Assembly (NCBI GenBank): GCA_015058955.1
Contig: SVBJ01000003.1
Coordinates: 1 to 64,000, forward strand
Direction of reading: 5' to 3'
Origin: Erysipelotrichaceae bacterium
GTDB lineage: Bacteria; Bacillota_I; Bacilli_A; Erysipelotrichales; Erysipelotrichaceae
DNA: 64,000 bases
Shown in pieces: positions 1-64,000 of the stretch (within the stretch, counting starts at the first letter, position 1; each line of letters opens with the position of its first letter). A model generated the notes under the pieces. The model saw nothing but the letters and a program-made list of their open reading frames with translations. It did not search any database and had not been told where the DNA came from. The position numbers were made by a program, and so were the translations under genes.

Positions 1-39
1 ATCCGGAATTAGCGTCTTTTTTCACACTAAAAGGTCCTG

Positions 40-62
40 TACCACGCGCATAGCACGTGGTA
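40..62. other. Hairpin near window edge
   Basis: TACCACG and CGTGGTA form a perfect 7-bp stem around a 9-nt loop. No U-tract follows on either strand and the neighbouring gene lies outside the window, so the role is unknown. Confidence 0.35.
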
Positions 63-82
63 TCTGTCTGCGACAATCAGAA

Positions 83-108
83 AAGAACCGGTCAGCTGAC
101 CGGTTCTT
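83..108 (-). terminator. Terminator of the first ABC operon
   Basis: A perfect 26-bp palindrome (AAGAACCGG arm with a GTCAGCTGAC centre) lies just beyond the stop codon of the minus-strand ABC ATPase gene. Read on the minus strand the stem is followed by TTCTTTTCTG, which fits an intrinsic terminator. Confidence 0.8.
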
Positions 109-124
109 CCGTTGTTTTATTAAA

Positions 125-1768
125 CTATCTGATTCTTAACTTGCCCAGACCGATGATCTTGCCTGTGCTTCTGGAGAACAGCATTGCATCATCGCCCTTG
201 AAGTTGACTTTCTTCTTATCACCAAGGCTGTAGACTACACCGCCGAACATTACGCTGGTCAGAATGTAATTTCCGATAGCGGCACGGACGGTTGTTTCCA
301 TGCCGGTAGGCATTGATGAATAGATTTCAGCGTCATAGCCTTCATCACCGATTTCCACGAATTCAGGTCTGATGCCGATGACGAAATCATCATCAGTCAG
401 TACCTGCTCATCGCCATAATCCTCAACTTCATCAACTAACGGCAGATGATATTTGAAGACAGTTTCCTTGTTTTCCTTTTCAACATAGCCCTTCCTGCTG
501 GCTTTTTCTGCCAGGGCTTCCCGGGCACGTTTTTCAGCTTCTCTTTCCTCGACATACCACTTGGCAACATCAGTATTGTCATTGAAAGTGAATACAGCCT
601 TCTTGCCGTCAAAGACATCCAGTTCAATCCTGCCGTCCCCACCCTGTCTGCCTTTTGCTTCAATGAAGTTGATGGCTGGGTTACCGACGAAGTCAGCGAC
701 AAACAGATTGTCAGGATGTGAGTAGACTCTTAACGGTGCATCATACTGCTGCAGGACACCGTTATCCATCAGACAGATCCTGGTTGCCAGGGTCATGGCT
801 TCCATCTGGTCATGGGTTACATAGACAAATGTACTTCCGGTTTCCAGATGCAGTCTCTGCAGTTCTGATCTCATTTCCAGACGCAGCTTGGCGTCCAGGT
901 TACTTAACGGTTCATCCATGAACAGTACGCTTGGCTCCGGTGCCAGGGTACGGGCAATGGCAACACGCTGCTGCTGTCCGCCTGACAGTTCAGCCGGATA
1001 TCTGTCCATGAACATGCCGATCTTAACGATGCGTGAAACTCTTCTGACCGCCAGGTCGATTTCTTCCTTGTCCAGCTTTCTGACACTTTTGACTGGCAGA
1101 CCGTCTTTCATGACGGTAAAGTCTTCGCTTAAGGTATTGCCCTGTGACTGTGCTTTGGCCTTAGCCCGTTCAACGGCCTTATTGAGGTCTCCAGCCAGCT
1201 TGGCAGCCGTAGCTTTCAGATCAGAAGCATTCTGCAGATTGTATCCCATCAGCTTCTTGGCTGTATATGTTGAGATCTCATAGTTATCAATTAACTTGAT
1301 GTTCAGCTTGTTCTCGTCAATCTTTCCCTTCTTGTCATAGCATTCCTGAATGATTTTGACGACATCTTCAGGTTTGGACAGGATCTGAGCCAGTCTGGCA
1401 TTGTTTCTGGCTTCGAAATCAACGGTTTTCATCTCCTCCTTGACATTGGTCAGACCGAAGGAAATGTTCTGGTAAACGGTCATATTCGGCCACAGAGCGT
1501 AGTTCTGGAACAGGAATCCTACCTTACGCTTGTTGGCAGGTACATTGATTCCCTCAGCAGAGTCAAAGACAACTCTGTCACCGATGGTGATCTTGCCGGA
1601 GGTTGGAGTTTCCAGACCGGCGATCATTCTCAAAGTCGTGGTCTTGCCGCAGCCTGAAGGTCCTAACAGGGTAACGAACGCATTGTCGTCAATTACCAGA
1701 TTAAGATCATCAACACCGTAGAATTTATCCCAGCGCTTTGTTATGTGTTCTAATACGATTTTTGGCAT
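125..1768 (-). CDS. ABC importer ATPase with large insertion
   Basis: ATP-hydrolysing subunit of a binding-protein-dependent importer. Walker A (GPSGCGKTT, ~37-45), Q-loop (FLFQNY, ~85-90), signature LSGGQQQRVA (261-270), Walker B FMDEP (~283-287), D-loop SNLDA and the switch His (VTHD, ~317-320) are all present. The C-terminal half looks like the TOBE-type regulatory region of MalK/PotA-class ATPases. Odd feature: between NISFGL (101-106) and the signature there are ~153 residues where MalK-class proteins have roughly 30, so ~125 residues (about 108-232, charged and helical-looking) are inserted in the helical subdomain that contacts the permease. A second charged stretch lies around 410-460. 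It is the last gene of a three-gene operon, 4 nt after the permease. All catalytic motifs are intact, so I expect it to be active. The substrate is unknown. Confidence 0.9.
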   Translation of the reverse strand: MPKIVLEHITKRWDKFYGVDDLNLVIDDNAFVTLLGPSGCGKTTTLRMIAGLETPTSGKITIGDRVVFDSAEGINVPANKRKVGFLFQNYALWPNMTVYQNISFGLTNVKEEMKTVDFEARNNARLAQILSKPEDVVKIIQECYDKKGKIDENKLNIKLIDNYEISTYTAKKLMGYNLQNASDLKATAAKLAGDLNKAVERAKAKAQSQGNTLSEDFTVMKDGLPVKSVRKLDKEEIDLAVRRVSRIVKIGMFMDRYPAELSGGQQQRVAIARTLAPEPSVLFMDEPLSNLDAKLRLEMRSELQRLHLETGSTFVYVTHDQMEAMTLATRICLMDNGVLQQYDAPLRVYSHPDNLFVADFVGNPAINFIEAKGRQGGDGRIELDVFDGKKAVFTFNDNTDVAKWYVEEREAEKRAREALAEKASRKGYVEKENKETVFKYHLPLVDEVEDYGDEQVLTDDDFVIGIRPEFVEIGDEGYDAEIYSSMPTGMETTVRAAIGNYILTSVMFGGVVYSLGDKKKVNFKGDDAMLFSRSTGKIIGLGKLRIR

Positions 1769-1772
1769 TCTC

Positions 1773-3584
1773 TTATCCTCCTATACCTTCGTCAAGGCTG
1801 GCGCCTGTGACTTTGTTAACAACGAAATTACTTACTAAGATTGTGACAATCAGAATCAGGTTAATACCGCTGGAGAAGGCATACAGGCCCATTTCATCGA
1901 AGTAATCCAGCGTAGTGGACAGGATGAAGCCCTGAGTGCACAGCAGCATGAACAGAGATAATTCTCTCAAGCATGTCATAAACGGTAATAAGAATCCACT
2001 GATTATTGAAGACTTCTGAATCGGAATGATGATGTTCAGCATTCTCTTGATCCAAGGTACGTTCAGAATCATGGCTGATTCCTCTATTTCTCCGGAAAGC
2101 TGCAGCATTGAGTTAAGTGCGCTTCTGGAAGCGAAAGGAATGTATTTAACGGTACCGACTATTACCAGTGCGGTATAGGTGTTAAACAGATTGATCTTTC
2201 CGCTGGAGAACAGAATGAAGTAAGCAACACCGACGGCCACGGAAGGCATCAGATATGGCAGGAAAGCCATGGAGTTAACATAACCGGCCAGTTTTCCCCT
2301 TCTGTCCTTGCTGACGGCATAACCGATCATGGTACCGATCGTACCGGCAAACAGACAGCACAGCACAGCGACCATGATGGTGCCCTTGAAGGCAGACCAG
2401 ATCGTCTGATTATAGAGGATACCCGTCTGACCGTACATGCCCTGCTCCGTGATGTTTTCACTTGTCAGCCACCACTTGGTGGTCAGGTTGTTGATATCAC
2501 CGGTATACAGGAATGAATAGTCGCCAGGGTTCGGCAGGAATGTTTCAAATGAGAATGAAATGATTGGGAAGATTGAAGTAAAGAAAGTAATGAAGATCAG
2601 CACGATGGCGATGGCATACTTTCCGACTCTTCCCAGATTTACCTTTGAGATCTGTCCGGACTTACCGGTAACCGTAGTGTAATTCTTGCGTGAATGTAAT
2701 GACATCTGGTTCATGAACATGATGATGACACCGAAGATCATCATGATGATCGCAATGATGCTGGCTTCACCGGCATACTTGTCATTCATTGAAATGTACT
2801 TGGTTGCCAGAGTAGTCAGACCCAGATAATGCGGTACCGGATAGGAACCGACCGCACCGCCCATGACCAGCAGGATCGTTGACAGAATGGCCGGCTTGAT
2901 CATAGGGATGGTGATTCTGGTAAAGATCTTCCAAGGAGGAGTATCCAGGATCGTTGCCGCTTCTTCCAGGTTGGCATCCATATTCTTGAAGATGCCGCCT
3001 ATCAGAATGTAGGCAAACGGTGCATAGTGCAGACCCAGGATCAGAATAGACGGGAACAGACCCTTGCACCACCATAACGGCATGGCAATTCCGGTCAGTG
3101 AAGCGATCAGACCGTTGGAAGTACCGGTAACGGCATTTGAGTTGAACAGGTTCTGCCATACAACTGCCAGTGTCCACTGTGGCATGATGTACGGGAAGAT
3201 GAATATTGAACTCAGATACTTTCTGAAAGCCATGTTGGTACGGGTGATCAGATAGGCGAAGATGCCGCCGTACAGAATGGCAATTATGCATGTCCCGATT
3301 CCCAGGATCACCGTATTCTTCAGAGGCACCCACAGATTGGATCTGGCCTGGGCACCGGTGAACAGGTCGATGTAGTTCACTACGGAATATCCGGTGGTCT
3401 TTCCGGTAAGATAAGCATCAATTGAACCCGGATGGATCTTGAAAGTATCCTCAACGATTGCGATGATAGGTGCAATCGTCGTGAAGGTTACCAGAATACC
3501 TGTCAGCACCAGAATTACATTGTATGGTTTTGAAAAGAATGTTCTGATGTTATTAAGGATGATTTTTGTATTCTTTTTTTCCAT
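1773..3584 (-). CDS. Fused double-domain ABC permease
   Basis: Membrane subunit of the same importer. At 603 aa it holds two BPD_transp_1 permease units in one chain, as in FbpB/ThiP-type permeases. Each half has about six hydrophobic segments. The first half carries an EAA-like loop (LEEAATILDTPPWKIF) and the second a matching one (IEESAMILNVPWIKRM). Both are the surfaces that dock the ATPase, here one with an unusual insertion in its helical subdomain. Fused permeases are known from iron(III), thiamine and 2-aminoethylphosphonate-type systems, but some sugar-related importers also have them. The operon's cre site favours a carbon source. Substrate cannot be assigned. Confidence 0.88.
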   Translation of the reverse strand: MEKKNTKIILNNIRTFFSKPYNVILVLTGILVTFTTIAPIIAIVEDTFKIHPGSIDAYLTGKTTGYSVVNYIDLFTGAQARSNLWVPLKNTVILGIGTCIIAILYGGIFAYLITRTNMAFRKYLSSIFIFPYIMPQWTLAVVWQNLFNSNAVTGTSNGLIASLTGIAMPLWWCKGLFPSILILGLHYAPFAYILIGGIFKNMDANLEEAATILDTPPWKIFTRITIPMIKPAILSTILLVMGGAVGSYPVPHYLGLTTLATKYISMNDKYAGEASIIAIIMMIFGVIIMFMNQMSLHSRKNYTTVTGKSGQISKVNLGRVGKYAIAIVLIFITFFTSIFPIISFSFETFLPNPGDYSFLYTGDINNLTTKWWLTSENITEQGMYGQTGILYNQTIWSAFKGTIMVAVLCCLFAGTIGTMIGYAVSKDRRGKLAGYVNSMAFLPYLMPSVAVGVAYFILFSSGKINLFNTYTALVIVGTVKYIPFASRSALNSMLQLSGEIEESAMILNVPWIKRMLNIIIPIQKSSIISGFLLPFMTCLRELSLFMLLCTQGFILSTTLDYFDEMGLYAFSSGINLILIVTILVSNFVVNKVTGASLDEGIGG

Positions 3585-3609
3585 AGTATTCTTCCTTTAT
3601 TTAATGAAA

Positions 3610-3639
3610 GTGCCCTTATACACTTACAGATAAGGGCAC
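3610..3639 (-). other. Intercistronic hairpin, ABC operon
   Basis: GTGCCCTTAT and ATAAGGGCAC form a perfect 10-bp stem with a 10-nt loop between the binding-protein gene and the permease gene. No strong U-tract follows on the minus strand. Such hairpins often stabilise the upstream mRNA or partly terminate, giving more binding protein than permease. This role is inferred from position. Confidence 0.6.
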
Positions 3640-3666
3640 ATTGGTCTAGTCAGATTCGAGCAGGGT

Positions 3667-4998
3667 TTATCCCTTGAACTTAGTCAGTAATTCGATCCAT
3701 GAACCAACTGTGAAGGCAACCTTTGCACAGTATTCAGGATCCTCAACAACTAACTTGCCATCGTTGATCCACCAGTCATAACCACGGTCATTCTTGGCTG
3801 GGAATGTGTCGACACCGTCAACATATCCACCCTTTGAGTGGTTGTACTTGGCTTCGTTTTCAGCCAGCAGCTTAGGGTTGGCAGAATAGCCGCCCATGTC
3901 CTTGCCCCATGCAGAGAAGCCGTCAACGGTTTCAACCATGTAAGCGATGAAAGCGCATGCTGTCCAAGGTAATGGTGAGTTGTCAGTTACGAATAAGTAA
4001 TGGCAGTAACCGTAACCGCCGATGCCCTCATAACCGTCCTGGTATGCAGCAACCTTGATGTTGTTTACTGATACAGATTCAGATTCCTTGACTGAACGTA
4101 ACTTTGAATAAACGATCAGACCGAACTGGTCAGTAGCTGACTTGTCAACTAAGATGTTGCAGATAGGGCCGTCATCTGTCTGAGCTGAATAGCTTTCAAC
4201 CCATAACTTGATCCATGCTAAGGCATACTTGCCGTTTTCGCCTAAGCCTAAGTCCTTGGCTTCTGCATCCATGGCATCGATAACGCTCTTGAAGTAACCC
4301 TGCTTGTCAGCCGGCAGCTTTTCATAAGCTTCCTTTAACATTGCAGCATACTTGTCCTGAGTCAGCATGTATAAGAAGTTCTTACCGACGATTTCTGAGT
4401 CAATGTCCATGTATAAGCCATGTTCACCTTCAGCGACGAAATCCCAGCAGTTAGTGTAGGTCTTTTCGCCTGTGCAGTTGTACATGAAGACCTTGTTCAG
4501 AGTCTGTAAAGGCAGATATCCCTTGTAGGCAGCAGGAGTTGTGCCGTTTGCTTCAGCCCATTCCTTTGGAATGAAGGTATCAAGGACGCCTGTCTTGACC
4601 ATCTTGGATTCGATCTGGTTACCGTCCTGGATCAGAGTCATGGCGAATGTACCAACATCCTTTAATCCATCAGCTGTTAACTGGTCGAAGATCTTGTTGT
4701 TCTTTGGCTGCTGCCATTCGAAATCAAGCTTGTATGATGAATCGATTGACTGCAGATATTCAATGAATAAAGGTAAAGCAGACTTACCACGGCTGGAGTT
4801 ACCGACACCGTAGAATGTTTTGCCGTTTGACTCTTCAATTGCTTTCTTGGCTAATTCTTCAAGAGACATGTTCTGAGCTTCAGCTATGATCTTCTGAACT
4901 GCAGACTGGCTGTCATCCTGATTGCCACCATTATTAGTACAAGCAGTCATAGAGAATACTAATAATGCGCTCATAAGTAAACAAATAAACTTCTTCAT
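3667..4998 (-). CDS. Extracellular solute-binding lipoprotein
   Basis: Substrate-binding subunit of the importer, displayed on the outer face of the membrane. The N-terminus is a lipoprotein signal: MKK, a hydrophobic core and the lipobox MTAC with Cys at residue 20. The mature part (~420 aa) has the size and aromatic-rich pattern of periplasmic binding protein-like II folds (SBP family 1 or iron/spermidine type). It is the first gene of a minus-strand operon with the fused permease and ATPase. A promoter and a perfect cre box precede it, so its expression should fall when preferred sugars are present. I cannot name the ligand. Confidence 0.88.
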   Translation of the reverse strand: MKKFICLLMSALLVFSMTACTNNGGNQDDSQSAVQKIIAEAQNMSLEELAKKAIEESNGKTFYGVGNSSRGKSALPLFIEYLQSIDSSYKLDFEWQQPKNNKIFDQLTADGLKDVGTFAMTLIQDGNQIESKMVKTGVLDTFIPKEWAEANGTTPAAYKGYLPLQTLNKVFMYNCTGEKTYTNCWDFVAEGEHGLYMDIDSEIVGKNFLYMLTQDKYAAMLKEAYEKLPADKQGYFKSVIDAMDAEAKDLGLGENGKYALAWIKLWVESYSAQTDDGPICNILVDKSATDQFGLIVYSKLRSVKESESVSVNNIKVAAYQDGYEGIGGYGYCHYLFVTDNSPLPWTACAFIAYMVETVDGFSAWGKDMGGYSANPKLLAENEAKYNHSKGGYVDGVDTFPAKNDRGYDWWINDGKLVVEDPEYCAKVAFTVGSWIELLTKFKG

Positions 4999-5017
4999 AT
5001 TATCTCCTTTTCTACTA

Positions 5018-5031
5018 TGTAAGCGATTTCA
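5018..5031. promoter_or_regulatory. CcpA cre site for ABC operon
   Basis: TGTAAGCGATTTCA matches the consensus TGWAANCGNTNWCA at every position. It lies directly downstream of the -10 hexamer of the minus-strand ABC promoter, covering the transcription start, a classic position for CcpA repression. Found by eye; not tested. Confidence 0.75.
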
Positions 5032-5059
5032 TTATATAAACTATACCATTGTTAGTTAA
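5031..5059 (-). promoter_or_regulatory. Sigma-A promoter of ABC operon
   Basis: On the minus strand a -35 TTAACT (5054-5059) and a -10 TATAAT (5031-5036) are separated by exactly 17 bp, about 35-60 bp upstream of the binding-lipoprotein start codon. The cre box abuts the -10. Confidence 0.7.
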
Positions 5060-5105
5060 ACCGAATTTCACATATATTTCACAAACTCATCCTGCCCGAA
5101 AAGCA

Positions 5106-5133
5106 AAAAAGTGTGTATTTCAGCACACTTTTT
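5106..5133. terminator. Terminator after SDR gene
   Basis: AAAAAGTGTG and CACACTTTTT form a perfect 10-bp stem with an 8-nt loop and A/T runs on both sides. It lies 26 bp beyond the stop codon of the minus-strand SDR gene and insulates it from the ABC operon. Confidence 0.8.
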
Positions 5134-5158
5134 AAATTCTTTAAAATAACAAAATTTT

Positions 5159-5923
5159 TTATATCTGTCCTGTCTTCTTTTTCTGCTGGTGACCTGTCAT
5201 GGCTGTCAGAAGCCCCGCAGGAACCAGTTTTGACAGCGATACCGCAGCTTTCATCAACACAGATGGAACTATGACCGTCTTCTTTCTGTTCATTTCCTTC
5301 AGACATTCACTGACGCATTGTGACGCAGAAATTCCCTTCAGAGAGAATACCACATCGGCATTGCGGTTAAAATCAGTATCTACTGGGCCCGGACATAAGG
5401 CACAGACATGGACTTTGCTCCCCTTTTCCTTAAGTTCCTGAACAACTGCTCTGGTCAGGGATACCACATAAGCCTTGGAAGCATAATAACCGGCCATGTA
5501 AGGTCCTCCCGGAAACAGACCGGCTGAAGAAGCTACATTAAGGATAGTTCCGCTGCCTCTGGCATCCATCTTCTGCAGAACACCCTTGAACATGATGTGC
5601 ATGGCAATGTCATTGACCTTTATCATGTTAATTTCCCTTTCAACATCCGTAGTCAGGAAGGAACCGGCCAGACCGAATCCGGCGTTATTGATGAATACGT
5701 CGATGTCTTCATCTTTCAGCTTCTTCAGAAGTTCAAAGCACTGCTTTTCATCTGACAGATCAGCCGGAATGACGACGATTTCCGTCTTAAGTTCTTCTCT
5801 TAACTGCTCCAGAATATCTTCCCTGCGGGCAGTAAGTATCAGTCTGTATCCATTTTCAGCATATCTGCGGGCAAACTCTTTTCCAATTCCTGAGGAAGCT
5901 CCAGTAATCAAAGCTGTCTTCAT
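5159..5923 (-). CDS. SDR family NAD(P)-dependent oxidoreductase
   Basis: Classical short-chain dehydrogenase of 254 aa. The Rossmann glycine motif TGASSGIG is at residues 7-14, NNAG in the middle, the catalytic Ser in NVASSAG, and YxxxK as YYASK. The following PGPVDTDF segment is typical of the DltE/YqjQ-like group of acyl or ketone reductases. It stands alone, divergent from the NAD salvage operon and followed by its own terminator. The substrate is unknown. Its location next to NAD synthesis genes may be chance. Confidence 0.85.
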   Translation of the reverse strand: MKTALITGASSGIGKEFARRYAENGYRLILTARREDILEQLREELKTEIVVIPADLSDEKQCFELLKKLKDEDIDVFINNAGFGLAGSFLTTDVEREINMIKVNDIAMHIMFKGVLQKMDARGSGTILNVASSAGLFPGGPYMAGYYASKAYVVSLTRAVVQELKEKGSKVHVCALCPGPVDTDFNRNADVVFSLKGISASQCVSECLKEMNRKKTVIVPSVLMKAAVSLSKLVPAGLLTAMTGHQQKKKTGQI

Positions 5924-5989
5924 GCAATCACCTCTTCATAAACATTATACATTAATAAGGTAATTTATAAGAAATTGTATATTATCCCT

Positions 5990-6020
5990 TTATTTTATTG
6001 TCATTTTGACTATAATATAA
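5990..6020. promoter_or_regulatory. Candidate NrtR operator
   Basis: Imperfect palindrome centred at 6005 with core GTCA-TTT-TGAC (6000-6010). Pairing the arms 5990-6004 and 6006-6020 gives 12 matches of 15. It overlaps the -10-like TATAAT at 6011-6016 and ends just before the AGGAAGGAGGT ribosome binding site of nrtR. A Nudix-type repressor encoded immediately downstream makes this the obvious autoregulatory site. Binding is inferred. Confidence 0.65.
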
Positions 6021-6038
6021 TAGGAAGGAGGTAAAGCC

Positions 6039-6788
6039 ATGAACATTAATACCGTAACGGTAGTTCTGATGTCCATTCAGGAAGGCAGACTGATGATCCT
6101 GCTGGAGAAACAGCCTGACGGCTACAGTCTTCCGGAGAAACAGGCTGACATAGACGAAGATCTTGATGCAGCAGCTCTGAAGCTTCTTGGTTCACACTGT
6201 CCTGATAACATTTACTTCCGCCAGTTATACACCCTGGGCAAAGCTGACAGAGTACAGGGGAACCGCGTGATCACCACAGCTTACATCTCTCTATGCGCCA
6301 GTCCCAATGTCAGTGAAGACGATTCTGTCTGCTGGTTCCCGATAACCAAAACGGTACTGTCACAGTCAGCTGATCAGCGCATTTCCCGGGTCACCCTGAG
6401 AAACAGAGAACAGAAAGCTCTGATCAGCTATGAAGTGACCGACATATCCCAGGGCTGTTACATCCGTAAGCAGTCCAGACTGCTGGAAGGATCAACTTCC
6501 CGGATCGCCGGTGACCATCTGAAACTGATCAACATGGCTATGGATGAACTGCAGCTGCATGTCATCTCATCAGGACTGATCTTCTCCCTGCTTCCTAAGG
6601 AATTTACCCTCAAACAGGTCCAGAACGTCTATGAGATCATCAGCGGTGAAAAAAAGGATACAGCCAACTTCCGCCGTGATATATTGAAAATGGTAACCCC
6701 GACGGGTAATAAGATTAAGACTTATAATAAAGAGGCACTGTTATACAGTTTCAATCCTCTCATACAGTATCTGAAAGGAGATTTATGA
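6039..6788 (+). CDS. nrtR: NrtR-family NAD repressor
   Basis: Nudix-like domain (~1-140) followed by a winged helix-turn-helix (~165-240), the layout of NrtR regulators of NAD metabolism. The Nudix box is degenerate: the region around LPEKQADIDEDLDAAALK lacks the RExxEE catalytic signature, as expected for a domain that senses ADP-ribose-type ligands rather than hydrolysing them. It is the first gene of an operon with pncA, pncB, nadE and nadD, starting after a strong AGGAAGGAGGT site. A palindrome over its promoter suggests autoregulation. Family assignment is strong because of the gene context. The exact ligand is inferred from the family. Confidence 0.88.
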   Translation: MNINTVTVVLMSIQEGRLMILLEKQPDGYSLPEKQADIDEDLDAAALKLLGSHCPDNIYFRQLYTLGKADRVQGNRVITTAYISLCASPNVSEDDSVCWFPITKTVLSQSADQRISRVTLRNREQKALISYEVTDISQGCYIRKQSRLLEGSTSRIAGDHLKLINMAMDELQLHVISSGLIFSLLPKEFTLKQVQNVYEIISGEKKDTANFRRDILKMVTPTGNKIKTYNKEALLYSFNPLIQYLKGDL

Positions 6789-6789
6789 T

Positions 6790-7320
6790 ATGAAGAAGAT
6801 CTTAGTAGTAATTGATATGCAGAAGGACTTCGTTGACGGTGCTCTGGGAACCCCTGAAGCCGTCGCCATCGTCCCTGATGTCGTAAAGGAAATCAAGAAG
6901 AAATATGACAAGGTGTTCGTGACCAGAGACACCCATCAGAGCAACTACCTGGAAACCCAGGAAGGGCGCAATCTGCCGGTTGTTCACTGCGTTGAAGACA
7001 CCCCGGGCTGGCAGCTGGACAAAAAGGTAGCCAATGCCCTGAAAAAGGTTGAAGACCCTGTTATCCTCAACAAGCCTACCTTCGGCTCAGACAGACTGGC
7101 GCCTCGGATCCGGGCTTATTGTGATCCAAAGGAAATTGAAAGCATCACACTTATCGGCTTATGCACCGACATCTGCGTTGTTTCCAATGCCATGCTGCTG
7201 AAGGTCGCCTTCCCGGAAACTGAATTACGCTGCATCGCTAAATGCTGCGCCGGCGTAACACCGGAAAGCCATGAAGCAGCCCTGACCACCATGAAGATGT
7301 GCCAGGTCAAGATTATCTAA
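6790..7320 (+). CDS. pncA: Nicotinamidase
   Basis: Isochorismatase-fold amidase of 176 aa that converts nicotinamide to nicotinate, the first salvage step. The catalytic triad can be placed as Asp9 (VVIDMQKDF), Lys95 (LNKPTFGS) and Cys129 (GLCTDICVVSNA), and the TRDTH segment provides metal ligands. It begins one base after the nrtR stop region with a GGAG site inside the nrtR end, so the genes are translationally close. All family residues are present. Confidence 0.94.
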   Translation: MKKILVVIDMQKDFVDGALGTPEAVAIVPDVVKEIKKKYDKVFVTRDTHQSNYLETQEGRNLPVVHCVEDTPGWQLDKKVANALKKVEDPVILNKPTFGSDRLAPRIRAYCDPKEIESITLIGLCTDICVVSNAMLLKVAFPETELRCIAKCCAGVTPESHEAALTTMKMCQVKII

Positions 7321-7333
7321 GGAGAATAAACAA

Positions 7334-8554
7334 ATGAAACAAATCATCACAAGCTTACTGGAAACTGACTTATACAAGATTTCAATGGGTCAGGCCATCT
7401 ACCACCAGTATTCCGACTACAAGACCACCTGGACCTTCAAGTGCCGTAACACCGATGTCTTCTTCACACCGGAAATGGTTGAAGAGATCAAGCATCAGAT
7501 CAAACTGTACTGCTCCCTTTCCTTCACGGAAGATGAGTTGGAATATCTCAACAACATCAAATGGATCAAGGGAAGCTATGTAGACTTCCTGCGTCTGTGG
7601 AGACCGCGCTTTGAAGACTTCCACTTCTCAACCGATGATCCTACCGGACTGGCACTGGAAACAACCGGTACCTGGCTGAATACCTCAATGTATGAGATCC
7701 CTACCCTGGCCATCGTCAACGAAGTATACTTCAGAATGGCCTATGACTATAAGAAACTGTTCAGATCCTTCAAGAAGAGACTGGCTGACAAGAAGCATAA
7801 GCTTCTCAACAATGAATACAGCATCGGCAACTTCTCCGAGTTCGGCTTAAGAAGAAGACTCTCAGCTGAAGCTCAGGAGCTCGCCGTTAAGGAACTGGCT
7901 GAGGTCACCTGGAACAGATGCAGTTCCAACTGTGTCGGTACATCCAACATCTATCTGGCCAGAAAGTACAATCTAATCCCGGTCGGTACCATGGCTCATG
8001 AATGGATCATGTGCGTGGGACAGGGCAACCACAGACACAACCCTTCCTACTCCAACTACTATTCACTCAACAGCTGGGTAAAAGAATACGGTGTTCAGAA
8101 CGGTACCGCTCTGACTGACACCATTACCACCAACTGTTTCTTACGAGACTTTGATCTGACCTTTGCTACCCTGTTCTCCGGTGTCAGACACGACAGCGGC
8201 GATCCGATCGAATGGGGTGAAAAGATGATTGCCCATTACAACCGGCTCAACGTCGATCCGACCAACAAGACCCTGCTGTTCTCAGACAGCCTGAACTTTG
8301 AAAAGGCTTCAGCCATCTATGAACACTTCAAGGGCAGATGCAGGGTTGCCTTCGGTATCGGAACGTACATTTCCAATGATACTGACGAAAAAGCACTTAA
8401 CATCGTCATGAAGGTTACCAGATGCAACGGTCAGGATGTAGCCAAGATCTCCGATACACCGGGTAAGGGCATGTGCAAGAACCAGGATTATGTAGATTAT
8501 CTTCAGAGAAGCATTGACTGGAGATTAGAATATGAGGTAAATAAGAATGTTTGA
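7334..8554 (+). CDS. pncB: Nicotinate phosphoribosyltransferase
   Basis: Makes nicotinate mononucleotide from nicotinate, PRPP and ATP. The 406-aa length and features such as TDLYKISMGQA near the N-terminus, EFGLRRRLS, GTMAHEW (the active-site His region) and GVRHDSGDP are those of PncB. It follows pncA by 13 bp with an AAGGAG site and overlaps nadE by 8 bp. It supplies the substrate for NadD, encoded at the end of the same operon. Confidence 0.95.
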   Translation: MKQIITSLLETDLYKISMGQAIYHQYSDYKTTWTFKCRNTDVFFTPEMVEEIKHQIKLYCSLSFTEDELEYLNNIKWIKGSYVDFLRLWRPRFEDFHFSTDDPTGLALETTGTWLNTSMYEIPTLAIVNEVYFRMAYDYKKLFRSFKKRLADKKHKLLNNEYSIGNFSEFGLRRRLSAEAQELAVKELAEVTWNRCSSNCVGTSNIYLARKYNLIPVGTMAHEWIMCVGQGNHRHNPSYSNYYSLNSWVKEYGVQNGTALTDTITTNCFLRDFDLTFATLFSGVRHDSGDPIEWGEKMIAHYNRLNVDPTNKTLLFSDSLNFEKASAIYEHFKGRCRVAFGIGTYISNDTDEKALNIVMKVTRCNGQDVAKISDTPGKGMCKNQDYVDYLQRSIDWRLEYEVNKNV

Positions 8555-9623
8555 TGCCGTAAAAGAAAGAGACAACATTGTCAGTTTCATTAAAGACTAT
8601 TATGCCAGAAATCACCTCAAGGGTGCCGTACTGGGCATTTCCGGCGGCAAGGACTCCGGTGTCGTTGCGGGACTGTTATGTGAGGCAATCGGTCCGGAAA
8701 ACGTGGTAGGCATTACCATGCCTTGTCACTCCAAGAGCCGTGACGCTGCCGATGCCCAGCTGGTAGCTGAGAAGTTCGGCTTTGAAATGCTCAACATCGA
8801 TCTGACCAGTACCTTTGACAGCTTTGTCGGGGAAATCGACAAGCTTGGTACCTTCAGCGCTGAAGAAAAGAAAAACGCCGACATCAACCTGAAGCCGCGT
8901 TTAAGAATGGCTACCTGCTATTACATGGCTGCCCTGTTATCCGCCACCAAGGGTGGAACCTATCTGGTTCCGGGCACCAGCAATCTTGCCGAACTATTCT
9001 TAGGATACTTCACCAAGTTCGGTGACAGTGCCCATGACTTTGAAATCATCTCTCACCTGACCGTTGAAGAAGTCATCAAGGTCGGCGAAGTCGTCGGTGT
9101 TCCGCCGAAGGTATTATACCGTACACCTGATGACGGCTTATCAGGAAAGAGCGATGAGGAAAAGATGGGTGTCACCTATGCCGACACCGCCAGAATCATC
9201 AGAGGTCTGCCTGGAGTAAGCGAAGAAGACTATAACAAGATCATGAAGCTGCACAGAGGCTCACGCCATAAGTTTGCCATGCCTCATCCGCAGCGGATAA
9301 CCGTAGAAACCTATCCTCAGGAAAACAATGAACCGCAGTGGCTGTTTGCCCTGGAGCCGGAAAATCCTCTCGAGGGCGAAGGTGAATTTGACTGGCGTTT
9401 CCACAAGGACGGCAGACACTGGAGCAAGGCCTATACCAGAGAACGGTTCGCCGAAAAGTATTCACTGGAAAAGATAATCATGTTACTGAACAGCGGCATT
9501 ACCGTCCAGAAGTATTACACGGCTGATTATCAGACATATCCTGACATCACCCTGTTCGTTAAGGAAAACTGCGAATATGATGAACCTCTGGCTCTTGATG
9601 AAGTCGAGGAAATGTTCGGATGA
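8547..9623 (+). CDS. nadE: NAD synthetase, ammonia-type, extended C-terminus
   Basis: Converts deamido-NAD to NAD with ATP. The PP-loop motif GISGGKDSG (~30-38) and downstream LVPGTSNLAEL and FTKFGD motifs identify NadE. There is no N-terminal glutaminase domain, so it should use free ammonia. At 358 aa it is longer than the usual ~250-275 aa ammonia-dependent enzymes. The extra ~85 residues at the C-terminus (after HKFAMPHP) are Trp- and Tyr-rich and end in an acidic tail. The start uses a GAGGT site within pncB, and the stop overlaps the nadD start as ATGA. Confidence 0.92.
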   Translation: MFDAVKERDNIVSFIKDYYARNHLKGAVLGISGGKDSGVVAGLLCEAIGPENVVGITMPCHSKSRDAADAQLVAEKFGFEMLNIDLTSTFDSFVGEIDKLGTFSAEEKKNADINLKPRLRMATCYYMAALLSATKGGTYLVPGTSNLAELFLGYFTKFGDSAHDFEIISHLTVEEVIKVGEVVGVPPKVLYRTPDDGLSGKSDEEKMGVTYADTARIIRGLPGVSEEDYNKIMKLHRGSRHKFAMPHPQRITVETYPQENNEPQWLFALEPENPLEGEGEFDWRFHKDGRHWSKAYTRERFAEKYSLEKIIMLLNSGITVQKYYTADYQTYPDITLFVKENCEYDEPLALDEVEEMFG

Positions 9624-10186
9624 GAATCGGAGTATACTGCGGATCATTCAACCCGGTACATAAAGGCCACATCAAGATCGTCAGAACTGCCTTAAGAAGA
9701 AATCTGCTTGACAGAGTCATGATCGTACCTACCGGCAATTACTGGGACAAGCAGAATCTGCCTCCGGTAAGAGACAGAATAAACATGCTGAAGTTCTTCG
9801 AAAATGACAGGATCATGATCGATGAAACCCACAATGATATTCAGTATACCTATCAGCTGTTCAGAGCCCTGAAACAGGAATATCCTGATGATCAGCTGGT
9901 ACTGATCATAGGACGGGACAACATTCCGACCTTTGACCGCTGGAGAGAGTACAGGGAACTGCTGCAGTATGACTTCATCATCATTCCCAGAGAGGACATT
10001 GATTCTGAAGACCTGCATGCCCTGATGAGACAGTTTGGCAAAACCAACTATGTGATCATGGAAGTAAACAACATAAGCTTCAGTTCCTCCTTAATCAGGG
10101 AAAATATTGATGATTATCAGAAGATAAAACCTTACATTGATAAAAGAGTATATAATTACATGAGAAAAAACATGCTGAATGACTGA
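9620..10186 (+). CDS. nadD: Nicotinate-nucleotide adenylyltransferase
   Basis: Forms deamido-NAD from nicotinate mononucleotide and ATP. Nucleotidyltransferase motifs are clear: GSFNPVHKGH near the N-terminus (HxGH) and SFSSSLIRENI near the C-terminus (ISSTxIR-like). The 188-aa length is normal. It overlaps nadE by 4 bp and closes the NAD operon; the stop codon lies in the terminator hairpin. The order of genes does not follow the order of reactions, since NadD acts before NadE. Confidence 0.95.
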   Translation: MRIGVYCGSFNPVHKGHIKIVRTALRRNLLDRVMIVPTGNYWDKQNLPPVRDRINMLKFFENDRIMIDETHNDIQYTYQLFRALKQEYPDDQLVLIIGRDNIPTFDRWREYRELLQYDFIIIPREDIDSEDLHALMRQFGKTNYVIMEVNNISFSSSLIRENIDDYQKIKPYIDKRVYNYMRKNMLND

Positions 10187-10199
10187 TTCAGCATGTTTT
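10167..10199. terminator. Terminator shared by nadD and phosphatase gene
   Basis: AAAACATGCTGAAT and ATTCAGCATGTTTT form a perfect 14-bp stem with a 5-nt loop, flanked by A and T runs. It can terminate the plus-strand NAD operon and the convergent minus-strand phosphatase gene. The nadD stop codon (10184-10186) is inside the hairpin. Confidence 0.88.
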
Positions 10200-10203
10200 C
10201 GTT

Positions 10204-10983
10204 TTATTCAACCAGCATCTTTTCTCTGAACCGTTTCATCTGTTCAGGTTCTAGATGCAGTCCGGCAGTCAGAAAATTCTCCATCGTACCATATTTTTCT
10301 CTGATCCGGCCCAATGCGGCATCAAGGTACTCTTCCTTGGCCAGAATGACGTTTCTGATTCCTTCACAGTCAGCCTCACTGCGTCCCATTTCCTTAAAAA
10401 TGTTATACAGATGTTCAGCCTTGGGACCATTGACCACATTGGTCAGAAGATAGTCTTCTCTGATGACATCTTCATCCACGCCCAATACCGTCAGCAGGAA
10501 AGCACTTACCAGACCGCAGCGGTCCTTCCCTTCAGTGCAATGCCATAATACACAGCCTTTGTCAAAATCCGTATTCATGATTATCTTCAGGGCATTGCCG
10601 AAATGACGGCTGCAGTGTTCGTCCTTCATCATGTACGCATAGGTTTCTCCCAGATTGATCTTTGAAATATCCATGGGTCTGTTGTCCTCTTCATGGGAGA
10701 TGCCGTCCTTATGTTCAGGGAAGATGTAATTGTTATGATAAACCGTTTCTTCCGGATATCGGTCAGGCTTCTCACGGGTTTCCACAATCGTTCGCAGATC
10801 AACGACAGTCTGCAGATGCATTTCGTGCAGTTTCTTAATGTCATTGTCACTGGCTTCACCTAAATGAGCACTGCGGATCAGGCATCCTCTGCGGATCGTC
10901 TTACCTTCACTGTTCTTCAGACCGCCCAGATCACGGCAGTTATTTATTCCTTCAAATACAATCGTTCTATCTTCCATAAGCAT
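10204..10983 (-). CDS. Tyrosine/dual-specificity protein phosphatase
   Basis: Cys-based phosphatase of 259 aa in the bacterial Y_phosphatase3 family (IphP/LipA type). The P-loop HCTEGKDRCG holds the nucleophilic Cys and the Arg, and an upstream DLRTIVE segment contributes the conserved DLR. The start NCRDLGG is typical of the family. Lys in the CxxGKDR loop is associated with activity toward phosphoinositides as well as phosphoproteins in some members. There is no signal peptide, so it acts in the cytoplasm. It is a single-gene unit, convergent with the NAD operon. Confidence 0.88.
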   Translation of the reverse strand: MLMEDRTIVFEGINNCRDLGGLKNSEGKTIRRGCLIRSAHLGEASDNDIKKLHEMHLQTVVDLRTIVETREKPDRYPEETVYHNNYIFPEHKDGISHEEDNRPMDISKINLGETYAYMMKDEHCSRHFGNALKIIMNTDFDKGCVLWHCTEGKDRCGLVSAFLLTVLGVDEDVIREDYLLTNVVNGPKAEHLYNIFKEMGRSEADCEGIRNVILAKEEYLDAALGRIREKYGTMENFLTAGLHLEPEQMKRFREKMLVE

Positions 10984-11059
10984 GTTCTCCGAGATAAACA
11001 GTATACACTATAATTACCATATTTAACATAGTACAGCCCGGAATTATTTATCATCCATC

Positions 11060-11075
11060 ACTGTGCTTTCACAGT
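11060..11075. promoter_or_regulatory. Inverted repeat upstream of nucleoside hydrolase
   Basis: ACTGTG-CTTT-CACAGT is a perfect 6-bp inverted repeat ending 8 bp before a TATAAT -10 (11084-11089). No good -35 is present at the normal distance. It is a candidate operator for an unknown regulator of the hydrolase gene. Confidence 0.45.
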
Positions 11076-11112
11076 TAATATATTATAATATTGGTAATAA
11101 GGAGATTTAACT

Positions 11113-12042
11113 ATGTCTAAGATAAAAATGATACTCGACTGTGATACCGGTCACGATGATGCGATAGCACTGATGATAGCCGCCAAACATCCTGACATTG
11201 AACTGCTGGGTGTAACCGTTGTTGCCGGTAACCAGACACTTGATAAAACTCTGCCAAATACCTTAAGCGTATGCCAGCATCTGGGAATCGATGTTCCGGT
11301 TTACGGCGGCATGTCCCTGCCACTGGTAAGAGATCAGGTCGTACCGGCAGATGTCCACGGCAAAAGCGGCCTGGACGGCCCGGTTTTCGAACCTCTGACC
11401 AGAAGACCGGAAAGAAAGCACGCCGTCAACTTCCTGATCGAAACATTCATGAAATCAGACGGTGACATTACACTGGTACCGGTCGGACCGTTAACCAATG
11501 TTGCCATGGCCATCCGTCTGTATCCGAAGATCGTCAACAAGATCCAGCGCATTGTCTTAATGGGCGGTTCCGTAGGAGTCGGAAACTGGTCCCCTGCTGC
11601 TGAATTCAACATCTTCGCTGACCCGGAAGCAGCACACATCGTCTTCAATTCAGGTGTTCCTATCACCATGATGGGACTTAACCTCACCAATACAGCCCTG
11701 GCTGACATCAACATCATTGAAAGAATGGAAGCCATCGGCAACAAAGCCGGAAAACTGTTCGGCGACATCATGCGTTTCACCCTCAATTCCCAGAGTGTTG
11801 TCGGTATGGGTGCCGGTCCGGTTCATGACGTAACAGCCGTAACCTATCTGGTAGCACCAGAGATCTACAAAACAACCGATGCCTATGTTGAAGTCGACAT
11901 CAGCCATGGTCCTTCCTACGGCCGGACGATCTGCGACCTCAACAACCGCTGGAAGAAAGAACCTAATGCCACCATCGGCATGTCCCTGGATCTTCCTGCC
12001 TTCTGGGATATCGTAGAGAACACCTTAAGGCTTTACGACTAA
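11113..12042 (+). CDS. Inosine/uridine-type nucleoside hydrolase
   Basis: Hydrolyses the N-glycosidic bond of ribonucleosides, releasing base and ribose. The calcium-binding family signature DCDTGHDDA lies at residues ~9-17, and further motifs VPVGPLTNVA, MGGSVGVGNWSPAAEFN and the late GPVHDVTAV complete the active site. Length (309 aa) is normal. The start is preceded by AAGGAG. The CU/IU/purine preference (RihA, RihB, RihC, IunH) cannot be decided by eye. It stands alone with a possible operator upstream. Confidence 0.93.
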   Translation: MSKIKMILDCDTGHDDAIALMIAAKHPDIELLGVTVVAGNQTLDKTLPNTLSVCQHLGIDVPVYGGMSLPLVRDQVVPADVHGKSGLDGPVFEPLTRRPERKHAVNFLIETFMKSDGDITLVPVGPLTNVAMAIRLYPKIVNKIQRIVLMGGSVGVGNWSPAAEFNIFADPEAAHIVFNSGVPITMMGLNLTNTALADINIIERMEAIGNKAGKLFGDIMRFTLNSQSVVGMGAGPVHDVTAVTYLVAPEIYKTTDAYVEVDISHGPSYGRTICDLNNRWKKEPNATIGMSLDLPAFWDIVENTLRLYD

Positions 12043-12120
12043 TCACACAATCTTTGACAAAACCATCGACATTCTGCAGTTAATTCATGCTAGAATGTTA
12101 TCTGAAGGAGGTAATTGACT

Positions 12121-12513
12121 ATGAAAGGCGGTTTATTAAAATTAGGAGCGCTTGTTGGTCTCGGTGTCTATCTGTATAAGGAAAACACTGATACATTCTG
12201 CCATTTACAGTATCTGGCATTGCCTTTATTCACCAAGAACGAAAAGGAAGATCTGGTTTCATACAACTGGAATAATAAAAGCTTCGCTGTCATGAAGGCG
12301 CCGGTTGGAATCATTTCATCCCTGTACGAGACCTATCCTGTTCAGCAGGGACTGATCGGTCCGGTCTTCTACAACGAAAAGTCAGGATGTTACAACATGG
12401 CTATCGTTAATGAAACACTCAATGAAGGCTATGTAGTTGGATTCTACGGCATGAGCGAAGTTGAAGCCATGCTGCTGGCCAAGACATTCAGATTTGCCCC
12501 GGTTACCCAATAA
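12121..12513 (+). CDS. Hypothetical protein, 130 aa
   Basis: I do not recognise this family. Start chosen at the ATG directly after GAAGGAGGTAATTGACT; an upstream TTG is unlikely. The first ~20 residues are hydrophobic and glycine-rich (LLKLGALVGLGVYLY), resembling one short membrane anchor, followed by a ~110-residue soluble part with no clear catalytic motif. No Cys lipobox. It lies between the nucleoside hydrolase and a PatB-like gene, has a strong ribosome binding site and is followed by its own terminator, so it is probably expressed. Confidence 0.7.
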   Translation: MKGGLLKLGALVGLGVYLYKENTDTFCHLQYLALPLFTKNEKEDLVSYNWNNKSFAVMKAPVGIISSLYETYPVQQGLIGPVFYNEKSGCYNMAIVNETLNEGYVVGFYGMSEVEAMLLAKTFRFAPVTQ

Positions 12514-12521
12514 GCACATGC

Positions 12522-12551
12522 CCGGTTTTCTCAGTAAAATCGGGCTTTTTT
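12522..12551 (+). terminator. Terminator after 130-aa gene
   Basis: GCCCGGTTTT and AAAATCGGGC pair around CTCAGT and are followed by a run of T. It lies just beyond the stop codon of the small gene. Confidence 0.85.
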
Positions 12552-12603
12552 ATTTTATCTGAATATTGAATTGGGCTATAATCTTACTAAGGAGAAACTG
12601 CTT

Positions 12604-13806
12604 ATGAAATATGATTTTACAACAATACTGCAGAGATACGGACATGATGCCCTGGCAGTAGATCTTCCTACTGACTACATCGGCAATTATGGCAAGGTAA
12701 AAAGAGAAGAAGGATTTGACGTAATTCCAATGTGGATCGCCGACATGAACTTCCCTATCGCTCCATCAATTCAGAAAGCCATAATTGAAAGAGCCAGCCA
12801 TCCGTCATTTGGCTATTACATGCCTAGAAAAGAATACTTTGATGTCATTGCCAAGTGGCAGAAAGAACGCAACAACGTTACGGTAACCAGAGAAAACATC
12901 GGTTATGAAAACGGTGTTCTGGGCGGTGTGGCAACAGCCTGCCGTATTCTGATGTCCCGGGGTGACAACATTCTGGTACACTCTCCTACCTATGTCGGCT
13001 TTACCGGCGTACTTACCAATAACGGCTATCACATCGTTCACTCACCTCTCATCAAGGAAGACGGTACCTGGAAGATGGATTATGAAGACATGGAAAAGAA
13101 GATCGTTGACAATAAAATCCATGTAGCCATTATCTGCAACCCTCACAACCCAAGCGGCAGAGCCTGGAGTAAGGAAGAGCTTGAAAAGGCCATGGCTGTC
13201 TTTGAAAAGCATAATGTATATGTAATATCCGATGAGATCTGGTCAGATTTAATGCTGGATGGCCATAAGCATGTTCCTACTCATACGGTAAGCGAATATG
13301 CCAGGGAACATACCCTTTCATTCTATGCTCCTAGCAAGACCTTCTCATTAGCCGGACTGATCGGCAGCTACCATCTCATCTTCAATAAACAGCTGAAGGA
13401 AAGAATGGAAAAGGAAGCCTCTCTGACTCATTACAATTCCCAAAACGTTCTGTCAATGCATGCCCTGATCGGTGCATACAGTGATGAAGGAATGCAGTGG
13501 GTCGATGAACTCAATCAGGTTCTCACTGAAAACATCAGCTATGGCTGTGAATTCATTGAAAAGAACCTTCCTGGTGTCAGCGTCATCAAACCTGAAGCCA
13601 CCTACATGTTATTCATCGACTGTGAAGAATACTGTAAGAAGAATAACGTGACTTTGGATGATGTCTTCTACAAAGGCTGGCAATACGGTGTTTACTGGCA
13701 GGACGGCAGACCGTTCCATGGTGAATACTGCATCAGAATGAATCTGGCCTTACCGCTGTCAAGAGTAAAGGAAGCCTTTGAAAGACTGCAGAAATACGTA
13801 TTCTAA
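12604..13806 (+). CDS. PatB/MalY-type aminotransferase or C-S lyase
   Basis: PLP-dependent fold-type I enzyme of 400 aa. The chosen ATG follows AAGGAGAAACTGCTT; an upstream in-frame start would add 11 unlikely residues. The MalY/PatB signature is clear: IPMWIADMNFPI near the N-terminus, NPHNPSGRAWS, SDEIWSDLMLDG, and the PLP Lys in YAPSKTFSLAG. Members usually cleave cystathionine or cysteine (beta C-S lyase), and some also modulate regulators. It is a single gene with its own terminator, so the physiological substrate is open. Confidence 0.9.
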   Translation: MKYDFTTILQRYGHDALAVDLPTDYIGNYGKVKREEGFDVIPMWIADMNFPIAPSIQKAIIERASHPSFGYYMPRKEYFDVIAKWQKERNNVTVTRENIGYENGVLGGVATACRILMSRGDNILVHSPTYVGFTGVLTNNGYHIVHSPLIKEDGTWKMDYEDMEKKIVDNKIHVAIICNPHNPSGRAWSKEELEKAMAVFEKHNVYVISDEIWSDLMLDGHKHVPTHTVSEYAREHTLSFYAPSKTFSLAGLIGSYHLIFNKQLKERMEKEASLTHYNSQNVLSMHALIGAYSDEGMQWVDELNQVLTENISYGCEFIEKNLPGVSVIKPEATYMLFIDCEEYCKKNNVTLDDVFYKGWQYGVYWQDGRPFHGEYCIRMNLALPLSRVKEAFERLQKYVF

Positions 13807-13812
13807 ATAAAA

Positions 13813-13857
13813 AGAACTGTAGCGAAATGAATCATCATTTCAACACAGTTCTTTTTT
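13813..13857 (+). terminator. Terminator after PatB-like gene
   Basis: AAAGAACTGT and ACAGTTCTTT form the outer stem, with an inner GAAATGA/TCATTTC pairing, followed by TTTTTCTT. It serves the plus-strand gene and is also close to the convergent gene at 13894. Confidence 0.8.
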
Positions 13858-13893
13858 CTTGTTAACATCTTCAATTTCATATGGCCTAATATG

Positions 13894-14439
13894 TCATTCC
13901 TTAAGAATGATTGATAAAATGTCTTCAAATATTGCCATATATGAGCTGTCTGATATTGGGTTATTCTGCCAGTATCCCTCAATGTCCATGTTATCATTTG
14001 TGATTATTTCTACTCGGATATGTCCGTTTGTTAACCGTACATCAGCGTCAGCTGAATTACAGTATCCTTTCGGTCCGCTTAACACTCTTATTTCCGCCTC
14101 ATGTCCCTTTACATTTAGCGTCATTGTCTTTTTAACATCAGCATATGTTTTTCTGATATATTCTTTCTGATCAGCTGCTCTGACTGTAACATTAAAATAG
14201 TGACTGTACTGTTTGGTACCGCGGAATACATATTCAGTTTTATCATGTTTCAGCAGAGAGTAATGATGCTTTCTCTGGTAATGGAAGGCCAGATCGGCTA
14301 TTGATGTTCCATACTTCCTGTCCAGCTGTTCTACAGTATAAGACGGAGCAGTATCCATAAAGCCGGTCAGGAGAAAAAGAACAAGCATCACGGTTATACT
14401 TATGATCGTCTTTTTGTTCAATACGATATTACCTTTCAT
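13894..14439 (-). CDS. Hypothetical membrane-anchored protein
   Basis: 181 aa; not recognised. An N-terminal signal-anchor (~8-27, rich in Ile, Leu and Val) precedes an external-looking domain of ~150 residues. There is no lipobox Cys; a lone Cys sits near residue 127. The extracellular domain has alternating charged and beta-prone stretches. It is a single gene between two convergent or divergent neighbours. Codon use looks slightly more AT-rich than the NAD operon. Confidence 0.65.
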   Translation of the reverse strand: MKGNIVLNKKTIISITVMLVLFLLTGFMDTAPSYTVEQLDRKYGTSIADLAFHYQRKHHYSLLKHDKTEYVFRGTKQYSHYFNVTVRAADQKEYIRKTYADVKKTMTLNVKGHEAEIRVLSGPKGYCNSADADVRLTNGHIRVEIITNDNMDIEGYWQNNPISDSSYMAIFEDILSIILKE

Positions 14440-14546
14440 GCAAAACTCTCCCCGGTTTTCTACAATACTATTTTATCTTAAACCTCAATAAAAATGGTAG
14501 CCAGGTTTGTCTAAAAAGTGGCCAATTCTGACCAAATGAAAAGAAA

Positions 14547-14567
14547 AATGCAGATTTTCTCTGCATT
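14547..14567 (-). terminator. Terminator after acpS-like gene
   Basis: AATGCAGA and TCTGCATT form a perfect 8-bp stem with a 5-nt loop. On the minus strand it is followed by TTTCTTTTC. It lies about 10 bp beyond the acpS-like stop codon. Confidence 0.82.
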
Positions 14568-14577
14568 CATTTCTTAC

Positions 14578-14949
14578 TTACTGCTGTGCAATGACAAATG
14601 CCGTAGCGTTATCACCTTCAGAAGTGATGGTGACCATGATGTTCTTGACACCCTTTTCATCCAGAACCTTCTGGATTTCCTTATCAGGCTTTACATAAGG
14701 GATTCCCTTATTCTTCAGGATCTCTACTCTTCTGAGATCCAGGCCGTCAACATCCATGAAGTGGTCAAGAACCTTCTTAACAGCCTGCTTGGCAGCAAAG
14801 CTGCTGGCATATGCATCAACGACATCGCCGTATTCTTCAGCCAGTTTCTGTTCCTTTTCGGTGAAGATCTCATTAGCATATTCAGGATGTCTCAGAAATC
14901 TTTCGACGTTGCTTATTGTTACAGTATCAATACCAATGCTAAGAATCAT
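14578..14949 (-). CDS. acpS: Holo-ACP synthase-like protein with altered active site
   Basis: Family of 4'-phosphopantetheinyl transferases that load acyl carrier protein with its CoA-derived arm. The start MILSIG was chosen because AAGGAG lies 7 bp upstream; a farther ATG would add six residues. GIDTV near the N-terminus keeps the Mg-binding Asp and FTEKE is recognisable. However the hallmark FAAKEA reads FAAKQA here, so the second Mg-binding Glu is Gln, and the usual S-x-SH segment near the end reads TITSEGD. 123 aa is a normal length. It could be a divergent enzyme or a degenerate paralogue; fold assignment is more certain than activity. Confidence 0.8.
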   Translation of the reverse strand: MILSIGIDTVTISNVERFLRHPEYANEIFTEKEQKLAEEYGDVVDAYASSFAAKQAVKKVLDHFMDVDGLDLRRVEILKNKGIPYVKPDKEIQKVLDEKGVKNIMVTITSEGDNATAFVIAQQ

Positions 14950-15059
14950 ATCAGTACTCCTTTTCATTTTGTTCCTCTTTATTGTAGCAATATTTTATCA
15001 TTTCTTCCACTTTTAGATTTATAATAAAGGTAAATATAAATACAGGAGGAAATCATACT

Positions 15060-15683
15060 ATGGCATTAAAAGACAAAATTGAAGAACTGAAGAAGGGCCT
15101 TAACAACACCAAGGCAGAAGCCGGAAAGACCACAGCCAAGGTTGCCGAAGAAGTAAGCGAAAAAGCTTCAGAGGCAAAGAACGCTTTCGATGCAGCTTTT
15201 GAAAAGGCTAAAAAGAATCTGACTGAAGGCAAAGCAGCAGTCGAAGAAAAAGCTTCTGAAGCCAAGACTGCATTCGATGCCGCTTTTGAAAAAGCAAAAC
15301 GGAACCTGGAGAAGAAGGAAGAAGAAGTAAAGGTCGAATACAAGGAAGTCAACCTGGTTGACATCGCCAGAAACGTCATCAGAGGCGACTATGGCAATGG
15401 TGATGACAGAGTAAAGAGACTGACTGCTGCCGGTTTTGACTATGACAGAGTTCAGGGCATCGTAAATGATCTGCTGGCCGGCAGAACTCCAGGCGGTGAA
15501 TTAGTCGTCAAGGTTCCTGTCAAAAAGGAAGAAATTAAGTCTGCCTTAAAGGATACCGTTACCGTAGCCAAGGAAGTCATCAGAGGCGACTGGGGCAACG
15601 GTGATGAAAGAGTAAGAAGACTGACCGAAGCCGGATATGACTACAATACCGTTCAGGCAAAGGTAAACGAATTACTCAGATAA
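15060..15683 (+). CDS. Coiled-coil protein with two Cpl-7 repeats
   Basis: 207 aa. The N-terminal half is a highly charged helix with a near-identical 21-residue repeat at 34-54 and 63-83 (core EKASEAKxAFDAAFEKAK). The C-terminal half has two copies of the CW_7/Cpl-7 module (about 102-139 and 168-206), each with VIRGDxGNGDxRVxRLTxAG and a Val-Gln-x-x-Val-Asn ending. Cpl-7 repeats are known as cell-wall (muropeptide) binding modules of phage lysins and amidases. No signal peptide or membrane segment is visible, so how it would reach the wall is unclear. Strong AGGAGG site; own terminator. Confidence 0.85.
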   Translation: MALKDKIEELKKGLNNTKAEAGKTTAKVAEEVSEKASEAKNAFDAAFEKAKKNLTEGKAAVEEKASEAKTAFDAAFEKAKRNLEKKEEEVKVEYKEVNLVDIARNVIRGDYGNGDDRVKRLTAAGFDYDRVQGIVNDLLAGRTPGGELVVKVPVKKEEIKSALKDTVTVAKEVIRGDWGNGDERVRRLTEAGYDYNTVQAKVNELLR

Positions 15684-15702
15684 TCCAAGGTAATCAGAAA
15701 AC

Positions 15703-15726
15703 AGGTCTTCTGGAAACAGAAGACCT
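15703..15726 (+). terminator. Terminator with GAAA tetraloop
   Basis: AGGTCTTCTG and CAGAAGACCT form a perfect 10-bp stem with a GAAA loop, followed by TTTCTT. It ends the Cpl-7 repeat gene. Confidence 0.9.
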
Positions 15727-15739
15727 TTTCTTATATAAT
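15711..15739 (+). promoter_or_regulatory. Possible promoter of leaderless TraX-like gene
   Basis: TATAAT at 15734-15739 ends 6 bp before the ATG of the TraX-like gene. TGGAAA at 15711-15716 (4 of 6 to TTGACA) is 17 bp upstream and lies in the loop of the preceding terminator. Transcription would start at or next to the ATG, and no Shine-Dalgarno sequence is present. Confidence 0.45.
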
Positions 15740-15745
15740 GATTTC

Positions 15746-16498
15746 ATGAATGCCTTTATTTTAAAGATCATCGCCATGATTACCATGCTCATCGACCACG
15801 TCGGTGCGGTTTTTAATCTGTCGGATGTCTTAAGGTGCATCGGAAGGATATCCTTCCCTCTCTATGCCTTAATGGTCGTTGATGGCTGCAACCATCTGCG
15901 TAAGGATGAAAGGCGATTAAGAAAATACATGATCTTCATGATCGTAATGGCTGTCATTTCCGAAGCAGGATTTGACCTGGCTTTTTACAGTCATTTTCCT
16001 GACAGTGACATGCAGAATCAGCTGCTGCAGTTTGCCACCTATGTAATGGGAGTTTACATCACTGAATATTTTAACAGGCCTTACATCACCATCCCGGTGT
16101 GGATTCTGATAATATTCATTAACTTTACCGGACGGTTTGGTTATTTCAGCGCCGGCATCATCTACATGCTGCTTGTGGACAGATATCTCAGGTACTATAA
16201 GAAAATGAATGCCTTTTACCGCATTGTCTGGTGCATCGTCATAATAACGACCCTGGTATACAACGAAGTGGCAGACAGTCTGCTCTACTATCTGCAAGAC
16301 TGGACCAGGATCCGGCAGTACATCAGCCGCCATGGCTTCACTGTCAGCAAGATCAACTCCTTTACCTATCTGGCGGTACCTTTCATGGCTTTATACAACG
16401 GTGAATACGGCAACATTCCTGTCGGGTTCCGCAGACTGTATCACCTGTTTTACCCTGCTCATCTCTATCTGCTGGCTGCCCTTAATCTGTTGTTCTGA
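15746..16498 (+). CDS. TraX-family membrane protein
   Basis: 250-aa integral membrane protein with about seven or eight hydrophobic segments. The opening (LKIIAMITMLIDHVGAVF) and GRISFPLYALMV are the signature of the TraX family. TraX of F plasmids acetylates pilin; chromosomal Firmicute members are of unknown function and resemble membrane acyltransferases. A small TATAAT sits immediately before the ATG. No conjugation genes are nearby, so a transfer role is not supported here. Confidence 0.85.
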   Translation: MNAFILKIIAMITMLIDHVGAVFNLSDVLRCIGRISFPLYALMVVDGCNHLRKDERRLRKYMIFMIVMAVISEAGFDLAFYSHFPDSDMQNQLLQFATYVMGVYITEYFNRPYITIPVWILIIFINFTGRFGYFSAGIIYMLLVDRYLRYYKKMNAFYRIVWCIVIITTLVYNEVADSLLYYLQDWTRIRQYISRHGFTVSKINSFTYLAVPFMALYNGEYGNIPVGFRRLYHLFYPAHLYLLAALNLLF

Positions 16499-16570
16499 AA
16501 AGTGGAAAAACAGCCTGAAAAATGATAAATTATATTTAGTAATAAACATATAAATAATATGGGAGGTTAT

Positions 16571-17701
16571 ATGAGTAACAGAACTTATCAGTGCACCAGA
16601 TGCAATGAAGTCTTCACTTATAACAGTGACCGTGATGCCTTATACTGCCCTATCTGCGGATCAACCGCCAGATACGTCAGCAAGCCAACCGCTACGGTAA
16701 ACCAGACAACTGCATCAGGTAAGTATTACAACGTTGTCTTTACCGACCCTTCTACGGGAGTAAAGATCGGCTCCGCTACCGTACCTGACAACTGGAAATA
16801 CGGTGCCAGCCTGAAATCCTATAATCAGAGTCTGCTGGTAAACTATCTCAGCATCTGCCAGGTTCAAAAGAATGACAATACTGCTCTGATGTTTGTCAAG
16901 ACCGGTGACAACTTCCTGGATGTACGTAACGGCATTTTCCAGAATGAAACTCATCAGGACGGCCAGATAGACCGGAATTTCAACATTCCGATGCTGAGAC
17001 TGGATTCAACTGAAAACTACATCAGTTCCATCGCTCCTGGTTTCGTTCAGAACGCCAAGCTGACTGCCAAGGCCGTATCCAAGCTGCCAAGCTACTATGC
17101 TGAAAACAGCAAGGTATTCCAGCGGGAAATGGATAAGGAACTCAAGGAATTCGCTGCCTATTTTAACAAGAACAATGACATCACATTTGAAGCCGGGGCT
17201 CCTGTAACAGAATCAAAACTGGTTCAGTATACCTATACTCAGAACAAGACCAAGTATGTCATGCTGCTGGGAACCGACTTAGGCGCTTATGAATTCCGTC
17301 TGACTACTCAGTCAGCTGCCAACAATAACATGATGAGCCTGCTGACATCACTGGTAACCGGCCGGAATAACCAGGCCAATGTCGGCCAGTACATTCACTG
17401 GGGCAGCAAGCTGATCTTCGGGCTGATCACTACTGAAGCCAACTATGACAGTGTCGTAGGAGATTTCCTGAAATTCGTCAACACCTTCAAGCTGGACACT
17501 TCTTATAAGACCAACATCAAGAAGCTGGCATCCGGCAGACCTTCCCAGAACACCAGTTCCGGTAACGGCGGACTGTCTCTGACTGACATTCTCACCGGCA
17601 TCCTCAATGCCACCAGCCAGGGAACAAGCACCAGCGGCAATAACACCAGCCAGGGCTTTGACTGGACTTCACTGTTCAGAGAAGACACACCTGACAAATA
17701 A
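16571..17701 (+). CDS. Zinc-ribbon protein of unknown function
   Basis: 376 aa. The ATG after GGGAGGTTAT was chosen over one 12 nt upstream that lies before this site. The first ~30 residues hold two CxxC pairs (CTRC and CPIC), a rubredoxin-like zinc ribbon. The remaining ~340 residues are a beta-rich domain of unknown family, and the last ~60 residues are Ser/Gly/Thr/Asn-rich and probably disordered. No signal peptide or membrane segment. Similar zinc-ribbon-plus-unknown-domain proteins are common in gut Firmicutes. It has its own terminator. Confidence 0.72.
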   Translation: MSNRTYQCTRCNEVFTYNSDRDALYCPICGSTARYVSKPTATVNQTTASGKYYNVVFTDPSTGVKIGSATVPDNWKYGASLKSYNQSLLVNYLSICQVQKNDNTALMFVKTGDNFLDVRNGIFQNETHQDGQIDRNFNIPMLRLDSTENYISSIAPGFVQNAKLTAKAVSKLPSYYAENSKVFQREMDKELKEFAAYFNKNNDITFEAGAPVTESKLVQYTYTQNKTKYVMLLGTDLGAYEFRLTTQSAANNNMMSLLTSLVTGRNNQANVGQYIHWGSKLIFGLITTEANYDSVVGDFLKFVNTFKLDTSYKTNIKKLASGRPSQNTSSGNGGLSLTDILTGILNATSQGTSTSGNNTSQGFDWTSLFREDTPDK

Positions 17702-17723
17702 ATCAGACTGTTGGATAATTACA

Positions 17724-17752
17724 AAAACAAGACACTGTCAGTGTCTTGTTTT
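17724..17752. terminator. Convergent terminator, zinc-ribbon gene and MATE gene
   Basis: AAAACAAGACACTG and CAGTGTCTTGTTTT are exact complements around a single T, so the working loop is a few bases wider. A T-run follows on the plus strand. It lies between two convergent genes and can serve both. Confidence 0.88.
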
Positions 17753-19126
17753 TTATCCCTGTGTTGCTATCTCGGAAGTCAGGTTAACTGCCCATCTGTT
17801 GGAAGTGAATCTTCTCATTCCAATGATGATACGGGCAACCAGTTCAAACTGAGCCAGGAAATAGATCAACGGGAAGTTGGTCATATGAAGCAGTGCTATC
17901 ATGCCGTAAATCAGCGGAATGCCGACAAACCAGACAATGCCACAGTCCAGAACCATCAGCATTCTGGAGTCTCCGCCCGCTCTCAATGATGAGAAGATGA
18001 CAACAACGATCATTCTCAGAGCAATGCGGAAGGCAGATACTCTGACAATGGCAGTGGACATGGTGATGGCATCAGGATTATTCAGACCGAACAGTGATAC
18101 CAGCGGAACTGCCGCAGTAACGACTATCGTACCGGTAATGGCTGCCAGCATGAGTCCCAGATAAAGGAACCAGCGGCTTTCAGTGATGGCTTTCTCGACA
18201 TCACCCTTGCCCAATTCAGCTCCCAGCAGCATGCTACCGGAAACGGACAGACCGTTGCATACGGAGAAGAACATGTTTGTTATGGTGTTGGCTACATAGT
18301 ATGAGTCGGTAACCTCAGTGCCCAGTAAGGCATAGGCCTTAACGTACAGTGAAGTACCGAAACCAAACAGTGTTTCATTGAGAATAGTTGGATAGGTTCT
18401 GATCATGACCTTGTTGAAGAATTCCCTGCTTATGTCAAACATGACCTTTGGAGAACCGATGAAGGCTGCCTTGCTGATGACGGAATAGCCGTAATACAGT
18501 CCCAGAGCCACAACCTGTGAAGCAATCGTCCCCCAGGCAGCTCCGGCAACGCCCATCGGTGCAAAGCCTAACTTACCGTAGATCAGAATGTAGTTTACGA
18601 TGGCATTAGTAGCCATGGATGTAGTTGATATCCACATTGACACATTGGTCTTGTGGATGCATCTGTAGAAATAGTTAAAGGCCAGGGCACAGGTATTCAG
18701 CGGGAATGAGTACTTGACCAGATCCAGATATATCTTGGCATATTTTATGACTTCAGGATCCTTGACATAGAATCTGATTACCGGAACACACCGTAAGGCA
18801 ATCAGTCCATAGAACACAAACCCTACCAGCAGCGACAGTATTATTGACATGCCGAAGGTACGCTGCAGGTTTTTCCTGTCATCAGCTCCATAGAACTGGG
18901 ATGCATAAATGCCGGTCCCTTCCATGACACCAAAGGAAATGCAGGTACAGACATGTCCAACCTGTGAAGCAACACCGACCGGAGATACCATGCCGATGGC
19001 TGAAACCATCATGGTATCGACCATGCCCATGGCACTTGACAGCAGCTGCTGCAGCATGCTTGGTATTGCCAGATGGCAGACATTTGAATAAAAACGCTTA
19101 TCGCCTACATATTTTCCTGCTGTCAT
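17753..19126 (-). CDS. MATE family efflux transporter
   Basis: 457 aa with about 12 membrane segments, in two similar halves. The N-terminus (FYSNVCHLAIPSMLQQLLSS) and internal SSMATNAIVNYILI and SVCNGLSVSGSMLLGAELG segments are typical of MatE/NorM-type exporters, which expel cationic drugs or metabolites in exchange for Na+ or H+. It is a single gene, divergent from a SemiSWEET-like gene. Substrate unknown. Confidence 0.92.
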   Translation of the reverse strand: MTAGKYVGDKRFYSNVCHLAIPSMLQQLLSSAMGMVDTMMVSAIGMVSPVGVASQVGHVCTCISFGVMEGTGIYASQFYGADDRKNLQRTFGMSIILSLLVGFVFYGLIALRCVPVIRFYVKDPEVIKYAKIYLDLVKYSFPLNTCALAFNYFYRCIHKTNVSMWISTTSMATNAIVNYILIYGKLGFAPMGVAGAAWGTIASQVVALGLYYGYSVISKAAFIGSPKVMFDISREFFNKVMIRTYPTILNETLFGFGTSLYVKAYALLGTEVTDSYYVANTITNMFFSVCNGLSVSGSMLLGAELGKGDVEKAITESRWFLYLGLMLAAITGTIVVTAAVPLVSLFGLNNPDAITMSTAIVRVSAFRIALRMIVVVIFSSLRAGGDSRMLMVLDCGIVWFVGIPLIYGMIALLHMTNFPLIYFLAQFELVARIIIGMRRFTSNRWAVNLTSEIATQG

Positions 19127-19236
19127 AGTATCCCCCTCTCAGATAATTACCCCCATTATAAAGAAAAAGGACATTATATGGTAATAATATGACTGAGTTT
19201 TCAGAATTTGTGAAAGTCTTTCATTCGCAGTATTCA

Positions 19237-19265
19237 TTGCGCATATTCCCTGGCAATGCTACAAT
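19237..19265 (+). promoter_or_regulatory. Promoter of SemiSWEET-like gene
   Basis: TTGCGC (19237-19242) and TACAAT (19260-19265) are separated by 17 bp, and the start codon of the small transporter gene follows after AAGGAG. Confidence 0.6.
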
Positions 19266-19294
19266 TACTGCGGTTACCTTAAGGAGAATTATTT

Positions 19295-19579
19295 ATGTCA
19301 GAAATCTGTGAGATCATCATGTTAATATGCTTTGGTGCATCCTGGCCAATCAATGCCATGAAGGCATATAAAGCCAGAAGCACAAAGGGCACCAGCCTTT
19401 TATTCCTGCTTCTAATCTTTACCGGATATGTTGCCGGAATACGGTCAAAACTGCTGAATAAAAGCTACATGGCCAACATATCAACAAAATGGTATGTACT
19501 TGTCGTATACTTCATTAACCTCTTCAGTCTAACGGTTAATCTGCTGATATATTACCGAAACCGCAGAATATCCCATTAG
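19295..19579 (+). CDS. SemiSWEET-like PQ-loop transporter
   Basis: 94-aa membrane protein with three hydrophobic helices, the size of a bacterial SemiSWEET half-transporter that works as a dimer and moves sugars down a gradient. The PQ-loop position reads SWPIN in place of the usual PQ, followed by KAYKARSTKGTSLLF and GYVAGI, which match the family well. Pro-Ile instead of Pro-Gln is seen in part of the family. Substrate unknown. It has its own promoter and terminator. Confidence 0.82.
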   Translation: MSEICEIIMLICFGASWPINAMKAYKARSTKGTSLLFLLLIFTGYVAGIRSKLLNKSYMANISTKWYVLVVYFINLFSLTVNLLIYYRNRRISH

Positions 19580-19581
19580 AA

Positions 19582-19616
19582 AAAGCGATAACTTCCCTGT
19601 TATCGCTTATTTTTTT
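19582..19616 (+). terminator. Terminator after SemiSWEET-like gene
   Basis: AAGCGATAAC and GTTATCGCTT form a perfect 10-bp stem with a short loop (TTCCCT), followed by ATTTTTTTT. On the minus strand it is preceded by an A-run and lies near the end of the esterase gene. Confidence 0.88.
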
Positions 19617-19632
19617 TATTTATTTTTCTTTT

Positions 19633-20385
19633 TTACTTCACACTCAGCATGAAACTTCTGACTGCTTCCAGCATCTGATCAAGATGTCTGGTAAAGCAGT
19701 GATCATCACCAGGGATGATGTCCAGTCTGCAGTTCCTGTATCTCTTCTGAGCATCTATGGCATACTGTAATGGAACAGCTTCATCCCGGTCCCCATGCAC
19801 AATGAAGACAGGGCCGGTATACTTGTCAATCAGTTCATTGATATTGATCATCTGAGCTGTGCGGAAATAATTACCGTTTATCCAGTACAGACCGGCATCC
19901 AGCTTGTCAGGAATATGATCAGGGTCAAACTTCACACCGAAGAACATGCCTTTTTTAGCCGCATCAAGAATAACCACAGCCGGTGACATCGGAATGATCG
20001 CCTTGAAATCATCATTTCTTAATCCACCGATTATCATTGTCAGCAGACCACCCTGGGAATGTCCGCAGACATACAGATCAGTAACGAAGTCCAGTTTCTT
20101 GGCATAATCAACAACATCGAGAGCATTGTTGATCCATTTCAGCAGAGTATGTTCTTCAAACTTACCCTCACTTTTGCCGTGACCGTACATTTCAACTCTC
20201 AAGGCAGCTATGCCAACTTCATTCATGACTTTGGCAACACCGGCAATGTGCAGTTCTTCCATATGGCCTGTCAAACCATGAATAATGATGGCCAACGGAC
20301 ACTTGCCGGTAAAGTTTTCCGGCATTTCAAGTTTGGCATGCAGACGGATACCATCGCTGTTTATGTAGAATTCCTTCATTTTCAT
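19633..20385 (-). CDS. Alpha/beta hydrolase, cinnamoyl-esterase-like
   Basis: Serine esterase of 250 aa. The nucleophile elbow is GHSQGG, Asp is in HGDRDEAVP, and His in GDDHCFTRH. The stretch with FDPDHIPDKL and the following insert, the VEMYGHGKSEGKFE segment, and the DHCF ending resemble what I remember of the feruloyl/cinnamoyl esterases Est1E and LJ0536, whose inserted lid binds hydroxycinnamates. That likeness is from memory and needs alignment. No signal peptide, so it would act on imported esters. It follows folD by 3 bp and therefore belongs to the fhs-fchA-folD operon, which links an esterase to one-carbon metabolism. Confidence 0.82.
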   Translation of the reverse strand: MKMKEFYINSDGIRLHAKLEMPENFTGKCPLAIIIHGLTGHMEELHIAGVAKVMNEVGIAALRVEMYGHGKSEGKFEEHTLLKWINNALDVVDYAKKLDFVTDLYVCGHSQGGLLTMIIGGLRNDDFKAIIPMSPAVVILDAAKKGMFFGVKFDPDHIPDKLDAGLYWINGNYFRTAQMININELIDKYTGPVFIVHGDRDEAVPLQYAIDAQKRYRNCRLDIIPGDDHCFTRHLDQMLEAVRSFMLSVK

Positions 20386-20388
20386 ACC

Positions 20389-21249
20389 TCACATTTTATT
20401 TATCTGATTCACGGCAGCTTTGACAACATGTCTGACCAGAACTGAAGTGGTTACTGATCCTATTCCTCCCGGAACAGGCGTTATCTTGCCAACAATTGGT
20501 TCCACTTCCTCAAACAGTACATCACCGCACAGTTTCTGTTTTGTTTCGTTATAACTAATGCCAACATCCACAACCGTCTGCCCCTTGCTGACATATTCAG
20601 AAGTAACTGACTCCATCTGTCCGGTACAGCAGACCACAATGTCTGCATTTTTGGCAATGGAAGCTACATCAATGGTCTTAGTGTGACATACCGTAACAGT
20701 AGCGTTCCGCTTCATTAACAGCATCGCCAGAGGCTTGCCAACTACCAGTGATCTTCCCAGCACCACCACGTTTCTGCCTTTAAGCTCAATGTTGTAGAAC
20801 TTCAGTGTTTCCATGACCGCTTCAGCAGTACATGGCGCAAATCCTATCTCCTTATCAATGAAAACACCGGTCAGAGAACCATCAGTACAGCCATCAACAT
20901 CTTTACCCGGGCTGATGAAGTTTCTGGCTTTTTCATTGTCCAGATATTTTGGCAGCGGTCTGAACATCAGTATGCCATGTACCTGCGGATCGTTGTTAAG
21001 TTCATCCAGAGTTCTGTAAAACTCTTCATAGCTGACATCTTCCGGAAGAATTGTGTTTCTGACGCTTATACCGACATTCCGGCACTTCTTCATTGCGCCT
21101 TTTTCATATGAAATGTCATCACTTCTTTCACCGACCCTGAGAATCGCCAGAGTTGTATCTATTCCCTTTTCCTTAAGCTTTGCCACTTCTTCAGCAGTCT
21201 GTTCATCCAGAAAGGCCGCTACCGGTTTACCTTTTAATATTTCAGCCAT
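20389..21249 (-). CDS. folD: Methylene-THF dehydrogenase (FolD), cyclohydrolase residues lost
   Basis: Oxidises 5,10-methylene-THF to methenyl-THF with NAD(P). The FolD signatures GKDVDGCTD, PCTAEAVMETL and VVLGRSLVVGKPLAMLL are clear, and the 286-aa length is normal. In bifunctional FolD the first motif is YxxxKxK and the second contains VQLPLP; the Lys and Gln are needed for cyclohydrolase activity. Here the corresponding segments read YEKGAMKK and MFRPLP, so Ala replaces the Lys and Phe the Gln. The Asp of KDVDG remains. This suggests a dehydrogenase only, with the neighbouring FchA supplying the cyclohydrolase. It overlaps fchA by 8 bp. Confidence 0.93.
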   Translation of the reverse strand: MAEILKGKPVAAFLDEQTAEEVAKLKEKGIDTTLAILRVGERSDDISYEKGAMKKCRNVGISVRNTILPEDVSYEEFYRTLDELNNDPQVHGILMFRPLPKYLDNEKARNFISPGKDVDGCTDGSLTGVFIDKEIGFAPCTAEAVMETLKFYNIELKGRNVVVLGRSLVVGKPLAMLLMKRNATVTVCHTKTIDVASIAKNADIVVCCTGQMESVTSEYVSKGQTVVDVGISYNETKQKLCGDVLFEEVEPIVGKITPVPGGIGSVTTSVLVRHVVKAAVNQINKM

Positions 21250-21865
21250 TGGACAGCCTCTTTTCCACAGCCTGATAACAGTTCAGAGCTCTTTCGCCAT
21301 ACTCCTTCAGCATTCCTGATGCCCTGTTTTCGAGTTCTTCAGCATATGCCCTGTCTTTCATCAGTCTGGTATTTACCTTTATGTTTATGAAAGCACCGTA
21401 AATGGCACCATGAGCCAGCATTACGGATGTAGCTGCATCTGATACAGCCAGTTTTGATCCTATCACTGCCAGTCTTTCATCCAGTTCAACCACCCTGCAG
21501 CATAACTGCAGAATGTGATGCGGTGCCTCAGCAGCAGACTTCAGACAGTTTTCCATGGTATCAGCATAATCAGGATCATTCTTATCCATTGAATAGGCTT
21601 TTGCCAGAGGTTCAAAGGCTTTGGCATCCTCATTAACACAGTCAAGAAGACTGATTCTTAACTCATCAGTCTCTTTCATTATCCGCTGAATCTCTTCTTC
21701 ATATTCAGCATACTTCTTCTTGCCTGCGGTCAGATTGGTAACCATCTCTGCCAACGAGGCAGCCAGTGATCCCACTAAGGCACTTACTCCTCCGCCTCCC
21801 GGTACGGGAAGCTTACTGGCTGACAATTCCGTGAATTCCCTTATACTTTTATCAAGCATAAACAA
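21242..21865 (-). CDS. fchA: Methenyl-THF cyclohydrolase (FchA/FTCD-C type)
   Basis: 207-aa helical protein of the formiminotransferase-cyclodeaminase C-terminal family. The opening SASKLPVPGGGGVSALVGSL and the LAEMVTNLT segment are diagnostic. Stand-alone members in anaerobes act as methenyl-THF cyclohydrolase or formimino-THF cyclodeaminase. The gene sits between fhs (8-bp gap) and folD (8-bp overlap), and no formiminotransferase is present, so cyclohydrolase is the better call. It complements the apparent loss of cyclohydrolase residues in FolD. Confidence 0.9.
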   Translation of the reverse strand: MFMLDKSIREFTELSASKLPVPGGGGVSALVGSLAASLAEMVTNLTAGKKKYAEYEEEIQRIMKETDELRISLLDCVNEDAKAFEPLAKAYSMDKNDPDYADTMENCLKSAAEAPHHILQLCCRVVELDERLAVIGSKLAVSDAATSVMLAHGAIYGAFINIKVNTRLMKDRAYAEELENRASGMLKEYGERALNCYQAVEKRLSNG

Positions 21866-21873
21866 TTCCTCCT

Positions 21874-23544
21874 TTAGAACAGTCCGGTTATTACACCATT
21901 CTCATCCACATCTATCTTTTCAGCTGCCGGGACCTTAGGCAGTCCAGGCATGGTCATGATGTCACCAGTCAGAGCTACAATGAATCCGGCTCCGGCTGAG
22001 ACCTTAAGATTTCTGACAGAAATTCTGAATCCTTTCGGTGCTCCCAGCTTATTAGGATCATCAGTGAATGAATACTGGGTCTTGGCCATGCAGATAGGCA
22101 GATCACCGTAACCCAGTTCTTCCAGCTGCTTCAGCTGTCTGGCAGCACTGCCAACCAGATCAACACCGTCTGCGTGATAGATCCTGGTCGCAATTGTATT
22201 AAGCTTTTCCATGACGGAAAGATTCAGGTCATATGAGTATTCAAAATCGTTAGGCAGTTCACACAGTCTGACTACTTCTTCAGCCAGTGCCTTACCTCCT
22301 TCACCGCCTTTGGCCCATACTTCACTTAAGGCAACGTTAACGCCTAATTCATGACACTTGTCTTCAATCAGCTTCAGCTCTGCTTCCGTATCGCTTGGGA
22401 ATCTGTTAATGGCTACCACACAAGGCAGATGATAGACATTGGTAATGTTGTCAACATGCTGCAGCAGGTTTGGCATGCCCTTTTCCAGAGCTTCAAGGTT
22501 TTCCTTTGCCAGATCAGCCTTAGCTACACCGCCATTATGTTTCAATGCTCTTACGGTAGCGACAATTACCACAGCATTTGGTTTCAGACCGGCCATGCGG
22601 CACTTGATGTCCAGGAACTTTTCTGCTCCTAAGTCAGCTCCGAATCCGGCCTCGGTAATGGCATAGTCACCCAATTTCAGAGCCATTCTGGTGGCTGTTA
22701 CAGAGTTGCAGCCATGAGCGATATTGGCGAAAGGTCCGCCATGAATGAAGGCAGGTGTATGTTCCAGTGTCTGAACTAGGTTAGGTTTCAGTGCATCCTT
22801 TAACAAAGCTGCCATGGCACCCTGAGCCTTCAGGTCACCGGCGGTAACCGGCTTGTTATCGTAGGTATAACCCACAACTATTCTTGCCAGTCTTTCCTTC
22901 AGATCGGTTATGCTTGATGCCAGGCATAACACAGCCATGACTTCAGAAGCTACCGTAATGTCAAAGCCATCCTGTCTTGGCGTGCCGTCAGTTCTGGCAC
23001 CAAGACCGTCTACGATATTTCTCAACTGGCGGTCATTCATGTCAACTGCACGCTTCCAGGTGATCCTTCTCGGATCAATTCCCAGTACATTTCCCTGCTG
23101 AATATGGTTGTCCAGCATGGCTGCCAGCAGATTATTGGCGGCCCCAATGGCATGGAAGTCACCGGTGAAGTGCAGATTGATGTCTTCCATCGGAACGACC
23201 TGGGCATATCCGCCCCCGGCTGCCCCGCCTTTGACACCGAATACAGGGCCCAGGGAAGGTTCCCTTAAAGCCACCACTGACTTCTTCCCGATATGCCTTA
23301 AGGCATCAGCCAGTCCGACTGTTGTTGTCGTTTTGCCCTCACCTGCCGGTGTAGGGTTAATGGCTGTAACCAATACCAGTTTGCCATCCGGCTTATCCGC
23401 ATAGTCCTTCAGCAGTTTGTAGTCGATTTTGGCCTTGTAGTTACCGTAAAGTTCCACATACTCTTCCGGTATGTTTAAACCATCGGCTATTTCCGTGATC
23501 TTCTTCTTTTCACTGGCCTGTGCAATTTCAATATCAGTTAACAT
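21874..23544 (-). CDS. fhs: Formate-tetrahydrofolate ligase
   Basis: Interconverts formate, THF and ATP with 10-formyl-THF, ADP and phosphate. The 556-aa length, the nucleotide-binding loop [11 protein letters not shown] (~65-75), [19 protein letters not shown] and [11 protein letters not shown]-like segments are those of Fhs. It is the first gene of fhs-fchA-folD-esterase. In acetogens it works toward methyl groups; run in reverse it yields ATP from one-carbon units. The GGTGGAATA ribosome binding site precedes ATG. No riboswitch is evident upstream. Confidence 0.97.
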
Positions 23545-23792
23545 TATTCCACCTCATATTTCTATAACTCTACTTATAGTTTATTTAATCATCAGTAATA
23601 GTTTTATCCTCAAACTGTAGGTTTTTACGCCTTTCATCCTGGTAATATTGTATAACGTATGTTTTGATGGTTTTTCTCTGTCAATAACCTCTTTTTATAG
23701 GCTTTAACAAACCTTGCTGCCCCTTTATCATTAAAGTAGATTCTCGGGAAAGAATTAGAAACATAATATTAAACATTAATAAGGAGGAAATT
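23545..23792. promoter_or_regulatory. Divergent intergenic region, fhs and small gene
   Basis: 248 bp between the minus-strand fhs operon and the plus-strand 71-aa gene. A TATAAG-like -10 lies ~30 bp upstream of the fhs ribosome binding site, without a good -35, and a CATAAT element lies before the small gene. I see no tetrahydrofolate-riboswitch-like structure and no clear operator. Confidence 0.35.
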
Positions 23793-24008
23793 ATGGCATT
23801 ATCATTAGATTCAAAAATCAGAGACATCATGAGATCACCAGAAGGCAAAGCCGTTATGGAAAAGTATGCACCGGGTTCAACTAAGGATCCGCGCATGAAA
23901 TTGGTTGGCGGCTTAACTTATCGCAAGCTGTTAAGCTATCCTGAATCAGCAGAAGTAGCTGCACATGCAGATGAAATTGATGCTGATCTGAAAGCCTGCT
24001 CAAGATAA
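23793..24008 (+). CDS. Small helical protein, 71 aa
   Basis: Start preceded by AAGGAGGAAATT. The protein is helical with a conserved-looking core (SPEGKAVMEKYAPG, then a second helix ending in RKLLSYPES) and an acidic tail. From memory, similar stretches occur as C-terminal tails of some Firmicute enzymes such as dehydrogenases and esterases, but I cannot name the family. It lies alone between fhs and the PucR-type gene, inside the one-carbon region, with its own ribosome binding site and terminator. Confidence 0.65.
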   Translation: MALSLDSKIRDIMRSPEGKAVMEKYAPGSTKDPRMKLVGGLTYRKLLSYPESAEVAAHADEIDADLKACSR

Positions 24009-24033
24009 CATCTAAATCATAATTGGTAATGTA

Positions 24034-24049
24034 AGGGCATCTCAGGATG
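24034..24049. terminator. Convergent terminator, small gene and PucR gene
   Basis: GGCATC and GATGCC pair around TCAG and are followed by TTTTA on the plus strand. It lies between two convergent genes. Confidence 0.7.
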
Positions 24050-24053
24050 CCTT

Positions 24054-25583
24054 TTACTGTTGCCTGAGGGTCTCCTCCAGATCTATCGCCTTCAGCAGCA
24101 TTTCCAGCTGCAGGCGCTGATCATAATCCTTCAGATCAACATTGAGTTCCTTTTCTATTCTGGCAATTCTGTCTATCAGAGTGGAACGGTGAATGAACAG
24201 TTTCTGAGCCGTCGAAGTGTATGACATGCTTTCTTCCAGGAATACTTTCAGCGTTTCCAGATAGGAAACACCGGAAGAACGGTCATGTTCGATCAGGTTG
24301 TTCAGCCCGGCTGGGAAATAAGCCTCCAGAGGCATGGAACCCAGAGAGTTTACAACCATCTGCGTTAATGCGTAACTGGAGAAATAGAAGTAATCACTTT
24401 CCCTGTTCAGCATCAGTCCGTTTTCAACGGCGGCAAGAGCCTGCATGTAGTGGATTCTCACATTATACAGATCACTGAATTCATTTGATATTCCGGCACA
24501 CAGATGCATGCCCTTTACGAATTCACCCAGTTTCTTGTTCAGCAGAACATGGTAATTAGGATTCTTTTCGTCTCGCAGTTCATCAATGTTTATCAGTCCG
24601 ATAAGGCAGTCTTCTCGGTCAAAGGCATATGATTGAACAAAGGTTTCCTCGAACACATCACTTATATAGGAAAGAGGCAGATGATTATGTCCTTTTCCAT
24701 AGCGCATATAGACACAGACGTATTCGCTTTTTTCATTGCTTCCGGACATGATCATGCGCTGAGAATGCGACAGCGGCATCTCTTCAATCAGAGCCTGTAT
24801 GACCTTCTTAAGTGAAGGCCGTGAATCATTTATAATGTTTGGATTCCTTTCAATGGCTATCTCGATCATGGAAGCCAGGTATTCAGCCAGTTTATCTTCC
24901 CCATCTACAAATCCTGTACTCCGGGAATTGATGCACAGACAGCCTTCATACTGATTGTTTTTGTTAAAGAGATTTACACATAATGTCTTGACCCCGTACA
25001 GATCTATTCTCATGGCATTCTTCCTGTCGAACATCAGATCGGAAGCAGACAGATATTTACCCATTGAGTCGAAGTTCAGCGAACCGCTGTCCGTAATGTT
25101 CCAGGCCTCATTATCTCTGCTGGTCGATGCCACTACCTTTATGGTACTGTCCAGTACATAGAGCGGCTTATTGAAGATGTCCGCTGAATCAGCTATCAGG
25201 GCCTGAATGTCATAGTCCTTGGCAAGGTCTCTGTACAGAGTATTTTCCCAGTTGTCATACTGATCATATATGTTCTGAAGGATCTGATATACCGTGAAAA
25301 AGTCCTGTTTCTTTCTGATAACCAGGACGGTCATTCTTTCCTTATAGTAATTAAGTGTAAAGCCATCTCCGATGCAGATCAGCATCGACCCCTTCTGAAT
25401 GTGTGGCCTCTGCGGCAGGTGATCAATACTTGCCAGATAGAGACGGTCCTTCACAAACGATGTTTCACCATCCAGATAAAACTCCGCTCGTCCCAGAGTA
25501 AGTTCAGTTAACCGTGGCCCGTGCATCTCACACTGAAAATGTCTGGACAGCCCGTTATAGATGATATCCGCATTCAGCTTCAT
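24054..25583 (-). CDS. PucR-family transcriptional regulator
   Basis: 509 aa. The C-terminal ~55 residues are the PucR/CdaR-type HTH (FLEESMSYTSTAQKLFIHRST, split here, then LIDRIARIEKELNV), and the middle has the long GGDEF-like and GAF-like region usual for the group. PucR-type proteins are substrate-responsive activators of purine, sugar-acid or aromatic catabolic genes. It is divergent from the SDR-led plus-strand cluster across a 304-bp spacer, which makes it the likely activator of that cluster. The inducer is unknown. Confidence 0.87.
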   Translation of the reverse strand: MKLNADIIYNGLSRHFQCEMHGPRLTELTLGRAEFYLDGETSFVKDRLYLASIDHLPQRPHIQKGSMLICIGDGFTLNYYKERMTVLVIRKKQDFFTVYQILQNIYDQYDNWENTLYRDLAKDYDIQALIADSADIFNKPLYVLDSTIKVVASTSRDNEAWNITDSGSLNFDSMGKYLSASDLMFDRKNAMRIDLYGVKTLCVNLFNKNNQYEGCLCINSRSTGFVDGEDKLAEYLASMIEIAIERNPNIINDSRPSLKKVIQALIEEMPLSHSQRMIMSGSNEKSEYVCVYMRYGKGHNHLPLSYISDVFEETFVQSYAFDREDCLIGLINIDELRDEKNPNYHVLLNKKLGEFVKGMHLCAGISNEFSDLYNVRIHYMQALAAVENGLMLNRESDYFYFSSYALTQMVVNSLGSMPLEAYFPAGLNNLIEHDRSSGVSYLETLKVFLEESMSYTSTAQKLFIHRSTLIDRIARIEKELNVDLKDYDQRLQLEMLLKAIDLEETLRQQ

Positions 25584-25887
25584 TATTTATACCTTCTTTA
25601 CCAGTTCATTATAGCACATTTCCAGTTTTGTGACCCGTCATTTTGTAGGTGTCAGTTTTTTTCAAAACAAACATAACATCGTGTGGAAAAACAGGTTTCC
25701 TGAATTAATCATTCATTTCACCAATCATTTTCCATTTGTCGGAAAATACCCCGTCAAACAGTTCAGTAAGCAACCTGAAAATACCTTATTTTTTTGTATT
25801 TTTGACCTTATTCTATTTATTTATCATAAAAGTGTATTCAATCCCGGGAATATAATTTTAATCGTACATTAAGGAGGACTTTTATTT
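25584..25887. promoter_or_regulatory. Control region between PucR gene and SDR cluster
   Basis: 304 bp with no convincing gene. It has a good -10 TATAAT at 25851-25856 for the plus-strand cluster but no -35 at the proper distance, which suggests activator dependence. GGAAA/TTTCC half-sites recur: GGAAA-6-TTTCC at 25685-25700 and ATTTTCC-7-GGAAAAT at 25727-25747. These are candidate binding sites for the divergent PucR-type regulator. AAGGAGG precedes the SDR start. Confidence 0.5.
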
Positions 25888-26796
25888 ATGGCATTTACAC
25901 CTGATGATAAGGGAATGCTTCAGGGTTATATCGATAAAGCACGCCCCTTCACAGACATGTTTTCAGTCAAGGGAAAAGTTGCCCTGGTAACAGGCGGCTC
26001 TTCCGGTTTGGGATTTGATATTACATTAAGATTACTGCAGGGCGGTGCCAGGGTCGTCATGGCTTCCAACTCACACATTGAAGAGGAAGCTGCTCTCGAT
26101 CTGCTGCACAAGGAAGGCTATGGCGATGATGATGTCGTTTTCTGTTTCACTGATGTCAGAAATGAAGAAGAAGTCGAAGCACTGGTCAGCTTTACCGCTG
26201 AAAAGTTCGGTTCATTGGACATCTTCGTAAACAGTGCTGCCATCTGGAATTACGCCAAGATCTATGATCTGCCTAAGGAAGACCTGCAGCTGGTCTTTGA
26301 AACAAACGTATACGGTGCCTTCTTCGGCGTCAAGTACGTCAGCAGGTACATGAAGGAAAACGACATTCACGGCAAGATCGTTCTGATTTCATCCAACAGC
26401 CCGGTCATGCCTTACCCTGTATTCGGCGGTTACCCTCACTATGCTTCCAGCAAGGCAGCAGTCATGGGTCTGGCTACCGAAGCAGCCAAGGAACTGAAAC
26501 GTTACGGCATCAATGTCAACAGCATTGCTCCGGGCGGCATGGTTACTCCAGGTGCTGCCGGTAACCTAGCCAGTGATGGTCTTACCGAAGAACAGCAGGA
26601 TGAATTCTATGACGAATTAATGGTATGGCAGGTTGACGGCCAGTTACCTGTCGATGAAGTCGGCATCATGGCTTACACCTTCTGCACACCTGTCGCAGAC
26701 GGCATTACCGGTGAAACCATTTTCGTTGACGGTGGTGCTTCACACAACATTGTTAAATATCAGGCAGCTATTGATGCTTACCCGCCTGAAGACTAG
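25888..26796 (+). CDS. SDR oxidoreductase of one-carbon cluster
   Basis: 302-aa short-chain dehydrogenase with an N-terminal extension of ~25 residues. The cofactor loop is TGGSSGLG, the catalytic Ser is in ISSNSPV, and YxxxK reads YASSK. FVDGGASHN near the end is typical. The acidic residue expected after beta-strand 2 for NAD preference is not obvious to me. It is the first gene of a plus-strand operon (SDR, Cys-rich unknown, GcvT-like), preceded by a strong AAGGAGG. It probably oxidises an alcohol on the pathway substrate. Confidence 0.87.
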   Translation: MAFTPDDKGMLQGYIDKARPFTDMFSVKGKVALVTGGSSGLGFDITLRLLQGGARVVMASNSHIEEEAALDLLHKEGYGDDDVVFCFTDVRNEEEVEALVSFTAEKFGSLDIFVNSAAIWNYAKIYDLPKEDLQLVFETNVYGAFFGVKYVSRYMKENDIHGKIVLISSNSPVMPYPVFGGYPHYASSKAAVMGLATEAAKELKRYGINVNSIAPGGMVTPGAAGNLASDGLTEEQQDEFYDELMVWQVDGQLPVDEVGIMAYTFCTPVADGITGETIFVDGGASHNIVKYQAAIDAYPPED

Positions 26797-26806
26797 AAAG
26801 GACCTT

Positions 26807-28036
26807 ATGACTAAGAAAATAGACGAAAGAATACCTGCAAACTCAGGTGAAGGCGCCGGCTTCAAAACATTTAATGCAGTCCAGTCACCTTGGAACAAAC
26901 TCATGTCCTATCAGGATGCACTGCATTATGCCTCAAGATTTGAAGCTGTCTTAAGTGCGGCTGTCGCACAGGCTTACAGGATCATCATACCTGATTATGC
27001 AACCAGAGCTTCTGAAATGTGCAAGGAAGCATATGCCAGACTGTACCGGACAGGCCTGTATTATCCAAATGATGACGGTTTTGGAATTCACCCTTTCATG
27101 TGTGGATCATACCCTGGTGCCCTGATAGGCGACAAGGGCGATGATGCTCTGTTAATGTGCGGCAGATGCCAGGACTTTGGTACCTACAGATGCGAAAAGG
27201 AACTTGATGTCTGTGACTGGGATATCGTCGGATCTGAGCTTTGCCGTGCAACAACCATGTCTCTGCAGGGACAGGCTGATGCTACTGAAACCAGACACCG
27301 CAAAGGCCACAAGCTGGATTATCTGATGGTCGAAGCAAAAGGCTGCGGTGACAGACACTGCCGTATCATTGCTGAAAGCAGAGAAAAATACCCGGCACCT
27401 GAACATGAACTCTGGCAATCGTTTGGTCCAGCGGTTTCCGATGAATATAAGAAATTTACTCCGGAAGAGGAATGTGTTACTGAATCAATGATGTTCCGTG
27501 AAGAATGTGATTATCACTTCGTTAACGGTACAAATAATGAAACTGATTCATCCAATCAGATGGTCAACCTCTCCACTGCTGCCTCATTATATCTGTTACC
27601 GGCAATCGATAATGCTGTCAAACTGGGTTATACCACTGTTGAAAACGCCGAATGGATCAAAAAATGCGTTCTGGAAGCAGCCGGAAAGGCCATGTTCGGT
27701 GAAAGATATGCCATCAAAGCCTGCCGTGAATGGTTAGGTGTTCCAAATACCATTGGTGAAGACGGACGTCTGTTAGGCGGTGTCATTGAGATGCTGCTGC
27801 AGTCACTGGTATGCGGATATGAAATAGAAGCCTTCAACAAAGATGAAGTCATCTATGTAATTAACAGAGCTGATCTGGCTATTACCGGAACTCAGTCGCT
27901 GTGTGAAGCTCACTTATACATGTGGAACGGCATGGTCAAGACTCTTGTAAATGCTCAGTGGTCAGTCTGGGAAGAAGATTCACCTAAAGGCAAGATGAGA
28001 ATCAAGATTGCCAAAAAGATTGACAAGTTCATGTAA
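26807..28036 (+). CDS. Unknown Cys-rich protein of one-carbon cluster
   Basis: 409 aa, start chosen at the ATG 10 bp after the SDR stop with AAAGGA upstream. I do not recognise the family with certainty. Between residues 99 and 185 it has a dense set of Cys (99, 118, 121, 129, 136, 146, 180, 185) including CGRC and a GCGDRHC segment that resembles V4R or ATC-hydrolase-like domains. A second region (~250-400) has a looser echo of the same pattern, suggesting internal duplication. No signal peptide or membrane helix. Its place between an SDR and a GcvT-like protein suggests a metal- or Fe-S-dependent step, but this is inference. Confidence 0.7.
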   Translation: MTKKIDERIPANSGEGAGFKTFNAVQSPWNKLMSYQDALHYASRFEAVLSAAVAQAYRIIIPDYATRASEMCKEAYARLYRTGLYYPNDDGFGIHPFMCGSYPGALIGDKGDDALLMCGRCQDFGTYRCEKELDVCDWDIVGSELCRATTMSLQGQADATETRHRKGHKLDYLMVEAKGCGDRHCRIIAESREKYPAPEHELWQSFGPAVSDEYKKFTPEEECVTESMMFREECDYHFVNGTNNETDSSNQMVNLSTAASLYLLPAIDNAVKLGYTTVENAEWIKKCVLEAAGKAMFGERYAIKACREWLGVPNTIGEDGRLLGGVIEMLLQSLVCGYEIEAFNKDEVIYVINRADLAITGTQSLCEAHLYMWNGMVKTLVNAQWSVWEEDSPKGKMRIKIAKKIDKFM

Positions 28037-28049
28037 GGAGGATGCATAT

Positions 28050-29078
28050 ATGTTTAAGAATATATTCAAAAATGACGAATGGAAACGTTCTGAACACATG
28101 GCTGTCAGAGAGTGCGTTGGTTATTATCTGTTTACCCATCAGCTGATGGAAGTAACAGGTGAAGAAGCATGCAAGTTTCTGGATTATGTTTACCCTAACA
28201 ATATCGCTACACTTGCAGTAGGAAGAGACAGATACACCACGATGCTTAATGAAAATGGCGAAATCATTGATGACGTTGTTGTTATGCGACTTGAAGAAGA
28301 TAAATACTGGGTATCTACCCTCTATGGGACAAAGGCTGATGACTGGTTCTATTACCATTCTGAAGGCTATGATGTGGAAACCTATGAAATTACTGAAGAC
28401 TGGCATATGTTCTCTGTTCAGGGACCAAAGTCCAAGGAAGTACTCAACAGCATCCTCAGCAACGGTGTGGATGATCTGAAGTTCTTCCAGAACAGAACTG
28501 ATGAAATCAACGGTATTGAGGTAATTGTCAACCGTGCCGGTTTTACCGGTGAGAAATTCGGATATGAGATCTACTGCGGTGTGGATGATGCTGATGATGT
28601 TCAGGATGCCATTGACCGGGCTGTAAAGGAAGCAGGCGGCAAGGAAGTCACTGAATTCCAGGTCTTTGCCTGGACTCTCCCTACCGAAGCCGGATTCTAC
28701 TACATGAGAGACTTAGCTCACACCAATCCGTTTGAAGTTGGACTGGAAAAGAACATCAACTGGGAGAAGGATTTCATCGGCAAGGAAGCTTTATTGAAGA
28801 TTAAGGAAAACGGTCCCGAAAGAGAGATGCTGGGATTTGAAGTAATTGACGAAAATGAAGACTTCTATATCCGTGCAAAACAGTATGGTGGTCCAGGCGA
28901 ACCTATCTTCATCGATGGTGAAGAGGAAGAGATCGGACGAGTTTCCAAAATGGTTTATTCCTATGTCAGAAATGTCAACAATGGTTACATGCTTGTCAAA
29001 AAAGGCAAACTGCATTTGGGAGATAAATTCAGGATTCATGGTTACGAATGTGTCGTAACAGAAAAGAACTGGTTATAA
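28050..29078 (+). CDS. GcvT-like THF-dependent methyl/aminomethyl transferase
   Basis: 342 aa, start chosen at the ATG after GGAGGATGCATAT. The GCV_T fold is clear: NENGEIIDDVVV holds the Asp-Asp motif in which T-protein has its catalytic Asp; EAGFYYMRDL and VGLEKNINWEKDFIGKEAL match the folate-binding and C-terminal parts. Relatives include glycine cleavage T-protein, dimethylglycine and sarcosine oxidase domains, DmdA and the aromatic O-demethylases LigM and DesA. No gcvH, gcvP or lpd is nearby, so ordinary glycine cleavage is unlikely to be its role. It overlaps nothing and sits 13 bp after the Cys-rich gene. Expected product: methyl- or methylene-THF. Confidence 0.88.
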   Translation: MFKNIFKNDEWKRSEHMAVRECVGYYLFTHQLMEVTGEEACKFLDYVYPNNIATLAVGRDRYTTMLNENGEIIDDVVVMRLEEDKYWVSTLYGTKADDWFYYHSEGYDVETYEITEDWHMFSVQGPKSKEVLNSILSNGVDDLKFFQNRTDEINGIEVIVNRAGFTGEKFGYEIYCGVDDADDVQDAIDRAVKEAGGKEVTEFQVFAWTLPTEAGFYYMRDLAHTNPFEVGLEKNINWEKDFIGKEALLKIKENGPEREMLGFEVIDENEDFYIRAKQYGGPGEPIFIDGEEEEIGRVSKMVYSYVRNVNNGYMLVKKGKLHLGDKFRIHGYECVVTEKNWL

Positions 29079-29099
29079 AGGGCTCTTAAGTGAGCCCTT
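29078..29099 (+). other. Hairpin between GcvT-like gene and second SDR
   Basis: AAGGGCTC and GAGCCCTT pair perfectly around TTAAGT right after the GcvT-like stop codon. Only TTCTTT follows, so termination would be partial. It may set the level of the downstream genes. Confidence 0.55.
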
Positions 29100-29116
29100 C
29101 TTTAAAGGATATGTTT

Positions 29117-30004
29117 ATGGAGAATATCACATTTAGAGAACTATTCGGTTACGAAAACAAAAACATCGTCATAACCGGGGCCTTCTCAGGCATGGGCAAA
29201 GCAGCAGCACGTCTGCTGAACGAATTAGGTGCCAATGTCTATGCTGTATGTCGCAGAAATGGCCGTCATAGCACACTTGACTTTCCAGTAAAGAAGATTC
29301 TTTATGCTGATTTAGGCGTTAAGGAAGATCTGGACAGTCTTTTGAAACAGATGCCGAATAACATTCATGCTTTGTTCTTCTGCCACGGTATCGCCCTTAA
29401 CTCACAGGGTACTTACTATTTTGAGGGGTCCAATGCCGAAGAAGTAATGAAGGTCAATCTTCTTTCCACAAAATATCTGATTTCTAATATAATAGAAAAG
29501 ATGGAACCTTCATCATCCATCAGCATCATTGCTTCTTCCGGAGGCTGGAACTGGAGGGAAAACCGGGAAAACTGCCAGGAGCTTCTGGATACTGAAACTT
29601 ATGAAGATGGTGTAAAATGGTGTATGGAACATCATGATGTGATTGCTTCGGCATATGTATTCTCAAAGGAATGCCTGAACTATTATGTCGTAGCTAACAC
29701 GTTCAACCCGATGTTTGTTGAAAAGAAGATCAGGATAAACTGTCTGAATCCCGGTAATACAGATACCGGACTGAAGTCAGATTTCGGAAAGTATACTTCA
29801 TCAACACATGATGAAGCCCAGGGGATTGAAATGATTGAGGACATCTTCCTGAAACCATGGGATGGTTATTGGGCAAGCCCGGAGCAGATGGGTTATCCAT
29901 TGGTCTGCATGGGTTCAAGGATTTTCAACTACATGTCCGGGCAGACAATCTTCATTGATTACGGTATTTCCAATACCTGGTTATTTAATCCATATTGGTT
30001 CTAG
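29117..30004 (+). CDS. Second SDR oxidoreductase of cluster
   Basis: 295 aa from the chosen ATG (AAAGG lies 8 bp upstream; GTG and ATG codons farther up are less well placed). The cofactor loop is TGAFSGMG, the catalytic Ser is in ASSGG, and YxxxK reads YVFSK. FCHG replaces the usual NNAG, and INCLNPGNTDTG follows. It differs from the SDR at 25888 and is closer in layout to hydroxysteroid or alcohol dehydrogenases. It overlaps the region just upstream of folC. Probably a second oxidation or reduction in the same pathway. Confidence 0.84.
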   Translation: MENITFRELFGYENKNIVITGAFSGMGKAAARLLNELGANVYAVCRRNGRHSTLDFPVKKILYADLGVKEDLDSLLKQMPNNIHALFFCHGIALNSQGTYYFEGSNAEEVMKVNLLSTKYLISNIIEKMEPSSSISIIASSGGWNWRENRENCQELLDTETYEDGVKWCMEHHDVIASAYVFSKECLNYYVVANTFNPMFVEKKIRINCLNPGNTDTGLKSDFGKYTSSTHDEAQGIEMIEDIFLKPWDGYWASPEQMGYPLVCMGSRIFNYMSGQTIFIDYGISNTWLFNPYWF

Positions 30005-30012
30005 AAAGAAAA

Positions 30013-31257
30013 ATGTTTAACAGCGCTCAGGAATTTATTGACTTCATTATTACCAGAAAAACAACCAGCGATAACCGCGCAGGTTTTCATGCGCTTCTGG
30101 ACAGTCTTGGTCATCCTGAAAGACAGCTGAAATGCCTTCATGTTGCCGGAACCAACGGCAAGGGCAGCACAACTGATTATCTCAGAAGCATTCTTCAGCA
30201 GCACGGTTACAGGGTTGGTTCCTTCACCAGTCCGCATCTGATCGTTCATAACGACCGCATCAGGATCAATAATCAGTTCATTTCCGATGAGGACCTGCTG
30301 GCATACGGCAACAGATTCCGGGAATATTATGATCAATATGATCTCTCCATGTTCCAGATCGACATGCTAATCAGCATTTACTACTTTCTGGAAAACAAGG
30401 TGGACTATGTTGTCTATGAAGTAGGAATGGGAGGAAGGCTGGATACTACAAACGTCATCATTCCTATGGTAAGCGTGATAACCAACATAGGATTTGACCA
30501 CATGGCCTATCTGGGTGATACCCTGCCAAAGATTGCCTATGAAAAAGCCGGAATCATCAAGGAAGGTGTTCCGGTATTTACCGGCGAAACCAAGAAATCA
30601 TGCCTGGAAGTATTTGATCGGGTAGCCCGGGAAAAGCATACGGCAGTAACAAAAACAAGGGCTCCAGAAGGTCAGTTAATCAATAACAGAGTGTTTTTCC
30701 GTTATCGCGGATATGATATAAGCCTGCCGACCATGGCTCTCTATCAGGTTAAAAACGCCTCACTGGCCTTACGGGTCGCTGAATATCTCAGAAAATCCCA
30801 CCTGATTGAATTAAGCAAGGACGACATCAGAAGCGGTCTGCAGAATACAGCCTGGGCCGGGCGCTTTGAAATCATCAGTGACAAACCGAGAATAATCGTT
30901 GACGGTGCCCATAACGAGCACGGCATAACAGCCGTCCAGGACAGCATCAGAAATCTTGAGCATCCCCTCTGCATAATTGCCAGTATTCTTTCTGACAAAC
31001 AATATGATAAAATGATTAAGAAACTTAATCAGCTGGCTGATGAGCTGATAATCACGACATTCAGCAGCAGCCGCAGCACCCCGCTGCAGCAGCTGGTCGG
31101 TAACAATGACGTTACCGCAATAAGCGACTACCGCCGGGCTCTGGATTACGCAACCGAGAAGTATGCCAGCGGAACCATTCTGATCACCGGTTCCCTGTAC
31201 TTCGTCAGCGAGATCCGCAGCCTTTACAAAGGAGACAACCGAAATGACAACACGTAA
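30013..31257 (+). CDS. folC: Folylpolyglutamate/dihydrofolate synthase
   Basis: Adds glutamate to folates so they are retained and bind enzymes well. Mur-ligase fold of 414 aa. The ATP loop GTNGKGST, FTSPHL, YEVGMGGRLD and the later DGAHNEHG are diagnostic. The ATG at 30013 was chosen; an in-frame TTG upstream overlaps the SDR stop. No dihydropteroate genes are nearby, so polyglutamylation of imported folate is the likely role. The stop overlaps the start of folT by 14 bp. Confidence 0.94.
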   Translation: MFNSAQEFIDFIITRKTTSDNRAGFHALLDSLGHPERQLKCLHVAGTNGKGSTTDYLRSILQQHGYRVGSFTSPHLIVHNDRIRINNQFISDEDLLAYGNRFREYYDQYDLSMFQIDMLISIYYFLENKVDYVVYEVGMGGRLDTTNVIIPMVSVITNIGFDHMAYLGDTLPKIAYEKAGIIKEGVPVFTGETKKSCLEVFDRVAREKHTAVTKTRAPEGQLINNRVFFRYRGYDISLPTMALYQVKNASLALRVAEYLRKSHLIELSKDDIRSGLQNTAWAGRFEIISDKPRIIVDGAHNEHGITAVQDSIRNLEHPLCIIASILSDKQYDKMIKKLNQLADELIITTFSSSRSTPLQQLVGNNDVTAISDYRRALDYATEKYASGTILITGSLYFVSEIRSLYKGDNRNDNT

Positions 31258-31765
31258 ACTGACTACCTTAGCCATGCTTACTGCCATCTATGTGGTATTA
31301 AGCCTGCTGACACCCATTAAGGTCATTAACTTCAAGTTCACGCTTGAAGCTTTTCCGGTACTGATTGCCGGACTGTTAATGGGACCTCTTGACGGATTCA
31401 TCGTCGGATTGGCCGGCAGCGGCATTTATCAGGTGTTTTTCTCATCATACGGCATTACCGCAACAACTCCGTTATGGATCCTGCCTCATGCCTTAAGCGG
31501 ATTTCTGGCCGGATATCTTTCCCGAAACGTCAAGCAGTATAATGTCATCAACGTTACGATAATTGCGACGATCTGTGCCTTTACGGTTACGATATTCAAT
31601 ACCCTGGCACTTTACGTCGACTCCAAACTGTTTGGATATTACTCTTCCAAGCTGGTCTTCGGAGCACTATTACTGAAGTTTCTGGCCGGGCTGATCCTGT
31701 CAGTACTGTATGCAATGATCCTGCCGAAACTGATTACACAGCTTAAGAAACTGCTGAAGAAATAA
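31244..31765 (+). CDS. folT: ECF folate transporter S component
   Basis: 173-aa membrane protein with about six helices. The opening TTRKLTTLAMLTAIYVVLS and the PVLIAGLLMGPLDGFIVGLAG segment are characteristic of FolT, the folate-binding S component that works with a shared EcfA/A'/T module encoded elsewhere. It overlaps folC, so folate uptake and polyglutamylation are co-expressed with the one-carbon cluster. A terminator follows. Confidence 0.88.
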   Translation: MTTRKLTTLAMLTAIYVVLSLLTPIKVINFKFTLEAFPVLIAGLLMGPLDGFIVGLAGSGIYQVFFSSYGITATTPLWILPHALSGFLAGYLSRNVKQYNVINVTIIATICAFTVTIFNTLALYVDSKLFGYYSSKLVFGALLLKFLAGLILSVLYAMILPKLITQLKKLLKK

Positions 31766-31780
31766 TCAGCGGTTTTTTAT
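31752..31780 (+). terminator. Terminator after folT
   Basis: CTGCTGA and TCAGCGG pair (one G-U) around AGAAATAA, which includes the folT stop codon, and are followed by TTTTTTATTTT. It ends the cluster ahead of the mgtA promoter. Confidence 0.72.
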
Positions 31781-31791
31781 TTTACAAAATA

Positions 31792-31820
31792 TTTACACTT
31801 TTGTTTCAGGTTAATATAAT
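31792..31820 (+). promoter_or_regulatory. Sigma-A promoter of magnesium operon
   Basis: TTTACA (31792-31797) and TATAAT (31815-31820) with exactly 17 bp between. The transcript would start near 31827, leaving a leader of about 140 nt before mgtA. Confidence 0.8.
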
Positions 31821-31840
31821 GAAGTTAGAAAAGGAGAATA

Positions 31841-31919
31841 ATGCAGTATGTCCCACCCAGATGACTATCACAGTAAACGCATCATGAAATACAGCGGCCA
31901 TGCTGCATCCAGACAGTAG
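31841..31919 (+). promoter_or_regulatory. Possible mgtA leader peptides and hairpin
   Basis: Two short overlapping reading frames follow AAGGAG (31831-31836): a 7-codon one at 31841-31864 (MQYVPPR) and a 23-codon one at 31848-31919 (MSHPDDYHSKRIMKYSGHAA and three more). The first has Pro-Pro and the second Pro-Asp-Asp near its start. The second overlaps a hairpin (GGCCATGCTG near 31896 pairing with CAGCATGACC near 31930, one mismatch). Acidic and Pro codons in leaders upstream of mgtA are known to sense low Mg2+ in enteric bacteria by weakening the ribosome. Equivalent function here is inferred. Confidence 0.5.
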
Positions 31920-31968
31920 TTTTTTCTGACAGCATGACCCGCTTTGGACTGACAAGGAGGGTTTTTAT

Positions 31969-34587
31969 ATGGCAAAGGCAAAGAACAATACCGACAGCAA
32001 GATCGTCGAAAAGAAACTCGAAGAATACTCTCAGTTAAGCAAGGAAGAGCTGTTTGAAAGATTCGATATTGATAACAGCGGCTTAAGCAATGAACAGGTT
32101 GCCGCCAATACGGAAAAATACGGCAAGAACATAATCAACCAGTCCAACGAAAACACATTGATCATCCGCCTGAAGGATGCGGTGATCAATCCTTTTAACG
32201 TTGTATTACTGGCAGTAGCAGGTGTAACTTACTTCACGGATGTCATTCTGGCGGAAGATGCAAGTTATGCCACTTTCGCCATGTTACTGATCATTGTCGG
32301 CATCTCATCAGCTGTATCATTTGTACAGTCTGAAAAAAGCAGCAACGCTGCCAAGCAGCTGCAGAAAATGATCAGCAACAACATCGAAGTAATCCGAAAC
32401 GGCTACTCCGTCACCATCAACATTGAGGACGCCGTTCCCGGTGACATCGTCAAGCTGGGAGCCGGTGACATGGTTCCCGGTGACGTCCGCTTCTATGATC
32501 TGAAGGACCTGTTCATCGACCAGTCTCAACTCACCGGTGAGTCAGTTCCGGTGGAAAAATTCACCGAATGCCATGAATTTGATAACATAACCGAACTTTC
32601 TAATATCGGCTTCATGGGCAGCAACATCGTCTCAGGCAGCGCCAAGGCCGTTATCCTGTCAACCGGTAACTATACATACTTCGGTTCCATGGCCAAGTCT
32701 CTGTCTTCGGAAAATACCAGAAGCACATTTGATGAAAACATGGATTCCATTTCCAGGCTGCTGATCAGATTCATGCTGGTAATGATTCCTGTCATCTTCG
32801 TTGCCAACCTGCTGACCAAAAACAACTGGCTTGATTCCCTGATGTTCGGCATTACCATCGCTGTTGGTCTGATGCCGGAAATGCTGCCGGTTATCATGAC
32901 CAGCTCCCTGGCCAAAGGCGCCATTGCCATGAGCAGAAAAAAGACAATTGTAAAGCGTCTTGGTGCCATTCAGACTTTCGGCGAAATGGATGTCCTGTGT
33001 ACCGATAAGACCGGTACCCTGACTGAAGATCAGGTAATCCTGGAAAAATATCTCAATCCAAAGGGTGAGGAAGACAGAAGAGTACTCTCACATGCCTTCC
33101 TTAACAGCTATTTCCAGACCGGAATGAAAAACCTGATGGACCGTGCAATCATCTCCAGAGGTGAAAAGGAAGGCTTAAGCAGACTTAAGAGAGAATACAT
33201 CAGAGAGGACGAGATCCCATTCGACTTCTCCAGACGCATGATGTCAGTGGTAATGAGAGACAAGAACGTCAAGCGTCAGCTGATCACCAAGGGTGCTGTT
33301 GATGAAGTAATCAGCCGCTGCCGTTATGTGGACGTTCACGGACAGGTTGAAGAAATCAATGACGAATGGCTCTCCATCGCCCGCAAGGTCGCTGATGATA
33401 ACGGTCGGGAAGGCATCAGAGTCATTGCCGTTGCTCAGAAAAATGAAATTCACGATGTCGATACCTTCGGCATTGACGATGAAAAGGACATGGTTCTGCT
33501 GGGATTCATCGGGTTCCTTGATCCTCCTAAGGAATCAGCCAAGCCGGCTCTGGATAACCTGAAGAAAGCCGGAATCAAGACCGTTGTTCTCACCGGTGAC
33601 AGTGAAGGCGTAGCCATTGCTGTAGCCAAGAGACTGGGAATTGATGTCACTTACACATATAACGGCGCAGCCGTTGAGAAGATGAGTGATGATGAGCTCA
33701 AGGAAGCCTGTGACAGGTGCTATGTATTTGCCAAGCTCAATCCAATGCAGAAAAAGAGGATCGTCTCCATCATGCAGCAACAGGGACATACCGTCGGCTA
33801 CATGGGTGACGGCATCAATGACTCCCCTCCTCTGAAGCAGGCAGACGTAGGCATTTCCGTTGATACGGCAGTTGACATTGCCAAGGAAGTTGCCGACATC
33901 ATTCTGCTGGAAAAGGATCTGCAGGTTCTCGACGACGGTGTCTTGGAAGGCAGAAGAACCTTTGCCAACATGAACAAGTATCTCAAGATGGCCATATCCG
34001 GTAACTTCGGTAACATGATCTCAGTGCTCATCGCTTCACTGGTATTGCCGTTCTTACCGCTAAAGCCGGTTCACATTCTGGTTCAGAACATCCTCAACGA
34101 CTTCGCTCAGCTGGGCATGCCGTTTGACAATGTTGAACCTGAATATGTTGAAAAGCCAAAGAAATGGAATGTCGACGGTATCAAGAAGTTCATGGTATAC
34201 TTCGGCTTACTGTCAACGATACTGGACATCCGGTGCTTCGCCGTATTATGGTTCGTCTTCCATTACGACAACCCCGGCAAGGCTGAATTCTTCCAGTGTG
34301 GATGGTTCATGTTCGGTGTCATTTCACAGACAATTGTCATTCATACAATAAGAACACATAAGCTGCCGTTTATCCAGGCTAACGCTTCCACCCAGCTGTA
34401 TATTTCCAATATTGCTGTAGTCATCGTTACCCTGATAATCGGCATGACTGATATTTCCCGCATATTCGATATGGGCAAGGTTCCGGGAATCTATGGGCTG
34501 TGGATGGTAATACTGCTGTTAGGCTATCTGCTGCTGGCCCAGATCATCAAGAAGATATACATCAGGATCAATAAGGAATGGATATAG
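31969..34587 (+). CDS. mgtA: Magnesium-importing P-type ATPase
   Basis: 872-aa P-type ATPase of the IIIB group with about ten membrane helices. The phosphorylation motif CTDKTGTLTED, TGES in the actuator domain, and GDGINDSPPLKQADVGISVD in the P-domain are all present. GITIAVGLMPEMLPVI is the ion-path segment characteristic of MgtA/MgtB. It imports Mg2+ at low supply. The gene is preceded by AAGGAGGG and a structured leader, and followed 12 bp later by an MgtE-derived protein. Confidence 0.95.
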   Translation: MAKAKNNTDSKIVEKKLEEYSQLSKEELFERFDIDNSGLSNEQVAANTEKYGKNIINQSNENTLIIRLKDAVINPFNVVLLAVAGVTYFTDVILAEDASYATFAMLLIIVGISSAVSFVQSEKSSNAAKQLQKMISNNIEVIRNGYSVTINIEDAVPGDIVKLGAGDMVPGDVRFYDLKDLFIDQSQLTGESVPVEKFTECHEFDNITELSNIGFMGSNIVSGSAKAVILSTGNYTYFGSMAKSLSSENTRSTFDENMDSISRLLIRFMLVMIPVIFVANLLTKNNWLDSLMFGITIAVGLMPEMLPVIMTSSLAKGAIAMSRKKTIVKRLGAIQTFGEMDVLCTDKTGTLTEDQVILEKYLNPKGEEDRRVLSHAFLNSYFQTGMKNLMDRAIISRGEKEGLSRLKREYIREDEIPFDFSRRMMSVVMRDKNVKRQLITKGAVDEVISRCRYVDVHGQVEEINDEWLSIARKVADDNGREGIRVIAVAQKNEIHDVDTFGIDDEKDMVLLGFIGFLDPPKESAKPALDNLKKAGIKTVVLTGDSEGVAIAVAKRLGIDVTYTYNGAAVEKMSDDELKEACDRCYVFAKLNPMQKKRIVSIMQQQGHTVGYMGDGINDSPPLKQADVGISVDTAVDIAKEVADIILLEKDLQVLDDGVLEGRRTFANMNKYLKMAISGNFGNMISVLIASLVLPFLPLKPVHILVQNILNDFAQLGMPFDNVEPEYVEKPKKWNVDGIKKFMVYFGLLSTILDIRCFAVLWFVFHYDNPGKAEFFQCGWFMFGVISQTIVIHTIRTHKLPFIQANASTQLYISNIAVVIVTLIIGMTDISRIFDMGKVPGIYGLWMVILLLGYLLLAQIIKKIYIRINKEWI

Positions 34588-34599
34588 GAGGTTAGGAAA

Positions 34600-35622
34600 A
34601 TGACTGAAAAAAACAGTGAAGAAATAATGGATGAAAGATATTACGGTCAGGAAATATTTGATCTGGTCCGTAAGACTCCGGATAAGAAGAAACTGGCCAA
34701 TGCTCTGTCATACTATCATGACAATGACATTGCCAGCGTACTGAGCTATCTGACCCCAAAGGAAAGAAAGCATCTTTACGATTCCCTCGGCATTGAGAAC
34801 ACTTCCCGTGTCTTTGCCTATCTGGATGAAGATGTCGATAAATACTTTGCCGAGCTGGAGGCTGATCAGGCAGCTGACATCATCGAGGAAATGGACGCAG
34901 ACGACGCTGTCGATATCCTGGAAGGACTGGATGACAACAAGGCCAAGGAAATCATTAACCTGATGGAACCGGAAGCCAAGGAAGACATTGAACTGATCAA
35001 CTCTTATGCCGATAATCAGTTCGGTTCTCTGATGACCACCAACTTCATCGCCTTGAAATATGGCATGTCACTGAAGGACACCATGAATTCCCTGATCGAA
35101 CAGGCTAAGGAAAATGACAACATCGGTACCATTTATCTGCTCAATGAAAATGATACCCTCCATGGAGCCATTGACCTGCGCGACGTTCTGACTGCCAGGG
35201 ATGAAGAAGACTTCGAAGCAAGGATCATCACCTCTTACCCGTATGTATACGCTGATGATAACATCGACAAGGAATCACTGGATGAACTGATCGACTATGA
35301 TGAAGACTCAATTCCGGTACTTTCAGAAAGAACCAATGAAGTGCTTGGTGTCATAACCGCTCAGGACCTGGCTGAAATAACCTTTGATGAACTGGATGAG
35401 ACCGAGGAAGAGGAAGAACCGGTTGTTGTAAAGAAGAAAGACTACAGCAGCCTGTTACTGATCTGCGGTGCAGTTGCCCTGCTGGTTGGGGCCCTTTTGG
35501 GACACGGCAGTGCTCCTGATAACAAGACCAGGGAAACAGCATACATAGTATTGCTGATAGTTGGATCTCTGCTTTCCGTAATCGGCCTGTATTATTCGTT
35601 TTCAAAGAATAAGGCTGAATAA
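34600..35622 (+). CDS. MgtE N-domain/CBS protein with two-helix anchor, no channel
   Basis: 340 aa. Residues ~30-135 are an MgtE_N superhelix (LEADQAADIIEEMDADDAVD), ~145-262 two CBS domains (GSLMTTNFIALKYG and SIPVLSERTNEVLG), then an acidic linker (263-275) and only two membrane helices (283-302 and 313-333). Full MgtE has five C-terminal channel helices with an Asp-lined pore, and these are missing. The cytosolic MgtE domains bind Mg2+ and gate the channel. Here they look like a membrane-tethered Mg2+ sensor. GGAGG lies 12 bp upstream, next to the mgtA stop, so it is in the mgtA operon and may control or stabilise the pump. It is not a truncation artefact: the frame ends cleanly and has a terminator. 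Confidence 0.86.
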   Translation: MTEKNSEEIMDERYYGQEIFDLVRKTPDKKKLANALSYYHDNDIASVLSYLTPKERKHLYDSLGIENTSRVFAYLDEDVDKYFAELEADQAADIIEEMDADDAVDILEGLDDNKAKEIINLMEPEAKEDIELINSYADNQFGSLMTTNFIALKYGMSLKDTMNSLIEQAKENDNIGTIYLLNENDTLHGAIDLRDVLTARDEEDFEARIITSYPYVYADDNIDKESLDELIDYDEDSIPVLSERTNEVLGVITAQDLAEITFDELDETEEEEEPVVVKKKDYSSLLLICGAVALLVGALLGHGSAPDNKTRETAYIVLLIVGSLLSVIGLYYSFSKNKAE

Positions 35623-35634
35623 TCATTAAACAGC

Positions 35635-35669
35635 CAAAGAACCGGTACTCATCAGTATCGGTTCTTTTT
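35635..35669 (+). terminator. Terminator of magnesium operon
   Basis: AAAGAACCGGTACT and AGTATCGGTTCTTT pair with one mismatch around CATC, then TTT. It follows the MgtE-like gene. Confidence 0.88.
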
Positions 35670-35796
35670 TCATAAAACGCTGTCTGTCATAGTATGCCGC
35701 AATAATGCCGGAACAATGCGTGTATATCTGCATTCTCTGTAAAAGAAAACCAAGATAGTGTTATAATCAAAATGAAAAAAGGATGAGAAAGTAATA

Positions 35797-37269
35797 ATGA
35801 TAAGTAGTGATGCCGAGATTTTGAAACTTAAGAATACCATCAAGGAAGAAGTATGCAAGCTGGCCTGGGCTGACAATCTGACACAGGAATCAGTTGATGC
35901 AATGATCCTCAGACTGTTCCCTGGTCCTAAACCAACCTGGAGATGCTGTGTCTATAAGGAAAGAGAGATCGTCAGGGAAAGAGTAAAACTTGCCATGGGC
36001 AAGAATGTTTCTACCAATCCAAAGAGCCGCAATATTGTCCAGATCATTGAACCGGCCTGTGACGAATGTCCGATTGCCACTTACATGGTAACTGACATGT
36101 GCCGTTTCTGTCTGGGAAAAGCCTGTCTGAATTCCTGCCGTTTTGACGCCATTTCACCAGGTGACAGTCACATGAAAATTGACCCGGCCAAATGCAGAGA
36201 GTGCGGCATGTGCGCCAGCGCCTGTCCTTATGGGGCAATCATTCACGTTGAGAGACCATGCAAGAAAGCCTGTCCGATGGACGCCATCAGTTATAACGAA
36301 TACGGTATTGCCAACATCAATGAGGAAAAGTGTGTAAACTGCGGACATTGCATTCACAACTGTCCATTCGGTGCCATCGGTTCCAAGGTATATCTTGTTG
36401 ACATCATCAATGAGATCAAAGCCGGCAAAGAGATCATTGCCATGGTTGCTCCAAGTATTGAAGGACAGTTCGGTGATGCCAATCTTGCCTCTATCCGTCA
36501 GGCCTTAAGAAAAATCGGCTTTGCGGACATGGTTGAAGTCGGCCTGGGTGCTGATCTGACCGCTGCCTATGAGGCCAGAGAATGGATTGAAGCCCTCGAG
36601 GAAGGCAAAAAACTGACAACTTCCTGCTGCCCGGCTTTCGTTGAAATGATCAGAAAGAACTATCCTGACCTTTATGAAAAGAACAAGTCAAAGACAGTTT
36701 CACCGATGTGTGCTGCCAGCCGTTACCTGAAAGTCATCAAGCCAGATGCCAAAACCGTATTCATCGGTCCATGTGTGGCCAAGAAGAAGGAAGCTCAGAA
36801 TGAAGATATTGCCGGCAATGCCGATTATGTCATGACATATGGAGAGCTGCAGACTCTGATGAACTCCTGCAATGTTACTTTTGAACCAGCCGATGATTTT
36901 GAGCAGGAGTCAAGCCTCTTCGGCAAGAAATTCGCTTCCAGCGGCGGTGTAGCCAATGCTGTTCTGGAAGTCATGAAGGAACTTGGTGAAGAAACGGAAA
37001 ACGTAAAACTGTACCGTGCCTCCGGTGGTGCCGAGTGCAAGAAAGCCCTGCTGTTATTAAAGAACAACCGACTGCCTGAAGATTTCATTGAAGGCATGTT
37101 CTGTCCGGGCGGATGTGTCGGCGGCCCTTCCAGAAGAAAGACTGAAATCGAAATCACCAAAGCCAGAACAAAACAGTTGGCCAGTGCCGATGACCGCAAG
37201 ATACTGGATAACATTGAGAATCTGCCATTAGACAAATTCTCCATGTTCATCGACAGTCCGAAAGACTGA
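35797..37269 (+). CDS. Group B-like [FeFe]-hydrogenase
   Basis: 490-aa soluble protein. The N-terminal ~190 residues hold several Cys clusters, including a CxxCxxCxxxCP ferredoxin-type pair, and the C-terminal part is an iron-only hydrogenase large domain. H-cluster motifs are TSCCPAFV (L1), GPCVAKKKEA (L2) and FCPGGCVGGP (L3). These differ from the group A form (TSCCPxW, MPCxxKKxE, GCxxGGG) and look like the monomeric group B type found in fermenting Firmicutes. Predicted to evolve or take up H2 with ferredoxin. HydE, HydF and HydG maturases are not in the window. It is a single-gene unit. Confidence 0.85.
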   Translation: MISSDAEILKLKNTIKEEVCKLAWADNLTQESVDAMILRLFPGPKPTWRCCVYKEREIVRERVKLAMGKNVSTNPKSRNIVQIIEPACDECPIATYMVTDMCRFCLGKACLNSCRFDAISPGDSHMKIDPAKCRECGMCASACPYGAIIHVERPCKKACPMDAISYNEYGIANINEEKCVNCGHCIHNCPFGAIGSKVYLVDIINEIKAGKEIIAMVAPSIEGQFGDANLASIRQALRKIGFADMVEVGLGADLTAAYEAREWIEALEEGKKLTTSCCPAFVEMIRKNYPDLYEKNKSKTVSPMCAASRYLKVIKPDAKTVFIGPCVAKKKEAQNEDIAGNADYVMTYGELQTLMNSCNVTFEPADDFEQESSLFGKKFASSGGVANAVLEVMKELGEETENVKLYRASGGAECKKALLLLKNNRLPEDFIEGMFCPGGCVGGPSRRKTEIEITKARTKQLASADDRKILDNIENLPLDKFSMFIDSPKD

Positions 37270-37291
37270 TCAGCTGCAACCTGAATAAACG

Positions 37292-37325
37292 AAAAAAGGA
37301 ACCACTTCAACGTGATCCCTTTTCT
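37292..37325. terminator. Convergent terminator, hydrogenase and M28 genes
   Basis: AAAAGGAACCAC and GTGATCCCTTTT pair around TTCAAC with mismatches, with A and T runs on both sides. It lies between two convergent genes. Confidence 0.65.
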
Positions 37326-37339
37326 TTATGCATCATGAT

Positions 37340-39253
37340 CTATACTTCTGAAATCAGTTTGATGTCCTCCAGCAGTTTAAGCATCTGAAGAACCTTATCC
37401 TTTACATCACTTCTCTTTTGCAGAGAAACATTACGGATGATCTCACCGACTGTTCTTTTACCGTCAATGGCATTGATCAGAGCATCCTGAATACGCATTA
37501 CCGCAAACGGATTATTACCAATATTCTTCATGAACTCTTCCAGAACCCTGCCATATCCCAGGGCAGCATAATCGCTTAACTGCTGAATAGGCCCAATGAA
37601 ATTACGCTTATATACCTTGATAAGACTGTCATCAACAGGATATTCATCCTTAAGACCATAAACTCTGATCCACTGATCAAACATGGCGGCTACATGTTCT
37701 TTTTCACTGCTGACATCATAACCCGGAACCAGTTTTTCAGCGCTTTCACAACAGGATACAAAGTAGTCCTTAAGCTGATACATGGCAGAACCGAACATTA
37801 CCTTATCGATTTTCCCGTTAAGATACTCTGTATACAGACGGTTCTTTTCCGTAATGATGTTTTCTTCCAGCTTGGCAAACAGATATGGAACCTCTTCTGC
37901 CTTCATATTGGCCAGATTATAGGCAAAGTTTATCGCTGTCAGACAGGAATACTTCAGTACTGCCGGATCAATGACATCCAGAGTATCCGTAGCAGTATGA
38001 TAGTTGAGGTCAGGCCACTGTCCCAGCATGCAGCAAGGAATGTTAATGGTCGGATCACAGTATACCGTATGATCAGATCCGCCTGAATGAGGTTCTACTC
38101 TGTGATTGGTCAGGGCAACCGGATCGTCAGATAATGAGAATGCTTCTCTGCCCGCAAAGTCCATGGCGATCATGCACAGTTCATTATTCAGTGCCGGTGT
38201 ACTGAATGGTGTTTTAGTCAGTGTAATAGGGCCGTAGAATCTGGTCTGCTTGCCTCCGACCATGTCAAGGTTCATTGCACCAAGACCTTTTTCATAGTCA
38301 GTATGATCACTGAGGTATGCAAATGTACCGGTAAACTCAGGAATAAGTGTCAGCTTAATGGTATGCTGAGGCTGTTCGATCTTTTCTTCCTTAATCAGTC
38401 TGTTAATGACATTCATGGCCTCTAATGTAGCTGATACACCCGAAGCATTGTCATTGCATGAACTTCTCGGATGGCATAAATGAGCTGACAGATATACTGT
38501 CTTATCATCTTTGCCTTCAATGGTAACTTCCACAACTTCAATATGGCCATTGTACAATTTTGAGTCAATATATGGCTTAACCTGCAGATAACCTCCGCCT
38601 TTTCCCATTTTTTCACGGCACATCTTAGCCAGCTTATCACCCATTCTAGGTGAAAGTACAAAGCCTCTTCCCTCTGGTTCCCCTTCAGTATGAACCGGCC
38701 AGTATGAACTGTAAGTCAGTGAATCATAGAGTTCAGCACGGGTCCTGTTCTTGGTTTCCATGATGAAATCAGTGACAATGCCTATAGCTCCCTTCTGATA
38801 GATCCAGTTTGAAGCTCTGACCGAACCTCTGAAGAAGGCAAACTTACCGGTCAGATCAAGATCTTCATAAGCTGAAGGGTCATTGCCCTTATCCAGCAGG
38901 ACAAGATCAACAGGGTCATTTCTCCTGTCAATCGGATAACTCTTCTGGATTACGGAAATGGCTTCAGCTGAATAGTCCGCCAGACGCATCTCAGGATCTA
39001 CCAGATCCAGGGTAGCCTGCTTAATTGACCATTCCTTGAACATCTTGCTCTGAAGATACCAGACATCCGGATCAGCTTCATATGAAAGTAACTTGGCATT
39101 AAGACCATATTTCTCACAGATCTTCATTACATGTTCAGCTGCTTCCCTGTACATCGGAGAAGCCTGAATTCTATGGAAATTGGATACTTCCTTCACGACA
39201 TTAAGCAGTCTTTTTTCTGATACTGCTTCCCTGAAAATCAAAGGTTCCTGCAT
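37340..39253 (-). CDS. M28-like metallopeptidase with PA domain
   Basis: 637 aa. The middle (~100-240) looks like a protease-associated insert. The zinc-dependent core starts with LSAHLCHPRSSCNDNASGVSA (His and Asp ligands), continues with LIPEFTGT (catalytic Glu pair), NLDMVGG, and ends with a late HTATDTLDVID (final His). These match M28-family aminopeptidases of the DUF4910 kind. The C-terminal ~150 residues are helical. No signal peptide, so cytoplasmic. It is a single gene. Substrate not known; a role in peptide turnover is likely. Confidence 0.8.
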   Translation of the reverse strand: MQEPLIFREAVSEKRLLNVVKEVSNFHRIQASPMYREAAEHVMKICEKYGLNAKLLSYEADPDVWYLQSKMFKEWSIKQATLDLVDPEMRLADYSAEAISVIQKSYPIDRRNDPVDLVLLDKGNDPSAYEDLDLTGKFAFFRGSVRASNWIYQKGAIGIVTDFIMETKNRTRAELYDSLTYSSYWPVHTEGEPEGRGFVLSPRMGDKLAKMCREKMGKGGGYLQVKPYIDSKLYNGHIEVVEVTIEGKDDKTVYLSAHLCHPRSSCNDNASGVSATLEAMNVINRLIKEEKIEQPQHTIKLTLIPEFTGTFAYLSDHTDYEKGLGAMNLDMVGGKQTRFYGPITLTKTPFSTPALNNELCMIAMDFAGREAFSLSDDPVALTNHRVEPHSGGSDHTVYCDPTINIPCCMLGQWPDLNYHTATDTLDVIDPAVLKYSCLTAINFAYNLANMKAEEVPYLFAKLEENIITEKNRLYTEYLNGKIDKVMFGSAMYQLKDYFVSCCESAEKLVPGYDVSSEKEHVAAMFDQWIRVYGLKDEYPVDDSLIKVYKRNFIGPIQQLSDYAALGYGRVLEEFMKNIGNNPFAVMRIQDALINAIDGKRTVGEIIRNVSLQKRSDVKDKVLQMLKLLEDIKLISEV

Positions 39254-39384
39254 ATTATCCTCCTCAAAAAATAAATAATAATTGGTTATATTTTAGCATC
39301 GTTGTCATTATCACCACACAGAATTGACCGGAAAGATTGAAACTGCTGCAAAACATACAACCGCGAAACAGCCCATAAGAAAAA

Positions 39385-39404
39385 CGCCTGTATTTCAACA
39401 GACG
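39385..39404 (-). terminator. Terminator of GntR/ABC operon
   Basis: CGCCTGT and ACAGACG pair (one G-T) around ATTTCA. On the minus strand a TTTTTCTT run follows. It lies beyond the stop codon of the last gene of the operon. Confidence 0.72.
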
Positions 39405-39412
39405 ATTCTTTC

Positions 39413-40777
39413 CTATTTCCAGTTGATTCTGGTATCATCCGGCCAGTTGATCCGACCCCGCAGATTGCAGTCATGCCAACCTGCATACAGGAGTTTTTCA
39501 TTATCGTACACTCCCAGCAGAATGAAGCTCCGGTAATTATGTGTCTTTACTACGGTCAGATATTTTCCATCATAATAATACTTTGATCTCATTATACTTA
39601 AGTCAAAATTATTATGCGATTCATCACAGGCATTATCCATCACTGTACTGTCAGTATTTATTTTTAATTCATAATTGCCGTTGCATAGCTGATACAGTTT
39701 TAAATAACTGCCTTTTTCATTTATAACCAGATAATCATCTTGCATACATATGTCAGTTTTGTCACCGGCTTCACCGACAGACAGCTGCTGTAATAGATCC
39801 CCTTCATCAGAGATAACTTTCAGCCACGTTTCGTCTTCTTTTTCAGTAACAAGAACCAACTTTCTCCCTGCTTCGTCATAACTTAAGGCTTTTACCATTT
39901 CATTTTCATCCATTGAATAAAACAGATCTATGTTATCTGCATCAATGTCAATGCCGCTGTATTTATATACACCTTTGTAGTTATTTTGCTCCACATTGCC
40001 ATAAGGGATCCTGAAAATACCATATCCCCGGCCAAATTCAACCGTGCTTCCATCTGTGCATCGATTATTTACATAGAAATATATCATATTGTCACTGCAG
40101 GTGCTCATCGTTTCAACATGATATCCGATACTGTTCCCGAATGATATTCCATGATTGATGACCTCAATGCTGATGGTTTCGTTTTCAGGTATTCCGATTT
40201 TCAGGAACTCTGTAAGTTTCCTGCTGTTATATGATTCTATGGAATAAAGACCGGTATTATTGTCATTTTTATCATAGAAAACACTCTGTCCATACTTTCT
40301 AATCAGCTCTTCATCATTAACTGAGAAAAAGCACCATAAAGGATAATACTCATAATAATCTTTAATATAGATTGTTTTTTCATATTCCTGACCATTAACA
40401 CTGTCATGAGTGATTTCTTCCATAACTGATGCTAATTCCGCATCATCCGGGCTTATGTTATCCATAAGGTTCAGAGTTACCTTATCTATCTTATCCTTGT
40501 AATGTCTATGCTCTGTTTTATTTGCAGGCTGTACCTCTGACTTACTGACAAAACCATTTTGTGTAAACCTTATATCATTTTCCCAAACAATGTTTTTATG
40601 ATATCCCAGTATATCAAAATGCAATTCAAGACCATTAAGTACCGAAGAATCTCCATATATGTTCCTTTGAGAAAACTCAACATCATTTCTATGGGAGGAG
40701 ATTTCGCTCAGCGCTTTATATGTTCCAAAGGAACTGATCAACAAAACTGAAAGCAGTACAAGTAATGCTTTATTCAT
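39413..40777 (-). CDS. Hypothetical extracytoplasmic protein of ABC operon
   Basis: About 454 aa from MNK; the ATG 10 bp after GGAAGG was chosen over two closer ATGs. A hydrophobic N-terminal segment (~4-20) without a lipobox Cys suggests a signal-anchor. The rest is a beta-rich domain of unknown family with repeated Tyr/Asp/Asn-rich strands, perhaps beta-propeller-like. It overlaps the ABC ATPase gene by 8 bp and is the last gene of a five-gene operon. A possible partner of the ABC system, but no function can be assigned. Confidence 0.68.
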   Translation of the reverse strand: MNKALLVLLSVLLISSFGTYKALSEISSHRNDVEFSQRNIYGDSSVLNGLELHFDILGYHKNIVWENDIRFTQNGFVSKSEVQPANKTEHRHYKDKIDKVTLNLMDNISPDDAELASVMEEITHDSVNGQEYEKTIYIKDYYEYYPLWCFFSVNDEELIRKYGQSVFYDKNDNNTGLYSIESYNSRKLTEFLKIGIPENETISIEVINHGISFGNSIGYHVETMSTCSDNMIYFYVNNRCTDGSTVEFGRGYGIFRIPYGNVEQNNYKGVYKYSGIDIDADNIDLFYSMDENEMVKALSYDEAGRKLVLVTEKEDETWLKVISDEGDLLQQLSVGEAGDKTDICMQDDYLVINEKGSYLKLYQLCNGNYELKINTDSTVMDNACDESHNNFDLSIMRSKYYYDGKYLTVVKTHNYRSFILLGVYDNEKLLYAGWHDCNLRGRINWPDDTRINWK

Positions 40778-41513
40778 CAGCATCATTCCTTCCCGTTATG
40801 CGATTTAATGCCTTACTTACACGGTCTTCTTCATAATGGTAGTTTTCCTTAATGTAATCTGTCAAAGAAACACCTCTTTCTTCCAGTTCTTCAATATGAA
40901 CATCACCAATGATTCTTCCTTTCCTGATCAGAATGGCACGGCTGATGAATCCGGCAACTTCTTCTATAAGATGAGTAGACAGAAATATCGTTTCATTCTC
41001 GCCTATTATTCCCATTAACACCTTATAAAAGTCTTCTCGATTCAGCATGTCACTTCCAGAGAAAGGTTCATCCATAAAAATGTAATCAGCTCCCTGGCTT
41101 AATGCCAGAATGACTTCAAACTGATTCTGCTGTCCATTGGAAAGTTTCTTTATCGGTTTGTCCATAGGTAGATTGAAAAACTCCATCAATCCATCAAACC
41201 TTCTATCCATGAAAGTGTCAAAGTGCTCTTTATAAAACTCTCTGTGTTCCGCAGCATTTATTTCCGGGAAGAATGAATGCTCGCTGGTAGCAAAAGACAG
41301 TTTTCCGATATTCTTTCTGTTTATCTTTTCCCCATCAAGCAGGATTTCGCCCTTAAAAGGAATAAACCCGAATACTGACTTGATAAAGGTTGTTTTCCCT
41401 GCCCCGTTTTCTCCAAACAGGCCAATGATTTCTCCTCGATTTATTGTCACACTGACATCATCAAGGGCTTTAACATTACCATAAGATTTACTGACGTTTT
41501 TGATTTCAATCAT
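40770..41513 (-). CDS. ABC exporter-type ATPase (YtrB-like)
   Basis: 247 aa, cytoplasmic ATPase of a small efflux or antibiotic-resistance-type transporter. Walker A GENGAGKTT (~34-42), signature LSNGQQNQF (a variant of LSGGQ), Walker B YIFMDEPFSG and a switch His (LSTHLIEE) are present. It overlaps the upstream permease gene by 4 bp. Operons with a YtrA-type GntR repressor respond to cell-envelope antibiotics in Bacillus, so a similar role is plausible here. Confidence 0.88.
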   Translation of the reverse strand: MIEIKNVSKSYGNVKALDDVSVTINRGEIIGLFGENGAGKTTFIKSVFGFIPFKGEILLDGEKINRKNIGKLSFATSEHSFFPEINAAEHREFYKEHFDTFMDRRFDGLMEFFNLPMDKPIKKLSNGQQNQFEVILALSQGADYIFMDEPFSGSDMLNREDFYKVLMGIIGENETIFLSTHLIEEVAGFISRAILIRKGRIIGDVHIEELEERGVSLTDYIKENYHYEEDRVSKALNRITGRNDADE

Positions 41514-42001
41514 ATAAATAACCTCCAGAAGTCTATGCCGTGATATTCAGGCAGATATGTCGGTGGCGTCTGATTAAGGTACGAGGCAACAAATCCCGCT
41601 AATTCCAGCATTGAAATGATAAACATTAGTACAAAGAGAAGAACCGGTATGGCAAAACAGCGTACATGTAATTCCCATGGCCTGCCCGTTCTTCTGATCG
41701 TATATATTGACATTGAATCCTGATAGAACGACCTGTAATGAGCATAAACAAGACCTATGCAGACAGTCAGAAACACCGGAACTGTCCAAAAGATACCTTT
41801 CAGCAGCACATTTATATCAGGTATTTTATTAATAACTCCACTGTAACGTCTCTCTAAAGTAGCATCGATGATTTCTGCACTTAACATAGTTGAAAAGTTA
41901 GAGTTGCTTATTGTCACAAGAATGAACATCATCAGCAGCATCAGTCCTATTTCTTCCCATATCATTTTTCTGCTTAACATAGGTGTGATTTTCTTCATCA
42001 T
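41510..42001 (-). CDS. Small ABC membrane subunit
   Basis: 163 aa with about three or four hydrophobic segments (~18-36, ~70-90, ~110-130), not in any family I can name. It sits between a larger membrane protein (42007) and the ATPase, so it is probably a half-sized permease partner. The gene overlaps the ATPase gene by 4 bp and is 5 bp from the permease gene. Confidence 0.7.
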   Translation of the reverse strand: MMKKITPMLSRKMIWEEIGLMLLMMFILVTISNSNFSTMLSAEIIDATLERRYSGVINKIPDINVLLKGIFWTVPVFLTVCIGLVYAHYRSFYQDSMSIYTIRRTGRPWELHVRCFAIPVLLFVLMFIISMLELAGFVASYLNQTPPTYLPEYHGIDFWRLFI

Positions 42002-42006
42002 GGCAA

Positions 42007-42702
42007 TTACCTCCGTTTCCCGTCATGAGTCAGCTGCAGAGCTAATACAAAACTTGCTGAAACGACTAAAACGGCGAATAAAACAACCAATATATACTCG
42101 TAGTTCCGTATTTTGTTAAGATTTACGATAAACTGAACCAGAGCCGGCGTGCCAAAATCCCATTTATCATACCTTTGTCTGACAGCCCGACTGGCTGAAC
42201 AGATACCTCCCAAAATTAACATGACGGGAGTTATCAGCCACTGTTTATTTGTAAACATTGGGACCAACACCATTAACGTACTGTTTGACATGAATTCAGC
42301 GAATACGTTTACCGCAGATTCATATCCCAACGGCATATACAGACGATACAAAACATAGATCAGCATAAGCTGGTACAGGTATACCGCAATCAGATTTACC
42401 GTATAGGCCAGACACTGCAGCAAAAAGGCAGATCTTTCCGATATTCTTAGCCTCTGATATGTATAGGCATATCTGGAAACTTTATTTTTCTGGAGCATGT
42501 TTCCCAATACCATGAGAATGCATCCCAAGGCAAAAATCAGGCTGACATGGCACTGATTGATAAGTTCGGAAAAACTGCTCACTTCTGCTATTCTGAGAAA
42601 ATAAAGACCAAGATCAGCCACGGTCATAAACAACAGCACCAGCAGCAGCCTTTTATATGTCTCAGTAAAATACAGTTTCAGTACCGAAAGCACTTTATTC
42701 AT
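42007..42702 (-). CDS. ABC membrane subunit of GntR operon
   Basis: 231 aa with about six hydrophobic segments, fitting a permease of the YtrC/D or ABC-2 kind. No conserved motif is visible. It overlaps the GntR-type regulator gene by 8 bp, so the two are translationally linked. Confidence 0.72.
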   Translation of the reverse strand: MNKVLSVLKLYFTETYKRLLLVLLFMTVADLGLYFLRIAEVSSFSELINQCHVSLIFALGCILMVLGNMLQKNKVSRYAYTYQRLRISERSAFLLQCLAYTVNLIAVYLYQLMLIYVLYRLYMPLGYESAVNVFAEFMSNSTLMVLVPMFTNKQWLITPVMLILGGICSASRAVRQRYDKWDFGTPALVQFIVNLNKIRNYEYILVVLFAVLVVSASFVLALQLTHDGKRR

Positions 42703-43081
42703 TGTCTGCGTCCTCCCAATACTCTTCCAGCAGCTCGATTGCCTTCTGCTGAGAAATATTCATCTGTTTAAAATATTCCGTCATTTTCCTTATTTCCCCT
42801 TCCAGCAATTCCAGTTTGATTCTGTTAATACTTTCGTCATCAGCGATTATTACTGACCCAGATCCCTGCATGGTTGTGATCAATCCCTCATCTTCCAGCA
42901 TTTTGAAAGCTTTATGCACCGTCATGGGATTTATGCCAAGCAACGCCGAAAGATATCTTCTTGACGGAAGAACATCACCTTTGACAATTGTACCTGCCAC
43001 ACATCCCCTTTTGATGTAATTCATTATCTGCAGATAGATTGGAACTCCATCTACTGGGCGGAAACCTTCAAATGAAATCAT
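42695..43081 (-). CDS. YtrA-family GntR repressor
   Basis: 128 aa. A winged HTH of the GntR type fills ~10-75: PIYLQIMNYIKRGCVAG, DVLPSRRYLSALLGINPMT and FKMLEDEGLI. The short ~45-residue C-terminal part with no ligand-binding domain is typical of the YtrA group. It is the first gene of a five-gene ABC operon, and two palindromes over its promoter are obvious operators. Confidence 0.9.
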   Translation of the reverse strand: MISFEGFRPVDGVPIYLQIMNYIKRGCVAGTIVKGDVLPSRRYLSALLGINPMTVHKAFKMLEDEGLITTMQGSGSVIIADDESINRIKLELLEGEIRKMTEYFKQMNISQQKAIELLEEYWEDADNE

Positions 43082-43107
43082 TTATTCTTTTTACTATTCC
43101 CCTCAAC

Positions 43108-43162
43108 TGTATTATAGGTGTAATACACTATGACGTCAACTGTATTATGCGAATAATACAGT
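43108..43162. promoter_or_regulatory. Two GntR operators on ABC operon promoter
   Basis: Site 1, TGTATTATAGGTGTAATACA (43108-43127), has 7-bp arms. Site 2 (43139-43162) has 10-bp arms around GCGA, with outer arms ACTGTATTAT/ATAATACAGT. On the minus strand the promoter TTGACG (43134-43139) and TATAAT (43111-43116) is spaced 17 bp. Site 1 covers the -10 and site 2 starts at the -35, so repressor binding would block RNA polymerase. The shared TGTATTAT core supports a single regulator, presumably the GntR protein encoded just downstream. Confidence 0.85.
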
Positions 43163-43212
43163 ATACTCATAAAAAAAGAACCTGCATCAGTAGATTCTTC
43201 CATTAACAGTTA

Positions 43213-44226
43213 TCAGTTATCTGATTTCCCTGATCTTTCCTTTATGGTATTGATTAGCCATACACCCGATTCCTTGAAATCTTCAATGGTAAAATCCTTG
43301 GTTTTAAGCGAATCTCTGTTCAGACAGGCACACGGTTCAGTTGTACGGGAGAAGTTCCACATTACATAGCTGATGCCGCTTTCTTCAAGAAGATCGATCC
43401 AGAGATCACCCTGCCGGGTATCAACCGGGAATCCCCCGCTTGAAGCGGTAACGCCGAATTCCGATACAAACAGAGGAACACCCTTTTCAACGGCTTTCTT
43501 TACTCTGTCGCGGGAATCCTGTTTATGGCTGGCTGAATAGAAGTGCAGCGCATATAGCAGGTTTTCATAATTCAGAGGATCAGAAGCCGGTGAGTCAACA
43601 TCCGATGACCAGTTAGGAGTACCGACGATGATGACTGAATCAGGGTCATTTTCTCTGATTATCGGAATGATTACATTGGCATATTCCTTTACATCATTCC
43701 AGGTACACTTGTTTGGTTCATTGCAGATCTCATAAATAACGTTGTTATGGTCTTTAAACTTCTTTGACACCTCATCGAAGAATACCTTGGCTTCTTCAAT
43801 GAACTGATTTGGATTGTTGTCTTCCAGAATGTGCCAGTCAATGATTGCATACATGTCCTGGTTTTTGCAGTATTCCACACTGTCGATGACATCCTGCATC
43901 AGAGAAGGCTTATCCCCTCCGGTACAGTAACCTGCATTGCCTACACCCCAGGTATACAGGGCTATTCTGTAAACATTGCAGCCCATGAAATGGGATATTT
44001 CCTTAAACGTGTCATCGCTGATATACATGTGTGACAGTGCCACACCGGGATTGGATACACCTCTTAACATGACAGGCTCACCTGACTGTGAGCACAGTTT
44101 CCCGTCCTTTACCTGCAGCATTCCCGCTGAAGATGGACGGTCCTTACCGTCAAATGATTTCTTTTTCGATGGTGTGCATCCTGTTATCATTAACAGGCAT
44201 AGCAGTAATAGCAGTATTTTCTTCAT
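43213..44226 (-). CDS. GH5 glycosidase lipoprotein
   Basis: 337 aa. Lipoprotein signal MKKILLLLLCLLMITGC with Cys at 17, so it is anchored outside the membrane. GH5 signatures are YAIIDWH, YEICNEPN (acid/base Glu) and FVSEFGV (nucleophile Glu). Such enzymes are usually endo-beta-1,4-glucanases or related beta-glucanases. It is the last gene of the LacI-led cello-oligosaccharide operon, after the sugar ATPase, so it probably trims beta-glucans for the importer. Confidence 0.88.
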   Translation of the reverse strand: MKKILLLLLCLLMITGCTPSKKKSFDGKDRPSSAGMLQVKDGKLCSQSGEPVMLRGVSNPGVALSHMYISDDTFKEISHFMGCNVYRIALYTWGVGNAGYCTGGDKPSLMQDVIDSVEYCKNQDMYAIIDWHILEDNNPNQFIEEAKVFFDEVSKKFKDHNNVIYEICNEPNKCTWNDVKEYANVIIPIIRENDPDSVIIVGTPNWSSDVDSPASDPLNYENLLYALHFYSASHKQDSRDRVKKAVEKGVPLFVSEFGVTASSGGFPVDTRQGDLWIDLLEESGISYVMWNFSRTTEPCACLNRDSLKTKDFTIEDFKESGVWLINTIKERSGKSDN

Positions 44227-44240
44227 GTTTTTCTTTCCAT

Positions 44241-44266
44241 AAGTGCCCCGTTAGGACAGGGCACTT
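44241..44266 (-). other. Hairpin between sugar ATPase and GH5 gene
   Basis: AAGTGCCC and GGGCACTT form a perfect 8-bp stem with a 10-nt loop in the 49-bp gap. Not followed by a U-run, so it probably limits rather than stops transcription, or stabilises the upstream mRNA. Confidence 0.55.
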
Positions 44267-44275
44267 GTTTATCTT

Positions 44276-45463
44276 TTAATATTCAAGGTTATGCTGATCT
44301 TCCCTGGAGAAGACATGAGCAACATCACCAGTGAAGGCCAGATTCAGCTGTCTGCCGTCATAATTGACCTTTCTGCCTTCGGTAGGAACAATGCAGATGA
44401 CATCCTTGCCGTCAACAGTCATATGGAGATGCAGTGAAGAACCCATCAGTTCAGATACTTCAACCTGACCGTTAATTCCTTCTTCAGCAATGGTCAGATG
44501 TTCAGGTCTGACACCCAGAGTCACAGGCTGAGCCTTTACATCATTCTCTTTCAAACGTAACTGCTTGTCCTCTGCCAGCTTAACGCTGATGCCCTTGGTC
44601 TCAACATAATAGCTGCCTTCTCTGATGACCAGTTCAGCATCGAAGTAGTTCATCTGCGGAGTTCCGATGAAGCCTGAGACAAACAAATTGGCAGGATGAT
44701 CAAATACTTCCTGAGGAGTACCGATCTGCTGAATGTAGCCATCCTTCATGACAACGATTCTGTCACCAAGGGTCATGGCCTCAATCTGGTCATGGGTAAC
44801 ATATACGAATGTGGTATTGATCTTCTTTCTTAACTTGATGATCTCTGAACGCATCTGGTTACGTAACTTGGCATCCAGGTTACTCAGAGGTTCATCCATT
44901 AATAATACCTTTGGATTTCTGACGATGGCACGGCCAATGGCAACACGCTGTCTCTGACCGCCTGATAAGGCCTTAGGCTTACGGTCCAGATACTGAGTAA
45001 TATCCAGAATTTCAGCTGCTTCTCTGACTTTTCTGTCAATCTCTGCCTTGTCAACATGCTTGATTTTGAGGGAATATGCCATGTTGTCATAGACAGTCAT
45101 GTGTGGATACAGAGCGTATGACTGGAATACCATGGCAATGTCTCTGTCCTTAGGTTCAACATTGTTTACCAGATTACCGTCAATGTAGAGTTCACCACTG
45201 GTGATCTCTTCAAGTCCGGCGATCATTCTCAATGTGGTGGATTTGCCACATCCTGAAGGTCCTACCAGTACGATGAATTCCTTGTCCTTGATGTCGAGAT
45301 TGAATTCCTGAACGGCTACAACACCCTCATCAGTGATCTGAAGGCTGACCTTCTTCTCTTCTTCGCCTTCTTTAGGCTGCTGACGGAATTTTCCTCTGCC
45401 TTTTTTTCTGCTTTCGTTATCTGTATATATCTTCTTTATGTTCTTAAGTAAAACTTCTGCCAT
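44276..45463 (-). CDS. Sugar ABC ATPase, MsmK/UgpC type
   Basis: 395 aa. Walker A GPSGCGKST, signature LSGGQRQRVAIG, Walker B LLMDEP and VTHD are present, with a MalK/MsmK TOBE region at the C-terminus (VRPEHLT). It powers the importer formed by the upstream permeases. Compared with MsmK there are ~35 extra residues before Walker A (about 18-50, basic then acidic: ESRKKGRGKFRQQPKEGEEE), so this ATPase also has an insertion, though in a different place from the one at 125. Gap of 12 bp to the permease gene. Confidence 0.93.
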   Translation of the reverse strand: MAEVLLKNIKKIYTDNESRKKGRGKFRQQPKEGEEEKKVSLQITDEGVVAVQEFNLDIKDKEFIVLVGPSGCGKSTTLRMIAGLEEITSGELYIDGNLVNNVEPKDRDIAMVFQSYALYPHMTVYDNMAYSLKIKHVDKAEIDRKVREAAEILDITQYLDRKPKALSGGQRQRVAIGRAIVRNPKVLLMDEPLSNLDAKLRNQMRSEIIKLRKKINTTFVYVTHDQIEAMTLGDRIVVMKDGYIQQIGTPQEVFDHPANLFVSGFIGTPQMNYFDAELVIREGSYYVETKGISVKLAEDKQLRLKENDVKAQPVTLGVRPEHLTIAEEGINGQVEVSELMGSSLHLHMTVDGKDVICIVPTEGRKVNYDGRQLNLAFTGDVAHVFSREDQHNLEY

Positions 45464-45475
45464 AATAATTCTCCT

Positions 45476-46339
45476 TTAACCCTTAACACTTCCTGAGGTT
45501 ACACCCTTGATGATTGACTTGGACAGTATTACGTAAATAATCATTACCGGTAAGATGGCCATGACCATCAGCATGTATACCTTGCCCATGTCGAACTTAG
45601 TAAAGTCAGCACTTCTCAATGTGGCGATCATTACCGGAACGGTCTTTTTCTGTAAGTCGTTCAGCAGTAATGAAGGCATGAAATAGTTATTCCATGATCC
45701 GACAAATGAGAAGATCATCTGAACGGCAATTGCCGGTTTCATTATCGGAAGTACGATTTCATTGAAGATTCTGAACTCATTGGAGCCGTCAATTCTGGCA
45801 GCCTCAACCATTTCCAGAGGCAGCGTAGCTTCCAGATACTGTCTCATGTAGAAGTAAACACTTGGAGCAGCAATGCTTGGAATTATCAGCATCCACAGCT
45901 TATTGGTCAGATGATACTTGAAGGCCAGCTGAATGAAACCAACAGCTGATACCTGAGAAGGAATCATCATGATTGCCAGAATGAACAGGTGAATAGCCTT
46001 CTTGTATTTGAAGTCATATACATATGTTCCATAAGCTGTCAGGGCTGAGAAATATGAAGTAAGTACAGCTGACAGTGAAGCAACGATGAAGCTGTTCTTC
46101 ATGCCTACCGGAATGCTGATGTTGGTATCATGCCAGGCATTTACGAAGTTCTTTATCGTATTTCCACCAGGAATCATGGTAAACCCTGCCTGCAGCTGAG
46201 CATTTGAACGTGATGCATTGATAAACATCAGGTAGAAGAAGAACAGGCACAGGAATGTCAGGAAAATGAGGATTCCATAAACCACCAGGCGGGAAATTAG
46301 CAGTTTGATGGCTGCAACCGTATTAATGTCTTTTTTCAT
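45476..46339 (-). CDS. Sugar ABC permease, MalG type
   Basis: 287 aa with six hydrophobic segments and the EAA loop EAARIDGSNEFRIFNEIVLP near residue 195. This identifies the CUT1 MalG-like subunit. Gap of 14 bp to the MalF-type gene upstream. Together with the MalF, binding protein and MsmK homologues it forms an oligosaccharide importer. Confidence 0.93.
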   Translation of the reverse strand: MKKDINTVAAIKLLISRLVVYGILIFLTFLCLFFFYLMFINASRSNAQLQAGFTMIPGGNTIKNFVNAWHDTNISIPVGMKNSFIVASLSAVLTSYFSALTAYGTYVYDFKYKKAIHLFILAIMMIPSQVSAVGFIQLAFKYHLTNKLWMLIIPSIAAPSVYFYMRQYLEATLPLEMVEAARIDGSNEFRIFNEIVLPIMKPAIAVQMIFSFVGSWNNYFMPSLLLNDLQKKTVPVMIATLRSADFTKFDMGKVYMLMVMAILPVMIIYVILSKSIIKGVTSGSVKG

Positions 46340-46353
46340 GTCTTATTTCCCCC

Positions 46354-47286
46354 TTACTTCTTACTGATCGTCTTGAAGACGAAGGTAGACAGGATGGCTG
46401 TCATAATGAATAACAGTACTGATACCGCACCGGCCATACCATAGTTCTTGGAAATGCCCAGGAAGGTATTCAGATACATTATCAGTGTCATGGAAGTGTT
46501 ATTCGGTGTTCCGATACCATTGGTAAGTACCTGAGGTACGTCAAACATCTGAATGCCACCGATCATGGAAGTAATGAATACATAGATGAAGATAGGCATC
46601 AGTAACGGCATGGTAATGTTGAAGAATACCTGGGTTGATGAAGAACCGTCCAGACGGGCTGATTCAAACAGGCTCTCATCAATGCCCTGGATACCTGCCA
46701 TTAACAGGATCGTCGTATTACCAAACCACATCAGGAAGTTCATCAGAGCTATCAGGCTTCTGACAGTGACCTTCATGGCCAGGAAATCAATTGCCTGATC
46801 AGCCCAGCCGGAAGCCAGGATTATCTGGTTGACCGGGCCAACCTTTGAGAACATGGCGAAGAACAGCATTGAGAATGCGGAAGCCATGATCAGGTTTGGC
46901 ATGTAGATGACTGTCTTAAAGAACTGCTGTCCCTTGATGTTCAGTCTGGTGCTTGTGAAGAACAGTGCCAGCAGCATTGCAATGATGAACTGCGGAACGG
47001 CACCCATGACCCACAGAATGATTGTGTTTACCGTATACTTGACGATTGGAATGAAACCTGAAAGGTTCGGGGTGAACAGCTTTGCATAGTTACCCAATCC
47101 AACAAAATTCGGTCCGATTATGTTAAGACCATCACGGTAATACTCAAAAAAACTGTTATATACGGTCAGAATCTGAGGATACAGAGTAAAGATCGCATAG
47201 ACGATAAAGAAAGGGATTATGAATATGTATCCCCACTTGGCATAGGATATGGATCTTTTCTCCTTTGTTTTCTGTTTTTTATCCAT
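46354..47286 (-). CDS. Sugar ABC permease, MalF type
   Basis: 310 aa with six hydrophobic segments and an EAA-like loop ESARLDGSSSTQVFFNITMP near residue 205. CUT1 MalF-type permease. A hairpin pair separates it from the binding-protein gene upstream, which should keep its level below that of the binding protein. Confidence 0.93.
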   Translation of the reverse strand: MDKKQKTKEKRSISYAKWGYIFIIPFFIVYAIFTLYPQILTVYNSFFEYYRDGLNIIGPNFVGLGNYAKLFTPNLSGFIPIVKYTVNTIILWVMGAVPQFIIAMLLALFFTSTRLNIKGQQFFKTVIYMPNLIMASAFSMLFFAMFSKVGPVNQIILASGWADQAIDFLAMKVTVRSLIALMNFLMWFGNTTILLMAGIQGIDESLFESARLDGSSSTQVFFNITMPLLMPIFIYVFITSMIGGIQMFDVPQVLTNGIGTPNNTSMTLIMYLNTFLGISKNYGMAGAVSVLLFIMTAILSTFVFKTISKK

Positions 47287-47307
47287 CTTAATACCTCTCT
47301 GCTTTAT

Positions 47308-47376
47308 TTCTTAAATAAGCAATCAGCCTGTACTTATTTAAGAAACTGTGGCAGGCTCCAATAAGCCTGCCACAGA
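47308..47376 (-). other. Two tandem hairpins between binding-protein and permease genes
   Basis: First, TTCTTAAATAAG (47308-47319) pairs with CTTATTTAAGAA (47333-47344), a perfect 12-bp stem. Second, CTGTGGCAGGCT (47347-47358) pairs with AGCCTGCCACAG (47365-47376), also perfect, with a 6-nt loop. Two long perfect stems in one 114-bp gap suggest controlled partial termination or protection of the upstream mRNA. Confidence 0.75.
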
Positions 47377-47400
47377 ACCTTGATTAAATATTATTGCCTA

Positions 47401-48729
47401 TTATTCAACAGTGATGCTTGGATAAGCAGTCTTAATGTAATCCTTGAAGTTAGCAATTGCTGTATCCTTGTCTACTTCGCCCTTCAGGTATTCCTGGAAG
47501 TACTTCTGTAAACCTTCGTTGCAGCCCTGATCATATGGTGTAATATGTTCGAACTTGATGTTCTTAGCTAATTCTGCGAAGACTGTTACATCGTTCTGAT
47601 TGCCTAAGAAAGCATTGCCATATGTTGTATCAGCAGCGAGCTTGTTGTTAACAATCTGGTTGTTTGAGAACTGAGCTTCGTTTCTGACTAACTTTTCACA
47701 TACATCAGCATTGTTGATGAAGGTGTTCATGATATCAGCAACCATTGTAGGGTTGTCTGTGCCTGCAGCTGCGAGCATCCATGTGCCGCCCCAGAAGTGA
47801 GCCTGAGGGCCCATGCAGATAGCCCAGTCACCGAAGCATCCCTTTTCAGGATCCTGTGCATTGCCCATGCAGAAGTTGAAGTACCAAGCTGGGCCGAAGA
47901 AGCACATTGACTTGCCTGAAGCGAACATTTCGTTTGTCTTTTCAGCATCCCATACACCGGAAGCGTTTGCAGCATAGCCTTCCTTGACATACTTTTCAGC
48001 CTGTGCCATCCATGCTTCAATGTTAGCATCGAATGTTAACTTGCCGTTTTCAACCCAAGCAGAAGAAACGTTGTTTGAGAATACACGGTATGTATCCATT
48101 GGTGTAGCGATCATGTAGTAGCCTTTGCCCTTTGCTGTTTCAGCAACTGCATCGAACTTATCCCATGAAGATAATGCTTCCTGAACTGCAGTTGGATCAT
48201 CTGTTCCTAAGACTTCCTTAGCGATTGAACGTCTGTAGATCAGAGCTGATGGGCAGCACTGGAACGAAACGCCCTTTACAACACCCTTTGAATCAGTAGC
48301 AGCCTGTACTGTGTACTTGTAAGTATTTGAGAAATCAGTAACGCCAATTGACTTAACATCCATTGTTGCTGAAGAGTCAACGTACTTGATAATGTAGTCT
48401 GCTTCTGCGAGGAACATATCGACCTTGTCATCAGCTGCAGCTGTTTCCTGAGCTAATAATGCAGCATCTAATGCATCCTGATAAGCCATGTTATCTGATA
48501 CATAAGTCGTACGCTTGATTGTGACATCGCCTTTCTTAACTGTGAAGTCATCAACCTTTTCATCAGCATAGTACTTGACTAAGAATCCCCAGAATTCATC
48601 ATTCCATGTCCAGAGATTAAATACCTTTCCTTCTTCTGCTGGTTTTGGCTCTGGATCAACTGGCTTTGTGCAGGCTGCCAGTGAAACAACCATTAACACT
48701 GCGAGAATAGCACTTAATAACTTTTTCAT
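47401..48729 (-). CDS. Sugar-binding lipoprotein (SBP family 1)
   Basis: 442 aa, lipoprotein signal with lipobox LAAC (Cys 20). The mature domain with WTWNDEFWGFL near the start and MAEADYIIKY-like and WDAEKTNEMFASGKSMCFFGPAWY segments is a type-I solute-binding fold of CUT1 importers. It sits between lacI and the permease genes on the minus strand. Aromatic-rich segments fit beta-linked glucose oligomers, and the neighbouring cellobiose phosphorylase supports that. Confidence 0.92.
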   Translation of the reverse strand: MKKLLSAILAVLMVVSLAACTKPVDPEPKPAEEGKVFNLWTWNDEFWGFLVKYYADEKVDDFTVKKGDVTIKRTTYVSDNMAYQDALDAALLAQETAAADDKVDMFLAEADYIIKYVDSSATMDVKSIGVTDFSNTYKYTVQAATDSKGVVKGVSFQCCPSALIYRRSIAKEVLGTDDPTAVQEALSSWDKFDAVAETAKGKGYYMIATPMDTYRVFSNNVSSAWVENGKLTFDANIEAWMAQAEKYVKEGYAANASGVWDAEKTNEMFASGKSMCFFGPAWYFNFCMGNAQDPEKGCFGDWAICMGPQAHFWGGTWMLAAAGTDNPTMVADIMNTFINNADVCEKLVRNEAQFSNNQIVNNKLAADTTYGNAFLGNQNDVTVFAELAKNIKFEHITPYDQGCNEGLQKYFQEYLKGEVDKDTAIANFKDYIKTAYPSITVE

Positions 48730-48794
48730 ATTTTCCTCCTTCGTTAATAAGCTTTGTTTATTCCTTTTTTATTGCGTGCAGTTTTATCAACTGC

Positions 48795-49799
48795 TTACTG
48801 CCTTATTTCCTTTACCGTATTGCCTTCAATCAGCTTTCCGGCAACTACGGAATGTTCACATATCCCTGTTGGGTTTTCAATTGCGTCTACCAGTCTGCGG
48901 CATGCTATCCTTCCCAGAGACACAGCGTCCTGTTCATAAGTTGTCAGCCCGACAAACTTGGCCATCCTGATTCCGTCGTATCCGATTACCGAGATGTCTT
49001 CAGGCAGAGGCTTCTTTTCCTCACCCATGCGGGACAGTGCTCCGATCCGTGAATAGTCATCCGGGAAGATGATGCATGTAGGTCTGTCTTCCAGAGCCAG
49101 CAGCTGTTTGACTTTTTCGTAACTCAGATCAATATCGTGATACTTGGCTTCGATAACATAATCTTCATTAACAGGTATTCCCATTTCTCTGAGAGTGCTG
49201 TAATATCCCATGACTCTCTTCTTGGTAACGTCTGTTCTTTCACCATGGATGAAGGCGATCTTTCTGTGCCCTTTGGAAATGGCATACTTGACCAGATCTC
49301 TTAACCCCTTGGTGTTATCAGATATTACTGAAGAACAGTTGTTATAGGAATAGTCGATGGAAACCCGCGGGATGTCTGAATCAACAAGTTCCAGTACCTG
49401 CGGATCCATGAAGTCTGCAGATACAATGGCAACTCCATCGAAGTTTCTGTATTTGCAGTGCATCAGATATGTTGAATCCTGCCCGGCAAATCTGTTGTTA
49501 ATGAAGGTTATGTCATAACCGCTCTCTTCGGCTGCCTTCTTGAAGCTTTCGAGAATTTCCGAGAAATACTCGTGGGCAAGTCCGGCAGACATGCGGTCTA
49601 TGAACAGTACTCCGATATTGTAGGTTCTGTTTGTCTTCAGCGCTCTGGCTGAGGCATTCAGCATGTACCCCATTTCCTCAGCAACTTTTCTGATCCTGTC
49701 CCTTGTCGGTTTGGAGATGTCAGGCTTATCGCTGAGAGCTTTGGAAACCGTAGCAACTGAAACGCCACAACTCTTGGCTATTTCTTTCATTGAAACCAT
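48795..49799 (-). CDS. LacI-family repressor of cello-oligosaccharide locus
   Basis: 334 aa. The LacI HTH is at the N-terminus (MKEIAKSCGVSVATVSKALS and a hinge helix at NASARALK), followed by a periplasmic-binding-protein-like effector domain. GGAG lies 6 bp before the chosen ATG. It is divergent from cellobiose phosphorylase. Operator-like repeats lie over its own promoter and the cbp promoter. The inducer is probably a cello-oligosaccharide or its breakdown product. Confidence 0.92.
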   Translation of the reverse strand: MVSMKEIAKSCGVSVATVSKALSDKPDISKPTRDRIRKVAEEMGYMLNASARALKTNRTYNIGVLFIDRMSAGLAHEYFSEILESFKKAAEESGYDITFINNRFAGQDSTYLMHCKYRNFDGVAIVSADFMDPQVLELVDSDIPRVSIDYSYNNCSSVISDNTKGLRDLVKYAISKGHRKIAFIHGERTDVTKKRVMGYYSTLREMGIPVNEDYVIEAKYHDIDLSYEKVKQLLALEDRPTCIIFPDDYSRIGALSRMGEEKKPLPEDISVIGYDGIRMAKFVGLTTYEQDAVSLGRIACRRLVDAIENPTGICEHSVVAGKLIEGNTVKEIRQ

Positions 49800-49819
49800 A
49801 GTTTACTCCGTTTCCCGAT

Positions 49820-49849
49820 TTACTTAATCGTTTTCTTAATTTCAGCATA
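49820..49849 (-). promoter_or_regulatory. lacI promoter -10 and operator
   Basis: The -10 TATGCT (minus strand, 49844-49849) lies 16 bp from a -35 TTGACA (49866-49871). TTACTTAATCGTTTTCTTAA (49820-49839) immediately downstream matches the cbp operator at 17 of 20 positions, so the repressor probably controls its own gene. Confidence 0.7.
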
Positions 49850-49880
49850 GCTCATTTTCGTAGTTTGTCAACACTTTTTT

Positions 49881-49894
49881 TGAAATCGGTTACA
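49881..49894. promoter_or_regulatory. CcpA cre site in lacI-cbp spacer
   Basis: TGAAATCGGTTACA matches TGWAANCGNTNWCA at every position. It lies between the divergent promoters of the LacI gene and cellobiose phosphorylase, so it may affect both. Confidence 0.75.
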
Positions 49895-49910
49895 TTTTTT
49901 GAATTTTCGG

Positions 49911-49980
49911 TTGTTTTTCGCCCCAAAATGCTTTATTCTTAAGGTGAAAGTACTTAAACATTACGTAATCGTTTACGTAA
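49911..49980 (+). promoter_or_regulatory. cbp promoter and LacI operator
   Basis: -35 TTGTTT (49911-49916) and -10 TATTCT (49934-49939), 17 bp apart. TTACGTAATCGTTTACGTAA (49961-49980), an inverted repeat with one mismatch in 10 pairs, lies just downstream of the expected start site and is the best candidate LacI operator. Confidence 0.72.
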
Positions 49981-50005
49981 ATAATACGAAAAGGAGTTGT
50001 TGCAC

Positions 50006-52438
50006 ATGAAGTTCGGGCACTTTGACGACCTTAATAAGGAATATGTAATAGAAAAATATGAAACACCATTGCCATGGATCAACTATCTGGGCAGTGATGA
50101 CTTCTTCACCCTGCTATCCAATACCGCCGGCGGCTATTCTTTCTATAAGGATGCCAGATTAAGAAGAATAACAAGGTATCGTTATAATAATCTTCCATTG
50201 GATCAGGACGGTTTCCATATCTATGTAAAGGATCAGGACACCATCTGGAATCCTGGCTGGCAGCCTGTCCAGACCCCGCTGGATGACTATACCTGCCGTC
50301 ATGGCTTAGGCTATTCCATCATCAGAGGTGTCAAGAACAAAGTTGAAGTGCAGCAGGAACTCTATGTACCAAAGAATGATAATATTCTTTTACAGAGAAT
50401 AACTGTTACTAATAATACTGATATCCTTAAGGAAATCGATCTGTTCTCCTTTGTCGAATTCTGTCTGTGGGATGCCATGGACGATTCCTCAAACTTTCAG
50501 AGAAACTACTCCACCGGTGAGGTTGAAGTTGAAGGCAGTGTCATTTACCACAAAACCGAATACAGAGAAAGAAGAAATCACTATGCCGTATTCTATGCCA
50601 ACAGACCTGTCGATTCCTTCGATACTTCCCGTGACAGCTTCATGGGTGTCTATGGTTCTCCAAGAAGCCCGAAGGCCGTCGTAAATGGCAGATGTGGTAA
50701 TTCCATTGCCCATGGCTGGCAGCCTGTCGGAGCTCATCATTTCCATCTCACCATGAAACCGGGTGAAAGCATTAAGATCATCCTGGGACTGGGTTATGTA
50801 GAAGTTCCTGTTGAGGAAAAGTTCATTGCCCCTTCCGTCATCAACAAAAAGAATGCTCATGCATTAATGAATAAATACTATACTGACGAACAGTTCGATG
50901 CCGGCTTGGCCCAGCTGAAGAAGTTCTGGGACAACCTGCTGGCCGGATTTGAAGTCAGAACCGAAAACGAAAAAGTCAACCGCATGGTTAACATCTGGAA
51001 CGCTTACCAGTGCATGGTAACCTTCAACATGTCCAGATCTGCCTCATATTATGAATCAGGCATCGGCAGAGGCATGGGCTTCAGAGACTCCTGCCAGGAC
51101 CTGCTGGGCTTTGTTCACATGATCCCGGAAAGAGCCAGAGAAAGAATTCTGGACATTGCCGCCACTCAGAAGGAAGACGGCGGTGCCTATCACCAGTATC
51201 AGCCTCTGACCAAAAAAGGCAACTCCGATATCGGCGGCGGTTTCAATGATGACCCGTTATGGCTGATCGCCTGCACTGATGCCTATATCCGTGAAACCGG
51301 TGACTGGGGCATTCTCGATGAAATGGTCGATTTCGACAACAAACCTGCCCTGGCAGCACCGTTAATGGAACACCTGCGCCGCAGTTTCAACTATACTCTG
51401 AACAATCTCGGTCCAAATAAGCTTCCGCTTATCGGCAGAGCTGACTGGAACGACTGTCTGAACCTCAACTGCTTCTCCGAACATCCGGGTGAATCCTTCC
51501 AGATCACCGGACCATCCGAAGGACCGGTTGCTGAATCTGTCTTCATTGCCGGCATGTTTGTCAAGTATGGCCGTGAATACGGCAACATTCTGAAGCATCA
51601 GGGTAAAACCGAAGAGGCTGAAAAAGCCTATGAAGCTGTCAATAGAATGAGTGAAACCATTCTGGATAAGGGCTGGGATGGCGAATGGTTCATCCGCGCC
51701 TATGATGCCTTCGGCAAAAAGGTCGGCTCTTCTGAATGTGATGAAGGACAGATATTCATTGAACCGCAGGGCATGTGCATCATGGCCGGGGTCGGTGTAA
51801 AAACCGGCGAAGCTCAGAAAGCCCTGGATTCCGTTAAGGAAAGACTCGATACCAGATTCGGCATCGTTCTGCAGAATCCTGCTTATACAACCTACAGACT
51901 TAACCTCGGTGAAATTTCCTCATATCCTCCGGGATACAAGGAAAATGCCGGTATCTTCTGCCACAACAATCCATGGATCATCTTTGCGGAAACGATCATG
52001 GGACATGGTGACAGAGCCTTTGAACTCTACAAGAAGACCTGCCCGGCCTTCCTGGAAGAAATTTCCGAGATTCACCGCACTGAACCGTATGTCTACTGCC
52101 AGATGGTAGCCGGCAAGGATGCTCCTACCTTCGGAGAAGGCAAGAACTCCTGGCTGACTGGTACGGCTGCCTGGACCTTCACCGTACTTACGGAAGGTAT
52201 CCTGGGAATTCAGCCTGACTATGACGGATTGAGAATAGATCCTTGCATCCCGCACACCGTCAGTGAATTCAAGGTAAACAGACTGTTCAGAAACACTGTC
52301 TATCACATCACCGTAAAGAATCCGGACGGGGTTGAAAAAGGAATCAGATCAATCAGAGTCAACGGACAGGAGATCGGCACAGGACCTGTACCGGTAATAA
52401 ATGCCCGGGAAGCTGAAGTTGAAGTATTAATGGGTTAA
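50006..52438 (+). CDS. cbp: Cellobiose phosphorylase (GH94)
   Basis: 810 aa. AAAAGGAG lies 9 bp before the ATG; an upstream in-frame TTG was rejected. Phosphorolyses cellobiose to glucose and glucose 1-phosphate, saving ATP. The sequence agrees closely with what I remember of the Clostridium thermocellum enzyme: [49 protein letters not shown], the catalytic-region [15 protein letters not shown], and [17 protein letters not shown]. No signal peptide, so it acts on imported cellobiose. It is followed by a weak terminator and a second GH94-like gene. Confidence 0.96.
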
Positions 52439-52460
52439 GAGACGGTCATGATCGTCTCTT
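52437..52460 (+). terminator. Hairpin after cbp
   Basis: AAGAGACG and CGTCTCTT pair perfectly around GTCATGAT, overlapping the cbp stop codon, followed by TCTG. Probably a partial terminator between the two GH94-family genes. Confidence 0.7.
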
Positions 52461-52477
52461 TCTGAAAAGGAGAAACT

Positions 52478-55366
52478 ATGAACTTTACTGTAGAAACCGC
52501 CAGAAGCGAACAGCTTAAAGCTTCTGATTACGCCGAAGAAGTATTCAACGGCAGGATATCAGGATATACGGATGCTCTGTTTACCGGCGCCGACCGAAAA
52601 CATGTTCTGGCCGTTACCGGGCTTCCTTTCAATGTGCCCATTGCCAACCGGCTGATGAATGATGAGCTGTTCTATCCGTTACTGCAAAATGATGACAGTG
52701 ATCTTCTGCTGTCATTAAGGGGCAACATTACTCTCTATAAAAACGAGGAAAGCATTCCTCTTTCTGCAGAAATAACAGATAGGATCAGGGAAATCTATGA
52801 CAATACCGTGGCAGCAGCCGGAGTCCTGAATGAAAACGGCGATCTGATCATCGATCTGAAAGCACCGCTGATCGGTACCCACTATACAGTAAACCTGTTA
52901 TTGGGTGACCGTGAAGGATATTCCGATCCTCTGCAAACCACTCCTAAAAGCGTTCTGGACCGTTTCGGCAGAGGTTCATTCCGTGCAAGTCAGGAAAAAC
53001 AGGTTCTCGCCACCAAATACGAACTAAACCCGGACATCAACGGTGAAACTGCCAACCGTCAGTTTTACATAACGGAAAACGGCAGACAGATATTCTATTC
53101 ACTCGATGTAAACAAAAATGTCAAAAGCGCCTATTGCGTTCATCATAACAATTATTCCGAAATATACTATGTAACTGAATGCGGTCTGGAAATTAAGAGA
53201 ACCATCTTCATTCTCCCTCAGGAGACCGACTTCCCTACTGCTGTTGAAGCTCAGAGGATTCAGATCAGAAACCTCAGTGATCATGACCGTCAGCTCCGTG
53301 TGGTAGTCACCGGAATGTTCGGCATTACCGATCCGGGCACCCTTACCAGTGACATTGTCTATGCCAATGTTGTGGTCGAAAGCGAAACATACCGCATAAA
53401 CAGTAAACCGGTAGCCGTTACCGCTCATCATAAACCTAAAGCCTGCAACGGTGAAAAGCGCTTTGCCATGCTGCTGTCTGAGGGTGAAACCATGGATGAG
53501 TTTACCAGCAATGTCAATGAATTCATTGGTTCCGGCAGCTATGACAGACCGGAGAATCTGCTAAGACTTTCCAACAGTTACAGCCGCCGCGGTGCCTGCT
53601 TCTTCGCAATGGCCAAGACGGTAGACATTCCTGTACAGGATACCGCCTGCCTGGATGAATTTGTTGGCATGTCAGAAGACAGAGTAGACGTCAGAGAACA
53701 GTTCGACACTCAGTTATACAACCTTTACAACAGGTACAGTGATCCTCAGCAGCTGTCATTGACTCTGCAGAAGGTCAGAAACAACACCAATCTGTACAAT
53801 TCATATTTAACAGTCAATACCGGTGATCAGGACCTGGATTCCTATCTTTCCAACAATCTCCCTTTCCAGGTCCTGTATCAGACGTACATATCACGTTCAT
53901 TCGCCTGGACCCAGAAATCATACCGTGAAACGGGATTCCGTGAGATTCAGGACATCTTTGCCTCCATGTATTATCTCCATGGCTGCGGCAAGGATCAGCT
54001 GATCAGGGAACTGCTGTCTTCCTGGATCGTAAACGTCTTTGAACTAGGTTATGCTTACCATAACTTTACGACCAGGGGCAAGGAACCGGGAATGTGTTCC
54101 GATGATGCCTTATGGCTGGTTCAGGCAGTCGGGCGTTACATCAGGCTTACCGGAGACACTGACTTCCTGTTACAGGAATTCAAGGTTGCCGGAAGCGATG
54201 ATACCCGTAAGCTCATTGACACCCTCAATGCCATTATCGTCTATTCCGGTCAGATATCCGTAGGCAGACACCATCTGCCGCTACTGGATACTGCTGACTG
54301 GAATGATACCCTGCGCCTTGACAAGACTATTTATTTGGGCCCGGAAAAAGAAAGAAAATATCTGACTCAGCTGAAAGAAAAAGGCCAGCCATTCGGCTCA
54401 CCTTTTGAAAACAGTCAGAGTGAAAGCGTCATGAACGCCTTCCTGCTGGTCATTGCAGCCGGTGAAGTAAGATACCTCTCCGATCTGCTTGGTTATGAAG
54501 ACTGTTACGAAACAGCCTGCCGGATCGAAAACGATACTGTTGACAACATCCGCAATTATTGCTGGAAGAACAACTACTATGCCAGATGCCTGATCAATGA
54601 TGACCGCATCTACCGTTATCTGGGATCCAGCGGAGATAACCTTTCAGATGACCCTGAAATCGACGGCACCTATTATCTGAATTCCTTCAGCTGGGCCTTA
54701 CTGTCACAGGTAGCCAGTGAAGAAGAAATCTCTTCCATGCTGGATGTCATTGACAGATATCTTAAGACTGATGCCGGTCTGAAACTGTGCACCCCGGTTA
54801 ATTACGACCTGCTGGGAGTTGTGACAGGTACATCATTCTATTTCCCTGGCGACAGGGAAAACGGTGGTGTCTTCAAGCACGCTGCCATGATGGCAACAGT
54901 CGCTTCTCTGAAGACTGCCAAGACTGTGAGCGATCCTGCACTGTCTGATAGACTCAGAAACCTGGCTTTCTTCATGATCAACAAGACCCTGCCGTTTAAG
55001 ACCATGGATGACCCGTTTGTTCTTAAGGGCAATCCGCGTTTCTGTACCCAGTACAACAACTCGGAAACAGGTGAAAACATCGGTCCTATCCTTTCCGGCA
55101 CCGCTTCCTGGCTGACACTGGCCCTGTATGAAGTATGCGGTCTGGAAATCCAGCAGGACATGATCAGCCTAGATCCAATCGTCAACAGGCCTCATTTCAG
55201 CTATACAGTCAACATCAACAATACCGTATTGCAGGTAGACATTGATGCAACAGAAAATTACCGCGTAAATGACTCTTCTGAGTTCCATCTGGATGGCATT
55301 CCTGTCTCCTCCTCTTTCACTCTGCCGGAAGATGGAAAAACTCATGAAATAAGAGTTATTCTCTGA
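52478..55366 (+). CDS. GH94-like phosphorylase of unknown specificity
   Basis: 962 aa, larger than cbp. It has an (alpha/alpha)6-barrel phosphorylase layout. The TADWNDTL motif equals the ADWND catalytic region of GH94, and SYRETGFREIQDIFAS matches the RGMGFRDxxQD segment. Overall similarity to cbp is low and residues ~1-250 have no counterpart there. Possible functions include beta-1,2-oligoglucan, beta-1,3-glucan or cellodextrin phosphorolysis. It is cytoplasmic. Spacing of 39 bp after cbp with AAGGAG supports cotranscription. Confidence 0.85.
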   Translation: MNFTVETARSEQLKASDYAEEVFNGRISGYTDALFTGADRKHVLAVTGLPFNVPIANRLMNDELFYPLLQNDDSDLLLSLRGNITLYKNEESIPLSAEITDRIREIYDNTVAAAGVLNENGDLIIDLKAPLIGTHYTVNLLLGDREGYSDPLQTTPKSVLDRFGRGSFRASQEKQVLATKYELNPDINGETANRQFYITENGRQIFYSLDVNKNVKSAYCVHHNNYSEIYYVTECGLEIKRTIFILPQETDFPTAVEAQRIQIRNLSDHDRQLRVVVTGMFGITDPGTLTSDIVYANVVVESETYRINSKPVAVTAHHKPKACNGEKRFAMLLSEGETMDEFTSNVNEFIGSGSYDRPENLLRLSNSYSRRGACFFAMAKTVDIPVQDTACLDEFVGMSEDRVDVREQFDTQLYNLYNRYSDPQQLSLTLQKVRNNTNLYNSYLTVNTGDQDLDSYLSNNLPFQVLYQTYISRSFAWTQKSYRETGFREIQDIFASMYYLHGCGKDQLIRELLSSWIVNVFELGYAYHNFTTRGKEPGMCSDDALWLVQAVGRYIRLTGDTDFLLQEFKVAGSDDTRKLIDTLNAIIVYSGQISVGRHHLPLLDTADWNDTLRLDKTIYLGPEKERKYLTQLKEKGQPFGSPFENSQSESVMNAFLLVIAAGEVRYLSDLLGYEDCYETACRIENDTVDNIRNYCWKNNYYARCLINDDRIYRYLGSSGDNLSDDPEIDGTYYLNSFSWALLSQVASEEEISSMLDVIDRYLKTDAGLKLCTPVNYDLLGVVTGTSFYFPGDRENGGVFKHAAMMATVASLKTAKTVSDPALSDRLRNLAFFMINKTLPFKTMDDPFVLKGNPRFCTQYNNSETGENIGPILSGTASWLTLALYEVCGLEIQQDMISLDPIVNRPHFSYTVNINNTVLQVDIDATENYRVNDSSEFHLDGIPVSSSFTLPEDGKTHEIRVIL

Positions 55367-55368
55367 TA

Positions 55369-55400
55369 AAAATAACTGTAGAAATCTCTACAGTTATTTT
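55369..55400. terminator. Convergent terminator, GH94-like and M20 genes
   Basis: AAAATAACTGTAGA and TCTACAGTTATTTT form a perfect 14-bp stem around AATC, followed by CTTTTT on the plus strand. Confidence 0.9.
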
Positions 55401-55404
55401 CTTT

Positions 55405-56820
55405 TTACAGTATTTCGTCTACCGTCAGTACCATCTTCATCAGAAGCTTGATGCCTTCGATGTATTCATCAATGCAGATGTTTTCATCAGGCTGATGAGC
55501 TGAACCATGCCCGCCAGGCAGTTCCGGTCTGACAGTTTCTTCTTTTCTTAAGACAATGCCTGTTGCGAAAGCTCTCGGTAAGGCACCGGCATAGGTTCCG
55601 CCCTTTCCGATGAGGATCTGCTTTTCCGTATCACCGGTCTGATCAACATAGACCTTTTTGATTGCCTGAATAACCGGTCCGTTGACATCAAGAGCATAGC
55701 CGTTGCTTCTTTCAATGATTTCAACTGAGAAGTCATTCTCTTTACACTTGGCAGTGATGTTGGCTACCAGACGGTCATTGCTGTCAGTGACGGCTCTGCG
55801 GCAGTCATTCAGCAGGCTTACCTTTCCGTCTTCAAATCTCAGAACGGTTCCTGATGATACCGTCTGTCCGGAAATTTCATCGATGCAGTCAATGCCCAGG
55901 AAGCCTCCATAGTAGTCAGCATTGATGTTATTCAGAAATTCAATTATCTTTCTGTCTTCTTCCTTAAGTCCAGGAAGTTTGACAAGAGCATCGGTCAGAA
56001 CGTAGATGGCATTGAGGCCTCTTTCCGGTCCGGCAGCATGGGTGGTTACACCATGAGCGGTGATTTCAATGCCTTTTTCCGTTTCCACGACATCAAAGCC
56101 CTCAGGCAGCTGGCTGTAATCAATTGCAGTTCCCTTCTTGAGAATGCAGACAGCTTTGTTTGGGACAATGTTGAAGGCTGTTCCGGAATTCATCCAGACA
56201 AAGTCATCAGATAAAGGCCTGTTGGAAGTAACGGCATATCTGACACGTCCGAACTCACCGCCGACACCAGGGAATCCGGCATCAGGAACAAAGGTGAACT
56301 CCGGTGATTCATAATGCTCAGTGAAGTATGCCATGTCTCCCATGCCTACTTCTTCATTTGTTCCCAGCATCAGGATCAGGTTGTGCTTCAGATCAGCCTT
56401 GGCTTCACGCATGGCCTTCATGATATATAAACCTCCAATGACGGCACTCTTGTTGTCACCGACACCGCGACCAAACAGGAATCCGTTAACTACCTTTGGT
56501 TCATAGGGCTTTGTTACGGTCCAGTCTTCACCGGCCGGAACAACGTCAGTATGACCAAGCATGCCAATGCTTTTTTCCTTGCCCAGATCATATTTGATCT
56601 CGCCGACATAGTATTCATAGTTATGAGTCTTAAATCCTTCAGCTTCACCCTTGGCCAGCATGTGGTCAATGACCTTGCGGCAACCAGGGCCAAACGGCTT
56701 AACCGGATCACCTTCCAGTGATACGCTTTCAATGCTGCTGACAGCGATCAGGTCGTTTACGATATTATCTCTGTTTTCATCAATGTAGCTGTTAAGCTTT
56801 TCGATAAGTTTTTCATTCAT
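55405..56820 (-). CDS. M20 family dipeptidase (PepV-like)
   Basis: 471-aa zinc peptidase. MLGHTDVVPAGEDW holds the first His and Asp ligands; LGTNEEVGMGD holds the Glu pair. RGVGDNKS and GGTYAGALPRAFATG are typical of PepV/Sapep enzymes, which cleave beta-Ala or unusual dipeptides. No signal peptide. It lies 27 bp downstream of the GH5 gene on the minus strand. The link to beta-glucan use is unclear. Confidence 0.92.
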   Translation of the reverse strand: MNEKLIEKLNSYIDENRDNIVNDLIAVSSIESVSLEGDPVKPFGPGCRKVIDHMLAKGEAEGFKTHNYEYYVGEIKYDLGKEKSIGMLGHTDVVPAGEDWTVTKPYEPKVVNGFLFGRGVGDNKSAVIGGLYIMKAMREAKADLKHNLILMLGTNEEVGMGDMAYFTEHYESPEFTFVPDAGFPGVGGEFGRVRYAVTSNRPLSDDFVWMNSGTAFNIVPNKAVCILKKGTAIDYSQLPEGFDVVETEKGIEITAHGVTTHAAGPERGLNAIYVLTDALVKLPGLKEEDRKIIEFLNNINADYYGGFLGIDCIDEISGQTVSSGTVLRFEDGKVSLLNDCRRAVTDSNDRLVANITAKCKENDFSVEIIERSNGYALDVNGPVIQAIKKVYVDQTGDTEKQILIGKGGTYAGALPRAFATGIVLRKEETVRPELPGGHGSAHQPDENICIDEYIEGIKLLMKMVLTVDEIL

Positions 56821-56847
56821 AAGTACAGCCCCCTTTTTCTATCTATC

Positions 56848-57876
56848 TTATAACAGGCTGATGACTTCTTCCAGTACGACGCTCATGTGCTCGTCAACAA
56901 AACCGAAGTCCTTACCGCGATAATTCCAGGCTGCTCTGCCAATGCCGTACTTTTCAAAAGTCTCGTGGATCATGCGATACCACCTGACGATATCCTGCGG
57001 ATCAGCTCTGTCAACTACCCCATATTCACCGCAATACAGCCGCACATCTCTTTCTTCAGCAACCGCCTTGGCTTCAGCGAATAACCTGTCAAAGTATTCA
57101 CTGCTTAAAGCTTCATCAGGACTGAACCCGTCAATGCCGGTATAACGTCCATCCAGCAGCTTATCAGACAGTTCCTTTATGTCTCCATAGGTCAGATCAG
57201 CGCTTACCCTGAAATCCAGATCCATAGTCGGGATCCAGTATGCTCCCTGATGAGTGAATATCAGCGGTTCATAACAATGGAAGTTATAGACAATGTTCTC
57301 ATCAACAGGCCACCGCAGATCCTTAAGAGCTTCAATGCTGTTATTGTAATAACCTCCTACCAGGATCTTGATGTTCGGACAGATCTTTCTGATCCTTTCA
57401 ATGCATTCAGTGGAGATCCTGTTCCACGCGTCGCAGTATTCCTTGTCTGTAACCTCATTTAACAGTTCAAAAGCCAGGTGATCTCTGTACTTGCCATATC
57501 TTAAGGCAAACTGTTCCCACAGCCTGTAGAATCTTTCCTGGTATTTCCGGTTTTCAAAGAAACCTTCTTCCTTTTCCCCAAAGTCAAAACTGTATCCGCA
57601 GGTTTTATGAAGGTCGAGCACTGCATTAAGTCCATACTTAACTGCCCACTTTATGCCGTTTTCCAGATATTCAAATCCTGATTCCTTATAATTCCCCTGA
57701 TTATCTTCCACCAGTTCGTAATCAACCGGAATGCGAATGTGATCAAGGCCCCATTCGCTTATCCTTCTGATGTCTTCTTCTCTGATGAAATTCTCATAAG
57801 TTTCAACGGTGTTGTCACACTGGGAAAGCCAGCCTCCCAGATTTATGCCACGGGTATATCCTTCAAATACTTTCAT
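56848..57876 (-). CDS. Cytoplasmic GH5 beta-glycosidase
   Basis: 342 aa. The ATG chosen lies after GGAGGAATATACA and gives the family start RGINLGGWLS; a farther ATG would add 33 residues. GH5 hallmarks are DHIRIPVDY, FELLNEV (acid/base Glu) and YCGEYGV (nucleophile Glu). The protein lacks a signal peptide and resembles intracellular exo-beta-glucanases or beta-glucosidases. Probably acts on imported oligosaccharides beside the GH94 enzymes. Transcribed with the M20 gene. Confidence 0.87.
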   Translation of the reverse strand: MKVFEGYTRGINLGGWLSQCDNTVETYENFIREEDIRRISEWGLDHIRIPVDYELVEDNQGNYKESGFEYLENGIKWAVKYGLNAVLDLHKTCGYSFDFGEKEEGFFENRKYQERFYRLWEQFALRYGKYRDHLAFELLNEVTDKEYCDAWNRISTECIERIRKICPNIKILVGGYYNNSIEALKDLRWPVDENIVYNFHCYEPLIFTHQGAYWIPTMDLDFRVSADLTYGDIKELSDKLLDGRYTGIDGFSPDEALSSEYFDRLFAEAKAVAEERDVRLYCGEYGVVDRADPQDIVRWYRMIHETFEKYGIGRAAWNYRGKDFGFVDEHMSVVLEEVISLL

Positions 57877-57989
57877 TGTATATTCCTCCGCTTTGAATTT
57901 ATTATACATAAAAAACTCTTCTGTTAGAAACTCATCCATTACCTGCCCTGACAGTGTTTTGATATAATAAGGCAAAGGAGAACTGAATC

Positions 57990-58169
57990 ATGGAAGAAAT
58001 TACACTTAAGTGCCTCAACACTCAGCCATACCTGTGCAAAAACATCAACTGTCCAAGACACGGCAGATGCTGTGAATGTGTCGCTCATCACAGAGCAATG
58101 GGAAAAGCTCCTAACTGCTACAAGGAGTCAGGGATCATCCTGGTTCCTCAACAGGAAGATAATCAGTAA
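57990..58169 (+). CDS. Cys-rich small protein, 59 aa
   Basis: Starts with MEEITLKC after AAAGGAG. Eight Cys/His-rich positions form CPRHGRCCECVAHH and a late NCY. From memory this matches small DUF6485-like proteins of anaerobes, which have a similar C-x-x-x-x-C-P..C-C-x-C pattern and probably bind zinc. It is a single gene with its own terminator, divergent from the GH5 gene. Confidence 0.78.
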   Translation: MEEITLKCLNTQPYLCKNINCPRHGRCCECVAHHRAMGKAPNCYKESGIILVPQQEDNQ

Positions 58170-58187
58170 TTCATCGGGGTAAGGCAA

Positions 58188-58211
58188 GAGGCAGCAACTG
58201 CCTTTTTCTTT
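58188..58211 (+). terminator. Terminator after Cys-rich gene
   Basis: GGCAG and CTGCC pair around CAA with a long T-rich tail (TTTTTCTTTTG). Confidence 0.7.
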
Positions 58212-58220
58212 TGTTTCCCA

Positions 58221-58247
58221 AAAGAAAAAGTTCCTTACGGAACTTCA
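58221..58247 (-). terminator. Terminator after mntP
   Basis: AAGTTCC (58228-58234) and GGAACTT (58239-58245) form a perfect 7-bp stem with a 4-nt loop. On the minus strand a TTTCTTTT tail follows. Confidence 0.82.
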
Positions 58248-58255
58248 TAATTGCT

Positions 58256-58816
58256 CTACTTGATTATTCCCAGATGCTCCAGAAGTATCTTGGTACCAAT
58301 CAGAATCAGAATGATACCGCCAACTATCTGTGCTCTGTTACCCAGCCATGAGCCGAATTTTCTTCCCAGGGCTACCCCGGCAACGGAGAAACAGAAGGTT
58401 GTCACTCCTATTAATGAAACTGCACCCCACAGATTCATCTGCAGAAAGGCAAAGGTAACACCAACAGCCAGAGCATCAATGCTGGTGGCAATCGCCAGTA
58501 TCAGCATTTCCCTGAACCCTACTTCGTCAGTTACGCTTTCCTGTTCACCGGACAGTGCTTCCTTCAGCATGTTTCCCCCGATGAATGATAATAGAATAAA
58601 GGCGATCCAGTGGTCAACACTGACTACCAGTGATTCAAATGAAGCAGCCAGATAATATCCGGCAACCGGCATCAGAGCCTGGAAAAGTCCAAAGTACAGA
58701 CCGCAGATGACAGCCTTGCGCATGTCAAATTTCTTCATGCAGAGGCCTTTGCAGACAGATACGGAAAAAGCATCCATTGAAACACCTACAGCTATGACAA
58801 ATATATCAAACCACAT
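58256..58816 (-). CDS. mntP: Manganese efflux pump
   Basis: 186 aa with six membrane helices; MWFDIFVIAVGVSMDAF was chosen as start because AGGAG lies 8 bp upstream. Internal duplication is visible: GVSMDAFSVSVCKG and AIATSIDALAVGVTFA are the paired Asp motifs of MntP. It exports excess Mn2+. TGCC-AATG-GGCA lies ~55 bp upstream and could be a regulatory site. I see no clear yybP-ykoY riboswitch. Confidence 0.92.
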   Translation of the reverse strand: MWFDIFVIAVGVSMDAFSVSVCKGLCMKKFDMRKAVICGLYFGLFQALMPVAGYYLAASFESLVVSVDHWIAFILLSFIGGNMLKEALSGEQESVTDEVGFREMLILAIATSIDALAVGVTFAFLQMNLWGAVSLIGVTTFCFSVAGVALGRKFGSWLGNRAQIVGGIILILIGTKILLEHLGIIK

Positions 58817-58837
58817 CTGAACATCTCCTCTGCACAA

Positions 58838-59096
58838 ACAGTACTATATAAGTCTAATCTTTTATCTGCCCATTGGCAAACAAAAGGTGCAGTAATGAAA
58901 TGACATTTATTCCGTAAGGTCAAATGTAAACTGTCATATTACATTTTGAACAGGATAATTTCTTGTCTGAAAGGGATTTGTATCAGTAAAATGGAGTTGT
59001 AAGAAAGAGAGGTTTGCATTTAGCATCACCTTACGATTAATCTACACCATTTAAGCATCGTTTATAATTCTGTATTTTCTATTGCATTTCATGTGT
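58838..59096. other. Gene-free AT-rich stretch
   Basis: About 260 bp between mntP and a small lipoprotein gene. It contains the mntP leader (TTGCCA near 58880 and a TTATATAG element) and no reading frame or strong hairpin that I can support. Confidence 0.4.
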
Positions 59097-59483
59097 CTAA
59101 TCAAAATACGGATAAAATAACTTTGGATCATAGCTTAGTGCATAAAAAACTATGCCATTTATCAAAATGCTGTTATCTGATAACGAAATTGTTATTTCTT
59201 CCCCATTAATATATCGAACTGAAAAATAGTACTGCCATCCTTTTAGTTCTCCCACAGTATCTATACTTGTTAAATTCATAGAATTAATCACATTAGTAAT
59301 CTCACCAATAGTTTCACCATCAGTAAAAGTTTTAGTGATTATGGGATTGCTCATTTGTGATGTACCAACTATTTCTTTTATATCATTGGCATTCAACTTA
59401 AGTTTATTTGTATTATTTGGGCTGCATGAAGAAATGGATATCGCCAAAACAAGCGTCAGAAATACACATAAATATTTTTTCAT
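59097..59483 (-). CDS. Hypothetical small lipoprotein, 128 aa
   Basis: Lipoprotein signal MKKYLCVFLTLVLAISISSC, Cys at 20. The ~108-residue mature domain has no motif known to me. Base composition is visibly more AT-rich than the flanking genes. It sits next to a second small secreted protein of similar plan (59666), perhaps a related duplicate. Confidence 0.65.
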   Translation of the reverse strand: MKKYLCVFLTLVLAISISSCSPNNTNKLKLNANDIKEIVGTSQMSNPIITKTFTDGETIGEITNVINSMNLTSIDTVGELKGWQYYFSVRYINGEEITISLSDNSILINGIVFYALSYDPKLFYPYFD

Positions 59484-59528
59484 TTACACATTCTCCTTAA
59501 ATAATCTCATTATCAATTCCAAACTCTT

Positions 59529-59666
59529 TTATTGAATAGCATTTAACATTTTGTTTACTGTTTCCAACTCTTCTAGAACAAATATGCGTTTTAGTTCTAC
59601 TAAAAACTCATCAAACGACTTTTTTGGAATAACAAATGCACCCTTATAATATTCGATAATTATGCT
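59529..59666 (-). pseudogene. Remnant of a YcxB-like C-terminus
   Basis: Reading the minus strand gives a start-less stretch whose core is IIIEYYKGAFVIPKKSF and that ends at a stop at 59529-59531. From memory this looks like the C-terminal helix region of YcxB-like membrane proteins. Upstream stops prevent a full gene. It overlaps the end of the next gene, so a rearrangement has brought them together. Low confidence in the family name. Confidence 0.4.
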
Positions 59667-60121
59667 TACTCGACAACTGTTATCTTATATTTATACTCAT
59701 TGATAACAGGATAGATCAACTCAACCAATTCATCACTCATAGCAAAAAGATATTTGTCATATAATCTCATATATACTGGTTGTTTGTTTTGATAATCATT
59801 CTCATCATAATCTATACTGACAAATACTTCATCATTGAAAACAATTCTATAAATCATAGACAAATCTAATGCTTCCTGTGGATCAATTGCCTTCACAATA
59901 CTGGTTACTGCATTTACAACCTTGTGAGTATACTCTGAATCATCCGTATGGAATATCAGCTGATATCCGGCATTTGGTGTCAATTCATAAACAGACAGAC
60001 TATCAGATTCTAAAATAAAACTATCTTTATCGAAGTCACTCTTATTAGGTTTTCCACAACGAGGGAAAACTAATAAACACATAGCAACCAATATAATAAT
60101 CGCTTTTTTACAGTATGACAT
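59666..60121 (-). CDS. Hypothetical secreted protein, 151 aa
   Basis: MSYCKKAIIILVAMCLLVFPRC is a hydrophobic N-terminus with a weak lipobox (PRC, Cys 22). The rest is an Asp/Tyr-rich domain of ~125 residues, unknown family. AT-rich relative to neighbours. It precedes the GPH transporter gene on the minus strand, in a region that shows gene loss. Confidence 0.62.
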   Translation of the reverse strand: MSYCKKAIIILVAMCLLVFPRCGKPNKSDFDKDSFILESDSLSVYELTPNAGYQLIFHTDDSEYTHKVVNAVTSIVKAIDPQEALDLSMIYRIVFNDEVFVSIDYDENDYQNKQPVYMRLYDKYLFAMSDELVELIYPVINEYKYKITVVE

Positions 60122-60178
60122 AAATAACCTCCAGTGTTCTGACAGAACAGTAAAAAGGGATTGCAGTCCCTTTTTCAG

Positions 60179-61609
60179 TTATTCAGTAATTTCTCCCTTA
60201 GCCAGTCTTCTGTCATGCAGATCCTTGGTCACCTTTTCCTTCAGTGACTGCGGATAATTGATGAACAATAACGGAATTATGTACAAAGCTGCACCAATGG
60301 CCGGGCCAACCATGAACAGCGGCCAGATCCATTGCTGGAACTTAGCGGAAACCGCAGCACCGGCTGCGATGGCTTCAGCGTCGTATTCCAGCCATGACAG
60401 CAGGAATCCGGCAATTACGGTATTCAGAGCAGTTGAGATCTTATCGCAGAAAGTCTGTGCCGCAAAGGTGATTGCTTCAGCACGCTTGCTCGTCTTCCAT
60501 TCCATGTAGTCAATGGAGTCTCCCCATAAGGCAGTTCTGGCAATGCCGAACATCTGACCAGGAATGCTGCCCAGAGCAAACAGAATGGCAACAATCCAGA
60601 TGCGGTTTCCCTGATATCCAATCAGGAAGGCAATGACTCTGGTTACCACCGAAATGACGTTAGCCCAGATCAGAACGTTTCTCATGCCTCCGACTTTTTT
60701 GGAAAATTTTGTAACTATCAGCATGCCCAGACCTGAACAGATATAGGCCACACCGGTGATGATGGTCATGATGGTCAGACCGCCAAGCTCCTTACCAAAC
60801 AGACTGGCCTTGACGCTGTGTTCAAAGAAATAAGCACCCGGAACCGTTAATGACAGTCCGTTAAGAATATTGCCCAGCAATACCAGCATTACGATCTTAT
60901 TGCCAAACAGCATCTTCAGATTATCCTTGAATGACTCTGTCTTGGTTTCTTCAGTAACATGTATTCTCTCCTTGGCAGAAGCTGATAACATGCTTATGAT
61001 CATGCCGCCGCAGCCAAACAGAACGGCTGCTCCGAAGTAGATGTGCTGTACGGAAAACCCTCTGCCCTTGAGAACATCCATGGCGGTCGGGAATATGCCG
61101 ACAAAGGCGAAACCGATGGCTGCCATGATTCTGCCGAACTGTGACAGCTGTTCTCTCTCTTCCGGAATATCCGTCATGACGGAAGTCATTGACCACATGC
61201 TGACATCCTGGATGGTAAAGATCATATCATACATCAGATACAGTATCAGAACATAAATGGCCTTTGGAATATCTCCCTTAAAGCCCCAGTCGGTAAACAG
61301 CAGTATTACGATAATGCCTATTGCGATAGGTGTTGCACGCAAAAACGGGCGGAACTTGTCACCGTTCTTAAAGGTGTGTCTGTCAATAAGAGTCCCCATT
61401 AACGGGTCATTGACACCATCCCAGATACGGGCAATGCCCAGTACGATACCGATGATCTTTCCTTCAATGTAAAGGACGTCCGTGCAGAACACAAAAAACC
61501 ACTGCATCATCAGTGCACACGAAAGATTCTGGCCGAATATGCCAATAGCGTACTTCAAAGCCTCAGCCTTTGGAACGCGGCCAACTTGTTTTTCTTCTTT
61601 TTTGCTCAT
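60179..61609 (-). CDS. GPH-family sugar:cation symporter
   Basis: 476 aa with 12 membrane segments. LSCALMMQWFFVFCTDVLY and RIWDGVNDPLMGTLIDR are the diagnostic first-half motif of the glycoside-pentoside-hexuronide family (MelB/XylP/UidB relatives). It imports a glycoside or sugar acid with Na+ or H+. No glycosidase is adjacent, so the substrate is open. It has its own strong promoter. Confidence 0.9.
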   Translation of the reverse strand: MSKKEEKQVGRVPKAEALKYAIGIFGQNLSCALMMQWFFVFCTDVLYIEGKIIGIVLGIARIWDGVNDPLMGTLIDRHTFKNGDKFRPFLRATPIAIGIIVILLFTDWGFKGDIPKAIYVLILYLMYDMIFTIQDVSMWSMTSVMTDIPEEREQLSQFGRIMAAIGFAFVGIFPTAMDVLKGRGFSVQHIYFGAAVLFGCGGMIISMLSASAKERIHVTEETKTESFKDNLKMLFGNKIVMLVLLGNILNGLSLTVPGAYFFEHSVKASLFGKELGGLTIMTIITGVAYICSGLGMLIVTKFSKKVGGMRNVLIWANVISVVTRVIAFLIGYQGNRIWIVAILFALGSIPGQMFGIARTALWGDSIDYMEWKTSKRAEAITFAAQTFCDKISTALNTVIAGFLLSWLEYDAEAIAAGAAVSAKFQQWIWPLFMVGPAIGAALYIIPLLFINYPQSLKEKVTKDLHDRRLAKGEITE

Positions 61610-61705
61610 AATATCCCCTTTGATGATTTATCAGAACCCGCCAAGTAAGAGTAAACGGGTTTCTTCCTTTTTTATGCGCCTTGATCAGCGCCTTACGTCA
61701 AATTC

Positions 61706-61734
61706 AATATATACCACAACCATGCCATTGTCAA
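61706..61734 (-). promoter_or_regulatory. Promoter of GPH symporter gene
   Basis: Minus-strand TTGACA (61729-61734) and TATATT (61706-61711) with exactly 17 bp. The leader has a small AACCCG/CGGGTT hairpin (61634-61663), function unknown. Confidence 0.8.
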
Positions 61735-61735
61735 A

Positions 61736-61759
61736 AAACGGACAGATACCTATCCGTTT
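61736..61759 (-). terminator. Terminator of YolD-like gene
   Basis: AAACGGA (61736-61742) and TCCGTTT (61753-61759) form a perfect 7-bp stem. On the minus strand a TTTTTTG tail follows, and the -35 of the symporter promoter begins in that tail. The stem contains the YolD-like stop region. Confidence 0.75.
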
Positions 61760-62133
61760 ACTGATTCAATTATTTCCAGAGTTCTTAAGTTCATTAACCT
61801 GATGGTCAGATCATCTATTCTGATGGTCTTCTCATACAGATCGATCCTGGTGACCTTTCCGGTCAGTTCCTTATAATATCCCCTGTCAAAGTATACGACC
61901 TTGACGGTATCGTTTTTCTTCAGAACATTGATGCTTCTGTTCAGTTCATCAAGCTCATCTTCCGACAGTTCCTTGCGGGTATCATATATGATATTGCTGG
62001 CTTCAATCATTTCATCATATCCGGTCAGAGCGGCAAAAGGAGCAAACTGAGCGGCACGCTGAGAATTACTCATGTGCATGCGCCCTTCCACACCCTTATA
62101 TTCACGTTTTATGATATCGTCATACTTACCCAT
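61750..62133 (-). CDS. YolD-like protein
   Basis: 127 aa. The motif MSNSQRAAQFAPFAALTGYDEMIEA is the hallmark of YolD-like small proteins. These often accompany Y-family DNA polymerases (UmuC/DinB) in Firmicutes, but no polymerase gene is nearby, so it is a stand-alone copy. The second half is a small beta-barrel-like region. Function unknown. Confidence 0.82.
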   Translation of the reverse strand: MGKYDDIIKREYKGVEGRMHMSNSQRAAQFAPFAALTGYDEMIEASNIIYDTRKELSEDELDELNRSINVLKKNDTVKVVYFDRGYYKELTGKVTRIDLYEKTIRIDDLTIRLMNLRTLEIIESVNG

Positions 62134-62186
62134 TGCCGTCGCCTTCTTAACTTGATTTATTTTCTAGTAACTTTAATATAACATGA

Positions 62187-62957
62187 CTAGATTCTTTTCG
62201 CAATCTCCCATGCCACATAAAAATACTTTAAACGGCTGTCCATTTCCATGATGCCCAGTATCCTGCGGCTCCAGTCAGTATCCAGGGAATCTGCCGCATA
62301 GACAAACTGATACAGGCCGGCACCGTAAAAGTCGCACATGGCCTGTAACCGGCTGCATTCCATTTCCACACAGATGCATCCCTGTTCTACCCTTTTCTCC
62401 TTGTTATTCACGGTTTCACGGTAAAAGGCATCAGTGGTCCAAGTTTTCCCCAGAACATAACCAATCTCAAGTTCATCCATTATCTCTGCCAGTCTGTCAG
62501 CATTTCTGATCTTGATGAAATCAGCTGCCGGGGCATAATGATAACTGGTTCCCTCATCCCTGTAAGCTTCATCCGGAAGGATTATCTTTCCCTCCGGCAG
62601 ATCCGTCAGGGCACCGCAGGAGCCAAACACAATGAACTTATTACAGCCAAACACCACTCTTAACTCTTCGGCAATAGCTGTAGCCAATGGTGCTCCTATT
62701 CCGGTCAGAACTACTCCTACATCAGTATTTTTGATCCTGTAAGCCGGAGAATGACCGGCTGCGGAGCCAACCTGTATTCTTTCATCAATGACTTCAATCA
62801 GTCCATCCTCAATAAGGGCATTTATCAGTCTGTAGGAAAAAGTCATGATGATGACTCTGATATTGGCCTTATGACCAAGATCAATGACTTCCTGCGGTAT
62901 GGTCTGAACAGGTGTGATAATCGCCTTGCTGGCATTGTCAAAGGTTTCTGTTATCAT
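62187..62957 (-). CDS. Nucleoside phosphorylase, uridine-type
   Basis: 256 aa, PNP_UDP_1 fold. VVLTGIGAPLATAIAEEL and FGSCGAL are phosphate and purine-site motifs; CVEMECSRLQAMC is the ribose-binding Glu-Met-Glu segment. It probably splits uridine or another nucleoside with phosphate. It overlaps the HAD gene by 4 bp, and the three genes at the window edge form an operon. Confidence 0.86.
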   Translation of the reverse strand: MITETFDNASKAIITPVQTIPQEVIDLGHKANIRVIIMTFSYRLINALIEDGLIEVIDERIQVGSAAGHSPAYRIKNTDVGVVLTGIGAPLATAIAEELRVVFGCNKFIVFGSCGALTDLPEGKIILPDEAYRDEGTSYHYAPAADFIKIRNADRLAEIMDELEIGYVLGKTWTTDAFYRETVNNKEKRVEQGCICVEMECSRLQAMCDFYGAGLYQFVYAADSLDTDWSRRILGIMEMDSRLKYFYVAWEIAKRI

Positions 62958-63721
62958 GCTTCTTCCTCATTTCTCTTCATGATCATTTCAATTGCTTCTG
63001 CAGCAGAATCAACACAGTAATCAGCTGCCTTCTTCAGTTCTTCGCTGCCGTCATTCATCGCAAACTTCAGATTCACGGCCGCAAAGATCGCCAGGTCATT
63101 ACGCCCGTCACCGATTCCGGCGGTCTCTTCCCTGGATATTCCATAGTGTTCACAGAACTCTTCAATGGTTCTGCCCTTGTTGACACCCTTTTCCGTTATG
63201 TCTGCCAGAATGGCTTCCGGCGGGGAAAACGTCACTTCATCACCAAAGCGTTCCCTTATCAGTCTTTCACACAGATCAAGGTCATGGTGAGTGTTAGTAA
63301 TCAGGGTAATGCTGCTGATGTGGCCGTCATTCTCATTGAAGGTATCAATGTAATCATCATTATGTTCATAGAGAACCGTTCTGCCGTCATCGGTATAGTA
63401 ACAGAACTTTCGCGGATCAATGTTTTCCCTGACGATTTCAAACACTCCTCTGGCTTTCGTTGAATCCATGAAGCGGACAATTCGGGTCCCATCATCATAC
63501 ACACTGATCGATCCGTTGGCACAGATGTAATCATTGCCCAGTCCCATGCCTTCAGAAAGCTGCAGAAAAACCCCCTGAGGTCTTCCTGTCGTAATGACAA
63601 AATGACATCCTGATTCTCTGAACTTCTGCAGAGCCTTCAGGTTTTCTTCAGGCATGTAATCACCGTTTTCATCATGCAGGTACATCGTACCGTCAAAATC
63701 GGAAAACAGTATCTTTATCAT
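62954..63721 (-). CDS. Cof-type HAD phosphatase
   Basis: 255 aa. DFDGTM (motif I Asp), TTGRP (motif II), a Lys-containing motif III and GDGRNDLAIF (motif IV) place it in the Cof subfamily with a C2B cap. It dephosphorylates small sugar phosphates or cofactors. The first codon overlaps the stop of the next gene as ATGA, which indicates translational coupling. Confidence 0.9.
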   Translation of the reverse strand: MIKILFSDFDGTMYLHDENGDYMPEENLKALQKFRESGCHFVITTGRPQGVFLQLSEGMGLGNDYICANGSISVYDDGTRIVRFMDSTKARGVFEIVRENIDPRKFCYYTDDGRTVLYEHNDDYIDTFNENDGHISSITLITNTHHDLDLCERLIRERFGDEVTFSPPEAILADITEKGVNKGRTIEEFCEHYGISREETAGIGDGRNDLAIFAAVNLKFAMNDGSEELKKAADYCVDSAAEAIEMIMKRNEEEA

Positions 63722-64000
63722 AAATTGGCGTCGTCCTCAAACACTATGCCGGCTGATTTCTTAGCCATGTCAACAACACTCATGACATCCAGAGTCTCCC
63801 GTTTCATCCTGGCCGCAAAATCCAGATCCTTGCCGTCAATTACTTCTCTGAACTTTTCAAATTCATACTTCATGCGATGTACATTTTCCCTCTCAATGTG
63901 AACAGGTTCTTCCTTGCCTTTTCGGAAGCTGAATTCGTTAAGGAAGTTAGGAGGTCCGTCAAACCAGATGCATCCCTTATTTCCCTGTAAGGCAGATGTA
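63718..64000 (-). CDS. Gfo/Idh/MocA oxidoreductase, C-terminus (partial)
   Basis: Only the last ~93 residues are in the window; the start lies beyond base 64000. The sequence HRMKYEFEKFREVIDG followed by MKRETLDVMSVVDMAKKSAG and the ending FEDD is the C-terminal signature of the Gfo/Idh/MocA family. It probably oxidises a sugar or polyol with NAD(P). The stop overlaps the HAD start by 4 bp, so they form one operon. Confidence 0.82.
   Translation of the reverse strand, partial: TSALQGNKGCIWFDGPPNFLNEFSFRKGKEEPVHIERENVHRMKYEFEKFREVIDGKDLDFAARMKRETLDVMSVVDMAKKSAGIVFEDDANL

Follow-up and report, generated by a model that had tools for sequence, protein, structure and literature searches.

A channel-less, membrane-anchored MgtE relative encoded beside MgtA in gut Erysipelotrichaceae is a putative Mg2+-responsive regulator of the pump

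The Mg2+ gate of the MgtE channel (T. thermophilus 2YVX/2ZY9; soluble part 2OUX; TIGR00400) is among the best understood, while the mechanism by which cytosolic Mg2+ limits the MgtA pump counts among the unknowns named in a recent review (PMC10710835). Proteins resembling the cytosolic part of MgtE have been described in the company of another transporter type: work published in 2014 on Nramp-related (NrmT) Mg2+ transporters reported an adjacent small gene resembling the MgtE cytosolic domain and suggested a feedback or chaperone role for its product (PMC4072509). In one test, rescue by the A. capsulatum Nramp transporter was no better when its MgtE-like fragment was co-expressed, and this transporter seemed to carry chiefly Mn2+ (PMC4072509). 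An MgtE_N-like domain is also reused for another purpose in flagellar E-ring proteins (PMC13023049). Two further groups of Mg2+-related proteins provide partial parallels to the locus analysed here, namely the enterobacterial MgtA/MgtB partners MgtS, MgtR and MgtU (PMC10710835), separate membrane proteins that act post-translationally on an MgtA-type pump, and the CNNM/CorC mediators of Mg2+ transport, in which a CBS pair is tethered to membrane helices in the service of Mg2+ homeostasis. The present locus combines elements of these systems in a pair of genes, mgtA and a gene that we call mgtX, for which control of MgtA in trans by a cytosolic Mg2+ sensor tethered to the membrane is the best-supported reading of the sequence evidence (probability roughly 0.6).

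Within the 64,000-nucleotide stretch of DNA analysed (the window; all coordinates refer to its forward, or +, strand), mgtX occupies positions 34600..35622 and encodes a protein of 340 residues, MgtX. The first-pass annotation had described it as an MgtE_N domain and two CBS domains followed by two C-terminal helices in place of the five-helix Mg2+ pore, and this description is borne out, with the coordinates and the start codon, by the agreement of Pfam, TIGR00400, AlphaFold2 and Foldseek. The MgtE_N domain (34714..35016, residues 39-139) is matched by PF03448 with 81.5 bits against a cut-off of 25.9 (E 7e-23), and the CBS pair (35023..35385, residues 142-262) by PF00571 in two stretches (E 6e-10), with a fold match to 2oux/2yvy; Pfam gave no match in MgtX to the five-helix pore domain PF01769, to DUF21 or to the PRC-barrel. 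The model of full-length MgtE transporters, TIGR00400, scores 106.8 bits, below its cut-off of 232.75, and its alignment stops at profile position 271 of 450. An AlphaFold2 model, computed with 32 aligned sequences as input (mean pLDDT 82.7), has the soluble MgtE fold, and its top Foldseek match is the MgtE soluble part 2oux (TM 0.89 on target, rmsd 2.3, 257 columns), a TM of 0.87 being obtained for another such part, 2yvy. After the CBS pair the model contains only two further long helices (residues 283-302 and 308-339), predicted to form a membrane anchor (35446..35616). The plug helix, which in MgtE lies between the CBS pair and the pore, is missing in the alignment against full-length MgtE and is replaced by an acidic linker that appears disordered (35386..35445, residues 263-282; modelled with low confidence at 263-280, pLDDT <50). 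A complete channel is thus not predicted by AlphaFold2, and it is ruled out by the missing PF01769 match together with a Rho-independent terminator that follows the stop codon and ends the operon (35636..35667; 14-bp stem, -18.2 kcal/mol, z -6.9, then a U run). Complete copies of MgtX in other genomes measure 328-341 residues, the remaining copies being cut by contig ends, and 13 MgtX-specific residue positions were listed. The two-helix part drifts fast in sequence, with no conservation between genera; a fitting register and hhalign support of 11-19% are weak indications that it may descend from TM1-TM2 of MgtE.

How much of the MgtE chemistry has been preserved was assessed by mapping residues, in T. 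thermophilus MgtE numbering, across 24 MgtX rows and full-length MgtEs. D91, D95, R187, D188 and D247 (D101, D105, R194, D195 and D256 of MgtX) are invariant in 24/24 MgtX rows, and D250 is E in all of them (E259 of MgtX). D91 and D247 form the Mg4 pair, mutation of which weakens the N-CBS response of T. thermophilus MgtE (PMC5882242). Other positions have changed: E59 of the Mg7 site is R in 20 of 24 rows, D226 is retained in two genera and replaced by S in the third, E216 is variable, and F227, the adenine contact required for ATP binding by MgtE (PMC5529423), is E in every row as well as in both full-length MgtEs of this family that were aligned. As judged from this alignment, the core N-CBS bridge is retained in MgtX and the parts relaying the signal to the pore are lost, and in the ATP site R187 and D188 are kept with the adenine contact replaced. 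The kept bridging residues suggest that MgtX may bind Mg2+, with an affinity and ATP dependence that may differ from those of MgtE in view of the E59, F227 and D226 changes and the loss of the plug helix. Retained Mg2+ ligands in a very acidic protein could also suit a protein that buffers or accepts Mg2+ locally where the ion leaves the pump on the cytosolic side, with no regulatory function, and a chaperone role has been raised for the Nramp-linked fragments (PMC4072509); we consider this very improbable, as a stoichiometric Mg2+ chaperone gains little when free Mg2+ is millimolar, and the conserved CBS module would be left unexplained.

The gene upstream, mgtA (31969..34587), encodes a Mg2+-importing P-type ATPase of 872 residues and is, by its TIGR01524 score (1013.7 bits vs. 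a cut-off of 610.75), a true MgtA. The distance of 12 bp given for the two genes at first pass holds, with mgtA ending at 34587 and mgtX beginning at 34600, and the mgtA stop codon lies inside the mgtX ribosome-binding site (ATATAGGAGG, 34585..34591), from which translational coupling is predicted. The same overlap occurs at all loci of two genera, and in the third genus the spacing is also close (11-15 bp). A probable sigma-70 promoter (31792..31820; TTTACA-17-TATAAT, 11/12) precedes the operon; such sites are not above the chance number in a scan of the region, and the TTTAC and TATAAT elements occupy the same position in related species. Directly upstream of the mgtA leader, at 29995-31765, a Mur-ligase/FolC-like gene overlaps by 14 bp with a gene for a folate-type ECF transporter S component, the end of which also precedes mgtA in the nearest relative (locus L098), not in the other species examined.

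A search for further MgtE_N-CBS proteins with two helices beside mgtA, as proposed in the first-pass annotation, showed that the arrangement recurs and so exceeds what chance would give: MgtX is present in 23 genomes from three genera of one family (Erysipelotrichaceae-like gut MAGs; 273 family genomes searched), the close relatives being Erysipelotrichaceae, several of them from ruminant gut. At all 22 loci with the upstream side on the contig, mgtA directly precedes mgtX on the same strand with a gap of 11-15 bp; the pair was never seen broken, and mgtX was never seen next to mgtE. Genes flanking the pair vary from species to species, which argues for more than inherited synteny. Moreover, the genomes whose MgtA shares 65% identity or more with that of the window are exactly the MgtX genomes (23/23, with 273 searched), while MgtX was found, at the threshold used, in 0/42 genomes holding only more distant MgtAs (<=58% identity), some of which belong to the three MgtX genera (G001, G004 and G007; G175 and G183; G269, G270 and G274). 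Other MgtAs, some of the same three genera among them, are mostly without such a partner. Several apparent short forms were discarded: candidates in G027 and G022 sit at contig ends, that in G443 is an MgtE truncated where its contig stops, and the close relative in G157 is a full-length MgtE of 475 residues, not MgtX. A wider search at E 1e-20 in 394 genomes drawn from the class, which would miss distant short forms, revealed no further channel-less case among the matches listed; frames ending at an in-frame TGA were set aside, these genomes probably reading TGA as tryptophan.

In quick trees (SH-aLRT support, without bootstrap), the MgtX-linked MgtAs form one clade (100), and MgtX forms one clade (99) within the MgtEs, beside the full-length MgtE of a related species (96). 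The single clade inside the MgtEs and the broadly similar branching order of the two trees make a single derivation of MgtX from a full-length MgtE, followed by joint travel with its MgtA, the most likely history. Given a single origin, the 23 genomes cannot be counted as so many separate events, and the weight of the association rests on the pair never being seen broken. Between pairs of related species, dN/dS amounts to 0.00-0.08 for MgtX residues 1-268, 0.02-0.09 for MgtA and 0.03-0.52 for the MgtX anchor. By this measure, purifying selection on the cytosolic part is strong, as tight as that on MgtA, and its low values against the drifting anchor indicate that the sensor is the target of selection, the helices seeming to serve only as membrane anchor. 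A recent truncation confined to one strain, or an assembly artefact, is ruled out by these ratios and by the 23 copies in three genera. The notion that MgtX is a functionless, decaying remnant of a second mgtE has in its favour that MgtX did arise through pore loss from a full-length MgtE, and its probability is nonetheless negligible in the face of these copies, of 268 residues under strong purifying selection and of a fixed position after mgtA.

Selection on the anchor also bears on the possibility that MgtX stabilises MgtA or helps in its assembly, providing Mg2+-dependent protection of MgtA from membrane proteases, or its delivery to them, in the manner of MgtS, MgtR or MgtU with a built-in sensor. 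These three proteins are hardly more than one membrane helix, yet the helices are the least conserved part of MgtX. The tight mgtA linkage with overlapping signals and the known precedent of small enterobacterial membrane proteins controlling MgtA turnover (PMC10710835) speak for such a function, which we regard as unlikely.

Transport components in the mgtX genomes were surveyed as well. One full-length MgtE each is found in 15/23 of them, and no MgtE channel was found in the other eight, three of which are at least 90% complete (G161, G172 and G169) and contain CorA; missing contigs could account for the absence of MgtE in some genomes, hardly in all. In the genome from which the window derives, one full-length MgtE (L002) is present that shares 43% identity with MgtX across the sensor, and CorA was not found. 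These counts are relevant to a reading in which the partner of MgtX is MgtE, mixed dimers of the two tuning or blocking the channel while the pump is in use and the mgtA link serving only co-expression. MgtX descends from MgtE, which functions as a dimer (PMC5882242), and most (but not all) mgtX genomes hold one full MgtE with which it could pair; set against this are the eight genomes without the channel (three of them, as noted, at least 90% complete), the loss of plug and pore from MgtX, and its linkage to mgtA and never to mgtE. We therefore judge a partnership with MgtE to be a doubtful proposition.

The preferred reading, regulation of MgtA, was already raised at first pass, where the sensor was proposed to act on the pump; it is now supported by the strict linkage, the co-occurrence with one MgtA clade, the likely translational coupling and the selection on the sensor, while the Mg2+/ATP chemistry of MgtE is only partly retained. 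The retention of the pair in 23 genomes suggests that MgtX is probably a Mg2+-controlled brake or regulator of MgtA, and the following scheme can be envisaged. In the ancestor of this bacterial group, an MgtE channel would have lost its pore once, giving rise to MgtX, which would then have become the dedicated partner of one MgtA clade, encoded in the same operon and probably translationally coupled. The two-helix anchor would tether MgtX to the inner membrane face. At high free cytosolic Mg2+, ions may bridge its N and CBS domains, compacting it as in MgtE; the closed or the open form presumably contacts MgtA, and we propose that compacted MgtX slows the pump and that low Mg2+ releases it. 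Of the two possible signs of the effect, inhibition at high Mg2+ is more likely than activation at low Mg2+, because the module acts in this way in MgtE and E. coli MgtA is reportedly inhibited by high Mg2+ (PMC10925321). Taken one step further, MgtX would represent a dedicated, membrane-tethered Mg2+ sensor subunit of a P-type ATPase that was acquired from a channel of unrelated type, with MgtE's feedback gate operating in trans on MgtA, an interpretation to which we give slightly better than even odds.

Compared side by side with the known systems, MgtX shares with the MgtE channel the MgtE_N domain and CBS pair, the fold, the main N-CBS Mg2+ bridge and direct descent, and differs from it in the absence of the five-helix pore, the plug helix and the pore Mg2+ site, in the replacement of some cytosolic Mg2+/ATP ligands and in having a P-type ATPase as partner. 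With the NrmT/Nramp-linked fragments it shares the principle of a channel-less MgtE-domain protein encoded beside a different transporter. The statement made at first pass that no characterised example was known needs correction on this account, as these fragments are already on record and a possible role in feedback regulation has been considered for them (PMC4072509). Among the loci that we examined, PRC-barrel + MgtE_N + CBS proteins are encoded directly upstream of Nramp genes in Eremiobacterota and in Halobacteriovorax/Bacteriovorax, and an MgtE_N-CBS relative directly upstream of an Nramp gene in a Rhodospirillales bacterium (Nramp-linked channel-less loci L071, L072, L075, L076, L077 and L079; PRC-barrel present in L067, L071 and L076). 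These proteins appear soluble, carry the PRC-barrel in those scanned and precede the Nramp gene, whereas MgtX has a two-helix anchor and no PRC domain and follows mgtA (22/22 loci), not Nramp. MgtS, MgtR and MgtU, unlike MgtX, have <50 residues and no sensor domain and are unrelated to it, and CNNM/CorC proteins differ in their DUF21 membrane domain and lack of MgtE_N. In the open literature, most subscription papers being outside the scope of this search, no paper on a channel-less MgtE paired with MgtA was found. Thus, the principle of an MgtE fragment is known, and the novelty appears to lie in the P-type ATPase partner and the membrane anchor. Taken with the Nramp-linked fragments, the pair points to the combination of a single Mg2+ sensor module with at least two other transporter classes, and Mg2+ sensors would, if the proposed function is true, be exchangeable modules between such classes. 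With the gate borrowed by a pump in the form of a separate protein, the two components can be produced, altered by mutation and combined independently of each other, so that the way in which cytosolic Mg2+ restrains MgtA becomes open to direct testing.

Expression of the pair may be subject to a further level of control. A conserved leader of ~140 bases (31828..31968), detected with a covariance model, precedes mgtA in 22/23 mgtX genomes across all three genera (two of the genomes with leader matches being outside the training set of the model) and is found elsewhere only near noise level; no Rfam match to an M-box or other known riboswitch was obtained for it, even at E 1. It contains a short reading frame (31848..31919; MSHPDDYHSKRIMKYSGHAASRQ, then a stop codon) with acidic residues within the first six codons, the pattern DDYHSR..GGHAA being kept in related species of two genera and MEAxE(V/I)PLS in the third. 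A predicted hairpin (31936..31963) covers the mgtA ribosome-binding site, and its 5' arm can alternatively pair with an upstream GCGG element, both pairings being possible in 20/20 leaders examined. The whole leader folds no better than shuffled sequence (z -0.34), and of its structure only the local hairpin is supported, by a compensatory change between genera (CCC/GGG vs. GCC/GGC) read from alignments. MgtL-type control of enterobacterial mgtA, in which ribosomes are destabilised by early acidic residues when Mg2+ is low (PMC11282234), offers a parallel in its short reading frame with early acidic residues and its alternative RNA pairings; it has no sequence relation to the leader found here, and the alternative hairpin would cover the mgtA ribosome-binding site here, whereas the MgtL type exposes a Rho site. 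By analogy, low Mg2+ might be guessed to raise mgtA-mgtX expression via the leader. One genome (G003) contains two mgtA genes (L098 and L110), of which the MgtX-linked type has the leader and the other type is without it, and one MgtX.
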